A stretch of DNA of 64,000 bases from Microglena sp. YARC (Eukaryota; Chlorophyta; Chlorophyceae; Chlamydomonadales; Chlamydomonadaceae), in the NCBI GenBank assembly GCA_022414725.1, contig CM039464.1, positions 17,667,405 to 17,731,404 of the forward strand. The letters are read 5' to 3'. A program made the translations under genes and the position numbers. Positions 1-64,000 of the stretch are shown here, piece after piece; within the stretch, counting starts at the first letter, position 1; every line of letters begins with the position of its first letter. The notes under the pieces were generated by a model. That model had not been told where the DNA came from. It did not search any database and saw nothing but the letters and a program-made list of their open reading frames with translations.

Positions 1-79
1 CAAAGACCGCCAACGATTCAGACGCGTATGGTATCCGTATACAATACTTACACGGTTTTATACGCCCCTTTCAGTGATA

Positions 80-268
80 TACAATGGTTTAGCGGTTGTC
101 TACATCGCTTGAGGATGATGAGTCGGGTTCTTCTCCCCCTACGGACGCTCTTGGCGTTGCAGGTCGTCAACAGCGACGGTAGCCTGTCCGGTTAAGATAG
201 GAGAACGCCCCCCACCCGAGGACGACGGGCTCCCTCAACACCACGCCCCACCAGGCGTTATCATTACG
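80..268 (+). repeat. tRNA-derived SINE, copy A
   Basis: The 5' part resembles the 3' half of a tRNA (a GAGTCGGGTTC T-arm-like stretch). The 3' part ends in CACGCCCCACCAGGCGTTAT, which recurs at 7383, 14472 and 15230. The same order of blocks (tRNA-like, then GTCAAC..GGTAGC..GTCC, then GGGCTCCCT, then this end) occurs in all copies. A SINE is inferred; the family is not identified. Confidence 0.55.
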
Positions 269-2130
269 CTGACAATCTGGTGTCTAACCGTATGCAGGAT
301 AGACTATTTTCGATAGCCACGGAAGCCACGGAGAGGGTTAGTGTTTCTTGTATTTGAACTTGAACTTGGTTACATAGCTCCAGCCAGCAATTTGGCTGCC
401 CTCTTCGGCAGTATTTTTGTAAAGCCAAGAAATCTAAACGCGGACGAATCACTTTTTCGTGTTTTTGTTTTGATTACCGTATATGGTACCGAATTCGAGT
501 AGGCACGTTGTCCGGGGGAGCAAGGGAGTCGAGCGTGCATGGCGCTAGTATGGACACATATCCGTTAAACTCCCATCCTAATGCCCCATGTATTTGCTGC
601 TGAGCATCACACGCATTACACCAACTATTCGAATCTCAAAACAATGCGGGGGAAAGGGGCTGAGGGGGACCCTACAAAATGGCAAAAGAGTGTCCACCCT
701 GATTACACGCTCCTCTCGGTCGCGAATTCTCGGCCACGCCGGTCAAAGCAAGCGTAACCTGGCGGGATACTAGGCGCGGGCAGAACATCGCAACTAGCTA
801 AGCACATCGCAGCATTGTAACCTCTGCAAGGAAAGGTGAATCCAACTGTTTGTACCATCTCATCGGTTATGAGAACGCTCCACTTTTCTGGGTTGACACG
901 CTGTACACGCACCCCTTGGTCCCGAATTCATCGGCACGGCCGGTCGCAAACCAAGCGAGCAACAGTCCGGCCGCGGGCCCGCGCGGGTTGGAATCTTTAC
1001 AAAATGCAAGTGGCCTTCACCTGACTTTTGAAGGGTTGCTTTGGGTGTGCTGGCTACCAACAGGAACACAGTTCATCATTCTATAATTATATGCGGTACT
1101 CCCGTGGTAGTGTCGGAGAGTGTCGGAGAGTTCGCATGTCGGAGAGTTCGCATGCCGCGGGATTCTATCTGTTCCGGCCAGGCTGGCAGCACATTCGGAA
1201 TTACAGGGCAGCTCACGTGCTCCAAAACCATGAGCTGGATCGTAGAAGCTGCCAGAATTCTGCATCCAACCGGTTCGCGGACGCGGTCGCGGTCACTTTA
1301 CCTGGAGCCGTAGCATCCTCCCCTCCCGACCCGTTAGCTTCTTCCTACCCTTGATCAAAATCCATGACAACCGCTACTCGATTCTATCATTTTAGCATGT
1401 TCCACAACAAAAATTCCCGGCCCAGTACCGACTCCTCCGCTGCCTACTAGCTAACACCTACGGTATTACCACCACCGCGCCCGCCTGGCAGCTAGACCGG
1501 GAGCTAGACCCCAACCAACAGCTTCCTCGTCGGGCGAGATGTGCGTAGATTATCCCCACACTCTTTTCCAACCGCTCAATGCGCTCAACCACCGCTCATG
1601 CCGCTCAACCAACTTACTTTATACGCCAGGGTGCGCGCGGGACACATGTCACATGTCAACCTCGGTCACACCTCTGACCCGCGTGCAAATCGGGATATAA
1701 ATAGACCTTCACATCATCTTCTGCTTCACCTCACCTCCCTTACCAAACTGCAAGAAGCAGTTCGTAGTGTCTCTAGCCGAAGCTGTGCGGCCCAAACCCT
1801 TTCCCCGTAAGCTCTCCTCCTCTACGTCTAACTCAATCCAATACCTACAGCGATCTCAGTGCAGCCTACCCGCCGGCTTCTTGCTCATAACATCCGTCGA
1901 GCTCACAGTGATTAACTAAGCGAATTCGAAAAGGTGCGGCTTTCGCAGGGGGGGGGGCGGGGGGGGGGGGGGGGGTCGAAGCTCCTGGGAAGTGGCGCTC
2001 CGCCGCTACGTTCGCCAGGTGTGTGGTGGTGATAGCAAGTTGGCGGTGGTGGGGTGCAGCTCTTGCTTGCCTTGCAACCTCCTCCTGAACACCGCTGCGT
2101 GCACATTTGTTGTCCAATAGGACACTAGGA
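269..2130. other. Gene-poor stretch, no supported gene
   Basis: Only short chance frames are present. A small GTCGGAGAGT tandem lies near 1110-1150 and a poly-G run at about 1950-1975. No protein family, RNA gene or transposon end could be recognised. It looks like host intergenic DNA. Confidence 0.4.
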
Positions 2131-2144
2131 TAATGCAACTATCA

Positions 2145-2632
2145 TCATCACCACCACCATGACTGCCATCCTCCTCCGTCCTCCTGATCATAATCATCAC
2201 CACCACCACTACCGCCATCATCAGCACCATCATCACCACCATCATCATCATCAATGATACAAGGATCACCACCATGACTGCCATCCTCCTCCGTCCTCCT
2301 GATCATCATCATCATCACCACCACCACCGCCATCATCACCACCATCATCATCACCACCATCATCATCATCATAAATGATACAAGGGTCACCACCATGACT
2401 GCCATCCTCCTCCGTTCTCCTGATCATCATCATCACCACCACCACCACCGCCATCATCATCACCACCATCATTATCATCATCATCATCAATGATACAAGG
2501 GTCACCACCATGACTGCCATCCTCCTCCGTCCTCCTGATCATCATCATCACCACCACCGCCATCATCACCACCATCATCATCACCACCATTATCATCATC
2601 ATCATCATCATCAATGATACAAAGGTGCCGCA
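2145..2632. repeat. Minisatellite of ~117 bp units rich in CAT/CAC
   Basis: The anchor GACTGCCATCCTCCTCCGT occurs at 2161, 2277, 2397 and 2512, spaced 116, 120 and 115 bp. Each unit holds runs of CAT and CAC triplets and ends in GATACAAGG. Long Met/Asp/Gly frames on the minus strand are by-products of the triplets. Confidence 0.9.
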
Positions 2633-2965
2633 GACCAAATGTGCAGTGAGCAAGTAGGCCTGAGCCTTGCTTGGACCATGTTGGTGCTAGCTGGCCCATG
2701 TTGGCAAGGACCCCTTAAATGTGCAGTGAGGAATAGCCTTGTAATCTAGAACCATGGTACCAAATGTGCAGTGAGCAAGTAGGCCTGAGCCTCGCTTGGA
2801 CCATGTTGGTGCTAGCTGGCCCGTGTTGGAAAAGACCCCCCAAATGTGCAGTGAGCAAGTAGGCCTGAGCCTTGCTTGGACCATGTTGGTGCTAGCTGGC
2901 CCATGTTGGCAAGGACCCCCCAAATGTGCAGTGAGGAATAGCCTTGTAATCCAGAACCATGGTAC
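2633..2965. repeat. Tandem repeat with CAAATGTGCAGTGAG anchor
   Basis: Units begin CAAATGTGCAGTGAGCAAGT at 2636, 2761 and 2841, followed by GCTAGCTGGCCC blocks. A shorter variant (CAGTGAGGAATAGCC) occurs twice. The repeats adjoin the CAT/CAC minisatellite. Confidence 0.85.
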
Positions 2966-2984
2966 CAAGCTAGGCATGTGTATG

Positions 2985-3420
2985 TAGTCCAGGGGTAGTC
3001 CAAATAGGCTCAAGGGACTAGCCCAACCGAGTACGAAAGACTTCAAAAGAAAAAGCACTGATGAGAAAAAGTACTGAAGAGAAAAAGCACTGATGAACTG
3101 AACCCCAAACAATCGTTTTACCGACGGGGGCCCTGAGTTCGTGCTACAGTGATCATTTAGGCAATAGGCAGCTGCCAGACCATCGGACCATCCTAAGCTC
3201 CTAATAGAGAATTAAATCACCCCCTCTATCTTCCCCATCATAGCTATGTGACTAGGAACGGCAACATGCTATCATGTCATCATATGATGCCAGATGTCTG
3301 ACTAGGCCAAAGTTACAATTTATACACAACATCATATGATGCAATTTATGTGTTATCATATGATATCATACTCACCTTTGGTCAACATCATATGATATGC
3401 CGGTCCCTACATATGACCCC
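2985..3420 (-). repeat. Dispersed repeat with ATCATATGATAT palindromes
   Basis: Positions 2985-3120 read on the minus strand match 14790-14915 (TTGGGCAAGTCCCT, then GGCTACCCCTGGACT). Positions 3265-3415 contain several CATATGAT palindromes and match 14940-15090 (GTCTGACTAGGC, CCGGTCCCTAC). A shorter copy of the first part is at 5455-5560. No coding potential seen. Confidence 0.75.
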
Positions 3421-3713
3421 AACACGTGTTCAGCACTTATCGGCTCTCCCCTCCTCACTCCTCTCAAGACACGAACCTAAAGCCAGCCCAGGCCTCCCAC
3501 TCATAACTGCTCTGCAAGCACCCATCCCCACCACTCAAACCACACCTGTACACCGTACTGTACCACCAAACCGTACCACACCAGTACACCAATCCACACC
3601 ACTCAAACCACACCAGTACACAACCCACGCACACACCACACCACCCTCCCACACCTGCTCTACACCCTCACTCACACCTACACTGCACCCCATCCCCCCA
3701 CAGGTCAGAAGCT

Positions 3714-4613
3714 ATGAAGATCATCAAGCTATTGAACCTGTTGCTGGTGGCGGCCCTTTTGGCCCTTGCCTCAACATCTGGAGTAGAGGCCAGTAAGAAG
3801 CGCGTGAAGAAGTCTGGCGTCATGAAAAAGGGTGGCAGCTTGGATCTCCCTCCAGGTGTACAACGTCCACCCAAGGCCGACCGATCCCCCAAGGCCATCA
3901 CCCCTCCCAGGGCTGAGCGCCCCCCTGGTTCGACCAAGCCCCCCCAAGTCTGTCAGCCCCCCCTAAGGCCGACCGCCCTCCCATGGCTGAGCGCCCCCCT
4001 GGTTGGACCAAGCCCTCCAAGGCTGACCGCCCCCCTGGCAAGACTGGGAGCAAGAAGAAAGCTGGAGGAAAGAAGGAGGCTATGCTGAACAAGCCCCCAG
4101 GCTGGACCCGCCCCCCTAAGACTGAACTCCCCCCCAAGACTGACCTTCCCCCTATGGCTAACCGCCCCCCTGGCAAGGATGGAAGCAAGAAGGAGGCTAT
4201 GCTGAACAAGCCCCCAGGCTGGACCCGCCCCCCAAGACTGACCTTCCCCCTAAGGCTAACCGCCCCCCTGGCAAGGATGGAAGCAAGAAGGAGGCTATGC
4301 TGAACAAGCCCCCAGGCTGGACCCGCCCCCCCAAGACTGAACTCCCCCCAAGTCTGGAAGCAAGAAGGGGGCTACGCTGAGCAAGCCCCAGGCTCGACCC
4401 GCCCCCCCAAGAATGACCTCCCTCCTAAGGCTAACCGCCCCCCTGGCAAGAATGTAAGCAAGAAGAAGGCTGGAGGCAAGAAGGCTTGAAGCAAGAAGGG
4501 GCTATGCTGAGCAAGCCCCCAGGCTGTACCCGTCCCCCCAAGACAGACTGCCCCCCCAAGGCTGAACGCCCCCCCAGGGGTGACCGCCCCCGTGCAAAGG
4601 AGAAGAGGGGAGC
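3714..4613 (+). CDS. Secreted proline-rich repeat protein, frame interrupted
   Basis: The ATG at 3714 starts a clear signal peptide (basic start, then a Leu/Ala-rich core of about 15 residues, Ala-Ser cleavage region near residue 26). Next comes a Lys-rich stretch and proline-rich units of the type RPPKADRPPGW. The first frame runs to 4088. The repeat continues in another frame from about 3950, where runs of seven or more C suggest a one-base slip, and the same units go on to about 4613 with further slips. Repeat units are PPGWTRPPK, ELPPK, ANRPPGK and SKKEAMLNK. It resembles cell-wall or extracellular-matrix proline-rich proteins only in composition. The frame changes may be sequence errors in C runs or true decay. 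Confidence 0.55.
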
Positions 4614-4651
4614 CATATGCAGTGTTTTTTATTTCAGATTTCTGTAGTCCA

Positions 4652-4680
4652 GGTTGAGTAGCTACTTGGGCTACTCAACC
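4652..4680. terminator. Perfect 11 bp stem-loop downstream of the proline-rich gene
   Basis: GGTTGAGTAGC at 4652-4662 pairs perfectly with GCTACTCAACC at 4670-4680 around a 7-base loop. It lies about 40 bases after the last proline-rich unit. A role in 3'-end formation is only inferred. Confidence 0.35.
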
Positions 4681-4860
4681 CTGATTTCAGGATAGTTACG
4701 TAGCCATCGCATGGCAGAGCGCGAAGCTCGGAGCCTGGGGGGGTCGGGGGGCAACGCGACCCAATATCGGGGAGTCCGGGGGGTGGAGCATTCTACGGAA
4801 TGGCGACGGAATGGCGACGCGTCGTCGAAAAATGGAACACTGGCCATATGATGCACCCCT

Positions 4861-5454
4861 TTCTTGAACTTAGCCTCCCATTGGTGTAGTTGCAGTCGTC
4901 TTATTCCAAGGAGGAGCCATTCAAATGAATTGATGGTGATGTTCTCACATCATGGTGCCCTATTGGACCTCAAATGGGCTAATGGCATATGACAAATGGC
5001 TATCACTAAGTACAAGGTCAAGGCTCCTTGTCGAACGTAGAGTTGGATTAAACTTGATGCAACTGCGTGCTTGTGGTTGCTGCTAATTTGTACTAGAGCT
5101 TGCTGGGTGGACTTTTCATCATGTAAAAGCTCTTACCTCCATGGTCAGGCCTTTTGAAAACAAGATGATTTGATCACTCGTTTAGGTGCAATCGAGGCAC
5201 TTGCTGTCCAGCACTCTTGCTTGCGGTTTATAGGTGAGATAACTGGTTGATAGGTCAAATAACTGGTTTACAACTCAGATAAAGCAGAGTAGAGTTTTTT
5301 ATTTGGTTTCCCAAAAATCCTTAGCCTTCCCTTGCTTCCATTGATTTCCTTATTTCTGTATTGTTCCATGTGCGCGGGGTGGTTGTATCAATCTTTGATT
5401 CATCTGGCCTGCAGCAGTGGCCCCAAGTATAGAACTTGAACTTGGTACAGTTCG
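4861..5454. other. No gene seen
   Basis: No frame, RNA or repeat stands out here. The flanking sequence carries short repeats found elsewhere in the first 16 kb. Confidence 0.35.
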
Positions 5455-5760
5455 TCATTGCTTTTTATTTTTTAGCCCTTCCTACACGGTTGGGCAAGTC
5501 CCTTCAGCCTATTTGGCCTACCCCTGGACTTGAACATACATACATTGGTTACACGGCTCCAGCTAGCAATTTGACTGCCTGCCGTCTTTGGCAGTAAAAG
5601 CAAGATTATTTCTGAAGTATAGAACTTGAACTTGTACTTGAAGAAGAGGTATAGAACTTGTACTTGAACTTGTACTTGAAGAAGCAATTTCTGATGTATA
5701 GAACTTGTACTCGAAGAAGTAATTTCTGAAGTACATAACTTGTTCTAGAAGAATTATTGA
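5455..5760 (+). repeat. Dispersed TTGGGCAAGTCCC repeat followed by a short tandem repeat
   Basis: Positions 5478-5560 match the TTGGGCAAGTCCCT / CTACCCCTGGACT block at 2985 (minus) and 14850 (plus). Positions 5615-5755 repeat TATAGAACTTGTACTTGAAG with small changes. A related GAACTTGAACTTGG stretch is near 355. Confidence 0.7.
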
Positions 5761-5990
5761 ACTGTAAAAGTCGAGCTTCCAAATTGCGTGCCTCTTTCTT
5801 TTGTGTGTCTCTAGCTACCAGCTTGGAATGGATTGGTATCTTTTTTTCTCACCGACCGCAAGTGCTCCTACTTTGCATATTGTAGGTGGGGCAACACCAT
5901 TCGAACTGAATCCTCCAGGCCCCTGGTTTGTGTCGGGAGACACACCTCCTGTGGTGAAAGTCCTTTCACAACTTACAAAACAAAAAAACT

Positions 5991-6140
5991 GCAGCTTCTA
6001 GGCAGCTACCTGAGACTGCCACTGGGCCAAACCCAAAGGATGTAGGAGCACTGGAAAGCTGACAACAACAGCATCCTGGTGACCTAGGTCGCTTAAGTTT
6101 TGGATGAAGAGAGCGTCCGGGGAGCTGCCTAGAAGCTGCT
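5991..6140 (+). mobile_element. 150 bp MITE-like palindromic element, copy 1
   Basis: It starts GCAGCTTCTAGGCAGCT and ends AGCTGCCTAGAAGCTGC, an inverted terminal repeat. A second copy in reverse orientation is at 6936-7087 and shares the internal GACCTAGGTC and TTGGCC blocks. No coding capacity. The target duplication is not clear. Confidence 0.6.
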
Positions 6141-6935
6141 GCTCATAGCTGAAAAGAAAAGCTATGTTGAACAACCTGATTCGAAGTAGGCCGTGGGATA
6201 TTGATGATCTACGCAAGTGTTTGGAAACGTGATACACGTGAAGAATCTGGATTTGTAGACGCATACCGGTATGTGGATCCCATGTATATTTTGTGAGCCT
6301 GTTTGGTCTCGTATACGACCCTGCATGGGTCCACACCGGTCCAGGAGTTGAACACACTCATACACACAACACACATACATACACACAACACACTCATTCA
6401 CACGTACACACAACACAACACGCTCAACCATGCTTATGCACTACACAACACACACACAACACAATAAACTCGTATACAACCCTGCATGGGTCCAGGAGTC
6501 GAAGCTAGAAGAAGCTGACGTGTAAGGCATCGTCTTGGTCAGACGGATGGATGGTCGGATGGTCGGTCGGACAGACAAATGGGTGACCCTGGGAGCTCCC
6601 GCCCCCCATAAGGGGGGCTCCGCCGATAAGAAAAGCTATGTTGAACAACCCTGCATGGGTCTACATTGGTCCAGGAGATGAAGCTAGACATGAAGCTGGT
6701 GACAACACCAACAGATCATCAATCCAAGCCTGGAGAAAAAATATCATATGGGACCTGTCGCACGCAGTTGTATACCTACTGCGTGCATACATGCAACCCC
6801 AGCACTAGCTTGCATCAGATCATTTAGCTTGCATCATATCATCTACTGTTAGCTACAGCCTATAGCTGTAGAATGGCGTGTTACATAGGCACGCGTGAGC
6901 CGTGTGACTCATAGCTTTTACTTTCAGCTACGTGC
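6141..6935. other. Between two MITE copies: CA-rich microsatellite, no gene
   Basis: Positions 6350-6480 are ACACA/CACAAC-rich. GGATGGTCGG repeats lie near 6545. No coding frame is supported. Confidence 0.4.
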
Positions 6936-7087
6936 AGCAGCTTCTAGGCAGCTCCCCTGACGCTCTCGTCATCCAAACCTTAGCGACCTAGGTCACCAGG
7001 ATGCTGATGCTGTCAGCTTTCCAGCGCTCCTTCAACCTTTGGGTTTGGCCCAGTGACAGTCTCAGGGAGCTGCCTAGAAGCTGCTGC
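6936..7087 (-). mobile_element. 150 bp MITE-like palindromic element, copy 2 (inverted)
   Basis: This is the reverse complement of the element at 5991-6140 with small changes. It has the same AGCTTCTAGGCAGCT termini and internal CCTAGGTC palindrome. Confidence 0.6.
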
Positions 7088-7172
7088 TGGTAGCTGGTAA
7101 GAAAAGCCCTGGTGTGACTGGCATGGGTGACTACCATGCCAGGTCACGAGGCCTGTGCCAGCTAGTGCTGCC

Positions 7173-7322
7173 TGATACAATGGACCTGACGGCTTCGCCC
7201 GGCAATACAATGGACCTGACAGCTCCGCCCGGCAATACAATGGACCTGACGGCTCCGCCCGCCAATACAATGGACCTGACGGCTCCGCCCGGCAATACAA
7301 TGGACCTGACGGCTCCGCCCTG
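7173..7322. repeat. 30 bp minisatellite, five units
   Basis: Five near-identical 30 bp units carrying ATACAATGGACCTGACGG and CTCCGCCCGGCA. There are no unique spacers. Because the unit length is a multiple of three it is open in several frames (for example TMDLTAPPGN), but no start or family supports a gene. Confidence 0.9.
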
Positions 7323-7382
7323 CAGGCCCATTGTACAACCTAACCTAGGTTCTACCGTGCTACTTTATAGCAGTCCCACTAC

Positions 7383-7572
7383 GTAATGATAACGCCTGGT
7401 GGGGGCGTGGGATTAAGGGAGCCCTGCCTTGCGGCGGTAGAGAACGGGCTGCTACTTTACCTGGACAGTGCTACCATGGCGGTTGACAGCGACCGCAAAG
7501 ACTAAGGCGCACCCGTAGGGATTCGAACCCCGCACCTTCTGCCTGATTTCAACGAACCAATCGTCGAAACGG
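7383..7572 (-). repeat. tRNA-derived SINE, copy B, split by the copia insertion
   Basis: On the minus strand it holds GGGGTTCGAATCCC, a typical tRNA T-arm, and the shared tail (AACGCCTGGTGGGGGCGTGG on the plus strand). It breaks at the copia target AACGG. Its 5' remainder continues after the element at 14430-14471, directly beside SINE copy C. Confidence 0.6.
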
Positions 7573-7955
7573 TATCAGCTAGAAAGCACTTCGAAGAGTG
7601 GAGAGAGATGTATGCAGCGGAGACAGACGCGCCAATCTATACACGGAGACAAGAATAGCGTTACAAGGACAGGCGGACGCCAAAGAACACCAGCGGTGGG
7701 AGAGGCGGATGCCTGTAACCAGACTAGACCCTAAGTCAGGAAACTTAAGCCAGGCACCGGCTATACAGAGTGTGTCAGTGAGAGACCGATGACGCAGTCA
7801 ACAGGAAGCTGTCACCGTGTCATGAAGGATGACACAGTCTACGGGAAGCTGACACAGTACAGACAGAAACACTGTCTGGGCCGATAGTTCTAAGGAAGTA
7901 CATAAGTAGTCACCAAGTCATAAAACGCGTGAGAGCACCGCAATTCATGCTGACA
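7573..7955 (-). repeat. 3' LTR of the copia element
   Basis: 383 bp, almost identical to 14042-14424. It is preceded by the AACGG duplication at 7568-7572. Confidence 0.95.
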
Positions 7956-8276
7956 CTCCACCTATGACACAGGTGACATACAATACTACCTCTCCACCTA
8001 TGGCACTGGGGACATAGAACTATATGTAACATATATAAAAAAAAAAATCAAAGAATTCCGAAAAAAACGAGAGAACTTCAAATGGAACCCAAAGGGTTAT
8101 AGGAAGGAATGAAACAAGGCAAAAAATTCGAAAACAATTTGCCAAGCTAGAAAGAGAGGAAAAACTAATATCAAAAATGGGTAACAACGGTATAGAAAAC
8201 CCGATCCGGGAATAGGAACCTAATGCCAAACTTTGATAACGAAAAGAAACTAATATGACCAAATGCAAGGATGACC

Positions 8277-8810
8277 CTAAGAAGAAGCGGTCATACCTAA
8301 CATGCGGACAAACCTCCAGAACACAGCAGGATCAAGGGGCTTGGTGAAGGGGTCAGCACAGTTATCCACGGTGTTAACATAGGCAACATCCAGTGAACCA
8401 TCCTCCACCAGCTCCTTGATGTAGTGATGAATAACATCAATGTGCTTGCTGCGAGGCAGGAGCTGCCAGTCTTTGGCCCAACTTAGAGACCCTAAGTTGT
8501 CACCCTGAATGGTAACCAAAGCACAAGGCAGACCCAGATCCACCCTCAATTTCTTCAACCATTGTACCTCCCTGGCAGCCTGGGACAGGGCCTGCTACTC
8601 AGCCTCACTAGAGCTAATGGCAACAGTAGGCTGCCTCTTGCTCATCCAGTTCACTATGCACCCCCCAGCTAGCACAGCAAAGCCAGTCTGAGACCGCCTG
8701 TCAGACCCATCATCAGCAAAGGATGAGTCACTAAAGACAGTAAAAGAGAACTCAGGGTTGTGGGTGTAAGTGAGACCCAGGTGGGAATGTGTTCTCGAAT
8801 ACAAGAGCAA
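8277..8810 (-). pseudogene. pol: copia pol: RNase H end, with stop codon
   Basis: The frame contains the Ty1/copia RNase H signature FSDSSFADD, then GSDRRSQTG, WMSKRQPTVAISSSEAE, and further on SKHIDVIHHYIKEL. A TAG stop lies directly after SSSEAE (at about 8595), where copia elements continue. The upstream RT frame joins only through a one-base shift near 8810. RNase H would remove the RNA strand during reverse transcription. The lesions make this a broken copy, or reflect sequence errors. Confidence 0.85.
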
Positions 8811-11014
8811 CCGCTTGGCAGCCCCCCAGAGAGGACGGTAGGGTGAGCAGAAAACCTGGACAGGTAGCTCACAGCAAAAGAAATATCAGGCCTGGTGCAA
8901 GTAGCCAGGTATAGCAAAGCACCCACAAGAGAGAGGTACAGGCTATTAGACGGCAGGGGTTCTCCAGGGGCGTCAGAAACGGTGGACTTGGCCATGGGGG
9001 CAGCAAACCTGGGTGGGGCAGCATCAGTAAGACCAAACTGCTCCACCAGATCAACAATGTAGGTGTGCTGAGAGATGTTGATCTGAACACACCTGCCTTC
9101 AGAATCAAGTGTAACATGCATGTCCAAAGAGAGGAACTGAACCGGAACACCCATCTCTTTGACCTCCCAGCCAGCCTTTTCCATAGCCTGGATAAGCAAC
9201 ACATACCTATCCAGCTCACTAAAAGCACAGATAAAATCATCAACATAGGTCAGAACATAGCTCCACCCACCATCAGAATCCTTCCTAAAATACAGAGCAG
9301 GTTCAGCCTTGCACATAGTGAAGCCGTGTGCAACCAGAACCCGCTTGACATCCCTACTCCAAGCCCTGGGTGCCTGCTTCAATCCATAAAGAGACTTGAG
9401 CAGCTTGCACACAAGGGGAACACCGTTGGGACCAAGGTGCTGAAAGCCCTCAGGCTGGCGGCAGTACAGGTCCAGACCAGGTTCCAGCTTAGCGTTCAGA
9501 AATGCAGTTTTGATGTCCAGCTGCCGAACAAACATCTTTCTATGAGTGATGGCAGCCAGGAGCACCCGAAGACCTGCTTTAGAGGAGACAGGGGCATATA
9601 CGTCATGAAAATCCAGCCCAGGACGTTGCAGAAAGCCACGTACCACAAAACGTGCCTTGAAGCGTATAGAACCATCAACCCCAATCTTCTTCACAAATAA
9701 CCACCTGCCTGACAGGATCTTTTGCTTACGAGGCTGTGGAGTGAGTACCCAAGTACCATGGGCATGTAGGGAAGCCATCTCATCCTTCATAGCAAGAAGC
9801 CATTGATCCCTGTCAGGGTTGGTAGGGAGCATGGCAGCTTTATAGGTTAGTTCAGTGGAGGGGGCAACAGATGCTCCCACGTACAAGCAGTTTACTTGTA
9901 CATGAGCAGCGGGGATATCAGCAGTATCAGCAGTAACCGGTAGTAGAGCCCCCAGTGCAGAACTACTGCCTGGTTGAACAGGGCCGGCCTTATTTGCCTC
10001 TAATTCAACGAAGCCTGGGTCGACCGGAACACCCCAGCCATACGCAGTATCGGAGCCTGACCAATGATCAAGATCATCACTTGCACTATCGGCAAAGGCT
10101 ACTTCATCACCCGGGCTCCCGATTAATATATTAGGAACGGCAGGAGGCGAAGCGCTCACCAACCCCTTCGAGCCATCCAAGATGATTGGAGCAGGGTGAC
10201 TATTAGACAATGGACCTATAAGAGGCTCCACTATGATCTGAGATTGTCGTAATCCTAGAGCTTCACCGACGGAATTTGACGCAGAGGAGGGCCTGGCGAC
10301 CCCCTGAGATTCGGCTAAGATTTTATCCGTAGGAACTGCAGAACCTCGCCCGCCCAGTGCATTCTCACGCAATACAGTACCAGCAGCCCCTGACCTGGGA
10401 CGCAGAATCATCCTATGGCCAGGACAGTGGTCAACAATTGGGGAAAGCAAAGGATCTAAGGAATGGCCCGCAGCCTTAGGCATGTGTCCGTTGATAGCGG
10501 CAGGGATGCTAGAAACATACGGCGACCCGTCATAGGGAGGAAGCCCAGGAATACAGTTATAGCTAAACTGTTCATAGAAGAGTACATCACGACTCTCTAC
10601 TACCTGGCGCAACTTAGGAACCCAAATAAAATAACCCTTACTCACCAGAGAATACCCAACCAGTCTACCAGATAACGCCCTTTCGTCCAGCTTGTTACGT
10701 TTCTTCCCATTGACTAACGTGACATAGCAGGGGCATCCAAACACACGTAACAACGACACATCAGGCATCACCCCATAAAACAACTCATAAGGTGTCTTGC
10801 GTCCCTGATTGGGCAGTCGGTTACGAAGGTAACAAGCAGCTAGGAAGGCATAAGGCCAGAAAGACTTAGCTAGCTTTGATTCCAGGTGGATACTCCTAGC
10901 TATAGACTGCAAGACCCCATTATACCCTTTCCACAGTTGCGTTTCTGCTGGGCAGTGTACACCAACGATAACTGATGTACTGCCCCAACCGATATCAGCC
11001 AATCCTCGAACCAT
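8669..11014 (-). pseudogene. pol: copia pol: integrase C-terminus and reverse transcriptase
   Basis: The 781-codon frame begins inside the integrase (WPYAFLAACYLRNRLP, then KTPYELFYG and RVFGCPCYV). A spacer of about 200 residues follows, then a complete copia-type RT: WLFVKKIGVDGSIRFKARFV, QLDIKTAFLNA, KSLYGLKQAPRAW, the catalytic LTYVDDF, and TRPDISFAVSYLSRF at the end. The product copies the element RNA in virus-like particles. It is cut off from the N-terminal integrase by two single-base indels near 10940 (in an AAA and a GGG run) and from RNase H near 8810. The opening residues before the integrase motif are not native sequence. Confidence 0.92.
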
Positions 11015-12012
11015 TTAACTATAAACTCCTTGGCCCTGTCAGATCTCAGACACTTAAAGGCAAACCCCTGCAGCTGATTTGACCATCTGAGGATGATAGT
11101 TTGGACTGCTAAGGGAGCTTCATCCCTGGTCCTCAAGCACAATACTTCAGCAAAGCCAGAGAATTGGTCTATGAGGCACAGGATGTAAAACTCCCCACGC
11201 AGACCCCTAATATGAACTGGTCCCATTATATCCAAGTGAAGTCGTTGGAGAGGTGCACGGATCTCAGTTTTGCTTTCTTTAGGAAAAGGGAGACGTTTGC
11301 CCTTAGCCTTGTGACAAGCATCACATGGGATCTTACCCAACTTTTGCACTTGACCCAGACTGAGGGGTAAGTTCTTAACCATACCACTCTTGACAAGTTT
11401 GTGTAAGGCACTATAGCCGGGATGACCCAACCGCCTATGCCACAACCATGCAGGAGTGGTAGGGAGAACAACTCCACCGTCCTCATCAACATCAAGTGCA
11501 AACGCTGGATAATTGTCAGCAACTCTTAAACAACGACTGGAGGTGTGACAAGGCCTACATGCAAACTTGTACACACCATCACTGGAGGCAGGGAAGGACC
11601 AGAGAACAGAAGAGCCCTGAGTGGCAGTGCAACTAAGACTATCAAAAGAAACCTGGCAGTGGAGAGAATGAGCTACAGCATTTACTGACAGGAGATTCAC
11701 CGGACAGTGAGGGATACAAAGAACATTGGTTAGAGTGATTGATGTTGGTAACCAATCACTACATAACACAATGGATCCCTTACCCTCTGACCGTTGAATC
11801 ACCCCGTCACCAAATCGAACCGTAGGCCCAACAGCAGAAGATTCAAACACAGTGAACAAAAGACTTATCACCCGTGATTGACATTCCAGCTCCAGAGTCC
11901 ACATGCCAGACACCCTCAGAAAGACTAGGGCTACACACGTTAGAGAACTTCGTAGTGCAAGAGAATAGGACAGAGCGTACCTCCTAGTTCTTGGACATGG
12001 CGTACCCATCAA
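10900..12012 (-). pseudogene. pol: copia pol: protease and integrase N-terminus
   Basis: The integrase zinc region LWHRRLGHPG ... CDACHKAKG (HHCC) is followed by the core DDE domain (LHLDIMGP, FSGFAEV, LRSDRAKEF). The aspartic protease signature DSGA lies near 11890 but in a different frame from the integrase, so at least one more frameshift separates protease from integrase. The product would process the polyprotein and insert the cDNA. Confidence 0.88.
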
Positions 12013-14006
12013 TCTGAGCCTGCAAGGAGGACAACTGCTTGCGAGTCAGCGAACCTGGAAGGGCCAAGGCAACGGGCACGGGTTCAATGCCCGGTGCACC
12101 AGCCTTGGCCTTTCGCAGGTGCGGATGTTTCGTCCAGCAACGGTCCTCCGAGTGGCTCGTTTTGGAAAGACAGGGGCCCCAAGTGCAATCCAAGCGCCTC
12201 TTGGTAGTCCCGGAACCCTGAGGACCAGGTCCCCTGCCACGCTGAAAAGCAGCATTGGCAGGGACCTGGGGAGGATCGCGGGACCAACCAGGATGCCTCG
12301 GATCAGACTTAGGGAGAGACACGTTCAAGAAATCTAATGATCTATATGCTGCCAGACAGGTCCAGTAATCAACAGGCTGGTTCTGATGCAGTGCGAGACC
12401 AAACTGTAGCCGCAGAGAGTCGAAGCGGGGGTGCATGATGCCATTAATAATAGTATGCATGGCATGGCGCTGAGGCTGTGGGTATCCCGCACTGCGGAGG
12501 TCAGTGCACAAGCCCCGGACCCTGCGAAAGAAACACATCCACAGGTTCAGAGTTGTCCATGGTTGCACGCCGAAGCTCAACAAGCATGAGAGGGACACGA
12601 GCAGCAAGAGCATCAGAACGCTGTCTTCGGATATGCAAGAAGATATCCCGAGGAGTGGCAAAATCCTGATACACATTGACCATCGCATCCGTCATGTTCG
12701 CAAGCATCATAGTGAGACACATGAACTCCTGACGTTCCAGGGGCAGGGCACTAAAACCCAACAGTGCAGGATCTACACGAGACTCACCATGAGAGGCCGA
12801 GGGTCCAGCAGAAAGAGGATCAGGCACAGGAGCATACGAGGCACGAACCGACATAAAATACTCGGCAGCAATGCCAGCATCATATGCGCGCTGATCATCT
12901 AAGTTCCTAATGAGATCTAAGGAACGCGCAACACTCGCAACGAGCTCGAAATCAGGCCTAACAGGAACAAAACTGAGAGGGACCTTCACATACTGATACC
13001 CTCGGAGATCATTGTTCCTACGCCCAATCCCACCAAAGGTAACACCTCCAGGGGAAGGGTAGTTAATCCCTGCCTTCACAGGTCCTAGAAAAGCACGACA
13101 CTCATGACCCAGCTCAGAGTAAGTCATCACACGCTTAGGGCGACCCTTTCTATCTAGATTAGCCCGAGTGGCTGCCTCATCCAGCCTACCGTACAAAGTG
13201 CGATCAAGAGAATTTCCAGCATACTGGGCTTGGCGAATAAGCCGGCAGTCCCGCACAGCCAGCCGCACAGGTGTTGTGCCATCAAGCAGATGTTCCCAGG
13301 ATATGCCGGACAGCGTAGGATTCATAGACGGCGGAGGGCCAGGCGCAGGTGGCAGATCCACCGGTGGAGGTGGAGGGGGCTCCTGCGAGGTGCCAGCAGC
13401 AGATCTGTGGACACTCGTGGCAGCAGCCTCGCGAGCCCGAGTATGGTAAGCACCAAGAGCCCGCTCTGCAGGGTTGCGAGCCTGCTCTGCAAGGTTGAGT
13501 AGAGGACCCAAAGGACCACTTCTGGCACTCAGTAGATCTTCCATACAATCATCAGAGTTATCTTCCTCTGAGTCGTCAGACTTGCCGTAAGCATAGCCAT
13601 CTTCATGGCTATGGAGAGCAAGGTCTACAGTGTCGTAGGTAAAGCGGGCATCAGCGGGTGGAGGCGACCTTGCATACTGGATAATCTGTGTGGAAACACA
13701 GCATAGGCGCATCAGAATATCCTCAACCTCAGGTCGGAGACGTTGGACAAAAGGAGAAGGAGACGGAGAAATGGAGGTATTGGAGGGGGGGGTGGCTTCC
13801 ATGATGGCGGAAGGAGACTCATCTCCGGCAGCAGAGGCCGCTGGCGCGCAATCATCTAGCCAATCAGTGGGAACACGAATCTTTAGAGGAAGAATTCGGT
13901 CGCATCCATTACTAATAATGACGCTCTCCATACCGCGCGACCAGGAAATACCATTCTGTGGGGTAAGTTTCTCGAAGCCGGCAGGAGGCCCACGCGGAAG
14001 TTGCAT
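11984..14006 (-). pseudogene. gag: copia gag, frameshifted
   Basis: The ATG at 14006 lies 36 bases inside the 5' LTR and opens a 501-codon frame ending at 12501. The gag homology continues in another frame from about 12540 to 11984 (HAMHTIINGIMHPRFDSL, LAAYRSLDF). Near its end is a C-X4-C-X5-H-X4-C cluster (CTWGPCLSKTSHSEDRC), a variant of the usual C-X2-C-X4-H-X4-C nucleocapsid knuckle. A proline-rich segment lies at about residues 205-235 of the first frame. One indel near 12540 explains the frame change. Confidence 0.8.
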
Positions 14007-14041
14007 TGTAAAGCAGTGGTAGAAGTAATAAGCCCGTAATC

Positions 14042-14424
14042 TATCAGCTAGAAAGCACTTCGAAGAGTGGAGAGAGATGTATGCAGCGGAGACAGACGCG
14101 CCAATCTATACACGGAGACAAGAATAGCGTTACAAGGACAGGCGGACGCCAAAGAACACCAGCGGTGGGAGAGGCGGATGCCTGTAACCAGACTAGACCC
14201 TAAGTCAGGAAACTTAAGCCAGGCACCGGCTATACAGAGTGTGTCAGTGAGAGACCGATGACGCAGTCAACAGGAAGCCGTCACCGTGTCATGAAGGATG
14301 ACACAGTCTACGGGAAGCTGACACAGTACAGACAGAAACACTGTCTGGGCCGATAGTTCTAAGGAAGTACATAAGTAGTCACCAAGTCATAAAACGCGTG
14401 AGAGCACCGCAATTCATGCTGACA
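14042..14424 (-). repeat. 5' LTR of the copia element
   Basis: 383 bp, near-identical to 7573-7955, followed by the AACGG target duplication at 14425-14429. It should hold the element promoter. Confidence 0.95.
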
Positions 14425-14429
14425 AACGG

Positions 14430-14471
14430 GAGATGAGATGTCCCGCTATGTAAACACTGTCGAGAAAAAGG
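14430..14471 (-). repeat. 5' remainder of SINE copy B
   Basis: Without the copia element and one AACGG, these 42 bp rejoin 7383-7572 and restore a tRNA-like 5' portion ahead of the GGGTTCGAATCCC T-arm. Confidence 0.45.
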
Positions 14472-14660
14472 TAATGATAACACCTGGTGGGGCGTGGTGC
14501 TAAGGGAGCCCGTCGTATGCGGGTGGGGAGCAGTCTCCTACCTCAAGTGGACAAGCTACCATCGCGGTTGACGACGACAAGAGCGACCGAAGGGGGAGTC
14601 GAACCCCCGACTCTTCATCCTCAAGCGATCTGGTCACTGTCGAGAACATCTTTAACATCT
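14472..14660 (-). repeat. tRNA-derived SINE, copy C
   Basis: The minus strand shows GGGGGTTCGACTCCCCC (T-arm-like), then the shared SINE body and tail. It lies head-to-tail with copy B. The ATCGCTTGAGGATGA stretch is also found in copy A. Confidence 0.6.
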
Positions 14661-14769
14661 ACCTTGCATCTGGTGTTGGGTATTTCCTTCCATCAGCTCG
14701 CTTACGTCCCTGCGGTTGCACATAATCATGTTCTTATCAATACAGATCATATAATTAAATGATAACTGT

Positions 14770-15115
14770 AGCATGACCTCAGGGCCCCCATTGGTAAAAC
14801 GATTGTTTGGGGTTCAGTTCATCAATGCTTTTTCTTTTTAAGTCCTTCCTATCACGGTTGGGCAAGTCCCTTTAACCTATTTGGGCTACCCCTGGACTGT
14901 AACATACATACATATAATCATGTTCTTATCAATAGGGAACAGCAGTATAATATCATGTCATCATATGATATCAGCATCAGTCTGACTAGGCTAAAGTTCC
15001 CATTTACATATAATATCATATGATGCACTTTGTATGATATCATATGATATCATACTCGCCTTTGGACAACATCACATGATATCCCGGTCCCTACTAATTA
15101 ATGTATCTATCGTAT
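14770..15115 (+). repeat. Second copy of the CATATGAT-rich dispersed repeat
   Basis: It matches 2985-3420: GGGCCCCCATTGGTAAAACGA, TTGGGCAAGTCCCTTT, GTCTGACTAGGC, ATGATATCATATGATATC and CCGGTCCCTAC. The first part is inverted relative to the other copy. Confidence 0.7.
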
Positions 15116-15117
15116 GC

Positions 15118-15230
15118 TGCTGTCAACCATCATGGTAGCTTTGTCCAGGTAGAGTAGCAGCCAGTTCCCTACCTCCGTAAGACGGGGCTCCCTTAATACC
15201 ACGCCCCACCAGGCGTTATCTTTACTTATG
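15118..15230 (+). repeat. tRNA-derived SINE, copy D (3' part only)
   Basis: It carries CATGGTAGCTTTGTCCAGGT, GGGGCTCCCTTAATACCACG and the CCCACCAGGCGTTATC tail, without the tRNA-like head. It is 5'-truncated. Confidence 0.55.
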
Positions 15231-15690
15231 CTGCTGCTGATGATGATGATAGTTACATATCATATGATATCCCTACTTATCAATGTCGCTATCTTATGCT
15301 GCTGCTGCTGTTGCTGCCAATGATGATGGTTACATTTTTCGTGTGCCCTACTGGACTCATAATGTGCCTGCCGCTTATGAGTTTAGCAGGCAACATTATA
15401 TGATATACCAGTCCCAACTTATCAATGTTGCTATCTTATGCTGCTGCTGCTGCTGCTGCTGCTGATGCTCACATTTTTTGTGTGCCCTACTGGACTCATA
15501 ATGTGCCCACGGCTTATGGGTGGATCTCTGTATGTAGCTTCAACAGATTCAACAGATTCAGGAGTCGCTAACCTAGACACGTCTTTAAAGTGGTCACATT
15601 ACTTAGTACGTTCACTGGTTGGACGGTGCTGCTTATGGGTAGATCAGGCAACTTCTCTCCTTACTCGTGATGTTCACAAGCCACACCAGG
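15231..15690. repeat. CTG-repeat-containing duplicated segment
   Basis: TATCTTATGCTGCTGCTGCT recurs at about 15290 and 15430, each followed by TGTGCCCTACTGGACTCATA. CTG runs are at 15296 and 15437. No gene is supported. Confidence 0.6.
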
Positions 15691-16536
15691 GTACTACTAC
15701 TACAAGTCCCTGTAGCCTAACTGTCCACCCCAATACTGTAACATAGCTATATACAATCCTGTTAATGTCAATTCCTCTATCTAATATCGTCGGGGCATGT
15801 AACATTTCCTTACTTGCAGTGTCCACAAGCCCTCCTTATTTTATGTTATTTTAAGGTTATTTTACGTTATTTTAGGTTGGGCAAGTCCCTGTAGCCTAAA
15901 TGTCCACCCCTAGACTGTAACAAACCTATATACAATCCCGTTGATGCCAATGCCTCTATATAATATGGGCGGGGCATGCAACTTTCATCTTATTTGCAAT
16001 GTTCATTAGCCTTCCTCCTTCTTTTTTGTTATGTTTTTGGTTGTTTAAAGTTATTTAGGTTATTTAATGTTATTTTAGGTTATTTAATGTTATTTTAGGT
16101 TATTTAATGTTATTTTAGGTCATTTAAAGTTCATTTAAGTTCTTCTAGGGTGGGCAAGTCCCTCTAGCCTAACTGTCTACCCCTAGACTGCAACATACCT
16201 ATATACAATCCTGTTGATGGCAATGCCTTTATCTAATATGGTCGGGGCATGTAACTTTCTCCTTACTTGCAATGTTCATTAGCCCCCCTCCTTATTTTGT
16301 GTTTTGTTTTTGGTTGTTTAAGGTTATTAAGGTTATTTAAGATTAGTTTAGGTTATTTAATGTTATTTTAGGTTATTTAAAGTTCATTTAAGTTCTTCTA
16401 GGTTGGGTAAGTCCCTCTAGCCTAACTGTCTACCCCTAGACTGCAACATACCTATGTACAATCCCGTTGATGCCAATGCCTCTATATAATATGGGTGGGG
16501 CATGCAACTTCTCTCCTTACTTGCAATATTCATAAG
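15691..16536. repeat. Tandem ~180-270 bp repeats with GTTATTTTAG minisatellite
   Basis: TAGCCTAA.TGTC.ACCCC units start at about 15710, 15889, 16161 and 16417. Each has CATACCTATATACAATCC, GGGGCATG and CTTGCAATGTTCAT. Between them are variable numbers of GTTATTTTAGGTTATTTAAT. It is the last host-like block before the poly-C run. Confidence 0.8.
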
Positions 16537-16553
16537 CCCCCCCCCCCCCCCCC
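16537..16553. repeat. Poly-C run near the change to virus-like sequence
   Basis: An uninterrupted run of C. Gene content changes from host repeats to virus-like genes shortly after it. A run like this is also a common assembly weak point. Confidence 0.6.
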
Positions 16554-16806
16554 CCTATTTGATGTTAATTGAGGTTGGGCAAGTACCTGTAGGTCAGGGT
16601 AGTATGCTTGCAGCTTATGTAGTAAGGGGCATGGCATGAAACTTCTCCTTAACACGGTGTGATGGAACGGTGCGATAAACGTCCCGGACAAAACCACGGG
16701 GTGATAAACACGAGAACGGGGTGATAAACTGGGCCCAGATAGCATTATGTAATTAATCCAAATATAAACCAAAAATATGGGTTCTATGGATAAAAATAGA
16801 ATTACA

Positions 16807-17298
16807 TTAATCCGCGGTTGCAAAGTGCTCGCAGTTGTTGAATGCGGCGTTGTAGACAAATGGGGTTTGCTCAGCATCTTTGACCAGAGCGAGGGCAAGG
16901 CTTGCCGAGAGGGTCTGATCCAGAGCAGCCCCTTCGGGGTACAAAGCCTCCGCAAAGATAGAGCCGTTGGCAACGAAGTCTTCGTAGGATCGCAAGGAGA
17001 CGTTGGCCTGCTCCTTCGAAATTCCCCACACATCAACGACTGTTGGGACTTCGATATCCCCTGGTGCCACAACTTGCTGCCCGACAAAGATGCCATGGTG
17101 CCTGTAACCGGATGCGTCTTTGACCATGATCTGGGCGCCAGGCTTAAGCTTGCCGAGCATAGCATAGCCGCTCTTGTACGGCGTCAGGGTAGCATATGGG
17201 TGCCCTAGGTCTGGTGGTGACCAATCTGGAAGCATTCGCTTGATGTGGGCGATTGCCGATGTGAGGATGTCGGCAAGGGTATCTTCCCGAGCTGCCAT
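16807..17298 (-). CDS. LRAT/NlpC-P60-like acyltransferase-fold protein
   Basis: 163 codons from the ATG at 17298. The two signatures of the LRAT branch of the NlpC/P60 papain-like fold are present in order: KPGAQIMVKDASGYRHHGIFVG (His68) and NNCEHFA (Cys156, nucleophile). Family members are thiol acyltransferases, phospholipases or peptidases acting on lipids or cell walls. The protein stops seven residues after the Cys, where relatives usually run on, so the C-terminus may be cut short. The upstream spacer to 17375 is AT-rich. Such genes occur in algae and in large viruses. The substrate cannot be told. Confidence 0.75.
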   Translation of the reverse strand: MAAREDTLADILTSAIAHIKRMLPDWSPPDLGHPYATLTPYKSGYAMLGKLKPGAQIMVKDASGYRHHGIFVGQQVVAPGDIEVPTVVDVWGISKEQANVSLRSYEDFVANGSIFAEALYPEGAALDQTLSASLALALVKDAEQTPFVYNAAFNNCEHFATAD

Positions 17299-17374
17299 GT
17301 TTGTCTGAAATTATGTGAGATAATATATGTTGAGAATCTAACTTTGTAAACTTGAAACTGGTGTTTGAATGTTA

Positions 17375-17647
17375 TCAAGCAGGATTCTGCTTGGACAACC
17401 CTTTTGGTTTTATTAAGGGGGAAGCGCGGGAATTCCTGTCCCGAATGACTTCTGCGACGAAGACATCGACTTCTTTCTTCGACTTACACGAAACTTGAAA
17501 AATGTGAATCTTTTGCCTAGCACCCAATTCCCGGCCTTTTTCATTAAGGATGACTTTTGAAAAGTTCTGAGTTCTGTACCCGGTGCTTTGGCATTCAAAA
17601 ACGTAGTAAATGTTCTTTAATGGCCCGGTGCAAGGTTGTGAAGACAT
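17375..17647 (-). CDS. Small hypothetical protein, 90 aa
   Basis: A clean ATG frame (17647) just upstream of the LRAT-like gene and on the same strand. It is Lys/Arg-rich with no signal peptide or membrane segment, ending in a basic, proline-containing tail. The central part (QKIHIFQVSCKSKKEVDVFV) suggests a beta strand then a helix. The upstream CAAATATAAAAAAATAAC resembles AT-rich early promoters of large DNA viruses. Not recognised. Confidence 0.5.
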   Translation of the reverse strand: MSSQPCTGPLKNIYYVFECQSTGYRTQNFSKVILNEKGRELGARQKIHIFQVSCKSKKEVDVFVAEVIRDRNSRASPLIKPKGLSKQNPA

Positions 17648-17794
17648 GATTATTCTGTGTAGTAATTCAAATATAAAAAAATAACTATGGGAATTCTGAA
17701 GGGGGGAGGGTAAAACGGGTTACACCGCAACCAACAAGTCTTAGATAATTTTATTTTTTTATTTAAAATATATACACTTTCATTCATTCATTGA

Positions 17795-18307
17795 ATGCCA
17801 AAACTACCTCAAGCGAAAAAAGAAACGAAGAGTCGATCTGATGTCGTGTGCTACACAGGTCCCCGTCCACGCGGAAAGAAGGACGACTCGTACACGTCCG
17901 AAGAGTTCGTCGCGTTTATGAAGCATGAGGCCTCTGACAAAAAAGAACGGACGCTTGATGAATGGATAGAGTGGGCAGGCGCGCTCCGCATGAAAGCATC
18001 GAAGTGCAGAAAAGTAACAAAATGCAACGATAAACTATCGGCTGCAGGTGAAGTCATTGAGAAAACTGAAAAGCCCCTCAAATCTTGTATCGAGAGCAAA
18101 TGTCATAGTCGTTATGAACTCATGGTGAGGCTGACCAATAATTCCAAAACCGCCATGAGCTCGTTCGATAAACACGCAAGCACCGCGCGATGCGGTGCCG
18201 TCCATTGCTCGAATGAAGGCGTGAAATATGGCAAGGCGACCAAAGCATGGGACGCAATATCGAAGCGATGCGATATTCCCCGAAAGGGTTGTGCCGGTGA
18301 TTGTTGA
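17795..18307 (+). CDS. Cys/Lys-rich hypothetical protein, 170 aa
   Basis: The ATG at 17795 follows an AT-rich leader (AAAATATATACACTTTCATT). The N-terminal third is basic. A helical stretch (EEFVAFMKHEASDKKERTLDEW) follows, then several Cys (CRKVTKCNDK, SCIESKCHS, ARCGAVHCS, KRCDIPRKGCAGDC). The Cys spacing suggests metal binding or disulfides but matches no family I know. Divergent from the 90 aa gene. Intact. Confidence 0.6.
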   Translation: MPKLPQAKKETKSRSDVVCYTGPRPRGKKDDSYTSEEFVAFMKHEASDKKERTLDEWIEWAGALRMKASKCRKVTKCNDKLSAAGEVIEKTEKPLKSCIESKCHSRYELMVRLTNNSKTAMSSFDKHASTARCGAVHCSNEGVKYGKATKAWDAISKRCDIPRKGCAGDC

Positions 18308-18423
18308 GGCAGGGTCTTACGCAACCGCATTTACTCAAACGAAAGCCGTGTGTATCAAGCAGGCTTGGAAATGGAAAAACGTTGGGGAGCGCATGAGCTC
18401 ACCTCAGATTTAGCTTCGTAATA

Positions 18424-18849
18424 CAGTCAACGGAATACTAAAATGAAACCGCTTCGTGTACGGCACACCTTACGGTGTAACCTAATGGTGTAGCAACCCA
18501 CGGGGCAGTGGAACACCAATACGATTTTGAATCAACAAATTGCAGGATGTTAACGAGAATATCGTGGTTCTTTTTTAGATCACGGCTCTCCATCCTGCAG
18601 ACTCCGTATCGTTCTTTTGTCGGTACGTTCGAGAGTGTCCATTGAAGGACCAGCCGCACTTAAGCGATCGCCTCTTCCCCGGTACCGTGGCCCAAAAGAA
18701 CACGGGGTCTTTGTTGATGTGCAATGCGTCATGAAAGGAGGTTTCTTTGCTGGACGGGCCATTTTGTAGGACCATCCACTCATACAATATATGATTGTCA
18801 CCGCCTTATACCGTTTTTTGGATGTTTCATTTTACTGTTCACCGACTTG
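18424..18849. mobile_element. 426 bp element with TIR-like ends and TA flanks
   Basis: It begins CAGTCAACGGAATACTAAAA at 18424. Its other end on the minus strand reads CAAGTCGGTGAACAGTAAAA. TA dinucleotides flank both ends (18422-18423, 18850-18851), as for Tc1/mariner-type MITEs. The same end motif recurs at 19514, 19580, 43380 and 57961. No convincing gene inside. It cuts into the 3' end of the frame at 18798-19473. Confidence 0.5.
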
Positions 18850-19473
18850 TAGCATGGATCGATACAGAATATACAACTGCACGAAAAACATAACAGCAAG
18901 CAGCTCCAGAATGCCCTTTTCCTGAGCGGAAGATACCCGAATAGCCTTACGTAATCGTCCATGTATTCCCACGTGTTTGCCGTGTACGTCTTTTCTATCT
19001 CTACAATCTTCTTCAATCGAGCAGCATTCTGGTCGTACTCAATTTTGGCACCAGATAATAGGTGGATTGTCGTGCCGTCAAACGTGAACATAGTCTTATT
19101 CATCACGTTCGATGTACGCCTGAAGTAGAATGTCTCTTTGTAAGCAGGTCGAGTATTTCTAAACATTTCTTGGCGTCATCCTCATTATCGAATACACCGT
19201 TCCATGTAAAATAAATTTTTTGCTCCTGTCATTAAACGTACTGCTGAAACTGTGAAACACACATACATGCTTGTATCCACTTCTTGAAGTTATCCATTGT
19301 TTCTGTTTTACACAGAAGAGATAGGGTGCGCAAAAGCAATATACTAGACATAGTCTTGATTTTTTATACTTGTGAAAAATAAACATGGTATCATTCTCAT
19401 CAGACAGGTGTCTGCCAGGTGTAGCCAAGTCTGCGTGTGTAGCGTTGTAGACATCTTGACAGATGACACACAA
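18798..19473 (-). pseudogene. Unrecognised gene, frameshifted and overrun by the MITE
   Basis: Two overlapping minus-strand frames (19473-19159 and 19166-18798) together look like one protein of about 200 residues. Stretches such as SGYKHVCVFHSFSSTFNDRS, TIHLLSGAKIEYDQNAARL and EKTYTANTWEYMDDYVRLFG look coding. A hydrophobic Cys-rich segment (FWSCLLLCFSCSCIFC) near the end could be a membrane anchor. The last codons lie inside the MITE. No family recognised. Confidence 0.4.
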
Positions 19474-19511
19474 AGCACACGACCTGTATTGTCAGAGTGT
19501 AAGTAAGTGGA

Positions 19512-19605
19512 TACACTCAACGGAACATATAAATGAAACGTCTCTGTGTACGGCCACACGCGGTATTACTTAAAGCCTACAGTCGGCGGAACAGTATCTT
19601 GTTTG
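19512..19605 (+). repeat. Two partial copies of the MITE end motif
   Basis: TACACTCAACGGAACATATA at 19512 and TACAGTCGGCGGAACAGTAT at 19578 resemble the left end of the 18424 element. The first is also followed by TGTGTACGGCCACAC, like GTGTACGGCACACC there. Confidence 0.5.
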
Positions 19606-19646
19606 TCAGAACTGCTTTCATTTGTTAATGCACACAGATAATAAGC

Positions 19647-19790
19647 ATGGACTTCACTAATACATCACCAGCTCAGCTAGGCATCATCATCGCTGACGGA
19701 GGGCCACACAAGAATGCTGCATTGGCTGCACTTGTCCAAACTGCTGAGCGAGCTGATGAGGCAGTGCGGGTGGCGCAATGCGGCTGTTGA
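19647..19790 (+). pseudogene. Short frame, probably a truncated gene
   Basis: The ATG opens 47 codons (MDFTNTSPAQLGIIIADGG, then Ala-rich) up to TGA at 19788. A one-base shift just before the stop would continue as NAAVEAAVALLRNNN, which looks like the same helical protein. So a frameshift is likely. Positions 19791-20010 hold no other gene. Confidence 0.35.
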
Positions 19791-20094
19791 AGCTGCCGTA
19801 GCCCTGCTGCGAAACAACAACGGTATGATTTGCTTTGTTGTCTCTATAGCCATTTGAACAACCTAGACAACATCATTAGTATAACACACGACGCTTGTGA
19901 TTGTGATTGCACACAGGTGGGTCATCAACTCAACGGAGAAATCGGTGCTTCAGACTGCCCTGCAAGTCCTTCAACCAAGTGGCCATGCCGCTCTGGTGCA
20001 GGGAGGGATTGGAAGGTTGCAACAGTTCACTCGTTTGCTTTCCGAAAATAAGTAAACCTAACAGTGTATAAGGAATTTGCATGTACTAAATATC

Positions 20095-20720
20095 AGAATG
20101 CCATGTATGGCAACAACGCTTCTGTAAAATTGGCAAGGCCTCGATGCCCTTGGTGTCTCCAGGACCGTCCTCCGTCGATGGGCGGATAATAGCACGATCA
20201 GAACGATCCGGACTCCAGGCAACCAACGTCTCTTTGACCCAAGCAGCATCCAAGGCTACCTCATCGAGCAGGAAAAAAAACCCAGCAGTCGTCAAGTCAT
20301 TCTCTACGCACGTGTGTCCTCACACAAACAACAACCCGACCTGCTCAGACAGCAATTGTTCTTGCAAACCCATATTTCTGACAAACATTCCGGATGTGAG
20401 CAAGTCATTGAAGTCAAGGACATCGGATCAGGGCTCAACTTCAAGCGCCCAGGACTTTTACGAGTATTGGGACTCGTCACGGCAGGACTTGTATCGTCAA
20501 TTGTTGTGGCTTCCAAAGACAGGCTCGCAAGGTTTGGTTTCGAGCTCATTGAATGGATTTGCTCGCAGCACTCCTGCTCGATCATCGTTCTCGATCACCA
20601 AGACGGAGCCCCTGAAGACGAGCTTGGACAAGACCTCATGTCAATCGTTCAAGTGTATTGTTGCCGATGGAACGGCCGAAGAAGCTATAAAGTCAAATGC
20701 CAAACCCAAGTTGAGGACCT
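20095..20720 (+). pseudogene. tnpA: IS607 TnpA serine recombinase, frameshifted
   Basis: It matches the copy-2 gene at 34311 but has lost single bases in the HTH part (near 20110 and 20140) and gained two 9-base insertions (near 20195 and 20405). The catalytic-domain frame is open from about 20260 (ILYARVSSHKQQPDLL, with the nucleophilic Ser in the ARVSS motif) through SKDRLARFGFELIEWICSQH and GQDLMSIVQVYCCRWNGRR. The ARVSS and SKDRLAR signatures fit IS607 serine recombinases. The same frame stays open to 21024 across the start of tnpB. Confidence 0.8.
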
Positions 20721-21924
20721 TAAAGCTGAAGCTGAACCCAACAAAGGATCAGAAATCGATGCTGGCAGAGTTTGCGGGGTGCAGCCGGTTCATGTACAAC
20801 AAGGCGGTGGCAGCACGGTTGGGCGTCGGGAGCACTCACAAGTCTGTCTTCCGAATTCGAGACAGGTATGTGACGAACAAGGTGAGGGGGAAGGGGAAGA
20901 TGCCAAGCCCGTACTTCAAGAATCGCCAATGGTTGCTTCAGTGCCCCAAAAGCGTACGCCAAAGCGCAATCAAGGCTGCCTTGGCAAACATCAAGGCTTG
21001 CTTTTCGAATCTGAAAGCAGGTAACATCAAGCAGTTTTCAGCTCCGTTCAGACGGAAGAAGACAGAGCTTGAGAGGGGTTGGGTTATTGAGATGGATCAG
21101 AAGAACATTTCCAAGGATGGCGACAAACTCTTCATCTTCAAAGACATATTGGGCAACATGCGCTACTTTGGTAGCAAACAACTCCATAAGTTGATGCCTG
21201 AGGAAAACCCGACCCACGATCCAAAGGTCCAAAAATCCCGCTTCGGCGAATATTTCCTAGTCTTGTCTGTCGCTGCCAGGGACAGGAGGGCAGAGCGGAA
21301 GCCTGTCCATCCAGACAAGGTTGCAATTGCATCCATCGACCCAGGCGTCCGCAAAACAATGGTCACGTACTCACCAGAGAATGAGGAATCCTTCATGCTT
21401 GGTCAGGGACAGGCATCCGACCTTGTCAAACTCCTGCTGGTTCACGACAAGCTGCAGTCAAGGTTGGATACTGAGAAAACCTTACGATCAAAAGAGAGGA
21501 TGAAGATAAAGAAGCAGATGATTCGCATTCGGAAGAGAATTTTTTACCTCAAGAAAGAGTTTAGGGACCAGACAACAAATTTCTTGGCCGCTTGCTACGA
21601 TGTGTTGTTGGTACCTCAATTGGAGACGGCGAAGATGACAATCAGTGCTGAACGGGAGCTGACAACCAAGGTTGCCGTCAGATGCTGACTTTGAGCCACT
21701 CTGTGCTGTTCAATCGGCTGAAGGAGAAGTGTGAAGAGTACGGGACAGTGTTCTTGCATGTGCTTGAGCATTACACGAGTCAGACATGCCCTATGTGCGG
21801 TTTATTGAACAAGTGTGGAGAGACATACACCTGCAAGAACTGTCAATTCACCTGCGACAGAGACATTGTGGGGGCAGCTGGCATCTTCCTGAAGGCAGTT
21901 CGAACAGAAAATCCCTGTTCGTAA
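20690..21924 (+). pseudogene. tnpB: Fanzor2/TnpB RuvC nuclease, one frameshift
   Basis: TnpB family: N-terminal KLKLNPTKDQKSML and CSRFMYNKAVAARLG, RuvC-I SIDPGVRK (Asp codon 21338), RuvC-II VPQLETAK (Glu codon 21623), zinc ribbon CPMCG...CKNC, RuvC-III CDRDIVGAA. All catalytic residues are present. A one-base loss at about 21675 (GTTGCCGTCAG against GTTGCCCGTCAG in copy 2) breaks the frame between RuvC-II and the zinc ribbon. The codon matching the copy-2 start ATG is AAG here, so no proper start is visible. Family members are RNA-guided DNA endonucleases whose guide is encoded at the element's 3' end. Confidence 0.88.
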
Positions 21925-22067
21925 AGGACAGCAGCCCCGGGGGAGTTGACCCTATGATACCCCTATGGAGAATTCATTGTCTTTCTTACTACATGTCCCC
22001 CGGACCCCCGGATGTGTAATAAGAAATTCATAGGTTCGAGGATATACGGGTAGCTTAAATTCAACGG
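21925..22067 (+). ncRNA. Candidate guide (omega) RNA region, IS607 copy 1
   Basis: It lies between the tnpB stop and the element's right end. It contains strongly self-complementary G/C blocks (CAGCCCCGGGGGAG; ACATGTCCCCCGGACCCCCG) and is conserved in copy 2. In TnpB and Fanzor systems the guide RNA is encoded here and its 3' part reads into flanking DNA. No expression evidence. Confidence 0.4.
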
Positions 22068-22138
22068 CAGGCATGGGGTTGATCCATTGCGTCATGGAGT
22101 TGTACATGATAATTGGATTAATAGGGAATGGTACTACT

Positions 22139-22501
22139 TTAATCGGTAAATAGATACTTGTTCAAGTGCAGTTTATGTTTACTGCAAATTCTAAGAAAGT
22201 GCAGCTCAGTTGAATGTAGTCCGAATAGGTTAGCAAATCGGAGGGCTTTTTCGATACTATATGGACACGTTTGACTCATGTTATTAATTGCATGCAAGAA
22301 GTCATTTTCTTTGAACACCAGCAATCTCCCTGGTTCTCTAGTTGTTTGCATGTAAGGCAAATCAACTTGTATTTCGTTGAAGTCTTCACATATCTCCCTG
22401 TTCAGATCGACATGTATGTAGGCAGTCTTGACGCGAAACAACTCTATTATATCAGACACGGGGTGAGTGGATGCCTGAATAACCAAGCGACAAGCGTTCA
22501 T
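22139..22501 (-). CDS. Hypothetical protein, 120 aa
   Basis: Clean frame from the ATG at 22501. A soluble alpha/beta-like protein (VSDIIELFRVKTAYIHVDLN, then RLLVFKENDFLHAINNMSQT). The leader on the minus strand has CCAAAAAACATAAGGCGATG and an AT-rich TTATAAAAGAAAAC just before the ATG, which looks like a viral-type promoter. A similar CCAAAAAACGGTATAAGGCG occurs near 18800. No family recognised. Confidence 0.55.
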   Translation of the reverse strand: MNACRLVIQASTHPVSDIIELFRVKTAYIHVDLNREICEDFNEIQVDLPYMQTTREPGRLLVFKENDFLHAINNMSQTCPYSIEKALRFANLFGLHSTELHFLRICSKHKLHLNKYLFTD

Positions 22502-22727
22502 CTTAGTTTTCTTTTATAATTATCATCGCCTTATGTTTTTTGGCCTGATTTACTTAAACCCATTAAGCAAAATAGTAGTGAAATACAAGGTGAAGAATGG
22601 ACAAGGAGAAGAATGGGCGGATGCAACTGGTTACAATATAGCTCTCAATCATATCTCTCCATCTCATCCCCACCTCATCAACCTCCAGCCCCACCCGCCG
22701 CCATGCTAAGTGGGCATACACACACAG

Positions 22728-23031
22728 TTACAGGCTCCGAATGTAGTCGAGTGATCGACTGTCAAAACTGCATTTGCAGGGCAATCCCTGCAATTCACCA
22801 GCAAAGGGAGAGGCATACCAAACATCTCCAGAATTAGGACACGAAAATCTGGAGATGACGAAGTGCTTCAAATCTCGCAGGTCGAACCCTTCTCTGTCGA
22901 CATCTGCACCATCCTCGTCGATGATGCAAAAGTTGCCATGCTTTATGTACGGCAAACTTCCTACATACTCGAACTCCATAACTTTCAGTTCGGAGCCGAA
23001 TCTTGATAGACCCTTTCTTCTTCATAGCCAT
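22728..23031 (-). CDS. Hypothetical protein, ~100 aa, one frameshift
   Basis: The ATG at 23031 starts MAMKKKGS. The coding signal then moves to the neighbouring frame near 22985 and runs MEFEYVGSLPYIKHGNFCII, DEDGADVDREGFDLRDLKHF to the stop at 22728. A single indel explains the shift. An acidic beta-rich small protein. Not recognised. Confidence 0.45.
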
Positions 23032-23099
23032 CTTCAGTGCCTGCGAACATGGGTGGATGTTTGGTCAGCTCAATGCTTTTCGCAGCCAGCAAATCTTCG

Positions 23100-23710
23100 C
23101 AATCAATTACTGGATAATGCTTTTCGCAGTGGAGCCATAGAGCTAGCAAGCCAGCGCAATCCAAACGCGAACTTCGCAAATACTAGCAGCAATGAAAGTA
23201 ACCATGACTGGATAATGCTTTTCGCAGGTGGACGCCATAGAGCTAGCAAGCCAGCGCAATCAAACGCGAACTTCGCAAATACTAGCAGCAATGAAAAGTA
23301 ACCATGACTGGATAATGCTTTTGCAGGTGGAGCCATAGAGCTAGCAAGCCAGCGCAATCCAACGCGAACTTCGCAAATACTAGCAGCAATGAAAGTAACA
23401 TGACTGGATAATGTTTTGCAGGTGGAGCCATAGAGCTAGAAGCCTCGCAAATACTAGCAGGCAATGAAAGTAACATGACTGGATAATGCTTTCGAGGGTG
23501 GAGCCATAGAGCTAGCAAGCCTCGCAAATACTAGCAGCAATGAAAAGTAACTATGACTGGATAATGCTTTCGCAGGTGGAGCCATAGAGCTAGCAAGCCT
23601 CCGCAAATACTAGCAGCAATGAAAGTAACCATGACTGGATAATGCTTCGCAGGTGGAGCATAGAGCTAGCAAGCTCGCAAATACTAGCAGCAATGAAAGT
23701 AAACATGACT
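23100..23710. repeat. Tandem repeat, seven degenerating units of 72-100 bp
   Basis: GACTGGATAATG recurs at 23206, 23306, 23402, 23477, 23555 and 23633, each followed by GGTGGAGCCATAGAGCTAGC and CGCAAATACTAGCAGCAATG. Units shorten from 100 to 72 bp through loss of the AGCGCAATCAAACGCGAACT part. It follows directly on the small gene at 22728-23031. Confidence 0.88.
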
Positions 23711-25110
23711 AGATCTCGATGACTGCTACTATTGAACTCACCTCGAATTAGCTTTTCGGAGTTCGCTGGATGCTCCTAACACACTGAGTTTTCACCCCTC
23801 GAATTAGCTTTCGGATTTCGCTGGATACTCCCGAACACACTGAGTTCCGTGAGCCGAAGAATTGGAGTAACTTCGGTACTTGGTTAAGATTGACATGGCT
23901 GGGTGTGGCTTGGCCTGGGGTGCGTCAAGTAGGGGGTTTGCATTTTTCCCAGGCGCATGGGGACATGTGGTCGGATATGACTTGTTTACACACGTGGTTC
24001 GAGGCGCATGGGGACCGTGTTGTCTCACAGCAGACTTCTGCTTGACAACTATGTCGGGAGTATGAAAGATGAATCGCGGGACCCACGGAGTGGGGCAGGG
24101 GAATTCAGTTGAGGACTCGTGTGAAGCTTCGAGGCGCGCGAAAACACATTGGATTACGCCTTGAGTGATAGGGATGCTGATCGAGAGTTTTGGGACGCGC
24201 GTCATCATGCGGCTTTAGTCGACGACAAGGATTTCGTGTGCGCCTCAAAAAAACGAGTTGTAAGAAACGCAAAATCCGTACAGATTACAGCCGTACAATG
24301 GCTACAAACTCAATACTTTTAAGGGGGCCTTGGCACGCCTAAGTACAGTCCAGTCGAAGCTCGAAGACAACTCTTGCAACCCCCAATAAGTGGCTTCTTC
24401 AGATCAGCAAAAAGCAGGCCTAATGTGTCGGAATCAAGTCGGAATCAAGGCCGCCTTATGATCGAATTCCGTGGTGAGCGCAAGCAATGCCGCGTCTACG
24501 AGGTTGGTTGAGGCCGGGAGCCGATAGGCTTTGGTGCAACATCTATAGTATCGAGCCAAGACTTTCGCTTCAAGTACGTGGACGGATGTTACATTCGATG
24601 AACGATATGTGGGAGTGGACAACGCAGTATGGTTGCATTGCCTACATTTACCAAACGGATCAATTTATACAGCGTCGGTCTTTGAGATGCTGAAGGAGGC
24701 GTCAACATTTTGTCAAAACAACCACCCGGTGCTGCAAGGTACACACTCCTCGACTCGCATGATGATGCGCACCGTTTGGGAGGAGCGCACCTAATTCTCA
24801 CAAGGGGGTGGTCATTCGTTTTCTACGCCATGACCGGGGAGCAGGTTAGGGGGCAAGGTCTTACTGGCGTAGCAAGGCCAAAGTAAGTATTCCTCGGTGC
24901 CGCCATCGCCCCTTCAGAACTTCACATAGGATTGTCAAGCAGTACGCATGCTTGATACACGGCTTCTTTTGAGTTACAGAACCGACAGTGAATGCGGTTG
25001 CGTAAGACTCATGCGGCTTTTTAATCGACGACAAGTGTTTCTTGTGCGCTTATAAAACGAGTCTAAACAACGCAAAATCCATACCATATCCATGACTTAT
25101 AAAAACCATT
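23711..25110. other. Gene-poor stretch with decayed coding traces
   Basis: CTCGAATTAGCTTTCGGA is directly repeated at 23740 and 23800. A copy of the dispersed R1 repeat lies at 24021-24112. Around 24550-24794 an open frame (TWTDVTFDERYVGVDNAVWL) may be a gene remnant with no recognised family. Nothing else is supported. Confidence 0.35.
24021..24112 (+). repeat. Dispersed repeat R1
   Basis: It contains GCAGACTTCTGCTTGACAAC, TATGTCGGGAGTATGAAAGA and CGGGACCCACGGAGTGGGGC. Other copies are at 26540, 39786, 41648, 43621, 49682 and 51925. The CCCCAC/GTGGGG-type core could fold. Confidence 0.8.
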
Positions 25111-25116
25111 GCGCGA

Positions 25117-25732
25117 TTGCGCTTAGAAAAAGAGTATTCATCACGCGATGCCGACGATATATATTCGCCTTGTCAGCCCATTTCAAAACAGTCCGAAACT
25201 AGGAAAGGCGTTGTCGCTGGACATGGACAGTCTCGGCACAACCAAGTTTCTTCATCGCCTCCACTGCCAGAATGTCATGCACTGCGGGCGTCATCGGATG
25301 TTTCTGGTGATCCACGCATCTTGAAGTATAACGCATTGCTTCACCTTATTAAACAAAGACACCAAACATCCCCACCGTCACGTTTTGTTCCTCGTCGCTG
25401 TGGAGTACTTCTTCGATGACGGCTGCTGCAAGATCGCCAACGGGGGGCGCCCTTGTATTCTCAGCATGCTAATCAACACCCTTTTCGTTGTGGAGGCGAA
25501 AATCCTCAAAGACCCCCCTGCCCAGTATGGACATGACAAGGTGTTGAAAGCCATACAGCAGGCCACTATGTGCGCGAGTAGACTTTTGTCCTGGCTACCG
25601 CATCTCATAAACATGGACCTGAAAGACGGAACCTCACTTGGATATGTGACAATTTCTCGCATGATCGTGACAGCTGTGAATCGCGGTGGACGCGTCTTCT
25701 GTCAAGATATCCACAGCCAGGAAATTTACTAA
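25117..25732 (+). pseudogene. Decayed gene, paralog of 28880-29486
   Basis: The longest open part (25385-25732) reads FLVAVEYFFDDGCCKIANGG, then MCASRLLSWLPHLINMDLKD and TISRMIVTAVNRGGRVFCQD. The same segments recur in the 28880-29486 block, where the frame breaks at other points. Joining both gives a protein of about 190 residues with no recognised family. Each copy is followed by a minus-strand tRNA-like sequence. Confidence 0.5.
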
Positions 25733-25779
25733 GAATTGGAGGAGGAAGACCCATTTAAGGTGGAACTTTGGCAATATTG

Positions 25780-25888
25780 TGGAGTTGCCGAGAATCGAAC
25801 CCGGGTCTGTTGGTATCGGGTACCATAAGATTGACGGGAAATAAGAAAATTGCCCTTACCTTACGCTCTACCATTGAGCTACAACCCC
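25780..25888 (-). tRNA. tRNA-like gene with insert, isotype undetermined, copy 1
   Basis: Minus strand: acceptor GGGGTTG (25888-25882) pairs with CAACTCC (one G-T pair). The D-arm GCTCAATGGTAGAGC and the T-arm CCCGGGTTCGATTCTCGG are in the right places. The middle is about 35 bases longer than a plain tRNA, so an intron or a long variable arm is needed, and I could not place the anticodon stem with certainty. It could be a tRNA pseudogene. Confidence 0.5.
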
Positions 25889-26098
25889 AGACGTAGATGC
25901 AAAAACTCCTTATATATATTCTGTATATTACTACCACTTTATGTAAAAGGGTACTACTTCCCATACTCGTCGCATCTGCCTGCATGCTCGCCTTTGCGCC
26001 TGCCCCTGTAATTGGAAGTTGAAACGCTATCTTGCGCTTATTCTGGACAACAAGTGGAAAGCTATACTTTATAAACAATCAATCAATATGATTGACAA

Positions 26099-26536
26099 GT
26101 GTTTTTCTCTACAATACCTATCTGCATAGCTACCTTCGCTTTTATTTACATAGCTCGACTGAAGATTGAGATTGAGACTGAGCGCGCTCGAAATAAGGCA
26201 GATGCTGCTCGACTGAAGATTGAGCTTGAGCTTGAGCTTGAGACTGAGCACTCTCTAAAGAAGGCAGATGCTTCTCGAGTGAATAGTCTGGAGATTGAGC
26301 TTGAGACTGAGCGCGCTCGAAATAAGGCATATGTTGCTAGACTGAAGATTGAGACTGAGCGCGCAGAAGCACTTGAGAAGCAACTGAGGTACGACCTGTC
26401 AAGCATGACTGCCGAGCAATGGAATTCCCTGAACGATCATGACAGGCGTCTCAATGAGGATCTTTGCAAACAATACGGAATCCCCTTCCCCAACATTCAG
26501 GAGTCATTCCTCGATTCCGCGATTCCTCTTTCATGA
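26099..26536 (+). CDS. Coiled-coil protein with N-terminal membrane segment
   Basis: The frame opens with a hydrophobic stretch (STIPICIATFAFIYIA) and then Glu/Lys/Arg/Leu heptads. The unit ARLKIEIETERARNKADA is repeated about three times, followed by MTAEQWNSLNDHDRRLNEDL. The frame's first codon is GTG, not ATG. An ATG at 26088 in another frame would need a one-base shift, so the start is unsure. DNA-level repetition of GATTGAGCTTGAG shows internal duplication. Membrane-anchored coiled-coil proteins of this sort are common and carry no specific function. Confidence 0.5.
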   Translation: MFFSTIPICIATFAFIYIARLKIEIETERARNKADAARLKIELELELETEHSLKKADASRVNSLEIELETERARNKAYVARLKIETERAEALEKQLRYDLSSMTAEQWNSLNDHDRRLNEDLCKQYGIPFPNIQESFLDSAIPLS

Positions 26537-26539
26537 GCG

Positions 26540-26642
26540 CATGGGGACACGTGTCGTCTCAGCAGACGTCTGCTTAACAAACTATTTCGGGATCATGAAA
26601 GAGGAATCGCGGGACCCACGGAGTGGGGCAGGGGAATTGAGC
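26540..26642 (+). repeat. Dispersed repeat R1
   Basis: It matches 24021-24112, with GAGGAATCGCGGGACCCACG and GAGTGGGGCAGGGGAATTGA. It directly follows the coiled-coil gene's stop. Confidence 0.8.
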
Positions 26643-26689
26643 TTCTGACTCGCGGAAACACGTGTCCTAGGATCTGACTTGTCCATCGG

Positions 26690-26860
26690 AGGACACACGC
26701 AAACGGCGGAACAGTGTCGAATGTATCGGAGGACACAAGATGCGGAACACTGTCGAATGTATCGGACACCGAATGGCACACGCAGGACACACGCAAACGG
26801 TGGAACACGGTCGAATGTATCGGAGACACAAGAGGCCGAACCCCGTTCGTCCATTCATTC
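26690..26860. repeat. Minisatellite GAACACTGTCGAATGTATCG
   Basis: About four units of ACACTGTCGAATGTATCGGA, alternating with GGACACACGCAAACGGCGG or ACACAAGATGCGG. The same family forms a longer array at 28246-28480. Confidence 0.85.
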
Positions 26861-27251
26861 TCACACACACCAAGGCGGCTTTCTCAAGCAGACCCCCGTT
26901 CGTCCATTCATTATCACACACATATGCCACGGCGGCTTGCGCATGCCCCCCCATTCGTCCATCTGTTTCCACAAATCATCTTCTATCAAACGTCGGAACG
27001 ATGTCCATACTCTTGGGGGAGCACTCATACATGACGGAAACACGGTAAAGTAGTCGGAAACGGTGATCACATGCCAAGCCAAGCAGGTCTCTGCTAGACA
27101 AATCTGCATTCAATATGGTCAGGGTTGCCGGAGCGGAGGTACCATATGTAGAGTTGACAGTGATGGGTTACCTGGAACCCTCCCTATATCAAGGCGGATC
27201 CTGTGTCGAGTCACAGGGCGACTTTCGCATCACGGCCGGCACCTGTTGGGA

Positions 27252-27892
27252 TTAGTTGAGTTGAGTTGAGTTGAGTTGCTGCTGCAAGTACCCCCAAGGG
27301 AACGTGCCATGAGGGAAGCACCAGATACGTGGTCTGTCCCTATTTCGATTTCTACCCCAGGACGTAAGGTAATGTGCATGATGTGGATGCATACCGTGAG
27401 CATGCAGCATGTCCACCCTTGCATGTGCAATCGCAATTGGCACAAATGTGTAAAGCCAGGTTGACAGAGAAGGATGCATAGGGGATCCTTGTCTATGTAC
27501 CAGGATGAGACATTCAACATTTCCCCCCAATGCTGCAACATTGCTCAGACCCATAAGCACATCCTTCTCCATATGCTCATGTTCATGAATATGCATAGCA
27601 TGGATGCTCCGCACTGATCAAACAAGAATGAAAGACAAGCCATTTGCCCACATGCAGCTGCATGAAGGGCGACACGGTATGAATTGATGAAACATTGTCC
27701 ATGATGCCATGCATTGACGAGACACTCTAATTTACCATGAAGTGCTGCTACATTCGCAATCAGCTCCCATTTGCTCGCCTCGATGCCACACCAGTCGCAC
27801 GACTTGGGATCATGATCAAGCAAGAAAGATGAATGACAACACCTGCATGTGCCTGTCATGTGCTGCAACACGTCATACCTCCAAGTTGGCAT
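27252..27892 (-). pseudogene. Ankyrin-repeat-like gene remnant, frameshifted
   Basis: The first frame (ATG 27892) has two Cys pairs (CRCC, CDWC) and then ankyrin-like helices NVAALHGKLECLVNAWHHGQ and VALHAAACGQMACLSFLFDQ. Near 27600 the signal moves to another frame, MEKDVLMGLSNVAALGGNVE. Repeats of the form AA-HG-LECL-WLHE-G are characteristic of ankyrin families expanded in giant viruses and protists. The end is lost among repeats. Confidence 0.5.
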
Positions 27893-28104
27893 CTGGTGAC
27901 CGGTGAATTGTGTGCAAGAGATGCACTCTGGTTATGCTGTCTCATGACATGAATGGGATTGCGATCAATCTGATCCCGTGAGGGGACAACAAATTCCATT
28001 TGGAAGTGTACTGGTTGACATAAGTGAGGCGGCACACATCCAGGCGAGCGCCGACAGCGGACCCCGGTTTGCAAGACTTTGTATCTTCAGACAAACGACG
28101 TAGC

Positions 28105-28106
<2 letters not shown>

Positions 28107-28148
<42 letters not shown>

Positions 28149-28149
28149 G
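28107..28149. repeat. GATA microsatellite
   Basis: About ten perfect GATA units. A shorter one lies near 49505-49545. Confidence 0.95.
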
Positions 28150-28167
28150 ATAACGCACTTTATCACG

Positions 28168-28480
28168 ACACATGCCGTATCCTCACACACGCGTCGCGGC
28201 GGATGCTGTCGAGATGATGCCCACCAACCACTCTCACTCATTCTCACGCAAACGGCGGAACACTGTCGAATGGCACACGCAGGACCCTCATTGACACACA
28301 CAAGATGCGGAACACTGTCGAATGTATCGGAGGACACAAGATGCGGAACACTGTCGAATGTATAGGAGGACACACGCAAACGGCGGAACACGGTCGAATG
28401 TATCGGAGGACACAAGATGCGGAACACGGTTGAATGTATCGGAGGACACTCATTGACACACGTAAACGGCGGAACACATG
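28168..28480. repeat. Duplicated segment plus GAACACTGTCGAATG array
   Basis: Positions 28168-28248 match 57676-57762 (CGCGTCGCGGCGGATGCTGT). Positions 28246-28480 hold about seven units of the minisatellite also seen at 26690. Confidence 0.8.
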
Positions 28481-28740
28481 TAGACGACTCATCTTCATAG
28501 TCCATCACTCACTCACTCAGATTAAAGGGACCGGCGCTTTGCGTACACAGGCATGCCCAATCCTTGTGTATTGCTGGAGGTACGATAGCCGGGCATCATA
28601 AAAGGACCTCCTCGCCCAGAGCATGCATATTTTTCTTTTATTCTCCTCATCATCCTCTTCACATAGCGCGTCATTCGCACACCACCCTCCTCTTTCTTTT
28701 CTTCCATCTACAAATAACGCAAAATACATACACACGCGAA

Positions 28741-28812
28741 ATATCTATCCCTCTCTCTCTCTCTCTCTTTCTCTCTCTCTATCTTTCTATCTCTCTCTCT
28801 CTCTCTCTTTCC
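28741..28812. repeat. CT microsatellite
   Basis: A run of CTCTCT with a few T insertions. Confidence 0.95.
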
Positions 28813-28879
28813 ACACGCCACACAGACGGATATGTAAAGCCTTTCTTTTTGAGATTGGAGTCATTGCCACATCCACGTA

Positions 28880-29486
28880 TGCGCGAAGAAAAGAGTCTTC
28901 ATCGACGCGATGCCGACACAACCTTGTCAGCCCATTTCAAAGCCAGTCCGCCAACTAGGAAGGGCGCTGGACATGGACAGTCTCGACACATACAAGTTTC
29001 TTGATCGCCTCCACTGCCGGAATGTCAGCCGTCTCAATGCACTGCGGACGTCATCGGCTACTTCCGGCGATCCACGCGTCTTGGAGTATAACGCATTGCA
29101 CCACCTAATTAAACAAAAACACCACACATCCCCATCGTCACGTTTGTTCCTCGTCGCTGTGGAGTACGTCTTTCGATGACGGATGCTTCAAGCGCGCCAA
29201 CGGGGACGCCCTTGTATTCTCACATGCTATCAACACACTTTTCGTGGTGGAGACGAAAATCCTCAAAGCCCTGCCAAAACTGGAAATGCCAAGGTGTTGA
29301 AAGCCATACATCAGGCCATTATGTGCGCGAGTAGACTTTCGTCCTGGCTACCGCATCTCATCAACATTGACATGAAAGACGGAACAACACTTGGATCTGT
29401 GACAATTCGTCGTATGATCGTGACAGCTGTGGATCGCGGTGGACGCGTCTTCAGTCAAGATATCCGCAGCCAGGAAATTGATTAAG
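28880..29486 (+). pseudogene. Decayed gene, paralog of 25117-25732
   Basis: An open frame from about 28890 (LDTYKFLDRLHCRNVSRLNA, then VLEYNALHHLIKQKHHTSPS) to a stop near 29179, continued in another frame as KVLKAIHQAIMCASRLSSWL and TIRRMIVTAVDRGGRVFSQD to 29485. The order matches the other copy. At least two indels break it. Confidence 0.5.
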
Positions 29487-29517
29487 TTAGTTAACTTAAT
29501 TAACTCAGGCAAAACAC

Positions 29518-29628
29518 TGGAGGTACCGAAATTCGAACCCGGATCTTACATATCGCTCAGTGGGCGACATGATCAAGGAATGATGAAAATTGGCTTAACC
29601 TCACGCTATACCACTGAGCTACAACCCC
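29518..29628 (-). tRNA. tRNA-like gene with insert, copy 2
   Basis: Minus strand: GGGGTTGTAGCTCAGTGGTA (acceptor start and D-arm) and the T-arm ATCCGGGTTCGAATTTCGG, then TACCTCCA. The acceptor pairing is poorer than in copy 1 (G3-T, T5-C and G7-T). The inserted middle differs in sequence from copy 1, so it is evolving fast. It could be a tRNA with an intron or a decaying tRNA-like sequence. Confidence 0.45.
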
Positions 29629-29639
29629 GTTGACAGATT

Positions 29640-30305
29640 AGCAACTAAACTATTGTTTTAATAAAAACGAGTGTAAACAATTTTGATCCATATAGGTCTC
29701 GGCATTGTTTTGCTGAGTATGTAATCATATTCACTGGCTGACCAAGACGGCTTCAGATTCGATCGCCGCGCACAAAATCATCTTATATCAAACGGCGGAA
29801 CGATGTCGATACTATTGGGGGAGCACTCACAGATGACGGAAACACACGGTAATGTAGTCGCGGTGATCGCATGCCAAGCAGGACTCTGCTAGTAATCGCT
29901 CTAGTTTATCGATAGGGGAATCGCGGGCCTTAGAGCATACCAAAAGGGAACAGATCTACTCACAAAATGCGGAACTCTTTGCCATTACTGACGCCCGAAC
30001 AACCAGGATAACCGTGTGGCCTCAAATACCGGATTCGGCACGCCCCTACACGAAATCCTTAATATTACACCAAAAACAATGGGGATGTCAAGCTGAGTTG
30101 AGACAACCAACATCTGAAGAGGAGAAAAGTTTTTGTTAAAGAGTTTTCTGCGTTGTTTACAACACTTCATTCGAGGACGGGTGTCTGCGACAGCCGCCAT
30201 GGTATGTGTGTGAGCGAATGCCGCCATGGTATGTGTGTGAGCATATATGGGTCTGTTTTGCTCACCAGCGTTTGGGGGGGAGGATAGGGGTGTTCCATCA
30301 TCATG
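29640..30305. other. No gene seen
   Basis: Short dispersed fragments only: AACGGCGGAACGATGTCGAT near 29790 (also near 26990) and a duplicated GCCGCCATGGTATGTGTGTG at 30194 and 30221. Confidence 0.4.
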
Positions 30306-30309
30306 CACC

Positions 30310-31540
30310 GGATCGTGTCTTAGGGAGCGTCTACAAAAGAAATCCGCAAGGTTCCAAGCAGGCGCCATGCTCTACAAAACATACATCTCCTCTCTTTTTT
30401 TTTTTTATTATTAAAAAAAAAGTGTAGCGCTTGTATCGGTTGTAGCACCTACAGCAAAAGGTTATATATGGAACGACAAGTTGAAACTATTGCTGAGAGC
30501 CGTACAAACGATACAAACGCTACAGGACACCGGATCGTGTCTTAGGGAGCGTCTACAAAAGACATCCGCAAGGTTTCAAGCAGGCTCCATGCTCTACAAA
30601 ACATACATCTCCTCTTTTTTTTTTTTATTATTAAAAAAAAAGTGTAGCGCTTGTATCGGTTGTAGCACCTACAGCAAAAGGTTATATATGAAACGACAAG
30701 TTGAAACTATTGCTGAGAGCCGTACAAACGATACAAACGCTACAGGACACCGGATCGTGTCTTAGGGAGCGTCTACAAAAGACATCCGCAAGGTTTCAAG
30801 CAGGCTCCATGCTCTACAAAACATAGATCTCCTCTCTCTCTTTTTTTTATTATTAAAAAAAAGTGTAGCGCTTGTATCGGTTGTAGCACCTACAGCAAAA
30901 GGTTAATATATGGAACGACAAGTTGAAACTATTGCTGAGAGCCGTACAAACGATACAAACGCTACAGGACACCGGATCGTGTCTTAGGGAGCGTCTACAA
31001 AAGACATCCGCAAGGTTTCAAGCAGGCTCCATGCTCTACAAAACATACATCTCCTCTCTCTCTTTTTTTTATTATTAAAAAAAAATGTAGCGCTTGTATC
31101 GGTTGTAGCACCTACAGCAAAAGGTTAATATATGGAACGACAAGTTGAAACTATTGCTGAGAGCCGTACAAACGATACAAACGCTACAGGACACCGGATC
31201 GTGTCTTAGGGAGCGTCTACAAAAGACATCCGCAAGGTTTCAAGCAGGCTCCATGCTCTACAAAACATAGATCTCCTCTCTCTCTTTTTTTATTATTAAA
31301 AAAAAAGTGTAGCGCTTGTATCGGTTGTAGCACCTACAGCAAAAGGTTAATATATGGAACGACAAGTTGAAACTATTGCTGAGAGCCGTACAAACGATAC
31401 AAACGCTACAGAACACCGGATCGTGTCTTAGGGAGCGTCTACAAAAGAAACCCGCAAGGTTTTAAGCAGGCGCCATGCTTTACAAAACATACATTTCCTC
31501 TCTCTCTTTTTTTATTATAAAAAAAAGTGTAGCGTTTGTA
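30310..31540. repeat. 221 bp tandem array, six units, upstream of the D5-like gene
   Basis: GGATCGTGTCTTAGGGAGCG occurs at 30310, 30532, 30752, 30973, 31195 and 31418 (spacings 222, 220, 221, 222, 223). Every unit contains a T-run, ATTATT, A-run palindrome, then TGTAGCGCTTGTATCGGTTG and CAGCAAAAGGTTA. The first and last units are the most diverged. The array ends about 50 bases before the start codon of the D5-like gene. Confidence 0.97.
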
Positions 31541-31590
31541 GCGCACAATTAGACAAAGCATATAAGGATCGTGTGCGGTATGTTGTGAAC

Positions 31591-33987
31591 ATGGAAATGA
31601 GCGACATCATTCGCGAAACCTATGATTGGCTCTTGCAATGCGGTCGAGACGTGGTCGGTGACACCGTCCTCATCCCTACCGGAGCGAAGAAACCTATCGT
31701 TTGTCACAAGGAGCCCGGGCAGTGGTCCATGGAAAAGGCGCATCTTTACATGGTCAAAAACCCTGAGCATGCGCAGTGGGGACTTCTCCTGGATTCGTTG
31801 TGCGTTGTCGGACGCCGACTCTGACGATGCGGTGGCGAAGATTGAGGCCCTGCAAGACCCTGACGTCGTCGAAGCCCTCTCGGTGTGCCCCATCCAACAG
31901 ACCAACAAGGGCCGGCATTATCTGTTCATTCGCCCAGAGTGGGCTGACGCGGAAGGTTACTGGGATGGCGCACGACAGGTCATCGGTTTTGACGCCGATT
32001 TGAAGACGCGTTGTTCCACCGGTACACGCGGCGTCTTGGCGATATGCCCTTCCTTGAACAAGACGTGGGTGCGTGAGCCGTGGGCTGCGGGGACTAAGCT
32101 CGTCGATATACCTCGGACGTTGATGGAGCTGGTGGCGAAACCAAAACAAACGAAACAAAAGAAACAAAAGTCAATCAAAGTTGTGGTCAATGCCGATATC
32201 GATCACGCAAGTGGTGCACCCGAGGCGTTTGATGAGGTAGCGGCGCTGGTCGATATCATCGCCGCTACCCGCGCAAGCTCATACCGCACATGGATGGAAG
32301 TCGGGTGGTGTCTGCACAACATATCGCCCACCCATCTCCCATTGTGGGAACTCTTCAGCAAAAAGTGCCCGGAGAAGTACACAAAGGGGAAGTGTGGCGA
32401 GGTATGGGGCACAATGAATTCGGATGATCGCGCGGGCTTGCGCTTGCGCTTGCGCCTAGGATCTTTGCACATGTGGGCCAGACACGACTCCCCGGTTGAG
32501 TATTGGGACATCGTCAGTCAGCGCGTCATCGAGGACATCCGCACGTGCAACGGAAGCCATAACGAGATCGCGCGCATCGCGAAAAAAAACTTGGCAAACG
32601 CATCGCTTCCGCGAGCACGAACGGCAAGATATGGTACGTATTCGACGGGCGATGGAAGACGGACGTCGCCGCGATCCACGTCAAGCACGAGCTGTCCACC
32701 GTTGTTCTAGAGCACTTCATTATCGCTATGAACAAGGAGAGAGCGTCCCAAAGCGCTTACGACATGCAGAGCAACGCGAGCACAAAGAACGACGCCGACC
32801 GGCTATCGCACATCACCGCGCGCCTCCAGGACGCGACCTTCAAGAATAACGTCCTGCAAGAGATGCTCGAGTACTTTTACGACCCGGACTTCATGAAGAA
32901 ACTCGACGCCGACCCAAACCTCTTAGGGTTCAACAACGGCGTGTGGGACCTCAAAAACGGCGTCTTCCGTCAAGGGCATCCGGAGGACATGGTCTCCATG
33001 TCCGTGGGATTCGATTACAATGTCGCAGTGTGCGAGGAATCAGCAGACCGCGTGCGGAAATACTGGGACACGATGCACCCCGACGACAACCAACGAGAGT
33101 ACCTCATCCACACATTTGCTAGACAGCTGTACGGAGACAGCGGACAAGAGCTCTTTCACATACACGCCGGCGCCAACGCGTCCGCCTCTAACGGGAAGAC
33201 CAAGTTCTTCGAAGTCATGGAGATCGCATTGGGCGACTACATCCGGAAATTCGGCGTGGAAATGCTGACAAGCAAGCAACGCATCGATCCAGGTCGCCCG
33301 ATGCCAGAGTTTGCGACGTGGAAGGGGGTCCGCATTATGTATTGCACAGAGCCAAATCACGACGAAGTCTTAAATTCCGGAGTCCTCAAGGATATGACCG
33401 GTGGGGAAGGCATCACCTACCGCCTCTTGCACTCCAGCGACATCGTAAGCTTCCGCCCGCAACACAAGATACACATCATGTGCAACGCCCCGCCGATGGT
33501 CGACAGTTCTGACTCTGGAGTCCAACGACGGATACAAAAACTCGACTACATCAGTCGGTTTGTGGACGCGGATGATGCGGACGCCAACAAATTCCTCTTC
33601 CCACGAGACGCCGGGCTTGTAGAGTCATTCAAGGCAGACGGAGCGATGCGCATGGAGTTCCTACGCACCCTTCTACACGCGTTTGCATACGCGTACAAGT
33701 TCGATATGCCCGATTCGTTAAAGCAGACCAGTGCGATGTACTTGAACGCGAACGACGCCGTGGCTATGTTCGTCGAAGAGCACGTCGCAGCCAGCCCGGA
33801 CAGCGCATTTCTGCTGAAGGAGGCCAAAGAACGCTTCAAGACATGCGAATATTTCAACGGGAAACTCAGCACGATCAAGACGGACCTGGAACGTCACCTA
33901 AGCGTCAGGTGTCTAGATCAAAGCCGCGTCAAAAGCCGCGGAAACGAAAATTTGCGAGGGGTTTTCAAAGGATACAGGCTGGTGTAA
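31591..33987 (+). CDS. D5-like primase-helicase (SF3), two frameshifts
   Basis: Start ATGGAAATGAGC at 31591. The N-terminal ~250 residues contain primase/polymerase-like segments (SVCPIQQTNKGRHYLFIRPE, RQVIGFDADLKTRCSTGTRG). A D5_N-type region and an SF3 helicase follow: Walker A GANASASNGKTKFF near 33170, Walker B region VRIMYCTEPNHDEVL, then GGEGITYRLLH and HKIHIMCNAPPMVDSSDSGV, and the arginine segment QRRIQKLDYISRF. It would unwind and prime viral DNA. The frame shifts near 31805 and again near 32581-32588 at a run of eight A, giving three pieces. A fragment of the same gene is at 48928-49101. D5 is a core giant-virus gene and the best viral marker in this window. Confidence 0.85.
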
Positions 33988-34218
33988 AGAATCGAATGAA
34001 TGAATGCAAGCAAACGCACGTACGTACGAACACACGCAAAGGGATGAACACTGTCATCGTCCATCTGACTCCACATGCAAACGGCGGAAACATGTCCTCG
34101 TCTCCAAAAGACACCGCGGCGGCAAGCGCATCCTCATTGTCTCGTCCATCTGTCTCCAGGCTCGATGATAATGATGCTTATGGATTATCTAGATTTGTTC
34201 AGAAAATAAGGATGGAAG
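33988..34218. other. Spacer between the D5-like gene and IS607 copy 2
   Basis: Tandem CGTACGTACG bits and a CATGCAAACGGCGGAAACATG fragment that also occurs near 42470. No gene. Confidence 0.4.
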
Positions 34219-34310
34219 CGAAGGTTGCAACAGTTGACTCTTTTGCTTTCCGAAAATAAGTAAACCTAACAGTGTATAAGGAATTTGCATGTACTAAATA
34301 TCAGAATGCT

Positions 34311-35216
34311 ATGTATGGCAACCAACGCTTCTGTAAAATTGGCAAGGTCTCCGATGCCCTTGGTGTCTCCAGGACCGTCCTCCGTCGATGGGCGGATAAT
34401 GGCACGATCCGGACCCCAGGCCACCAACGTCTCTTTGACCCAAGCAGCATCCAAGGCTACCTCATCGAGCAGGAAAAAAAAACCAGCAGTCGTCTAGTCA
34501 TTCTCTACGCACGTGTGTCCTCACACAAACAACAACCCGACCTGCTCAGACAGCAATTGTTCTTGCAAACCCATATTTCTGACAAACATTCCGGATGCGA
34601 GCAAGTCAAGGACGTCGGATCAGGGCTCAACTTCAAGCGCCCAGGACTTTTACGAGTATTGGGACTCGTCACGGCAGGACTTGTATCGTCAATTGTTGTG
34701 GCTTCCAAAGACAGGCTCGCAAGGTTTGGTTTCGAGCTCATTGAATGGATTTGCTCGCAGCACTCCTGCTCGATCATCGTTCTCGATCACCAAGACGGAG
34801 CCCCTAAAGACGAGCTTGGACAAGACCTCATGTCCATCGTTCAAGTATATTGTTGCCGATGGAACGGTCGAAGACGCTACAATGTCAAATGCCAAACCCA
34901 AGTTGAGGACCTTAAAGCTGAAGCTGAACCCAACCAAGGCTCAGAAATCAATGCTGGTAGAGTTTGCGGGGTGCAGCCGGTTCATGTACAACAAGGCTGT
35001 GGCAGCACGGTTGAGCGTCGGGAGCACTCACAAGTCTGTCTTCCGAATTCGAGACAGGTATGTGACGAACAAGGTGAGGGGGGAGGGGAAGATGCCAAAC
35101 CCGTACTTCAAGAATCGCCAATGGTTGCTTCAGTGCCCCAAAAGCGTACGCCAAAGCGCAATCAAGGCTGCCTTGGCAAACATCAAGGCTTGCTATTAGA
35201 ATCTGAAAGCAGGTAA
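34311..35216 (+). CDS. tnpA: IS607 TnpA, HTH plus serine recombinase
   Basis: The ATG at 34311 gives an N-terminal MerR-like HTH (FCKIGKVSDALGVSRTVLRR, GHQRLFDPSSIQGYL), then the resolvase domain with ILYARVSSHKQ (Ser nucleophile), SKDRLARFGFELIEWICSQH, and the IS607-type GQDLMSIVQVYCCRWNGRR. IS607 recombinases have the HTH before the catalytic domain, as here, and are usually about 200 residues. This frame runs on for about 100 further residues, antiphase over the start of tnpB, so the natural stop seems lost. The catalytic part looks intact. Confidence 0.85.
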   Translation: MYGNQRFCKIGKVSDALGVSRTVLRRWADNGTIRTPGHQRLFDPSSIQGYLIEQEKKTSSRLVILYARVSSHKQQPDLLRQQLFLQTHISDKHSGCEQVKDVGSGLNFKRPGLLRVLGLVTAGLVSSIVVASKDRLARFGFELIEWICSQHSCSIIVLDHQDGAPKDELGQDLMSIVQVYCCRWNGRRRYNVKCQTQVEDLKAEAEPNQGSEINAGRVCGVQPVHVQQGCGSTVERREHSQVCLPNSRQVCDEQGEGGGEDAKPVLQESPMVASVPQKRTPKRNQGCLGKHQGLLLESESR

Positions 35217-36116
35217 CATCAAGCAGTTTTCAGCTCCGTTCAGACGGAAGAAGACAGAGCTTGAGAGGGGTTGGGCCATTGAGATGGATCAGAAGAACGT
35301 TTCCAAGGATGGCGACAAACTCTTCATCTTCAAAGACATATTGAGCAACATGCGTTACTTCGGTAGCAAACAACTCCATAAGTTGATGCCTGAGGAAAAC
35401 CCGACCCACGATCCAAAGGTCCAAAAATCCCGCTTCGGCGAATATTTCCTAGTCTTGTCTGTCGCTGCCAGGGACAGGAGGGCAGAGCGGAAGCCTGTCC
35501 ATCCAGACAAGGTTGCAACTGCATCCATCGACCCAGGCGTCCGCAAAACAATGGTCACGTACTCACCAGAGAATGAGGAATCCTTCATGCTTGGTCAGGG
35601 ACAGGCATCCGACCTTGTCAAACTCCTGCTGGTTCATGACAAGCTGCAGTCAAGGTTGGATACTGAGAAAACCTTACGATCAAAAGAGAGGATGAAGATA
35701 AAAAGCAGATGATTCGCATTCGGAAGAGAATTTTTTACCTCAAGAAAGAGTTTAGGGACCAGACAACAAATTTCTTGGCCGCTCGCTACGATGTGTTGTT
35801 GGTACCTCAATTGGAGACGGCGAAGATGACAATCAGTGCTGAACGGGAGCTGACAACCAAGGTTGCCCGTCAGATGCTGACTTTGAGCCACTCTGTGCTG
35901 TTCAATCGGCTGAAGGAGAAGTGTGAAGAGTACGGGACAGTGTTCTTGCATGTGCTTGAGCATTACACGAGTCAGACATGCCCTATGTGCGGTTTATTGA
36001 ACAAGTGTGGAGAGACATACACCTGCAAGAACTGTCAATTCACCTGCGACAGAGACATTGTGGGGGCAGCTGGCATCTTCCTGAAGGCAGTTCGAACAGA
36101 AAATCCCTGTTCGTAA
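34882..36116 (+). pseudogene. tnpB: Fanzor2/TnpB RuvC nuclease, stop and frameshift
   Basis: The ATG at 34882 begins MSNAKPKLRTLKLKLNPTK, the usual TnpB start; intact length would be about 411 residues. A TAG replaces a Ser codon at 35197-35199 and a one-base or more loss near 35700 (KERMKIK) breaks the frame. RuvC-I SIDPGVRK (Asp217), RuvC-II VPQLETAK, zinc ribbon CPMCG/CKNC and RuvC-III CDRDIVGAA are all present. The late frameshift of copy 1 is absent here. Neither copy alone is intact. Confidence 0.88.
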
Positions 36117-36260
36117 AGGACAGCATCCCCGGGGGAGTTGACCCCTATGATACCCCTATGGAGAATTCATTGTCTTTCTTACTACATGTCCCCCGGACCC
36201 CCGGATGTGTAATAAGAAATTCATAGGTTCGAGGATATACGGGTAGCTTAAATTCAACGG
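36117..36260 (+). ncRNA. Candidate guide (omega) RNA region, IS607 copy 2
   Basis: Same sequence as 21925-22067, apart from CAGCATCCCCGGGG for CAGCAGCCCCGGGG and one extra C. The G/C stems and the right end are kept. Confidence 0.4.
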
Positions 36261-36749
36261 AAGGACTAAGGCGGCTTCAAGGAACCCTCAAGGATCGTAC
36301 AGAGTGCCCAGGAGACTTTCACAGCTTGGTAGGAGAGAGTCTGACGATTCCTCATTTGACAGAGGAACTGCTCGTCTTCGCAAGCGGTGGCGGCTACCTT
36401 GACAGCACTCTCATCGATCCGAGAGGTTAGCCAACCTCGAGTGTGTTATCAGACATCGGGGTTTTGGCAATCCCCATCGATGCTGTCGGACGTGAGCCAC
36501 ACACTTCACTCGAGGCTCGATGAATGATGCTGTTTATGGAAAGGAGGAAGATGTCGGTCGGTCGGTCGGTTGTGTTCGAAGGATGAGAGAGGAGAACAAA
36601 ACAAAAGGAAATTAATTATGCAGTTTCGGGGATCGTCGGGTCTTTTATCATGTCCGGCGATCGATTGTACTGCCGCCAGCACTACACAGGATTTAGGTGA
36701 GGGGGCTTATGCCACTCACTACGTTTACACTCGTTTTTAGAGGAACGGC
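36261..36749. other. No gene seen
   Basis: GGTCGGTCGGTCGG near 36555 and a fragment (AACAAAACAAAAGGAAATTA) that recurs near 56608. No coding frame is supported. Confidence 0.35.
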
Positions 36750-36774
36750 GACCACTCTCATCAAGGACGGCGGC

Positions 36775-37290
36775 ATCTGTGTCGAGTCGAGTCGAGTCGC
36801 AGAGTCACATGGCGACATCTCGCATCACGGCGGCACGTGTGTCGAGTCACATGGCGACCTCTCGCATCACGGCGGCACCTGTGTCGAGTCACATGGCGAC
36901 CTCTCGCATCACGGCGGCACCTGTGTCGAGTCACAGAGCGACCGACCTCTCGCATCACGGCGGCACCTGTGTCGATTCACGTCACAGAGCGACTTTCGCA
37001 TCACGGCGGAACCTGTGTCGAGTCACATCACAGAGCGACCGACATCTCGCATCACGGCAGCACCTGTGTCGATTCACGTCACAGAGCGACCACTCTCATC
37101 AGGCGGAACTTGTGTCGAGTCACATCACAGAGTGACCACTCTCATCGGGCGGCACCTGTGTCGAGTCACATCACAGAGCGACCTCTCGCATCAGGCGGAA
37201 CTTGTGTCGAGTCACATCACAGAGCGACCTCTCGCATCACGACGGCACCTGTGTCGAGTCACACGGCGACCACTATCATCAATGCGGAAC
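36775..37290. repeat. Minisatellite GTGTCGAGTCACATCACAGA, main array
   Basis: About twelve units of CACCTGTGTCGAGTCACATC, then ACAGAGCGACC, CTCTCGCATCACGGCGG, 36-50 bp long with many small indels. It is open in three frames, giving spurious long proteins (CRVTSQSDLSHHGGT). The same units are at 41718, 42498, 43693, 51758 and 56700. Confidence 0.9.
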
Positions 37291-37514
37291 GATGTCGACT
37301 TCCGGGGGACGATCGCTCGCATCGCAAACAAGTCGATACTCTCTAAGATATTATCACTCACAGATGACGGAAAACACGGTAAAGTAATTGCAACCTGTGA
37401 TCACATATCAAGCATGGGTCTGCTAGACAAGCGCTCTCATATATCGATAGGGGAATCGCGGCCCACACGGAACACCATTTTCAGAGGTGTTCATGCGAAC
37501 ACGTTCGTTTAAAA

Positions 37515-38110
37515 TAGGGATTGATGTGAGCCTCCGGCATTCTTCAGTATTTATTTTTTGTTGAAATAATTGTTGTTACCGAGATGGAGAGTCTTTTCAG
37601 ATGTGTTCATGTGAACACGTTTGTTTAAAATAGGGATTGATGTGAGCCTCCGGCATTCTTCAGTATTTATTTTTTGTTGAAATAATTGTTGTTACCGAGA
37701 TGGAGAGTCTTTTCAGATGTGTTCATGTGAACACGTTCGTTTAAAATAGGGATTGATGTGAGCCTCCGGCATTCTTCAGTATTTATTTTTTGTTGAAATA
37801 ATTGTTGTTACCGAGATGGAGAGTCTTTTCAGATGTGTTCATGTGAACACGTTTAAAATAGGGATTGATGTGAGCCTCCGGCATTCTTCAGTATTTATTT
37901 TTTGTTGAAATAATTGTTGTTACCGAGATGGAGAGTCTTTTCAGATGTGTTCATGTGAACACGTTTAAAATAGGGATTGATGTGAGCCTCCAGCATTCTT
38001 CAGTATTTATTTTTTGTTGAAATAATTGTTGTTACCGAGATGGAGAGTCTTTTCAGAGGTGTTCATGTTTAAAATAGGGATTGATGTGAGCCTCCGGCAT
38101 TCTTCATACA
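37515..38110. repeat. ~112 bp tandem array, six units
   Basis: GGGATTGATGTGAGCCTCCG occurs at 37517, 37632, 37749, 37861, 37973 and 38077. Units hold CAGTATTTATTTTTTGTTGA, AATAATTGTTGTTACCGAGA and an inverted TGTTCATGTGAACA. Shortening is by small deletions next to that palindrome. Single partial units are dispersed at 48665, 52800 and 56010. Confidence 0.95.
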
Positions 38111-38179
38111 ATTTTTCACGACCGCATCATACGCGTGCTTTATCTGTCTGTGAGTGCGTGCAGCAATGGATAACAGAGC

Positions 38180-39448
38180 TCAATCCAATACAGGCCACAT
38201 CTTCTCACGCATGTCATTGATGACATCCGTAATGCAGAAAGAGTAAACAGCACCCGTGTTGCAGCGTCGCTTGGAGACGCCCCTCAAGCCAAGCTTGGAC
38301 ATCTTGAGACCAAACTTGATCAAGGTAGTTTCATGTTTAGGAGAACCAGGGATCGGGGATAGCCAGTCATTGAACATGGAGAAAAAGGTGGCCGCCGTGA
38401 AGCTCACAGAATCATCGATACGGGGATGCGAGACGCTCTGCTCTTGCATCAGGTGCAAGAGGAATTGGGACTCAATCAGCAGGATGTCTTCGGGGGTAGC
38501 TTTTTGCAGGGTGTACCTCGTGTCCAGGCCGCACTCCTGGACGACCTGCGCCAGCTCGACAACGTCAGAAACAGTCGCCTGTAGCCCCTCCTCCTCGCAG
38601 AACGTGACGTAAGCGTTGTACATGCCCGGGGTCGTGGCGATATGCGGTCGCAGATCGCCGGGGGTGGTGGCAATGCACCGCTCATCCAGAAAGCGGAGGA
38701 TATTCTTGTGGCGTGTGAAGTTGGGGAACCGCAGGGCACGAAGGGGAAGCAGCAGGCCGTCGAAAATGTGCTGGATGGGTTGGATGCCCAGATCCTTGAG
38801 CGATGATACCACTTTCTTGGCGGTGAAGCTCGACCTGGGTAGCTTCGACAGTACCCGAGCGACAAATGCGCCCTGATGCAACACCGCACCAGACAGCTCT
38901 GTTGCATTGGCCTCGACAAAGTCGTGCATCGTATCGTAACACTCGATGTTAGCCTGAACGACGTTGTCGAAAAGCACAGTCACCACACGTGAGACGTACG
39001 TCTCACGATCCATACGCTCCTGGTCCGTCTCCTCAGATTCAACGGCGGATTCCACGGATCCCTCAGATTCAACGGAGTCATCACGTGGAGTGTCACACTC
39101 CTCCTGTTTGCCACCATACCAGGCGTACTTCAAAACGTTCGCTAACATACCATTGTAAACGGTGGCTTCGCCCACATCGAAGTACTCGGCACCCACATCT
39201 CTTCGTGGCTGGATTCTGGAATCGTAACCACCGCGCATGTACCTGAGCAGTGTGGCCTCTGCATCCACGCACGCTTGTGCATCTCGAACATGGATGGCAA
39301 AAATGAGCTGGGATCCATTGGGGTACTGCGAGAGCCTCTTGCAGAACGGCTGGCTGGTCCGGCCGACCTTGACGACCAACGGGGACAATTTGCCCAGGAA
39401 CTCGCGCTCAACGAGGGCGTACACGACGTGCTGGGTGTGGTGCGCCAT
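38180..39448 (-). CDS. T5orf172/GIY-YIG-like nuclease-domain protein
   Basis: The ATG at 39448 (MAHHTQHVVYALVE) is preferred over the upstream non-ATG codon because the paralog at 40027 starts with the same MAH. The N-terminal ~95 residues match the T5orf172 pattern: VVYALVE, VVKVGRTSQPFCKRLSQYP, AEATLLRYMR, EYF. An acidic linker (DDSVESEGSVESAVESEETD) follows, then a largely helical body. The C-terminal FFSMFNDWLSPIPG and TTLIKFGLKMSKLGLRG resemble the DNA-binding tail of D5-type replication proteins. T5orf172 proteins are common in large DNA viruses, where they are presumed nucleases. Divergent from the 40027 paralog. Confidence 0.7.
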   Translation of the reverse strand: MAHHTQHVVYALVEREFLGKLSPLVVKVGRTSQPFCKRLSQYPNGSQLIFAIHVRDAQACVDAEATLLRYMRGGYDSRIQPRRDVGAEYFDVGEATVYNGMLANVLKYAWYGGKQEECDTPRDDSVESEGSVESAVESEETDQERMDRETYVSRVVTVLFDNVVQANIECYDTMHDFVEANATELSGAVLHQGAFVARVLSKLPRSSFTAKKVVSSLKDLGIQPIQHIFDGLLLPLRALRFPNFTRHKNILRFLDERCIATTPGDLRPHIATTPGMYNAYVTFCEEEGLQATVSDVVELAQVVQECGLDTRYTLQKATPEDILLIESQFLLHLMQEQSVSHPRIDDSVSFTAATFFSMFNDWLSPIPGSPKHETTLIKFGLKMSKLGLRGVSKRRCNTGAVYSFCITDVINDMREKMWPVLD

Positions 39449-39639
39449 GGATGGATGATACACAAGGGAAGGGAAGGCTTGACTCAACCAATATGCTTGT
39501 CGCGAGCTTTATATCGTGATAATCGAGCGTTTTTACGAGGTTTGGAGATCTTCAGATCTTCAGGTCCATGCGACATCCACCATGTCACACATATGACAAG
39601 GAGTGACGAGAATCCGTGTGTCATGAAAGCCGCCATGGC

Positions 39640-39640
<1 letters not shown>

Positions 39641-39708
<68 letters not shown>
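39641..39708. repeat. GT microsatellite
   Basis: About 33 uninterrupted GT units between the two T5orf172 genes. Confidence 0.95.
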
Positions 39709-39711
<3 letters not shown>

Positions 39712-39724
39712 ATGAATGATGGAC

Positions 39725-40026
39725 GAGGTCGCAAATGGTGATCACATGTCAAGCATAGGCCTGCTATACAATAGATCTCGTACATCGATAGGGGAATCGC
39801 GGGCCCCACGGAGTGGGGTAGGGGAATTGAGCTGCAGAAACCAAGTGTGTCAAGGCATCAATCAATCATCACACGCAAAACTGTGGAAAACTGTCGCATC
39901 CACACCGTCCGTCCGTCGGTCCATTCATGACACACGGATGCGGTGGCGGATCATCGCCACTCATCGTTTAGTGGAAGTGGTGTAAACGCGAGCATAATAT
40001 AGCATAGGAGCAGCTCGACAGCGATC
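39725..40026 (+). promoter_or_regulatory. Upstream region of the T5orf172 paralog, duplicated elsewhere
   Basis: It holds an R1 core (39786-39833), TCGCATCCACACCGTCCGTC, and AGCATAGGAGCAGCTCGACA just before the ATG. The whole block plus the first coding bases recurs at 51860-52332, interrupted there by a MITE. A promoter role is inferred from position. Confidence 0.45.
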
Positions 40027-41523
40027 ATGGCGCACATGACAACCAATGTCGTGTACGCGTTGGTTGAGCACAAGTTCATTCAGAAAGATGAGATCGTCGT
40101 CAAGGTGGGCAGGACGTCGAAGCCCGTTGTTCAGCGACTTTCTCAGTACCCGAAGAACTCAAAGATGATCTTCGCAATCCACGTACTTAATCCGCGTGCT
40201 TGTGGGGAGGCTGAGACTGTCCTGCTCCGGTACCTTCGCGGAGACCCTCGAGTCAAGCCCCGTCGCGACGTTGGATACGAGTACTACCAACTTGACGCAG
40301 GTGATGCATGTGCCGTCTTTCGGGAGATGGGCGTTGTCGTCTTCCAGTACGTGTGGACAGGTGGCGTCGACAGCCTTGATTGCGGCACCGAGGACATGCC
40401 ACCCGACGCCCCCATCTTTGCCGTTGTTGAGAGAGAGAAGGAGCGAGAGAAGCAGAGAGAGAAGGAGCGAGAGAAGGAGCGAGAGAAGGAGCGAGAGAAG
40501 CAGCGAGAGAAGACGGTCTCTCGAATGGTCGCCAAGATATTCGAGAACGTCTTGAGGAGCAATACCCCACGTTCCGTGGAGGTACTTGCATCTCTTCTGT
40601 GCCATGAGCTGCAGCGCCCCTTTCGTGGCGTGCCGTTGCACCCCGATCTTCTGAAGATCGGGTTGATAGAGGAGACACTCGCTGCTCTGGGGTTTTCGTC
40701 CCCGTTCGACACTGAGACAATCATCCCGAACCTGATGACGGTGTTCGACGCCAAGCTCAAGGGAACACAGATGTTCCGCGACTACGCAAACACCGCTCGG
40801 CTGTTCAGCCATGCCTCGTGCGGCGTTTGCGACGGGTGGGACCTGTGCAAGGTGTCCAAGTCTGTGAAGATGATCCTGAACGCCGTGGGTCTGGATATGG
40901 TGAGCGTGACGAAGCGGGTGCAGGTCAAGGGCAAGAGAACCCAGGAGGAGAGGAACTACCGCCTGTGCCCTGAGAGTGTCTGCAATATGCTCGAGCTCGT
41001 GAAACTTCGTCTTCTGCGCACTGACCTCACGCCGCAGCTGCCCTTTCTGGCCACGAGCTGTCCATGTACAGCTCTCCGGGTACAGGCGGTAGTTCCTCTC
41101 CTCCTTGGTGCGCTTGCCTTTGACCTGCACGCGCTTGGTCTCGCTCACCATGTCGATACCACGCGCGCGCAGGTCAAAGGCAAGCGCACCAAGGAGGAGA
41201 GGAACTACCGCCTGTGCTTGGAGAGTGTCTCCCGGATGCTGGAGCTCTTGAAACTTCGTCTTCTGCGCACGGACCTCACGCCGCCGCCGCGCTGCCCTTT
41301 CGGGTCACGAGATGTCCATGTACAGACAGCCATAGTCCATCGGCAAACAACGGATTGTATTCAACAAGCGGCGGAGCCCCTTTCACCTCTCCCCCCCAGC
41401 GGAGCGACCGGGGGCGACCGGAGGGGAGCCCCCACAAAGGATTCCGCGAGGAATCGAGCGGGTGGGCGACCGGAGGGGAGCCCACAGTTCACATCAACCA
41501 GCAGACACACTACTGGTAACTAA
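40027..41523 (+). CDS. T5orf172/GIY-YIG-like protein, rearranged 3' end
   Basis: Starts MAHMTTNVVYALVEHKFIQK; T5orf172 motifs VVKVGRTSKPVVQRLSQYP, AETVLLRYLR and EYYQLD lie in the first ~95 residues. A charged tract of EREKEREK/QREK repeats (40430-40512) leads into a helical domain (TVSRMVAKIFENVLRSN). The C-terminal domain has DLCKVSKSVKMILNAVGLDM and NYRLCPESVCNMLELVKLRL. From about 41050 the DNA is an inverted then a direct copy of 40900-41040, so the last ~150 codons are a rearranged tail plus a GC-rich repeat and are probably not native. Fragments of this gene lie at 49766-49995 and 52293-52332. Confidence 0.65.
   Translation: MAHMTTNVVYALVEHKFIQKDEIVVKVGRTSKPVVQRLSQYPKNSKMIFAIHVLNPRACGEAETVLLRYLRGDPRVKPRRDVGYEYYQLDAGDACAVFREMGVVVFQYVWTGGVDSLDCGTEDMPPDAPIFAVVEREKEREKQREKEREKEREKEREKQREKTVSRMVAKIFENVLRSNTPRSVEVLASLLCHELQRPFRGVPLHPDLLKIGLIEETLAALGFSSPFDTETIIPNLMTVFDAKLKGTQMFRDYANTARLFSHASCGVCDGWDLCKVSKSVKMILNAVGLDMVSVTKRVQVKGKRTQEERNYRLCPESVCNMLELVKLRLLRTDLTPQLPFLATSCPCTALRVQAVVPLLLGALAFDLHALGLAHHVDTTRAQVKGKRTKEERNYRLCLESVSRMLELLKLRLLRTDLTPPPRCPFGSRDVHVQTAIVHRQTTDCIQQAAEPLSPLPPSGATGGDRRGAPTKDSARNRAGGRPEGSPQFTSTSRHTTGN
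40899..41330. repeat. Forward-reverse-forward duplication
   Basis: CAGGTCAAGGGCAAGAGAAC at 40921 is matched by its reverse complement near 41120-41150 and again directly at 41171 (AGGTCAAAGGCAAGCGCACC). AAACTTCGTCTTCTGCGCAC is at 41006 and 41251. The inverted middle piece spans about 41085-41151. Confidence 0.85.
41361..41515 (+). repeat. GC-rich dispersed repeat G, copy 1
   Basis: It starts TTCAACAAGCGGCGGAGCCC, contains AGCGACCGGGGGCGACCGGA and GGGAGCCC twice, and ends CAGACACACTACTGG. Other copies are at 43203, 56873 and 57506. The GGGGAGCCC/GGGCTCCCC complementarity predicts strong folding. Confidence 0.9.
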
Positions 41524-41534
41524 CTGTCAAGTCT

Positions 41535-41815
41535 TACACAATGTGTATGTTGTTTGTAAAAGATTCACTTGTTTGTAACACTTGGGTTTATTATCACGGT
41601 AACGCTTGAGCTTCTTTCTCACTGGAACGCTTGGGCGTTTCCGATGTGTCGTCTCAAGCAGACTTCTGCTTGACAACTATGTCGGGAGTATGAAAGAGGA
41701 ATCGCGGGACACACGGCGGCACCTGTCGAGTCGAGTCGAGTCACATCACAGAGCGACCGACCTCTCGCATCAGGCGGCGGAACCTGTCGAGTCGAGTCAC
41801 ATCACATGGATCATC
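41535..41815 (+). repeat. Repeat block: R1 plus satellite
   Basis: Positions 41535-41715 match 43523-43695 (TGTGTATGTTGTTTGTAAAA, CACTTGGGTTTATTA, CGCTTGAGCTTCTTTCTCAC). It then runs into two satellite units. The order G repeat, R1, satellite is the same in both blocks. Confidence 0.8.
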
Positions 41816-42037
41816 GCCACTCATCGTCTATCAACAGAATCGAGCCTCGAGTGCAGTTTGTGGCTCACGCCCGACTGCAGGTCAAGCTGCTGCAGCTTTC
41901 GCGCACACGCAGTACATGAACATAATCATGGACCACGCCTGATACCAGCAGACGTATGTGTACGAACGGGACCGCCGCTGGGCGAAGACGGACCTGCAAG
42001 ACTCGCTGCTGTCAGGCAAATCGTGCAGAGAATCCAC

Positions 42038-42274
42038 CTACTTTAGATGCTTTGCCACGACCTTTTTTTTCGACTCAGTACTACCTCCTCCTACTTTTTG
42101 ATATGACTTTTTGTTCGCACCACCAGTTTGATGATCTATACGTTTTGTTTCTGTTGCAGTTTGATCTGCCTTCCTTTGTCTCCTAGCTCTTGCAATTTGT
42201 TCAAATTGTTGGCTAATTCTATTGTCACGTTCTTTACGTTCTGTTTCTGGGTTTTTTGAAAGAAACTCAAACAT
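42038..42274 (-). CDS. Small basic hypothetical protein, 78 aa
   Basis: The ATG at 42274 (MFEFLSKNPETERKERDNRI) is preferred over an upstream TTG. Highly charged and probably one long helix (ISQQFEQIARARRQRKADQT) with a Lys-rich tail. Could be nucleic-acid-binding. No family recognised. The plus strand just upstream (41850-42050) carries coding-like traces (YQQTYVYERDRRWAKTDLQD) in a broken frame. Confidence 0.4.
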   Translation of the reverse strand: MFEFLSKNPETERKERDNRISQQFEQIARARRQRKADQTATETKRIDHQTGGANKKSYQKVGGGSTESKKKVVAKHLK

Positions 42275-42355
42275 TTCATTATACAAAGATAAAAAAATCA
42301 ACGCATCTGAAGAGGAGAATAAGGGTTTAGTTAAAGAGTTAAAGAGAATACCATG

Positions 42356-42470
42356 TAACGAACCTTATTCTCCTCTTCAATTCACATCCAGCAAGACACA
42401 TACATACATACATTTTATTATTGTTATTAATGTTCCTACACATTGAGGAGGAGGACGACGTCCGCGCGCC
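42356..42470 (+). repeat. Segment duplicated at 48820-48935
   Basis: AACGAACCTTATTCTCCTCT, CATACATACATTTTATTATTG and GAGGAGGAGGACGACGTCCG occur in both. At 48935 the copy continues into the D5 fragment, here into a satellite unit. Confidence 0.85.
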
Positions 42471-42618
42471 ACATGCAAACGGCGGAAACATGTCCTCTCG
42501 CATCACGGCGGCACGTGTGTCGAGTCACAGAGTCACATGGCAACATCTCGCATCATGACGGAACCTGTGTCGAGTCGAGTCGAGACCCCTGGCAAAAACG
42601 TAGGGGTGAGATGTATTC

Positions 42619-42993
42619 CTAAATTGTTTTTTTATAACCCACAACGAAACACAGTTTAGCGAGGACACCGATGAATACATCGACAGCCAAGGCGACCCAT
42701 GCATGTCTTTGCCAGCGGGAGAGCGCAAGGATTGCAAACAATAGGTATAACGTGCCATGAACAGGGCGAAGTTTCGACCACCAGATCTTCCCGCCATCTG
42801 GCGCCACCTCTATCCCCGTTTTCCGAAGGCCTCCAAAGTATAGGACAAAGAACCCTATTGCTGGCGCAAGGGCCAAGACGCCCATAGCCCTTAGATACCT
42901 AGGTGTCGCGAGAAAGGCAAGAATCACGAAAGCTGTCCTGATTCGTATGCACCCGATCCAGAAAGCTATTTGTCTTGAAATGTTGTTGGCCAT
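42619..42993 (-). CDS. Small multipass membrane protein
   Basis: The ATG at 42993 (MANNISRQIAFWIGCIRIRT) is chosen because the upstream in-frame part is low in coding signal. 124 residues with about four hydrophobic segments (TAFVILAFLA, GVLALAPAIGFFVLYFG, GTLYLLFAILAL, AWVALAVDVFIGVLAKLCFV) and the loop KLRPVHG. The RPVH-LYLLFA pattern recalls an uncharacterised membrane protein shared by several algal giant viruses; this is from memory and untested. Intact. Confidence 0.6.
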   Translation of the reverse strand: MANNISRQIAFWIGCIRIRTAFVILAFLATPRYLRAMGVLALAPAIGFFVLYFGGLRKTGIEVAPDGGKIWWSKLRPVHGTLYLLFAILALSRWQRHAWVALAVDVFIGVLAKLCFVVGYKKTI

Positions 42994-43202
42994 CGTGTTA
43001 TCATTTAAGTTTTGTTTTTTGAGGAAGATTTCAGGTTGCCTTGTTCCACATGTATCTCGAGGAAAGCGGGGACAGTAAAGTGGTTCCACAGGCAGATGAA
43101 GAACAAGGGGGGCGTAAAAAAGACATCACGGTTGTTCTCATCATCAACCAACCAAACCAACATCAAAACTGCTTGTCAAGTGAGATGTCACTTGGATGAG
43201 AA

Positions 43203-43371
43203 CCACCGTACCACATTTAACAAGTGGCGGAGCCCCTTTCACCTCTTCCCCCCAGCGGAGCGACCGGGGGCGACCGGAGGGGAGCCCCCACAAAGGAGTC
43301 CGCGAGGAACCGAGCGGGTGGGCGACCGGAGGGGAGCCCACAGTTCACATCAAGCATTAGACACACTACTG
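43203..43371 (+). repeat. GC-rich dispersed repeat G, copy 2
   Basis: It matches 41361-41515 and even more closely 56873-57041, with which it shares the lead-in CCACCGTACCACATTTAACA. Confidence 0.9.
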
Positions 43372-43379
43372 TGTAACTA

Positions 43380-43541
43380 CAGTCGGCGGAACAGTAAAAT
43401 GAAACATCCAAAAATATAGCTTAAATAGTTGTGTACAGGATGGACACAAAGGCCGTATCGGAGCTTAGGGCGATAATGCTCGCTAATGATGCTATCAAAG
43501 CTGATGATGCTATCGAAGAACTCTGTGTATGTTGTTTGTAA
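43380..43541 (+). other. End motif plus short frame
   Basis: CAGTCGGCGGAACAGTAAAA at 43380, flanked by TA, is followed by an AT-rich leader and a 33-codon frame from 43440 (MDTKAVSELRAIMLANDAIK). The frame runs into the R1 block, so it is probably a truncated gene behind a viral-type promoter or transposon end. Confidence 0.35.
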
Positions 43542-44040
43542 AAGATTAACCGTAACACTTGGGTTTATTAGCACTATAACGCTTGAGCTTCTTTCTCACT
43601 GAAACGCTTGGGCGTTTTCCGATGTGCCGTCTCAAGCAGACTTCTGCTCGACAACTATGTCGGGAGAATGAAAGAGGAATCTCGGGACACACGGCGGCAC
43701 CTGTCGAGTCGAGTCGAGACCACTCGCATCAGGCGGCACCTGTGTCGAGTCACATCACAGAGCGACCTCTCGCATCACGGCGGCACCTGTGTCGAGTCGA
43801 GTCACATCACAGAGCGACCTCTCGCATCACGGCGGCACCTGTGTCGAGTCACATCACAGAGCGACTTTTGCATCACGGCGGAACCTGTGTCGACTGACTC
43901 ACAGAGCGACTTTCGCATCACGGTGGAACCTGTGTCGAGTCGAGTCACATCACAGAGCGACCTCTCGCATCAGGCGGCACCTGTGTCGAGTCACATCACA
44001 GAGCGACCTCTCGCATCACGACGGCACCTGTGTCGAGTCC
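43523..44040 (+). repeat. R1 block plus satellite array
   Basis: 43523-43695 equals 41535-41715. 43693-44040 holds about eight units of GTCGAGTCACATCACAGAGC. Confidence 0.85.
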
Positions 44041-44590
44041 ACACTCTCCTCATAATCTCTCGTTGGTCATTATTCATTACTATCATCAATTATTTATTAC
44101 TCGACACAGGTGATATCAGAGTTAAAACAGTTTTAACATTTGAAAATAAATCACTGATATCACGGGTATTATTTGAAAATAAATCATTTAACAGGTGATA
44201 TCAGAGTTATAAAACAAATAAAACAAATAGACAACCGTTTTTTTATTGTCTATTTGTTTTATTTGTTTCAGCTTAGTTGGGTATCCAGGGCCACCACGTG
44301 GAGGTGCTGATTTTGGCCCCGTTTTTTTTCTTTTTTTTCAAATACTTGAAACAGAAACACCTTCTCATCCAGATTACTTCTTGGTGTGGGAAATCCCTTT
44401 GCGTGTTAACACAGGCTTGGCGACGAAAGTCGGGTTGTCGTAAATGACGAATACCTTGGGTCGGGACGCAATGATTGCGAAGACGTCAAAGATTCTAAAC
44501 GTTTCGTATAACAGATGCAGTATATTACTGGGTGTGAGGAGGTTGTTGTTGTATTCTTAACGTTCCGAAAAACCTTTCAATTTTTTTGTA
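44041..44590. other. No gene seen; palindromic AT-rich stretch
   Basis: AACAGGTGATATCAGAGTTA occurs twice (near 44105 and 44190). ATAAAACAAATAGACAA pairs with TTGTCTATTTGTTTTAT around TTTTTT at 44217-44262. 44246-44443 has an open frame with no family. Confidence 0.4.
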
Positions 44591-44591
44591 T

Positions 44592-45089
44592 TTAAAGATT
44601 CTCGGACCACGCGATCGAGGACTCGGGGATGATACCGGCACTCACCTGCCATCGCTGGTGCTTAGCCAACTGCTTCACCAACTTAATTCCGTTCTTACGG
44701 GTCTCATAAGATGTATCAATCGTGTCTACGAAACGGTCAACAAGAACGTCACTTGTAAAAGCACACTGACGCAGGCAACTGAACTTCTCGAAAGAAAGAA
44801 TATCCTCGATGTTCTTGCTACTACACAACTGAGCTAGGGCAATGGACAAATTACCCTTCGTAGTGCTCATAACCACTTGAAACCCCTCGCGACTGATGTT
44901 CATATGCAAAAGGGGGATGACACCCTTCACATAATCACTCGAGTGAAGGAAGCCCTCTTTCTCGGAAAAACGAATGTCGTGTGACTGAGCGTTCAACATG
45001 AACACAGCCAGCTTAGCTGCAAAAGTCGCATCTCCAGAAGTCTTCTTACGTTTTGAAGTAGAAGAGGAATTGCGGGGTGTTGAAGACAT
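44592..45089 (-). CDS. Hypothetical protein, 165 aa
   Basis: The ATG at 45089 (MSSTPRNSSSTSKRKKTSGD) lies 7 bases from the TA target of the mariner element, so its own upstream region has been pushed 3.4 kb away, to 48515. A Ser/Lys-rich start is followed by a helical, soluble domain (FAAKLAVFMLNAQSHDIRFS, ILSFEKFSCLRQCAFTSDVL, GIKLVKQLAKHQRWQVSAGI). The frame can be read back to 45185 but those codons are transposon sequence. Not recognised. Confidence 0.55.
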   Translation of the reverse strand: MSSTPRNSSSTSKRKKTSGDATFAAKLAVFMLNAQSHDIRFSEKEGFLHSSDYVKGVIPLLHMNISREGFQVVMSTTKGNLSIALAQLCSSKNIEDILSFEKFSCLRQCAFTSDVLVDRFVDTIDTSYETRKNGIKLVKQLAKHQRWQVSAGIIPESSIAWSENL

Positions 45090-45097
45090 TTTACATA

Positions 45098-45125
45098 CAG
45101 CTAGGGACATTTGATATTGGGACAC
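45098..45125 (+). repeat. Left terminal inverted repeat of the Fanzor1 transposon
   Basis: 28 bp starting CAGCTAGGGACATTTG, preceded by TA. Confidence 0.9.
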
Positions 45126-45159
45126 CTTATATTTTGGGGATTCTGAAAAGTTGACCAAT

Positions 45160-46167
45160 TCAAGATTTGTAACTGATCTTGTCAATACAGATACTGTCTT
45201 CAGGTGATTGACACAAAAAATTCAAGGCATCTAAAGACACTGAATTTACATGTTCAAAGTACCCTGAAAAGTCAAACTGATGGCTAACATCGTGCGCATC
45301 AATAATCCTTTTCAAAGCGTTACTGTAATCAAATATATCTGCTACATCTGGAATTATTGGGCACATGCAGCTATATTTTTGCTTGAGCAAACTAAAGACA
45401 TTCTCAATAGCGTTAAACTCTGGACTGTAAGGAGGTACAAAGAGTGGTCGTATTCCTACAGAATCGAACATAGAAATCGTCTCCTTTGAATGATGGAACT
45501 GGATATTGTCAAGGACAGCGACTGTACCCCGCTGTACATGTAACTCAGATACAAACTGTACAAAGTCGACTTTCTTGCAATTGTGATCAAGGATCTTATA
45601 ATGAACGATACCTTTAGCAGAAACGGCAGCAATTAGTGTCAATTTGGACATTCGCAATGTCCTAGAAATTTGGATATTTAAACGTTTGCCGCGTTGACAG
45701 TACCCTCTGCGACAAGTGTCACCAATGTAAAAACCCGCCTCATCGATGCTTAACAAATCCGATGTCGGAACGGCGAAATACTCCTTACAAAAACGGTCGA
45801 CAGAAGATTTGTGGTCAGTCTTGTGCCGAACTGTTTTGTATGCGCGCTTGCGGGTGTAACCAAGTTTGCGTGTGTAGCGTCCACAAGTTTTTGGAGACAT
45901 CTTGACAGAGGACAGAGAAGTCACACCCTCTGCAAGCTGAGACATTGTCAAGAAGGGATTGGAGTCAATCAGTTGTTTTATAGCAGCCTTGATATCTTCT
46001 GTAATGACGCTCACCCTTTTCTTCCGATGATGTTTTATATTGGCTTTGGTGACCCAACGTTGGAGTGATGATTTTGATACTTAGTACAGCAAACTAACTT
46101 TCCTCAAACTACGATTATAGTATTTGTAGTGAACAACCGCGCGGTGTCTTATCTCTGCATCAATCAT
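45160..46167 (-). pseudogene. Tc1/mariner (IS630-like) DDE transposase with one stop
   Basis: Coding starts at an ATG at 46167 (MIDAEIRHRAVVHYKYYNRS) with an HTH, hits a single in-frame TAA at about 46079-46081, and goes on in the same frame as VSKSSLQRWVTKANIKHHRK to the end at 45160, 336 codons in all. The DDE core shows LLSIDEAGFYIGD (first Asp), VAVLDNIQFHHS (second Asp) and PPYSPEFNAIENVFSLLKQK (Glu). The enzyme cuts and pastes the element at TA. A shorter product from a start after the stop would lack part of the HTH. Confidence 0.88.
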
Positions 46168-46363
46168 GATAACGTAGGAAATGGTATAAGGAAATGTGGG
46201 TGCAATATTATATCACCAAAAGAAAAAGAATACTCACCCCCTCTTAATGGGGGTAGTGCAAGACAAAGGAGATGACGATATTAATATCAGCGTCGTCAAG
46301 AAGACGCTTAATTCTCTGTGCATGGATGTATCGAGGCATCAGATCTCCTGAAGGATACAAAGC
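46168..46363. promoter_or_regulatory. Divergent spacer between transposase and Fanzor1
   Basis: The 196 bp holds AT-rich stretches (GCAATATTATATCACC; ATATTAATATC palindrome) and an imperfect CCCCCTCTTAATGGGGGTAG hairpin. Both genes read away from it, so promoters are likely here. Confidence 0.4.
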
Positions 46364-48256
46364 ATGGTACTCTTAATCAACCACGCAGTTGCAGAGGCAT
46401 ACTTATTCGCAAACTTGCATATCACAAGATGCCTCGATGATGGAGACTTTGACGTCAAGCAGTTGCCACACCTGGATCGGAACTTTTATTACAGGTGCCT
46501 CCTTGCGGTATCGACCTCCAATGTTCGAAAGGATACTCTGGGCCAGAGCTTCAATGATACCATGGTTGCTTTCGACGCCCTAAGACCTGCAGGATACGTG
46601 AAGGTGGACGTTCGTCCTTGGGGACAAGTAATCGCAGACGTCTCAATACAAATGGCGACCATGGCGTGCAACAGTGTCTGGGCAAACGTGGACAGGGTCG
46701 TTATCAAGTACCTGCGCTTGAAACATCCCTCTCTGAAGAAACATTTCAAGAAGATTGTCAAAGCGGTGGTCCAGTACCCAGAATCGAAAATCGACACAAT
46801 CATCCCAGAGGGCCTCGTGCATGCGATCCACATCAAAGAGGTTGTCAGTCACTTGAGGGCTCTCTTTCCGCTGCCAAGAGGGAAGCAGTTCAACACTAGA
46901 GCGCACCTGACAATGCGATTGTTCCATCACGTGCTTACAGAGTTGGGAGAGGTCGGACGAGTGGATCCGAAAGATAAAAAAACAAGAAAAAGTCACCCCC
47001 GTCTGTTCAGTATCCTTCCTCGCAAGAACGGCTTCACAATTTCGTACGTCCCGATATCTTCCATGACTTTCATGAAGCTTCTCAGCATGGGTGACTCGCC
47101 ACTCGAGAGCGTCTCTGGCGATGGACGTTACGAGAACCATACAATGCTGTGGCGAAAGTACTTTAATGTCCAAGGTCTTGAGACGAAAAGGTCTCGCTTT
47201 GACAACCGAATCCTCAGCGACGGTAAAGGGGTATCCGTCCAAATGAAGCAGAAGGGTAAAGAAGAGGTCGTTGAAGAAGGAGAAAACGCAGGCTATCCCA
47301 AGGACGCAAATATCGTAGAGTGCAAGGACGCAGTGGGTGCGCTGCGTGTCGGAGTAGACCCTGGAATGACAGATATCGTCACGGTAGCATCTTCTGCAGG
47401 TCGCATCGAGTCTTTCAGCTTGGCTCGCTTTAGCGAAGTTGCTGGGTACAATACAAGCAAGCGTCGCACCTACAAATGGAAAGACGAGACTCAAGACCTC
47501 GTGAAGTCCATTCCATCGCCTAATACGAGCAACATGGTCGACCTGCAGGACCATGTCAGAGCTTATCTCGAAGCGCTCCCGATCCTCCTACAACACAGAG
47601 CCAACAAAGGCTACCGATCTATGCGATTCTTTCGATACGTTGGTAAACAGAAGACGATTGAAAAGGTATGCGATGTGATTGCACCAAGGGCACAGACGAC
47701 CGTTGTTGGCTTCGGCAACTGGTCCAACCAAGGGTATGGTATCAGTCGTTCATGTTCTGGGCCCATCAAAGAGATCAGGAGGTGCCTCTCACGTCGTAAG
47801 AATGTTTTGTTCAAAAACGTCGACGAACGCAACACTTCTTGTAAATGTCACGGCTGCTTCCAGAGGCTTGTCAACATGAAGGCAGACAGCGTAGTCTGGC
47901 GCGGAGTGTGCAAAGAGTCCCCAATCGACGGGTCTATAACTGTTGAGAAGCAGAAGATGGTGGTGAAGAACGTCAAGGTCTTCAAAGTACTGCACTGTAG
48001 AGACAGTGTCAAAAGCGCATCATCCAATGTGCGCTGTGGTGCAACCTGGAACCGAGACGTGAACGCTGCCAAGAACCTTCTTCTGCTTCTGACAACGTGG
48101 ATGGACGGGAGAGAGCGACCTGAGGCATTCTGTGTTCCCTCGCCTCCCCCCAAAACCGCAGTTTCCATCGAGGCGAGTGTGAGCGCTAAACCGACCGACC
48201 CACCTGGGTTTGTCAGCAGCTTGCCTTGTTATCCTTTGGGCCAGCTTAAATGCTGA
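46364..48256 (+). CDS. Fanzor1-type RNA-guided RuvC nuclease, full length
   Basis: 630 codons from the ATG at 46364 without interruption. RuvC-I VGVDPGMTDIVTVAS (Asp332). The Fanzor-type relocated glutamate lies in NVDERNTSCKCHGC (Glu488), next to a zinc-finger Cys cluster (CKCHGC ... RCGATW). RuvC-III is NRDVNAAKNLLLLL (Asp565). FGNWSNQG marks the usual RuvC-II position, where Fanzor1 proteins lack the TnpB glutamate. The long N-terminal ~320 residues (KKHFKKIVKAVVQYPESKID, then FTISYVPISSMTFMKLLSMG) fit the larger Fanzor1 form. Expected to bind an RNA from the element's 3' end and cut DNA. Divergent from the mariner transposase. Confidence 0.9.
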   Translation: MVLLINHAVAEAYLFANLHITRCLDDGDFDVKQLPHLDRNFYYRCLLAVSTSNVRKDTLGQSFNDTMVAFDALRPAGYVKVDVRPWGQVIADVSIQMATMACNSVWANVDRVVIKYLRLKHPSLKKHFKKIVKAVVQYPESKIDTIIPEGLVHAIHIKEVVSHLRALFPLPRGKQFNTRAHLTMRLFHHVLTELGEVGRVDPKDKKTRKSHPRLFSILPRKNGFTISYVPISSMTFMKLLSMGDSPLESVSGDGRYENHTMLWRKYFNVQGLETKRSRFDNRILSDGKGVSVQMKQKGKEEVVEEGENAGYPKDANIVECKDAVGALRVGVDPGMTDIVTVASSAGRIESFSLARFSEVAGYNTSKRRTYKWKDETQDLVKSIPSPNTSNMVDLQDHVRAYLEALPILLQHRANKGYRSMRFFRYVGKQKTIEKVCDVIAPRAQTTVVGFGNWSNQGYGISRSCSGPIKEIRRCLSRRKNVLFKNVDERNTSCKCHGCFQRLVNMKADSVVWRGVCKESPIDGSITVEKQKMVVKNVKVFKVLHCRDSVKSASSNVRCGATWNRDVNAAKNLLLLLTTWMDGRERPEAFCVPSPPPKTAVSIEASVSAKPTDPPGFVSSLPCYPLGQLKC

Positions 48257-48362
48257 AATACAGAGATGAAGGGCAAACATATGTACTCGCCTTTAGCTGA
48301 TCTACCCATTGGGTTCAAGGGTCACCGGTAGGGTGTCCCACAAATTGCGTCTCCGACTGTAC
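48229..48362 (+). ncRNA. Candidate Fanzor1 guide RNA / 3' element segment
   Basis: It begins in the last nine Fanzor1 codons and runs through the 3' noncoding part to CTCCGACTGTAC. It is duplicated as a separate piece at 57288-57422 with about four mismatches. In characterised Fanzors the guide RNA overlaps the 3' end of the gene and the element's right end, which is this position. Confidence 0.4.
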
Positions 48363-48379
48363 ACATGTATACATGTATA

Positions 48380-48485
48380 TAAAAACGACTCGCTATCCTA
48401 AGATATCAGCACCGATGAATCACAATTCCGCTCCAGACCATGTTTCGCAACCAGTAAAAATCCTCCGGGAGGCAGGAACGCCCAT
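48380..48485 (-). repeat. Half of the 51998-type MITE inside the transposon
   Basis: Minus-strand ATGGGCGTTCCTGCCTCCCG, then GGTTGCGAAACATGGTCTGG and GAATTGTGATTCATCGGTGC match the MITE at 51998-52161. Its end abuts the outer inverted repeat directly. Confidence 0.75.
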
Positions 48486-48486
48486 T

Positions 48487-48514
48487 GTGTCCCACTTTCA
48501 AATGTCCCTAGCTG
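48487..48514 (-). repeat. Right terminal inverted repeat of the Fanzor1 transposon
   Basis: 28 bp, the complement of 45098-45125 with two mismatches, followed by TA. Confidence 0.9.
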
Positions 48515-48819
48515 TATGAACGCATTCCTCGTTGCCCCCACCCCTCCGATTATATTTTGTATACCGAGTTTGCCCATCCCCCCCCTGTCCCATTAATACA
48601 GTTTTTGCTTACGCCGTCGCGAGCGTAACTCTTAGATGCTTCCGTTCCTGTGAAACATTTGTCGCCATACTGAATCGCCTCCGGAATTCTTCAGTATTTA
48701 TTTTGTGTTGAAATAATTGTTGTTCCCGAGATGAAGACCGACCGTCCGTCCGTCCATTCATGACACACGGTGGCGGATCATCGTCTCGAGGAAGTGGTGT
48801 AAACAACTGTTGCAACCCT
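48515..48819. other. Original upstream region of the 44592-45089 gene, then repeats
   Basis: Read on the minus strand, GGTATACAAAATATAATCGG lies where the promoter of the interrupted gene would be. 48665-48735 is one unit of the ~112 bp array (CTTCAGTATTTATTTTGTGT), followed by CCGTCCGTCCATTCATGACA. No gene. Confidence 0.45.
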
Positions 48820-48935
48820 TTAACGAACCTTATTCTCCTCTTCAATTCACAGCCAGCAAGACACATACATACATACATTTTATTATTGTTCGGTCATGTT
48901 CCTACACATTGAGGAGGAGGACGACGTCCGCGCGT
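48820..48935 (+). repeat. Segment duplicated from or to 42356-42470
   Basis: It shares AACGAACCTTATTCTCCTCT and CACATTGAGGAGGAGGACGA. Confidence 0.85.
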
Positions 48936-49101
48936 GCAACGGGAGCCATAACGAGATCGCACGCATCGCGAAACGGAATACTTGGAAACCGCATCGCTGC
49001 CGCGAGTACGAACGGAAAGAAGCTATTATGGTACGTAGTATTCGACGGGCGATGGGTGACGGTCGCCAAGTTCCAAGTCAAGTACGAGCTGTCCACCGTT
49101 G
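48928..49101 (+). pseudogene. Fragment of the D5-like primase-helicase gene
   Basis: It matches 32540-32703 (CGTGCAACGGGAGCCATAAC, GACGGGCGATGGGTGACGGT, GTACGAGCTGTCCACCGTTG) with point changes and small indels. It covers about 55 residues between the primase and helicase parts. It carries CGAAACGGAATAC where the main copy has a run of A. Not a functional gene. Confidence 0.85.
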
Positions 49102-49102
49102 A

Positions 49103-49357
49103 TCAGTCTGTAATCCACGATCTCAATCTGAGTCCCACTACAACTGTCGGGTCATATCCATATGTCGAGACCCCTTCCTTTCCCAACAGAGTGATAAAAA
49201 ATTTGTCAAAGTGATATGGCAGCGGAACACAATGCTTATGCATGTACTGCAAAAAAGCAATCTTTAAAATTTTGTAATCCATGTAGGCGCCTGACTTTTT
49301 CTCACATTGCTCGAAAAAGGCAGCAATTATGTCGTTTAGTTGTCTTGTTGTATCCAT
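49103..49357 (-). CDS. Small hypothetical protein, 84 aa, D5-tail-like
   Basis: Clean ATG (49357): MDTTRQLNDIIAAFFEQCEK, then YKILKIAFLQYMHKHCVPLP, FDKFFITLLGKEGVST and VVVGLRLRSW. The pattern (Cys-containing helix, AF..YM, F..L...G, G..L) resembles small DNA-binding domains at the C-terminus of giant-virus D5-type proteins and standalone relatives. Tentative. It abuts the D5 fragment. Confidence 0.55.
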   Translation of the reverse strand: MDTTRQLNDIIAAFFEQCEKKSGAYMDYKILKIAFLQYMHKHCVPLPYHFDKFFITLLGKEGVSTYGYDPTVVVGLRLRSWITD

Positions 49358-49359
49358 AA

Positions 49360-49680
49360 TGTGTAGTTAGTTACACACAGACTCAATAATTTTACAGCTC
49401 AAAAGCTTTATACAGTTGTTGTTCAATTCGGCCTGAATTATTTTTTCTCATTGCAGGATCGAAGCAAACGGAACGGAGGAAACATGTCGCATCATACTCG
49501 GTGCATTAGATAGATAGGATAGGATATATATATAGATAGATAGATTGCGCACTCACTCTATCACGACACAGGCGGCGGCTTGCGCATCATACTCGTCCAT
49601 ATGGCCTCCACGGAGGCTTGCTTATCCTACTCGTCAGTTCGTCCATTCATTCATCTTCACACACACCAAGGCGGCTTTCG
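49360..49680. other. No gene; GATA microsatellite
   Basis: AT-rich upstream of the 84 aa gene, with GATAGGATATATATATAGATAGATAG at 49509-49545 (interrupted). Confidence 0.4.
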
Positions 49681-49681
49681 C

Positions 49682-49762
49682 AAGCAGACTTCTGCTTGAG
49701 AACTATGTCGGGATTGTGAAAGGGAACGCGGGCCCCATGGAGTGGGGCAGTGGAATTCAGCT
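49682..49762 (+). repeat. Dispersed repeat R1
   Basis: GCAGACTTCTGCTTGAGAAC, TATGTCGGGATTGTGAAAGG and GAGTGGGGCAGTGGAATTCA. It joins directly to a T5orf172 gene fragment. Confidence 0.8.
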
Positions 49763-49765
49763 GAT

Positions 49766-49995
49766 GCAGGTGCCGTCTTTCGGGAGATGGCCGATGTCGT
49801 ATTCCAGTACGTGTGGACAGGTGGCGTCGACAGACTTGATTGCGGCACCGAGGACGTGCCACCCCATCTTTGCCGTTGTTGAGCGAGAGAAGACGGTCTC
49901 TCGACTGGTCGCCAAGATATTCATTCGAGAACGTCTTGAGGCGCAATACCCCACGTTCCGTGGAGGTACTTGCATCTATTCTGTGCCCTGAGCTG
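49766..49995 (+). pseudogene. Middle fragment of the T5orf172 gene
   Basis: It matches 40300-40610 but lacks the EREK/QREK tract (GCGAGAGAAGACGGTCTCTC only once) and has an extra CATT near 49922. It starts at GCAGGTGCCGTCTTTCGGGA and ends at GTGCCCTGAGCTG. Confidence 0.85.
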
Positions 49996-50008
49996 GGCAT
50001 GTTGGCAT

Positions 50009-50299
50009 TTACTTGCTTCTCCAACAAACTTCGGGGCATCTTATCGTGAGCTCACCAGGGTTTGGTTTTAGTAATCTCATGTTGTGTGAGACTACATAAC
50101 AACTATGATGGCCTGCTCGAAGGTAGTTGTAACCAGTTTGCCACTTGGCTACGTATTGTATTTGTCTCTGAAGGATGTCATCTAGCTTCTGCTGCAATTG
50201 TGAGGGCAGTTGCAGCTTTCCTGGTTTTACCCACATATGCGGCGGATGTCCATATTGCACTGATACATTATTCTGATCTGGATGTCCCTGGGGAGGCAT
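50009..50299 (-). CDS. Possible hypothetical protein, 96 aa
   Basis: ATG at 50299; proline- and glutamine-rich (PPQGHPDQNNVSVQYGHPPH, then LPSQLQQKLDDILQRQIQYV). No family; coding status uncertain. Confidence 0.3.
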   Translation of the reverse strand: MPPQGHPDQNNVSVQYGHPPHMWVKPGKLQLPSQLQQKLDDILQRQIQYVAKWQTGYNYLRAGHHSCYVVSHNMRLLKPNPGELTIRCPEVCWRSK

Positions 50300-50815
50300 G
50301 CCATGCCATGCAATTCAATGCAATGCAATGTTTTTCATTCCAATGAATGCGTTTTCTTTGGCAAGTATTCTTATATCTTTATACCCTACTCCAGCGCACT
50401 CCAGCCCGCTTGTGCGAGATCAATCAATCATTGATTCATTGATTGATTGATCGCAGATAGAAGAAAAATTCAAGGAGATAGAATTATTGCACTGCTATTG
50501 CACTGTTATTCCACCAGACGGTACAACCTGCAACCTGCGTTTGTGGGGACACGGGCTGAGAGAGCGTTTGTGGGTGAATGGGGGATGACTGGCTGCTGCT
50601 GGTTTGCTTCAGAGGTGCACAAGCTGGATGTGGGGTGATAATGGCTCGGTTCTCCTGCATGCCATGCCGCAGATGGGACTGACTGTATTTTTGTATCTAT
50701 GCGGAGCCCTTTGCGGCAATTGTTTTGGAGCAGAGAGCTAATGGAAGCACACTACCTGTGCTCAGTTGCGGTGCACAAATTTGAACGAAGTGTTCACTTG
50801 CATGAGTATAAATAT
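50300..50815. other. No gene; short palindromes
   Basis: GGCATGCCATGCCATGCAAT near 50296 and ATCAATCAATCATTGATTCATTGATTGATTGAT (interrupted palindrome) near 50422. Nothing else. Confidence 0.35.
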
Positions 50816-50831
50816 GTTTGACATGCAATCA

Positions 50832-50839
50832 TTATCATT

Positions 50840-50887
<48 letters not shown>
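50832..50887. repeat. ATC microsatellite
   Basis: About 17 ATC units, just upstream of the next gene. The polyhistidine frame it creates has no ATG start. Confidence 0.95.
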
Positions 50888-50888
<1 letters not shown>

Positions 50889-50901
50889 GCTGAACTGTGG
50901 A

Positions 50902-51288
50902 ATGTCGCGTGCAGCTGAAGAAAAAATGCCGTCTTTGAGCTATCTGAATCGTAATGTCCATGTGTTGACGACCGAAATGTTGCCTGGCATAGTGATCAAG
51001 TTAAGAAGTATTACAACTGGTACTGCCAGCCTGTGGACGGAGGATGAAGATGGGAAGATCATCAAAACGCCTGATATGAGTGTCTTAGACACGACGGCCG
51101 GCACCGAATCAGTGGTGGATGCACCTCGAGTCCAGAACACTTACATTCTGGAAGTAGAGAAATCGTACGTCGTGGTGGTGTTAGAAGGAGTAATTATTTT
51201 GAGAATTCAAAGGCAGCTGCAACAGTCCATGTTCCCAGAGAATGGTGCTGAACTGAAAGTTGAGCATGCGACACGCAAAATGGAGTAA
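50902..51288 (+). CDS. Hypothetical protein, 128 aa
   Basis: The ATG at 50902 (MSRAAEEKMPSLSYLNRNVH) comes right after the ATC run and is the first ATG in frame. A beta-rich soluble protein (VIKLRSITTGTASLWTEDED, then TYILEVEKSYVVVVLEGVII) with a basic end. The ATC run may sit in its promoter. Not recognised. Confidence 0.5.
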   Translation: MSRAAEEKMPSLSYLNRNVHVLTTEMLPGIVIKLRSITTGTASLWTEDEDGKIIKTPDMSVLDTTAGTESVVDAPRVQNTYILEVEKSYVVVVLEGVIILRIQRQLQQSMFPENGAELKVEHATRKME

Positions 51289-51396
51289 TTGTACATTCAG
51301 CATCCCAAGATGAGTTATGTGGGATTCTGAAGGGGCGGCACCGCAAAGCGGGGCAGTGGAATTGAGCTACAGAACCTCATCTCAAGCAAAGCAGCA

Positions 51397-51609
51397 TCAG
51401 TATCTCATCTCAAGCAAAGCAGCAGAAGTAGATATAGAGGGTTCCAGGTACCCATCACCTGTCAACTCTACATATTGTACATCCGCTGTAATGTAATGTT
51501 TTCTACGACTACGCCTACTGCCCACGAAAAGCCGTTGTGGGTTCTTTATATCCCCTGCTCTTCCATGCATGATGCGGTCTGATGGACACGTATCCTCCAT
51601 GTGTGCCAT
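51397..51609 (-). CDS. Possible short hypothetical protein, 70 aa
   Basis: ATG at 51609. Sequence such as NPQRLFVGSRRSRRKHYITA. A related stretch (GTAGAGTTGACAGTGATGGG) lies near 27150 on the plus strand. Coding is uncertain. Confidence 0.25.
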   Translation of the reverse strand: MAHMEDTCPSDRIMHGRAGDIKNPQRLFVGSRRSRRKHYITADVQYVELTGDGYLEPSISTSAALLEMRY

Positions 51610-51639
51610 GCGGTCTCTTGTGTTCACCTATATTGGAGC

Positions 51640-51757
51640 GGAATTGTGATTCCTCGGTGCTGATATCTCAGGCTAACTAACGAGTTCCGGAGGCTCTAAA
51701 TTCTGAGTAGAAATTTCAAAAAATCCGCCGTGAGGTTTGAACGCCCAATACAAAGGA
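51640..51757 (+). mobile_element. Truncated copy of the 51998-type MITE
   Basis: It begins at TTGGAGCGGAATTGTGATTC and ends GAACGCCCAATA. The left third is missing and the right end is degenerate. Confidence 0.7.
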
Positions 51758-51859
51758 CTCACATCACATGGCGACCTCTCGCATCAGGCGGTGGCACCTG
51801 TGTCAATACCTCGATACTGTAAGATATCACTCACAGATGACGGAAAACCCGGTAAAGTA

Positions 51860-52332
51860 ATCGCAAACGATGATCACATGTCAAGCAGAGGCCTGCTAGA
51901 CAATAGATCTCGTATATCGATAGGGTATCGCGGGCCCCACGGAGTGGGGTAGGGGAATTGAGCTGCAGAAACCTGTCAAGGCATCAATCATCACATAATG
52001 GGCGTTCCTGCCTCCCGGCCGATTTTGACTGGTTGCGAAACATGGTATGGAGCGGAATTGTGATTCCTTGGTGCTGATGTCTCAAGCTAGCGAGTCATTC
52101 AGGAGGCTCTAAATCCTGATTAGAAATTTAAAAAAATCAGCCGGGAGGCAGGAACGCCCATTACATGCAAACCTGTGGAAAACTGTCGCATCCACACCGT
52201 CCATTCATGACACACGGTGGCGGATCATCGCCTCGTTGAAGTGGTGTAAACGCGCGCATTGGGATAGCATAGGAGCAGCTCGACAGCGATCATGGCGCAC
52301 ATTACAACCAATGTCGTGTACGTGTTGGTTGT
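51860..52332 (+). pseudogene. Duplicate of the T5orf172 upstream region and 5' end, with MITE
   Basis: It matches 39735-40066: R1 core (51925-51965), GTCAAGGCATCAATCATCAC, GAAAACTGTCGCATCCACAC, AGCAGCTCGACAGCGATCAT and the first ~13 codons (MAHITTNVVYVLVV). The match then stops. A 164 bp MITE interrupts it. Confidence 0.85.
51998..52161. mobile_element. 164 bp MITE with TA duplication
   Basis: The ends ATGGGCGTTCCTGCCTCCCG are inverted repeats over about 28 bp. TA flanks both sides (51996-51997, 52162-52163). The uninterrupted site is seen at about 39866 in the paralogous segment. Confidence 0.88.
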
Positions 52333-52362
52333 CAACCTATGCTGCGTGGCTAAATCAAGAAA

Positions 52363-52725
52363 TCACTTCAGGTTTTTTCGTGATTCCATCCACCTATACC
52401 ATTCATCCCATGGAGTGGAATTGATGTACGTGTGTTCATGGACAGTGTTAAGCATGGGTTTAAAGAGCCCATGTCTATGGGCCGCTAATGCGAAATGCAA
52501 CCTTGAACAGTCCATGATATTTAAGTAGGCAACAGCAAGAGATAAACGAATGTTGTGTGTCATTTGCTAGCATGTTCTACGGCAAGTAGTGTGGCGTAAC
52601 ACATATCGTTCGGCTATCATCAGGCAAGCATGTACAAACCTTAGCCTCTCGATGCGACGCTCATATGCCGCTCTTGCAGCCGGGTGTTGTGCAAGCAAAG
52701 CATCTAGTTCAGCGTCGACATCCAT
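52363..52725 (-). pseudogene. Hypothetical protein gene with one in-frame stop
   Basis: The ATG at 52725 gives MDVDAELDALLAQHPAARAA, then ERRIERLRFVHACLMIAERY up to a TAG at 52567-52569. The same frame goes on as MTHNIRLSLAVAYLNIMDCS and DEWYRWMESRKNLK to 52363. One reading frame of about 120 codons with a single stop. Helical, unrecognised. Confidence 0.45.
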
Positions 52726-52794
52726 GACCTGCAATAAAGAACATGAATGGATACTTTTTATACCCCCATGCAGTCAAAGCCATCAAAAAATCCG

Positions 52795-52885
52795 CTATCG
52801 AGCCTCCGGCATTCTTCAGTATTTATTTTTTGTTGAAATAATTGTTGTTCCCGAGATGGAGAGTCTTTTCAGAGGTGTTAATGTG
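52795..52885 (+). repeat. Single unit of the ~112 bp array
   Basis: CCTCCGGCATTCTTCAGTAT, GTTGTTCCCGAGATGGAGAG and CTTTTCAGAGGTGTTAATGT match the array at 37515-38110. It lies about 190 bases before the caspase-like gene. Confidence 0.85.
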
Positions 52886-53071
52886 TCGCTGCGCTGTTGG
52901 ACATTGAGAGATTCGCTCGCGTGCGTGGCTGCAATCTGTATAAAAAGTATCCATTCATGTTCTAGATGCTTTACTTGCACAACACAGTCAACGTTATCTA
53001 TCATTGTATATTGGTGTTGTGCGCGCAGGACTGTGATTTATTTATATCCCCCCCAAGACTAGTACCACAAG

Positions 53072-53920
53072 ATGAAGCGTGCATTGCTAGTCTCACCCAG
53101 CTACGCCTTGAACCTGGAGGCGCGCCTCACGCAAGTCCTAGAGGAGGAGGCTCTGCTCCCCCGCGACCTCCGTACGTACAGCACGACGGGTTTTGCAACG
53201 GATGTTGAGCGATTTAAGGAGTCGCTGGGAGAAAGATTCAGCTGCAACGTTATGGGCGGCACTTCCGAGGTTCCAAAACGGGACCTGAGAGCCGCCATAC
53301 AGCATCTCCTGCAGCCCGGCACGGATGTCGCAGTACTGCTATTCTGTGGCCATGGGACGTGGAGTGGTTCAACGCAACATTGTGCCCTTGTCTGTTCGTT
53401 TGGGCAGCAGATTACAGCACAGGAGATCGAGGACATCGTAGCACAGCAAGGGTTCACCGGCACGTTTGTTCGTGTGCTGAACATGTGCGAGGAAGAGGGA
53501 TACCCCAGCAACAACGAGGCACCCAGCCTGACATTTTACGAGTCCAGAGCCAAGGCTAAGGGAGAGTGGGAATATTCTCAGCAACACGCATCTACCAGTA
53601 TTGCAGAAGCATCAATTCCCTATTCGATTGATGACTACAATGGTGTCATTATTGCCGCGTCCACCATGTTTGGAATGGCCCGGGGCGGAGCGGGAGGCAG
53701 CGAGTTCATGGACGCGTGGGTGGCAGTGGGACAGCTTACGACTTACCACAAATTGGGAACAGTGCTCAAGGAGCATTGCCCCAACGTACGCGTGACCATG
53801 CAGAACATGAACAGCAAGGACGGTGTATTTGGTCATCCTGCAAAGGAGGTGTGTGTGAACGCAATGAGCAATGACAATATATGTTTTGGCTGCGCACGTC
53901 AGTATTGTGAATGTTGCTGA
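53072..53920 (+). CDS. Caspase-like (clan CD, C14) cysteine peptidase domain protein
   Basis: 282 residues, ATG 53072, no signal peptide. It opens with MKRALLVSPSYALN, like caspase-fold proteins whose first strand is followed by a ligand loop. The dyad His lies in VAVLLFCGHGTWSG (His94) and the candidate Cys in VRVLNMCEEEG (Cys139), where metacaspases have D-S-C-H-S-G. Later strands (NGVIIAASTMFGMARGG, then EFMDAWVAVGQ) fit the rest of the C14 fold. The C-terminus is Cys-rich (CFGCARQYCECC), a possible metal site. Giant viruses of algae can carry metacaspase genes. The altered Cys loop makes activity uncertain. Confidence 0.65.
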   Translation: MKRALLVSPSYALNLEARLTQVLEEEALLPRDLRTYSTTGFATDVERFKESLGERFSCNVMGGTSEVPKRDLRAAIQHLLQPGTDVAVLLFCGHGTWSGSTQHCALVCSFGQQITAQEIEDIVAQQGFTGTFVRVLNMCEEEGYPSNNEAPSLTFYESRAKAKGEWEYSQQHASTSIAEASIPYSIDDYNGVIIAASTMFGMARGGAGGSEFMDAWVAVGQLTTYHKLGTVLKEHCPNVRVTMQNMNSKDGVFGHPAKEVCVNAMSNDNICFGCARQYCECC

Positions 53921-54225
53921 TTGCAGGTGCTATTGGACGCAGCCATGAAGAACAGAAGCCAGTGATGAGAGAGCAAGTGTGGTACCCGACATCCAAGGGG
54001 AGCTTGATGTAAACAATCGCCTCTCTCTCAAACCACAACACAGGCCTGACGACCACCATGCATGCATTCCAACACGGTCATGCAACATCATGCCACCAGC
54101 CATGCAGTGCGTGCAAGCACTAATGCGGTCAACAAGGAATTGCAATCATCAGACAAACATCATCATGTCGGTAGCTACTCTTGGGGGATCAATCATATAT
54201 GACAGTAACATGGTCCCGCAGGTCG
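53921..54225. other. No gene seen
   Basis: Convergent spacer between the caspase-like gene and the next minus-strand gene. No repeat or frame of note. Confidence 0.35.
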
Positions 54226-55252
54226 CTACTGCAAGAACAGTATAGCGGACGCGGCCATGTACCTGGCGCGCACCCTCCTTCCCGCATCAGTTTTCATCAG
54301 AGCAGCCTCGCCAGCCGTATCCAGCTGCGGCATACTTGGCTGAAACTCGAGCGCCACACCCAACAGATGCTCCAGCAGCGGAGCCGCCAACCCGGACGGG
54401 TCGTCGTTCAAGCTATCACACAGCCTAGTCACGGCTGACTGCAGCATGTCGCTCGTGGCCTGGGGAACCGTCCCCAACAACCGAGTGACGCGGCCCTCCC
54501 ACTGCATCGGAGTCACCGTCTCCAGCGCTCGTGCTGCGGACAGGGCGCCAACTTCCACGATGCTGCACAGGATCTTCAGACGCTCCGGCAGCGGCAGCTC
54601 CGCATAGGCGGAGCATATTCGGGACCCGACGGAGTCGTCGGTAGCCAGCCACGGGTGTAGGGGCAGCGCTCGACTGAGCAGCTTGAGAGCAGGGCTGTCA
54701 AACAGCCAGGCCGCTGCATTATGTAGATGGGAAGCCCGTTTGGTAGGGGCCGCCGTGTGTGCCAAGTCGAGCAGCATCAGATCCGCGTACAACTCCAGGA
54801 AGCGCGGGCTGATATGGCGCGACTGATCCGGGTGGCTGCATAGGTTCATGCAGGCGTCTAAAGCATGCGGCAAAAAGACATGCGGCATGCTGAGGATAAC
54901 CCTTCCATATGCGGCATGCTGAGGATAACCCTTCCATATCCTCTGAGCTTGCGGTTCTGGCAAGGGTCACCAAGTTGTACATCTCCAACAACGCGGCAAT
55001 CACGGTGGCCCCCGCATCCATTTCCTCCGCGGTCGGCGCGCTGCCTCTGCGTTGCGGCTCTGAAAGCAGATGCTTCACACGGCCTGCCGACGTTGCAAGG
55101 TTACCAACATCGTTGGTGCATCTCACGAGCCACTCGCAGCGCCCCAGACGCCAAGATAGGGGGGCGATCTTTATGCTCACGGCCACCGACGCAAGCATCC
55201 GCTGAAAACACTTGCTGACAGAAGCTTTGCCTAGAATCTTCGCGGCCTTCAA
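54226..55252 (-). pseudogene. Helical-repeat-like hypothetical protein, interrupted by a tandem duplication
   Basis: The upstream frame (open from 55252; ATG at 55198) and the downstream frame (to 54226) make one Leu/Ala-rich helical protein of about 330 residues, for example FLELYADLMLLDLAHTAAPT, LLSRALPLHPWLATDDSVGS and LAAPLLEHLLGVALEFQPSM. A ~30 bp duplication of GCGGCATGCTGAGGATAACC (about 54880-54945) lies where the frame changes. It may be an armadillo/HEAT-like protein, but no motif settles it. Confidence 0.5.
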
Positions 55253-55418
55253 CGGTATGGTGAGCTCTAAACATGTTAGAACAATCCCCTAATGCCATCC
55301 TTCAGTTACACTCAGACCGGTCAATAATGTTACAGTATATTGAATCAATTCCAATTCTCTATGTACAACTTGGACAGACGGTGTACAAAAGCTATAAATA
55401 TCCGGGTACGCAGGTCCG

Positions 55419-55997
55419 CTACCCCAAACGAGGCGCAGGTTCGAATCTCACGAGGAGCATCTTCACCCCAGGTTCACGCTGATCTTGTTCATGGTTGTCA
55501 TCGTGATGGGACAAGGATGCACCGCCATGGATGACCGTGCCCCTCAGGTGAACTTCAAACATTTCAAGGGACCGTTGAAAGTTGGCTTCTGGTTGGAATG
55601 CGGCGGGGTTCAACCTTTGAATGTGCTTGATCGCATCTGTCCTCGTTATGCATCTTTCCCACATCAGATAAGCAGCAACAACTGTTGCAGACCGTTGTCT
55701 TCCCAACCGACAATGCACAAGCACGACATTGTTTTGACTTAACACTCCATGCATCACCTCAACAATATATGGTAGATGGGATGTGAGTTTCGTGACCTCT
55801 TTTTGCCTGCAGTTGTCTTCAACAGCAACCTTAATGTATGTTGTGTTGGGGTTCCTTGGTTTTATGCACGGTGTGTGGTTTGTGCAGTTCACAACAAGCT
55901 TGAATTTCAACGTTTTACAAAGTTGGTGGTTGAGAGCTGCTTCTTGGCCTGATAGGTAAAGATTGTCGCACACCTTGAACAAGTTATCGATATGCAT
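55419..55997 (-). CDS. Dual-specificity protein phosphatase
   Basis: 192 residues from the ATG at 55997. The signature VVLVHCRLGRQRSATVVAAY gives the catalytic C-X5-R loop (Cys96, Arg102, Ser103), and Asp61 (AVEDN) fits the general acid. The start DNLFKVCDNLYLSGQEAA is the usual DSP beginning (dephosphorylates Ser/Thr and Tyr). The Lys/Arg-poor tail after residue 155 is atypical. Found in algae and many large viruses. Intact. Confidence 0.85.
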   Translation of the reverse strand: MHIDNLFKVCDNLYLSGQEAALNHQLCKTLKFKLVVNCTNHTPCIKPRNPNTTYIKVAVEDNCRQKEVTKLTSHLPYIVEVMHGVLSQNNVVLVHCRLGRQRSATVVAAYLMWERCITRTDAIKHIQRLNPAAFQPEANFQRSLEMFEVHLRGTVIHGGASLSHHDDNHEQDQREPGVKMLLVRFEPAPRLG

Positions 55998-56002
55998 CTT
56001 AC

Positions 56003-56045
56003 ATGTATGTTGTTCCCGAGATGGAGAGTCTTTTCAGAGGTGTTC
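56003..56045 (+). repeat. Partial unit of the ~112 bp array
   Basis: GTTGTTCCCGAGATGGAGAG and CTTTTCAGAGGTGTTC, as at 38035-38060. Confidence 0.8.
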
Positions 56046-56179
56046 TTCATTTATTGAGCATGCAAACACACGCACGCACGCACGTGATAGGATACACAAG
56101 AGACAGAACGCATGAACGCACACGCAAAACGGAGGTCCATCATGCAAGCAGGGGATATAAAAGAAGAAGAGGAGAAGAC

Positions 56180-56524
56180 ATGGAAACGGAAAACAAAAAA
56201 AACAAGATGAAACCTACAAAGACATTGACCGTATCTTTACCTATTGGGTTTCACATGGGACTTGAAGAATGGATAGATTCGCAAACACAACACAGGGACG
56301 AGGCAATATACGCCCTGCTCGCACACGGTCTACACGCAGTGTGGACGATACCAAAAACAACATCGAAGGATTATCCGGGTCGTCGTTCAGGCAGATCGTC
56401 GGATACTGATGATGATCCAAATGACATAAGTGAGGCGGCGCACATCCAGGCGAGCGCCTACAGAGGACCACGGTCTGCAGCATTTGATAAGGATATCGGA
56501 TCGTTGAGAGTGGTGTCAAGGTAG
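56180..56524 (+). CDS. Small basic protein, possible ribbon-helix-helix regulator
   Basis: The ATG at 56180 (METENKKNKMKPTK) comes after a purine-rich AAAGAAGAAGAGGAGAAGAC. KTLTVSLPIGF could be the RHH strand, followed by two helices MGLEEWIDSQ and RDEAIYALLAHGLHAVW; the pattern fits RHH loosely. The C-terminal half is polar. The DNA coding ISEAAHIQASAYRGP recurs on the minus strand near 28025-28065, so a fragment of a related gene is there. Confidence 0.45.
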   Translation: METENKKNKMKPTKTLTVSLPIGFHMGLEEWIDSQTQHRDEAIYALLAHGLHAVWTIPKTTSKDYPGRRSGRSSDTDDDPNDISEAAHIQASAYRGPRSAAFDKDIGSLRVVSR

Positions 56525-56699
56525 ACGCCACATATTGGGAATACGAGAAGCTCCTCTCACGTGACCCACATATCGGCTGCTGCTTCTAGAAATGAGGAAG
56601 AGAGAACAAGACAAAAGGAAATTATGCTGTTACGGGGTCTTTTATCATGCCCCTCCCTCATCTCATCAAGGACGGCGACTTTCGCATCAGGAGGCACCT

Positions 56700-56800
56700 G
56701 CATCGGCACAGGTGCCGAGTAGTCACTCACAAGGAGACTTTCGCATCAGGCGGAACCTGTGTCGAGTCACATCACAAAGCGACCGACCAATCTCATCACG
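56700..56800 (+). repeat. Satellite units
   Basis: About two and a half units of GTCGAGTCACATCACA with CTTTCGCATCAGGCGGAACC. Confidence 0.8.
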
Positions 56801-56872
56801 GTGGCACAGGTCCCTGTTACGGGGTCTTTATCATGCCCCTCCCCATCAAAAAATAACGAAAGTAACAAAATA

Positions 56873-57041
56873 CCACCGTACCACATTTAACAAGTGGCGG
56901 AGCCCCTTTCACCTATTCCCCACAGCGGAGCGACCGGGGGCGACCGGAGGGGAGCCCCCACAAAGGAGTCCGCGAGGAACCGAGCGGGTGGGCGACCGGA
57001 GGGGAGCCCACACTTCACATCAACCAGCAGACACACTACTG
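56873..57041 (+). repeat. GC-rich dispersed repeat G, copy 3
   Basis: It matches 43203-43371, including the lead-in CCACCGTACCACATTTAACA. Confidence 0.9.
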
Positions 57042-57287
57042 ATTTACGGAACGGAAATCACACACACACACACGCGACGCCGCCGCCTCCATCTCGGACA
57101 TGGACAGCATCAGCAAACTTGGTCTCTTCGCCTCATCATCATCGTGACCATCAGCAACTTCTCTTCCCCTCCCCCCCAACCGTATGCTTAAGATTGCCGC
57201 GCTTTTGCAGGACGCGTCCTGAAAGGATCGCGTGATGGCCAAGCTGTTTCACTCCCCCGATTTTCTCGACCGCCTGAAGTGGAAGAA
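57042..57287. other. No gene seen
   Basis: A CACACA run near 57060 and fragments such as GACCGCCTGAAGTGGAAGAA. No family. Confidence 0.3.
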
Positions 57288-57422
57288 GTACAGTCGGAGA
57301 CGCAATTTGTGGGACGCCCTACCGGTGACCCTTGAACCAAATGGGTAGATCAGCTAAAGGCGGGTACATATTTTTGCCCTTCATCTCTGTATTTCAGCAT
57401 TTAAGCTGGCCCAAAGGATAAC
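57288..57422 (-). mobile_element. Stand-alone copy of the Fanzor1 3' segment
   Basis: It matches 48229-48362 in reverse orientation with about four mismatches. It starts at TACAGTCGGAGACGC and ends at CCCAAAGGATAAC, within the last Fanzor1 codons. The start after TA looks like a transposon end. Confidence 0.85.
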
Positions 57423-57505
57423 GACAACTCTATGGGGATTATTAGGAAGGGGGGGGGTCGCAGGGAACAGCGGAGCGGGGCAGAGGGATTCAGTTGCAGA
57501 TTGTA

Positions 57506-57600
57506 TTCAACAAGCGGCGGAGCCCCTTTCACCTCTTCCCCCAGCGGGGGCAACCGGAGGGGAGCCCACAGTGTAACATCAACCAGCAGACACACTACTG
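57506..57600 (+). repeat. GC-rich dispersed repeat G, copy 4 (shortened)
   Basis: TATTCAACAAGCGGCGGAGC to CAGACACACTACTG. It lacks the middle CACAAAGGAGTCCGCGAGGA part. Confidence 0.88.
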
Positions 57601-57675
57601 GGTGCACAAGCAAACACATGCACGTGAAGAAGAGTGATAGGCGAACGGAGGAAACATGTCGCATACTCGCACTTT

Positions 57676-57762
57676 ATCACGACACATGCCGCATACTCAC
57701 ACACGCGTCGCGGCGGATGCTGTCGAGATGATGCCCAACAACCACCCTCACTCATTCTCACG
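57676..57762 (+). repeat. Segment duplicated at 28168-28248
   Basis: CACACGCGTCGCGGCGGATG, CTGTCGAGATGATGCCCA and CTCACTCATTCTCACGCA. Confidence 0.85.
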
Positions 57763-57935
57763 CACGCACTATATCAAGACACAAACGGCGGCTTTCGCAT
57801 CCTCCTCGGTGTCCATCCTGAGTAGAACGACTGATGTTCGTAAACACAGAAGTTTTTAACACACCCAAGTCAGCGACCATTATTAACGCCAATTTTCTAA
57901 CGGCGATGTCGTACATTTATTTCCATCTGATATAT

Positions 57936-57961
57936 GTTTCATTTTACTGTTCCGCCGACTG
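57936..57961 (-). repeat. End motif CAGTCGGCGGAACAG, inverted copy
   Basis: Same 26 bases as at 43380 but on the minus strand, with TA next to it (57962-57963). It lies about 110 bases before the fibre-like gene. Confidence 0.7.
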
Positions 57962-58070
57962 TAGGCACCGCGGGTCAGCTTCCATGTATTGTTTTTCTGA
58001 TTACCGATTACAGATTCCTTTGTATTCGAGTAAAAAATATGTGCATTGAAAGTACAAACCCCTATATAAA

Positions 58071-58718
58071 ATGATCCGATTGTCTGAAATCTATGCAAAA
58101 TCACTGTCGACATCAAACATCTTATATAGCGATAATGCACCCATTAAAGGAGTGCGATCGCGACCAGGTGTTAAAGAAGCACCATCGATGCCATTTGAAC
58201 AAGATACAGATTCAGGATTGTTCAATGCATCAAGTAATGTATTAGGATTTGCTGCAGGAGCATATACTACGCTCATTGCATCATCTTCCAATTTACAAGC
58301 CAATACGCAAATCACAACATCTTCAAATATCGTGCCTCTCAACGACAATGTCTCACAATTAGGAACAGTAACAAAGAAGTTCGCAAAACTGTATGCAACA
58401 GATATCTATGGAGCATCTGCTACATTTAACACACTCGGAGGAACGGCCATCTCAAGTATCGTCACTTCCACAAGTAGCAATGTCGCAGCCAGTTCTGCAG
58501 CGGTCAAATCAGCATACGATAGTGCCGTATCAGCTTCCAATCAGACGTACGGCATCGGCGCGCTCGATAGTAATGGTGATATCCTTCTCAGGGGCAACTT
58601 CCGCATCTCCAAAACTGCCAATATATACAAAGGTACAGAGGTATTCAGTAGCGGTGGCGGTGGTGGTATCATCACTTCCGACTCTAATATTGTCCCTGGT
58701 GTGAATGGGTTTAGGTAA
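58071..58718 (+). CDS. Fibre-like structural protein, probably continuing into RCC1 repeats
   Basis: The ATG at 58071 follows CCTATATAAA, a TATA-like leader. 215 residues rich in Ser/Asn/Thr/Ala with phage-tail-fibre-like repeats: SGLFNASSNVLGFAAGAYTT, SNIVPLNDNVSQLGTVTKKF, AKLYATDIYGASATFNTLGG, GALDSNGDILLRGNFRISKT. It resembles the N-terminal shaft parts of viral fibre or adhesion proteins. The stop at 58716 is only 10 bases before the open RCC1 frame, and both end or begin without their own terminus, so a single long protein split by a frameshift is plausible. Confidence 0.6.
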   Translation: MIRLSEIYAKSLSTSNILYSDNAPIKGVRSRPGVKEAPSMPFEQDTDSGLFNASSNVLGFAAGAYTTLIASSSNLQANTQITTSSNIVPLNDNVSQLGTVTKKFAKLYATDIYGASATFNTLGGTAISSIVTSTSSNVAASSAAVKSAYDSAVSASNQTYGIGALDSNGDILLRGNFRISKTANIYKGTEVFSSGGGGGIITSDSNIVPGVNGFR

Positions 58719-58728
58719 GAAACAATAA

Positions 58729-61700
58729 CACGGAAGAAACAATAACACTAATTCATCAGTTTCGATCGATGTCTCGAGCTTCGGATCTCTTGTCGGTAAA
58801 ACGATCGTGGCCATTGCATGCGGCAACCTACACACGCTTGCACTTGACTCGACGGGACGCGTGCACGCATGGGGATTGAACACCATCGGCCAGCTAGGAA
58901 ATAATACTACCACTAATTCATTAGTGCCGATCGATGTCTCGAGCTTCGGATCTCTTGTCGGTAAAACGATCGTGGCCATTGCGGGCGGCTACTATCACAC
59001 GCTTGCCCTTGACTCCACGGGACGCGTGCACGCATGGGGATACAACTCCGAAGGCCAGCTCGGAATAAACAATACCACTAATTCATCAGTCCCGATCGAT
59101 GTCTCTAGTTTCGGATCTCTTGTCGGTAAAACGATCGTGGCCATTGCGGGTGGCGGCTTTCACACACTTGCCCTTGACTCGACGGGACGCGTGCACGCAT
59201 GGGGAAGAAACAATTTCGGCCATCTCGGAAGAAACAATACCACTCAATCAAATGTGCCGATCGATGTCTCTAGTTTCGGATCTCTTGTCGGTAAAACGAT
59301 CGTGGCCATTTCGGGCGGCATCAATCACACGCTTGCCCTTGACTCGACGGGACGCGTGCACGCATGGGGATACAACTCCGAAGGCCAGCTCGGAAGAAAC
59401 AATACCACTAATTCATCAGTTTCGATCGATGTCTCGAGCTTCGGATCTCTTGTCGGTAAAACGATCGTGGTCATTGCATGCGGCAACAATCACACGCTTG
59501 CCCTTTACTTGACGGGACGCGTGCACGCATGGGGATTGACCGCTCAAGGCCAGCTCGGAATAAACAATACCACTAATTCATCAGTCCCTCTCTTAATCGA
59601 CAAGACTGCGCGTGACTACCATCCTCGTGTCTTATCGACCGGTCTTGGTTCTCACAAATTGCTAACGAATATCGGCATTACCTCCAGTTCCTCCCTCATG
59701 GCGGTAGGCACGAATGCTTCCCGTCAGATCGGCGATAACACGGCGATCGATAGGCACATTCCCGTCGATGTTGGTGTTGGAAGTTTTGGAAGTGTCATCA
59801 TCAGTTCAGCAGAGAGTGTTACGCACAGCGCGATCGTTTTACAAAGCGGTGAAGTCTGGTGCTGGGGTAATAATACATATGGTCAATGCGGGAAGAATAC
59901 AGCTGGTGCTGTAGTGAGCGTTCCCACTAAAGTCGTTAGTATCACGAATGCAGTCGAAGTCGCATGTGGAAACGGGTTCACATTCGTACGCAATGCTGAC
60001 AATACGGTCCTGGCATTCGGTAACAATGCGAGTGGACAATTAGGTGTTGGAATGAGTATTGTTGCAACATCCACATTCACACCTACCCTTATAAGTGGAT
60101 TGGTAAGTATCAAACAGATTGCGGCAGGTACATCTCATGCTGCTTCCATCGATGGCTCAGGTACTTTGCGTGTCTGGGGTTCGGGTATACTGGGCAAATT
60201 GGGATTGGGTGATACTTCTAATAAAGATGTACCCACAATCGTGGATGTGTCCTTATTGGACTTTGCGAAAGCGACACGCGTTGCTCTTGGAGGTGATCAT
60301 ACAGTCGTTGTATGTAGCGAATCTGGAAAAGTTTACACAGCAGGTCTGAACGATGTCGGACAATTGGGTCGATCTACTGGATTCGGGAGTGGTGTGGGTA
60401 CCAATGTATTTGGTGCAGTGACAGATATGCCTACACCTGCAACGCCTTTGCGTGCAGCTTGTGGTTTGAAACATACTGCATTGCATGTGTCGAGCGATCG
60501 TATTGTTACTTTTGGCGATCGTGGTAATGGACAAACGATCGTTTCGAGTGGCGCTGCATGGATGCCGCAATTAGTGGAAGTTATCGGGGATGGCGAGGCG
60601 GCATACGATGTGCGTGCACTCGTGGCGGGGGCAACGTCTACACACGTGGAAATGCCGCCTAGATCGGAAGATGTGAATGGGTACGGAAGTGTGCCGCAAC
60701 GCATCTTGTCTTCGGCAATACAGAAAACATGGGGAAGAAGGAGTGCCAGTGCCTTGCCAACGAATTCGAAAATAGGTGATTTCTCCATTATGATATTATC
60801 GACAGGTAGCATTATCACCTGTGGAGTGAACATCAACGGCCAACTAGGAAATAACACGACATCATCAGGTGCGACGACAACATTACAAACCATATCGAGT
60901 AATGGATCTCTGAATGGTAAAACGATCGTGGCCATTGCGGGCGGTCAATATCACACGCTTGACCTTGACTCAACGGGACGCGTGCACGCATGGGGAAGAA
61001 ACGCCGAAGGCCAGCTAGGAATTAATACTACCACTCAATCAAATGTCCCGATCGATGTATCGAGCTTCGGATCTCTTGTCGGTAAAACGATCGTGGCCAT
61101 TGCGGGCGGCGATGTTCACACGCTTGCCCTTGACTCGATGGGACGCGTGCACGCATGGGGAAACAACACCCAAGGTCAGCTCGGAAGAAATACTACCACT
61201 GGTTCATTAGTGCCGATCGATGTCTCGAGTTTCGGATCTCTTGTCGGTAAAACGATCGTGGCCATTGCGGGCGGCAGCAATCACACGCTTGCCCTTGACT
61301 CGACGGGACGCGTGCACGCATGGGGATGGAAAGCCTACGCCCAGCTCGGAAATAATACTACCACTCAATCAAATGTCCCGCTCGATGTCTCGAGTTTCGG
61401 ATCTCTTGTCGGTAAAACGATCGTGGCCATTGCGGGTGGCGGCTTTCACGCACTTGCCCTTGACTCGACGGGACGCGTGCACGCATGGGGAAACAACGGT
61501 CAAGGTCAGGTCGGAAATAATACTACCACTGGTTCATTAGTGCCGATCAATGTCTCTAGTTTCGGATCTCTTGTCGGTAAAACGATCGTGGCTATTTCGG
61601 GCGGCTTCAATCACACGCTTGCCCTTGACTCGACTGGACGCGTGCACGCATGGGGATGGAGCGACAAAGCCCAGGTCGGAAATAATAGTACCACTCAATC

Positions 61701-61959
61701 AGCAGTGGCGATCGATGTCTCGAGCTTCGGATCTCTTGTCGGTAAAACGATCGTGGCCATTGCGGGCGGCAGCAATCACGCGCTTGCCCTTGACTCGACG
61801 GGACGCGTGCACGCATGGGGACACAACGTTCGAGGCCAGCTAGGAAATGGTAGTACCACTAATTCATCAGTCCCTGTTTTAGCGTTCACAACCGTTACAG
61901 GGACAAACTTGTTCGTGAACTTCACAGGCACTCACTTCACTCTTTGTGGCTTTTGTTGA
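58729..61959 (+). CDS. RCC1-repeat protein, 3' end cut by a LINE
   Basis: The frame is open from 58729 without an ATG near its start; the earliest codons already match an RCC1 unit (GRNNNTNSSVSIDVSSFGSL). About six near-identical units (58781-59590) are followed by a diverged RCC1-like middle (59590-60780) and seven more near-identical units to 61900. Each unit has HTLALDSTGRVHAWG, GQLG and SLVGKTIVAIAGG; the DNA period is exactly 165 bp (55 codons). RCC1 units form seven-bladed propellers that bind proteins or chromatin; giant viruses carry many such genes. The last ~10 codons (FTLCGFC) are LINE sequence. Confidence 0.85.
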   Translation, partial: HGRNNNTNSSVSIDVSSFGSLVGKTIVAIACGNLHTLALDSTGRVHAWGLNTIGQLGNNTTTNSLVPIDVSSFGSLVGKTIVAIAGGYYHTLALDSTGRVHAWGYNSEGQLGINNTTNSSVPIDVSSFGSLVGKTIVAIAGGGFHTLALDSTGRVHAWGRNNFGHLGRNNTTQSNVPIDVSSFGSLVGKTIVAISGGINHTLALDSTGRVHAWGYNSEGQLGRNNTTNSSVSIDVSSFGSLVGKTIVVIACGNNHTLALYLTGRVHAWGLTAQGQLGINNTTNSSVPLLIDKTARDYHPRVLSTGLGSHKLLTNIGITSSSSLMAVGTNASRQIGDNTAIDRHIPVDVGVGSFGSVIISSAESVTHSAIVLQSGEVWCWGNNTYGQCGKNTAGAVVSVPTKVVSITNAVEVACGNGFTFVRNADNTVLAFGNNASGQLGVGMSIVATSTFTPTLISGLVSIKQIAAGTSHAASIDGSGTLRVWGSGILGKLGLGDTSNKDVPTIVDVSLLDFAKATRVALGGDHTVVVCSESGKVYTAGLNDVGQLGRSTGFGSGVGTNVFGAVTDMPTPATPLRAACGLKHTALHVSSDRIVTFGDRGNGQTIVSSGAAWMPQLVEVIGDGEAAYDVRALVAGATSTHVEMPPRSEDVNGYGSVPQRILSSAIQKTWGRRSASALPTNSKIGDFSIMILSTGSIITCGVNINGQLGNNTTSSGATTTLQTISSNGSLNGKTIVAIAGGQYHTLDLDSTGRVHAWGRNAEGQLGINTTTQSNVPIDVSSFGSLVGKTIVAIAGGDVHTLALDSMGRVHAWGNNTQGQLGRNTTTGSLVPIDVSSFGSLVGKTIVAIAGGSNHTLALDSTGRVHAWGWKAYAQLGNNTTTQSNVPLDVSSFGSLVGKTIVAIAGGGFHALALDSTGRVHAWGNNGQGQVGNNTTTGSLVPINVSSFGSLVGKTIVAISGGFNHTLALDSTGRVHAWGWSDKAQVGNNSTTQSAVAIDVSSFGSLVGKTIVAIAGGSNHALALDSTGRVHAWGHNVRGQLGNGSTTNSSVPVLAFTTVTGTNLFVNFTGTHFTLCGFC

Positions 61960-63876
61960 TTTCAAGAAGGCTTATGATTGGGTCAACAGAGACTTGCTAT
62001 GGGATTGCTTAGCAAGGCTAGGAGTCAAGGACCCCTATCTCAGTATTCTGAAGTCCATGTATAATCATGTTGTTTTCCAAGTTCGCCTACATGGGGACAT
62101 TGGATCCTCCTTTCCATCCCTTGTAGGAGTTAAACAAGGAGACCCCCTATCCCCACTCCTATTCGGTCTGTTCATTGATAGAATTGAATCGTTCCTCCAA
62201 TCCAAGCTCCCAAATGTAGGGGCTGAGCTTAGGGGAAAGATTCTGCAACTGTTACTTTATGCTGATGACCTAGCTATAATGGCAGAATCCCCGGCAGATA
62301 TGCAAGCGATGCTTGACTGCCTGAGAGATTTCTGCGAGGCTACTAAGATGGCTGTGAATATAAAGAAAACTGAGATTGTCGTTTTCAACAAACAATTCTG
62401 TGATGAGGCCCGCATGGATCCTGATTACAAATTTGTCTATGATGGAGCACAACTTTCTACAAAGTTATCTTTTATCTACTTGGGATCCCTCTTTGTGGAT
62501 GGTGACTCAAGCAATCGTGCAAAAGCTGCTTTTTCTAGGATGCTCACTAAGGCCCAAAAGGCACACCACATGCTTCGTAGGCGATGCCATACTATGGAGA
62601 TATACAATATTGATATTCTCACCCACCTGTTTGATTCTCTTGTACAACCTATCCTGAATTTTGGCTGTGAGGTGTGGGCTCCTTCTATTCTGAACAACAC
62701 ACTTATCTCAAATGACCATGCTTGTGAGAAATGGCATAGAGGTATACTTAAACAAATGTTGGTGTTTGCCAATCTACTACATCTAATATTATCATGGAAG
62801 AGCTGGGTAGAACCCCGTTGTGTTTTGCTTGGCTTAAACAAGCTTTGCGCTTCTGGAACAAGACCATACATAAAGAACCTGAGGATCTCATTAGAATGGC
62901 TCTTGAGGAATCTTTTGACTCCAACACTGGCTGGGTTCATGACTTGCGTTGTGCTCTCCACAAGCTAGGATCCAGTAAAAACATCAACATTTTGGAGGCT
63001 GTCGATGTCGAAGGTATTATGTCTGAAGTTTTTGAGTCATGGAGGTTTAAGTACCCAAGTGACACCAATGCAGTTAGAGACATCCCTGATGAGAGAAGGG
63101 TTGGCTTTAAACGCCTCCGATACCAAAAATGGTTCGCAGCCAACAGCAATGATGAGAATGGCTTGATTCCCTTTACATCCGCCTTACATAAGCAGGATCA
63201 GATTCGTTCTATAGCACAGTTTAGAATGGGTTCCCATTGGCTGAACACAGAAAGAATGAGGGTGGTGGATAGAGCACACATCCCTCGCTCAATGAGACAC
63301 TGTCAAAATGTGTGGGTTCCAAAAAACTGAGGATGAAATGCATATGTTTAAGTGCCCTTTTTATAATGATATTCGCCTCCGCTACCAGAATCTGTTTACA
63401 GATATTTATAGGCATGTCCATGAGGATACCGACTTAACCGTATGGAATGTGGAATTCTGCGATTCCACATTCAGAACCTTTATGAATGGAAATGGCACTA
63501 AGTCTTTTTGGAGCAACCTAGCCGACTATCTTTCTACTTGTAGAAGAGCAAGACAGGAAGCCCTGGACTGCTTAGTGGCACCGTAATTTATTATCCCTTT
63601 TTTTCTTCTTGAGACTTCTCATTTGTTAGCTTCTTACCTCCGCCACTGTAAGTGGTTGAGATCTGGGTCCTGCTCTAAGGGGTTTAATACCTACGCCACC
63701 AAAACGGTGGTTGGGAGTTTGGTTTGTTTGTCCTCGACACACCCCTGATGTAATGGGGTTTTTTGCTTTGTGGGTGCTTTTTCTTTTTGTTTAAAGCACA
63801 GAGTCTCATACACCCTCGCGGTGTCAAGTAGACTTTAACATGTAATGTAATGTAATGTAATGTAATGTAATGTAAC
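61938..63876 (+). mobile_element. 5'-truncated non-LTR retrotransposon (LINE)
   Basis: It begins within the reverse transcriptase at LFVAFVDFKKAYD and ends in a (TGTAA)n tail at about 63840-63876. Truncation at the 5' end and a short-repeat 3' tail are typical of LINE insertion. It sits at the end of the RCC1 gene. ACAGGC occurs just before the insertion (61925) and right after the tail (63875), a possible short target duplication. Confidence 0.85.
61946..63583 (+). pseudogene. LINE ORF2: RT and C-terminal Cys/His finger, two frameshifts
   Basis: RT motifs: FVDFKKAYDWVN, VGVKQGDPLSPLLFGLFID, LQLLLYADDLAIMAES (catalytic YADD) and VNIKKTEIVVFN. The frame shifts near 62760 and resumes as MEELGRTPLCFAWLKQALRF. 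It shifts again near 63308 in an AAAA run and ends with MCGFQKTEDEMHMFKCP, the CxxC-H-C finger common at the end of LINE proteins. The N-terminal endonuclease is missing. It would reverse-transcribe at a nicked target. Confidence 0.88.
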
Positions 63877-64000
63877 AGGCCAACATCGTTGCTTCGTGGA
63901 CGCGCTCGCTCCAGCACGTCTACGCCATCACGAAGGACTTGTTGTCGTCACCGACAAAAACGCATATGCATCCGGTCTTTTAAGAGGCCGACAACGCGCC
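63584..64000. other. LINE 3' UTR, TGTAA tail and short flank
   Basis: 63590-63840 is the LINE 3' untranslated part. From about 63876 the flank (GACGCGCTCGCTCCAGCACG) is GC-richer, with a possible open frame to the window's end that is too short to assign. Confidence 0.5.

Follow-up and report, generated by a model that had tools for sequence, protein, structure and literature searches.

The window, a 64,000-nucleotide stretch of contig CM039464.1 of Microglena sp. YARC, contains a transposon copy of the Tc1/mariner type at positions 45096-48361 (3,266 bp). Two genes are encoded in it, on opposite strands, and each is interrupted by a stop codon. A search of the host assembly (568 Mb) listed 70 places with Fanzor1 sequence, and the copy counts given here rest on 57 of these.

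Genes of the window copy

The gene at 45160-46167 (minus strand, 335 codons) encodes an IS630-like DDE transposase. The DDE_3 model was matched at 1.3e-22, and a relative, P0073 (335 aa, 98% identical), matches the IS630 model at 2.4e-36. The second D and the E are separated by 34 residues, counted by eye. The DDE transposase that the initial annotation had placed on the strand opposite the nuclease is thereby confirmed; the stop that breaks the gene lies at 46081-46083 (codon 29).

The second gene lies on the plus strand at 46247-48256 and encodes a Fanzor1 protein of 669 codons. Its closely related sequence P0001 (669 aa, 99% identical) starts at the equivalent of 46247. In the window copy there is an in-frame TGA at 46349-46351, codon 35 of 669. 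The 630-codon frame at 46364-48256 that was initially reported as an unbroken Fanzor1 is indeed open, but its ATG is codon 40, so that it lacks the first 39 codons and is neither full length nor intact. The lost stretch includes conserved residues: among 62 aligned relatives, K18 is found in 61/61 and L21 in 60/61 of those with a residue at that position.

The catalytic residues named initially, Asp332, Glu488 and Asp565, are all in place. The RuvC motif DPG comprises D332, P333 and G334 and is present in 71 of 72 relatives; the alternative glutamate, E488, is six residues before the CxxC (C495-x-x-C498); and D565 belongs to the RD motif that follows the zinc finger, with aspartate in all 61 relatives having a residue there. 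The complete string DPG...E-x6-CxxC was observed in 54/72 relatives, fragments included. In the 62 aligned relatives the D is invariant (62/62) and the E nearly so (61/62); the zinc-finger cysteines are not universal, the first pair occurring in 49/62 and 48/61.

Direct comparison of the window nuclease with SpuFz1 gave a distant match (1e-8, query residues 215-591), and Pfam returned only a TNB-domain match (3.2e-4), below that domain's cut-off. A profile built from 64 aligned sequences matched three Fanzor1 proteins of solved structure, namely SpuFz1 (5.7e-25), PpFz1 (5.8e-14) and GtFz1 (5.2e-4), in agreement with the identity first proposed. The Fanzor1 protein is predicted to be an RNA-guided nuclease.

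The two stops differ in their distribution. That in the nuclease gene is unique to the window copy among the 57; that in the transposase gene occurs also in L021 and L028 (copies missing the codon were not counted as a separate class) and has therefore probably moved with the element. It had been suggested that the nuclease was kept or that the transposase stop was recent. Since the nuclease stop is unique and the transposase stop shared, that conclusion is reversed for the window copy; for the family as a whole, retention of the nuclease is supported (see below).

Limits of the element

The left terminal inverted repeat lies at 45096-45125 (plus strand), and the same 30-mer, with 0-3 mismatches, is found at the left end of 42/57 copies. 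The right repeat, at 48332-48361 (minus strand), is imperfect and has its TA at 48360-48361; it is matched with 0-4 mismatches by 56 of the 57 copies, and copy L013 has no right end. Gaps are needed to align the left and right repeats (score 27 out of a maximum of 60), and each reads TACAG...GGGACA. The TA at both ends of the genomic copies represents a TA target duplication.

A complete element extending from 45096 to 48516, with 28-bp inverted ends and TA on both sides, had been proposed initially. The mariner type and the left border stand. The matching arms are also real: 45096-45125 and 48487-48516, read as inverted repeats, share 28 of 30 positions and are bordered by TA, and in a scan of the window (up to 3 mismatches) the 19-nt core of the arm was found only at those two places and in none of 100 shuffles. 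Such arms would suit a single copy whose long right end takes in the guide-RNA region as far as 48516. That reading is, however, very improbable indeed. Homology among the genomic copies ends at 48361-48374 in 39/40 and earlier in the other one, and none of the 40 extends contiguously beyond 48374. The outer arm at 48487-48516 (minus strand) differs by 0-3 mismatches from 42 left ends, as against 14-19 from 56 right ends, and is thus an inverted left-end fragment of another copy. Between it and the true end, 48384-48486 (minus strand) is a piece of a different, palindromic, TA-flanked repeat outside the transposon, 89% identical to 51996-52163, and every one of 200 shuffles folds better than 48384-48516. 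Pieces similar to this repeat were also observed near copies L010, L034 and L042.

Empty sites, which the initial annotation had named as a test of its limits, contradict its right limit through other copies: in their empty paralogues a single dinucleotide separates the left flank from the sequence that follows the inner end. A search for an empty site of the window copy itself found none. Neither the completeness of the element to 48516 nor the guide-RNA limits drawn from that position are upheld; the right end is at 48361, and the predicted guide of the window copy is shifted by 155 bp.

One-sided CATA, the predicted guide and its targets

At the left border, positions 45094-45097 (plus strand) read CATA, that is, a host CA followed by the TA target site. 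It was of interest that this is the measured target-adjacent motif (TAM) of SpuFz1 (Saito et al. 2023, PMC10432273), so the CATA may be predicted to serve as a TAM here. The 42 left ends that carry no more than 3 mismatches have 41 distinct flanks, and CA precedes TA in all 41. By comparison, CA precedes 456 of the 5,570 TA sites in the window (8.2%; binomial P about 3e-45). Right flanks are random (TG in 4/54), so a left CA with nothing fixed on the right is a feature resembling Spu-1, the Spizellomyces punctatus element that carries SpuFz1. The rule holds in each group of the 42 left ends (subfamily A, 30/30; subfamily B, 11/11; L048, 1/1), with or without a transposase gene. Four looser left ends (L035, L039, L047 and L057) were excluded, two having CA and two, which are damaged, lacking it; the remaining copies have no recognizable left end. 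A left-end DNA search was kept out of the count because its query contained the CA.

Since the 41 distinct well-preserved left borders all read CATA while right borders are random, CATA is likely to be the mark read by the nuclease. A rival with a somewhat less than even chance of being right is that the transposase imposes the one-sided CATA, reading it asymmetrically through two different ends, and that Fanzor1 merely evolved to accept a motif present in every copy. Conformity of all 41 left flanks suggests a rule acting at insertion rather than later survival, and the two ends do differ, so that the transposase complex need not be symmetric. Against this, a mariner that inserts at TA is expected to be indifferent to orientation. 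The same CATA, moreover, marks the SpuFz1 elements, for which the published account reports no transposase found (PMC10432273).

Adjoining the right border, a conserved block at 48228-48361 (plus strand) is the predicted omega-RNA scaffold, most likely from about 48262 to 48361, and it ends in TA. The SpuFz1 RNA is reported to extend 14-15 nt beyond the conserved right-end region (PMC10432273); by analogy, the 15 nt of flank immediately after the right end, 48362-48376 (plus strand), are the predicted guide, and right flanks differ between copies. When one copy of each subfamily was compared (L011 with L059), 67/74 columns of the block were identical, as against 204/268 (76%) of fourfold-degenerate sites, so that in this one pair the block is the more conserved (P = 0.0013). 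A consensus structure derived from 22 right ends has 99.1% of its cells paired; only one pair shows changes in both partners, a result equalled by 137 of 500 shuffles, and independent events are few. Single-sequence folds were no better than shuffles for 48228-48361 (z -0.44, 67/200 as good) or 48262-48361 (z -0.97, 37/200 as good), and an Rfam search of 48000-48700 gave no match. Use of the right-end RNA as the Fanzor1 guide is put forward as a prediction only.

The family is also represented by a solitary right end of 134 bp, without a nuclease, at 57289-57422 (minus strand; 97% identity), which stops at the same TA. The possibility that this fragment is an independent RNA gene under maintenance was considered; however, of its four changes two affect positions predicted to pair in the 100-nt fold, and it folds no better than shuffles, so it is taken to be a remnant.

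Three elements with paralogous empty sites, and 40 empty paralogues of one target, that of L024, support the TA duplication and the host origin of the CA. Empty paralogues have one dinucleotide between the flanks, which for the L024 target is TA in 24 of 40. Counted by hand, 24 of the 40 have CATA, and 18 of those 24 are identical at all 15 guide nucleotides. One empty paralogue is in the window itself, at 56457-56490 (minus strand), where CAGA replaces CATA in a sequence identical at 89/92 positions to the joined L024 flanks. Intact CATA and guide sites also persist in L044 (four, matching the L038/L052 guide over 16 nt) and in L024 (for the guide of L029). Copying into empty paralogous targets is not supported, and is at best inefficient, because so many of the L024 paralogues retain CATA, 18 with the whole guide. 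At first, the CATA seemed to be broken in those empty paralogues that survive: this was so in 3/3 elements for which both flanks had homology (probability about 0.005, estimated by hand from their divergence) and in 4 of 5 guide matches of at least 30/40. The idea was dropped when the larger census of the L024 target contradicted it.

Maintenance of the nuclease, relatives and a proposed mechanism

The nuclease frame is open in 31/57 copies and broken in 26, the window copy among the latter. At least 95% of the transposase is present in 21/57 copies and open in 11 of those 21, and both genes are open in 8/57. Thirteen of the 26 copies missing more than half of the transposase still have an open nuclease frame. 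For dN/dS, groups A (40 copies) and B (11 copies) were chosen by us, and L048, L050, L052, L057, L060 and L061 were left out. Between A and B the ratio was 0.246 for both genes; within B it was 0.253, and for Fanzor1 within A it was 0.447, above the between-subfamily value.

The broken frames, and the 24 CATA targets that are still empty for one guide, might suggest that Fanzor1 is a decaying passenger with no role for the element. We consider this improbable, as the ratios between A and B and within B, the nuclease-only copies and the strictness of CATA all argue against it. The low between-subfamily ratio and the nuclease-only copies support retention of the nuclease in the family.

Relatives were sought beyond the host genome. 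None was found in IMG/VR viral contigs by single protein, alignment, transposase, left-end or right-end pattern, nor were there relatives there of a D5-like neighbour. A protein search of phages and a megablast search of plasmids gave no match. Prokaryote genomes yielded one 3-kb contig (L001) with a 31% C-terminal piece, which was kept out of the counts. Contigs shared by Fanzor1 and transposase relatives were also proposed from equal sizes; the two coincidences found (chance 0.18) were dropped.

The Microglena family belongs to a known kind of element and is unusually complete. Mariner elements with Fanzor1 (PGv-1, PUl-1 and PUl-4) were described in 2013 by Bao and Jurka (PMC3627910); their account likewise describes Tc1/mariner ends and duplications of TA, a Fanzor1 that may or may not share its element with a mariner transposase and, in one case, viral neighbours. 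Their four 'most interesting' examples are single-copy, in contrast to the 70 places listed in the one Microglena genome, where the one-sided CATA and right-end block have in addition been analysed. For Spu-1, CATA and 'ghost' copies have been known since 2023; as described there (PMC10432273), it too has 30-nt ends, a conserved CA before the left end, the CATA motif, a guide RNA encoded by the right-end region and many nuclease-less ghosts. It differs in that no transposase was reported inside its ends. The element of Spodoptera frugiperda ascovirus (SfAV; Yoon et al. 2023, PMC10711439) is similarly presented as a Fanzor1 transposon with inverted repeats, its ends and target duplication predicted to lie within the guide RNA scaffold, but it is non-autonomous, has two copies and encodes only Fanzor1; families related to it have 4-bp TTAN duplications (PMC3627910).

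Taken together, the data make it probable that 45096-48361 is a Tc1/mariner-type copy with a stop in each gene and, as its second gene, a Fanzor1 for which guidance by the right-end RNA and reading of the left CATA are predicted. The limits, TA duplication, left-only CA and random right flanks are observed in the family, as are copies elsewhere in the genome with both genes open and a low between-subfamily dN/dS for both proteins. In the mechanism proposed here, the transposase would cut and paste the element into TA, and Fanzor1 would be loaded with the right-end RNA, made up of the scaffold (about 48262-48361) and some 15 nt of flank. The complex would cut CATA plus guide where the element is absent, at an excision site or on the other chromosome, and repair from a filled copy would restore the element at the cut site. 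The window copy could at most provide RNA for nucleases from other copies.

A further idea, which we hold only tentatively and rather doubt, is that the nuclease TAM gives polarity to a cut-and-paste mariner that itself reads only TA, with nuclease-less copies as a shared bank of guides. If true, only insertions with CATA on the TAM side would be licensed, restored or copied, the Fanzor1 TAM rather than the transposase would decide which insertions exist, and nuclease-less copies, maybe hundreds, would bank guides for the remaining nucleases.

The SpuFz1 study itself states that what Fanzor does biologically is still unknown, and it reports no transposase found inside the Spu-1 ends (PMC10432273). 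The Microglena genome supplies what that study lacked, namely copies with both genes open, together with nuclease-only copies, copies that have lost the nuclease but not the right end, a CATA on one side only, and a target that occurs both filled and empty. Two questions thus become directly accessible: is the transposase sufficient for the one-sided CATA, and does the nuclease bring the element back once it has been excised? If CATA is the mark of the nuclease, the natural role of Fanzor1 becomes testable.

Copies of the element and its right end

The host assembly (568 Mb, 2,390 contigs; window at G000:C3:17667405-17731404) was searched with the Fanzor1 protein. The 80 matches represent at least 70 Fanzor1 places, because ten rows are second parts of copies, and this count is a lower bound, since 70 of 2,240 first-look candidates were scored. 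The window copy and 56 of the other 69 places (57 copies) were examined; selection was by protein similarity, and flanks played no part.

The initial annotation had placed the element between two inverted arms, at 45096-48516. The arms, 30 nt each (45096-45125 and 48487-48516), do agree at 28 of 30 sites and are not due to chance; their 19-nt core has no further site in the window at ≤3 mismatches, and none in 100 shuffles. They are not, however, the two ends of one element. Homology of 39 of the first 40 copies ends at 48361-48374 (that of L013 at 48304), with no run-on to 48516 in any of the 40; in L010, L034 and L042, 48384-48494 is matched separately and not contiguously. In 56/57 copies, the right end is the 30-mer 48332-48361, with 0-4 mismatches. 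Within the window, 48228-48362 is repeated at 57422-57288 (97% identity), and the match stops at a TA, inward of which lies left-arm-like sequence (TACAG...GGGACAC), a likeness that, of 117 TACAG sites, only the arms themselves surpass. As a right end, 48487-48516 was ruled out by where the copies stop and by its own left-end sequence: because it differs at 0-3 positions from 42 left ends (two of them without a difference) vs 14-19 from 56 right ends, it is an inverted left-end fragment, 155 bp beyond the true right end. The gap between 48361 and 48487 consists of a short spacer and a piece, approximately 103 bp long, of another repeat.

This other repeat, which is palindromic and TA-flanked, is present whole (168 bp) at 51996-52163 and in part at 51634-51752. 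Pieces of it were observed near Fanzor1 copies L010, L034, L042 and L057, and it seems to land in or beside transposon ends. An internal deletion joining 45234 to 46127 is common to seven copies (L013, L015, L016, L018, L037, L042 and L051), which represent a transposase-less lineage that has multiplied. The nearly full-length L034 (contig C1) and the internally deleted L070 (C2) have matching right flanks (one difference in 40 nt), reflecting either same-site insertion or duplicated DNA.

The nuclease and transposase genes

A minus-strand DDE transposase frame and a plus-strand 630-codon Fanzor1 frame are both present, as first described. Pfam gave a weak TNB-domain match alone (3.2e-4, below cut-off). 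The protein has both Fanzor signatures of Yoon et al., DPG and a glutamate six residues ahead of the zinc finger (PMC10711439), as well as the Bao and Jurka motif (PMC3627910), and its family profile matches SpuFz1, PpFz1 and GtFz1, upholding the Fanzor1 assignment.

The nuclease is not intact and full length, as had been proposed. The closest relative, P0001 (669 residues), is 99% identical; read from its start (46247), the 669-codon window frame has a TGA at codon 35, and the ATG chosen previously is codon 40. Among the 62 aligned relatives, the segment missing from the 630-codon frame holds conserved K18 (61/61 with a residue there) and L21 (60/61), and it belongs to the family. The reported single stop in the transposase was found at codon 29 of 335; an open relative is 98% identical. 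Among the 57 copies, the window's Fanzor1 stop is found in no other, and its transposase stop recurs in L021 and L028. Fanzor1 is open in 31/57 copies; the transposase is ≥95% complete in 21, 11 of them open, and both genes are open in eight. Fanzor1 is also open in 13 of the 26 copies retaining less than half of the transposase.

Median dN/dS (Nei-Gojobori) was determined for subfamilies A (40 copies) and B (11 copies), over pairs that share history and so are not independent tests. Between A and B it was 0.246 for both Fanzor1 (440 pairs) and transposase (115 pairs). Values within B were 0.253 (55 pairs) and 0.469 (10 pairs), respectively, and within A 0.447 (780 pairs) and 0.769 (244 pairs); the higher values within A are as expected for young, decaying copies.

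The left border, empty sites and predicted right-end RNA

A left end with ≤3 mismatches was found in 42/57 copies, representing 41 distinct flanks. CA precedes TA in all 41 (binomial P ~3e-45), against 456 of 5,570 TA sites (8.2%) in the window outside the element. The rule holds in A (30/30), B (11/11) and L048, outside both (1/1), whether or not the transposase gene is present. Four looser left ends comprise two with CA and two, damaged, without. Among 54 distinct right flanks, no base is fixed at the eight positions after TA, and TG, expected were the target a symmetric CATATG, follows in 4. CATA is the measured target-adjacent motif of SpuFz1, from Spizellomyces punctatus, whose elements likewise carry a conserved CA (PMC10432273). 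For the window element the site is ...TTTTACA|TA, and the guide is predicted to start at 48362.

For L024 (89/92, the paralogue lying in the window at 56457-56490), L045 (86/89) and L044 (86/92), uninterrupted paralogues match the two flanks once these are joined at a single TA. A pattern search found 40 empty paralogues of the L024 target genome-wide and none with the reversed pattern. These comparisons show that CA is host sequence and that the target duplication is TA. CATA is read in 24/40, and not in 16; all 15 guide nucleotides are identical in 18 of the 24. Since these sites are still empty, there is no support for efficient copying into paralogues.

The stop codon lies 105 nt from the right end, a distance comparable to the 80-nt region in SpuFz1 loci (PMC10432273). 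Between one copy per subfamily (L011, L059), right-end columns were identical at 67/74, vs 204/268 fourfold-degenerate sites (P = 0.0013). In a consensus structure derived from 22 right ends, 99.1% of cells are paired (35-52% when slid); 4/500 shuffled partners exceed it in paired cells and covariation score. One pair changed on both sides in these 22, and 137/500 shuffles gave as many. Single-sequence folds did not outperform shuffles (48228-48361, z -0.44; 48262-48361, z -0.97), and 48384-48516 folded worse than 200/200. Among 1,230 first-look candidates for the right end, the 40 best matches include eight that coincide with listed Fanzor1 places. Of eight others retrieved away from such places, five have a broken-off nuclease gene, resembling the nuclease-less ghost elements of S. 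punctatus, and three run beyond the retrieved stretch. The last 134 bp are present by construction of the query; the two shortest matches begin at 48146 and 48220.

Surroundings and significance

A 165-codon frame has the element 6 bp upstream of its start codon (45087-45089), and a 165-aa relative of this frame, 96% identical, has the same start. The window also contains plus-strand IS607-type DNA (20144-21688 and 34272-35216) with a TnpB/Fanzor2-like frame bearing DPG and a serine-recombinase frame, so that Fanzor1 and Fanzor2 types both occur within one 64-kb window. Plus-strand giant-virus-like helicase-primase frames (PriCT_2, D5_N) lie at 31622-33987; fragments of such DNA occur near 48896-49104, the piece at 48920-49104 (82%) beside the element's right flank. 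A plus-strand RCC1-repeat frame of 1,050 codons (58807-61959) adjoins a Phage_fiber_2-like frame (58071-58718). Taken with retrotransposon-like frames identified by eye, the IS607-type, D5-like and RCC1-repeat frames mean that giant-virus-like and eukaryotic DNA are mixed here. An Rfam tRNA match on the minus strand (25780-25888) probably has an intron, because its 109 bp exceed the 71-position model; ARAGORN in bacterial mode found no tRNA.

A Fanzor1 C-terminal piece (L001:1-420) was found in a Bacteroidetes metagenome bin, on a contig where GTAGGGGTGTCCC follows the Fanzor1 stop after approximately 30 nt; it is probably eukaryotic contamination.

By title and abstract opening, within partial literature coverage, no earlier description of the Microglena sp. 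elements was found. The mariner-Fanzor1 kind of element is already known, and the value of this genome's elements lies in the completeness of the natural system.
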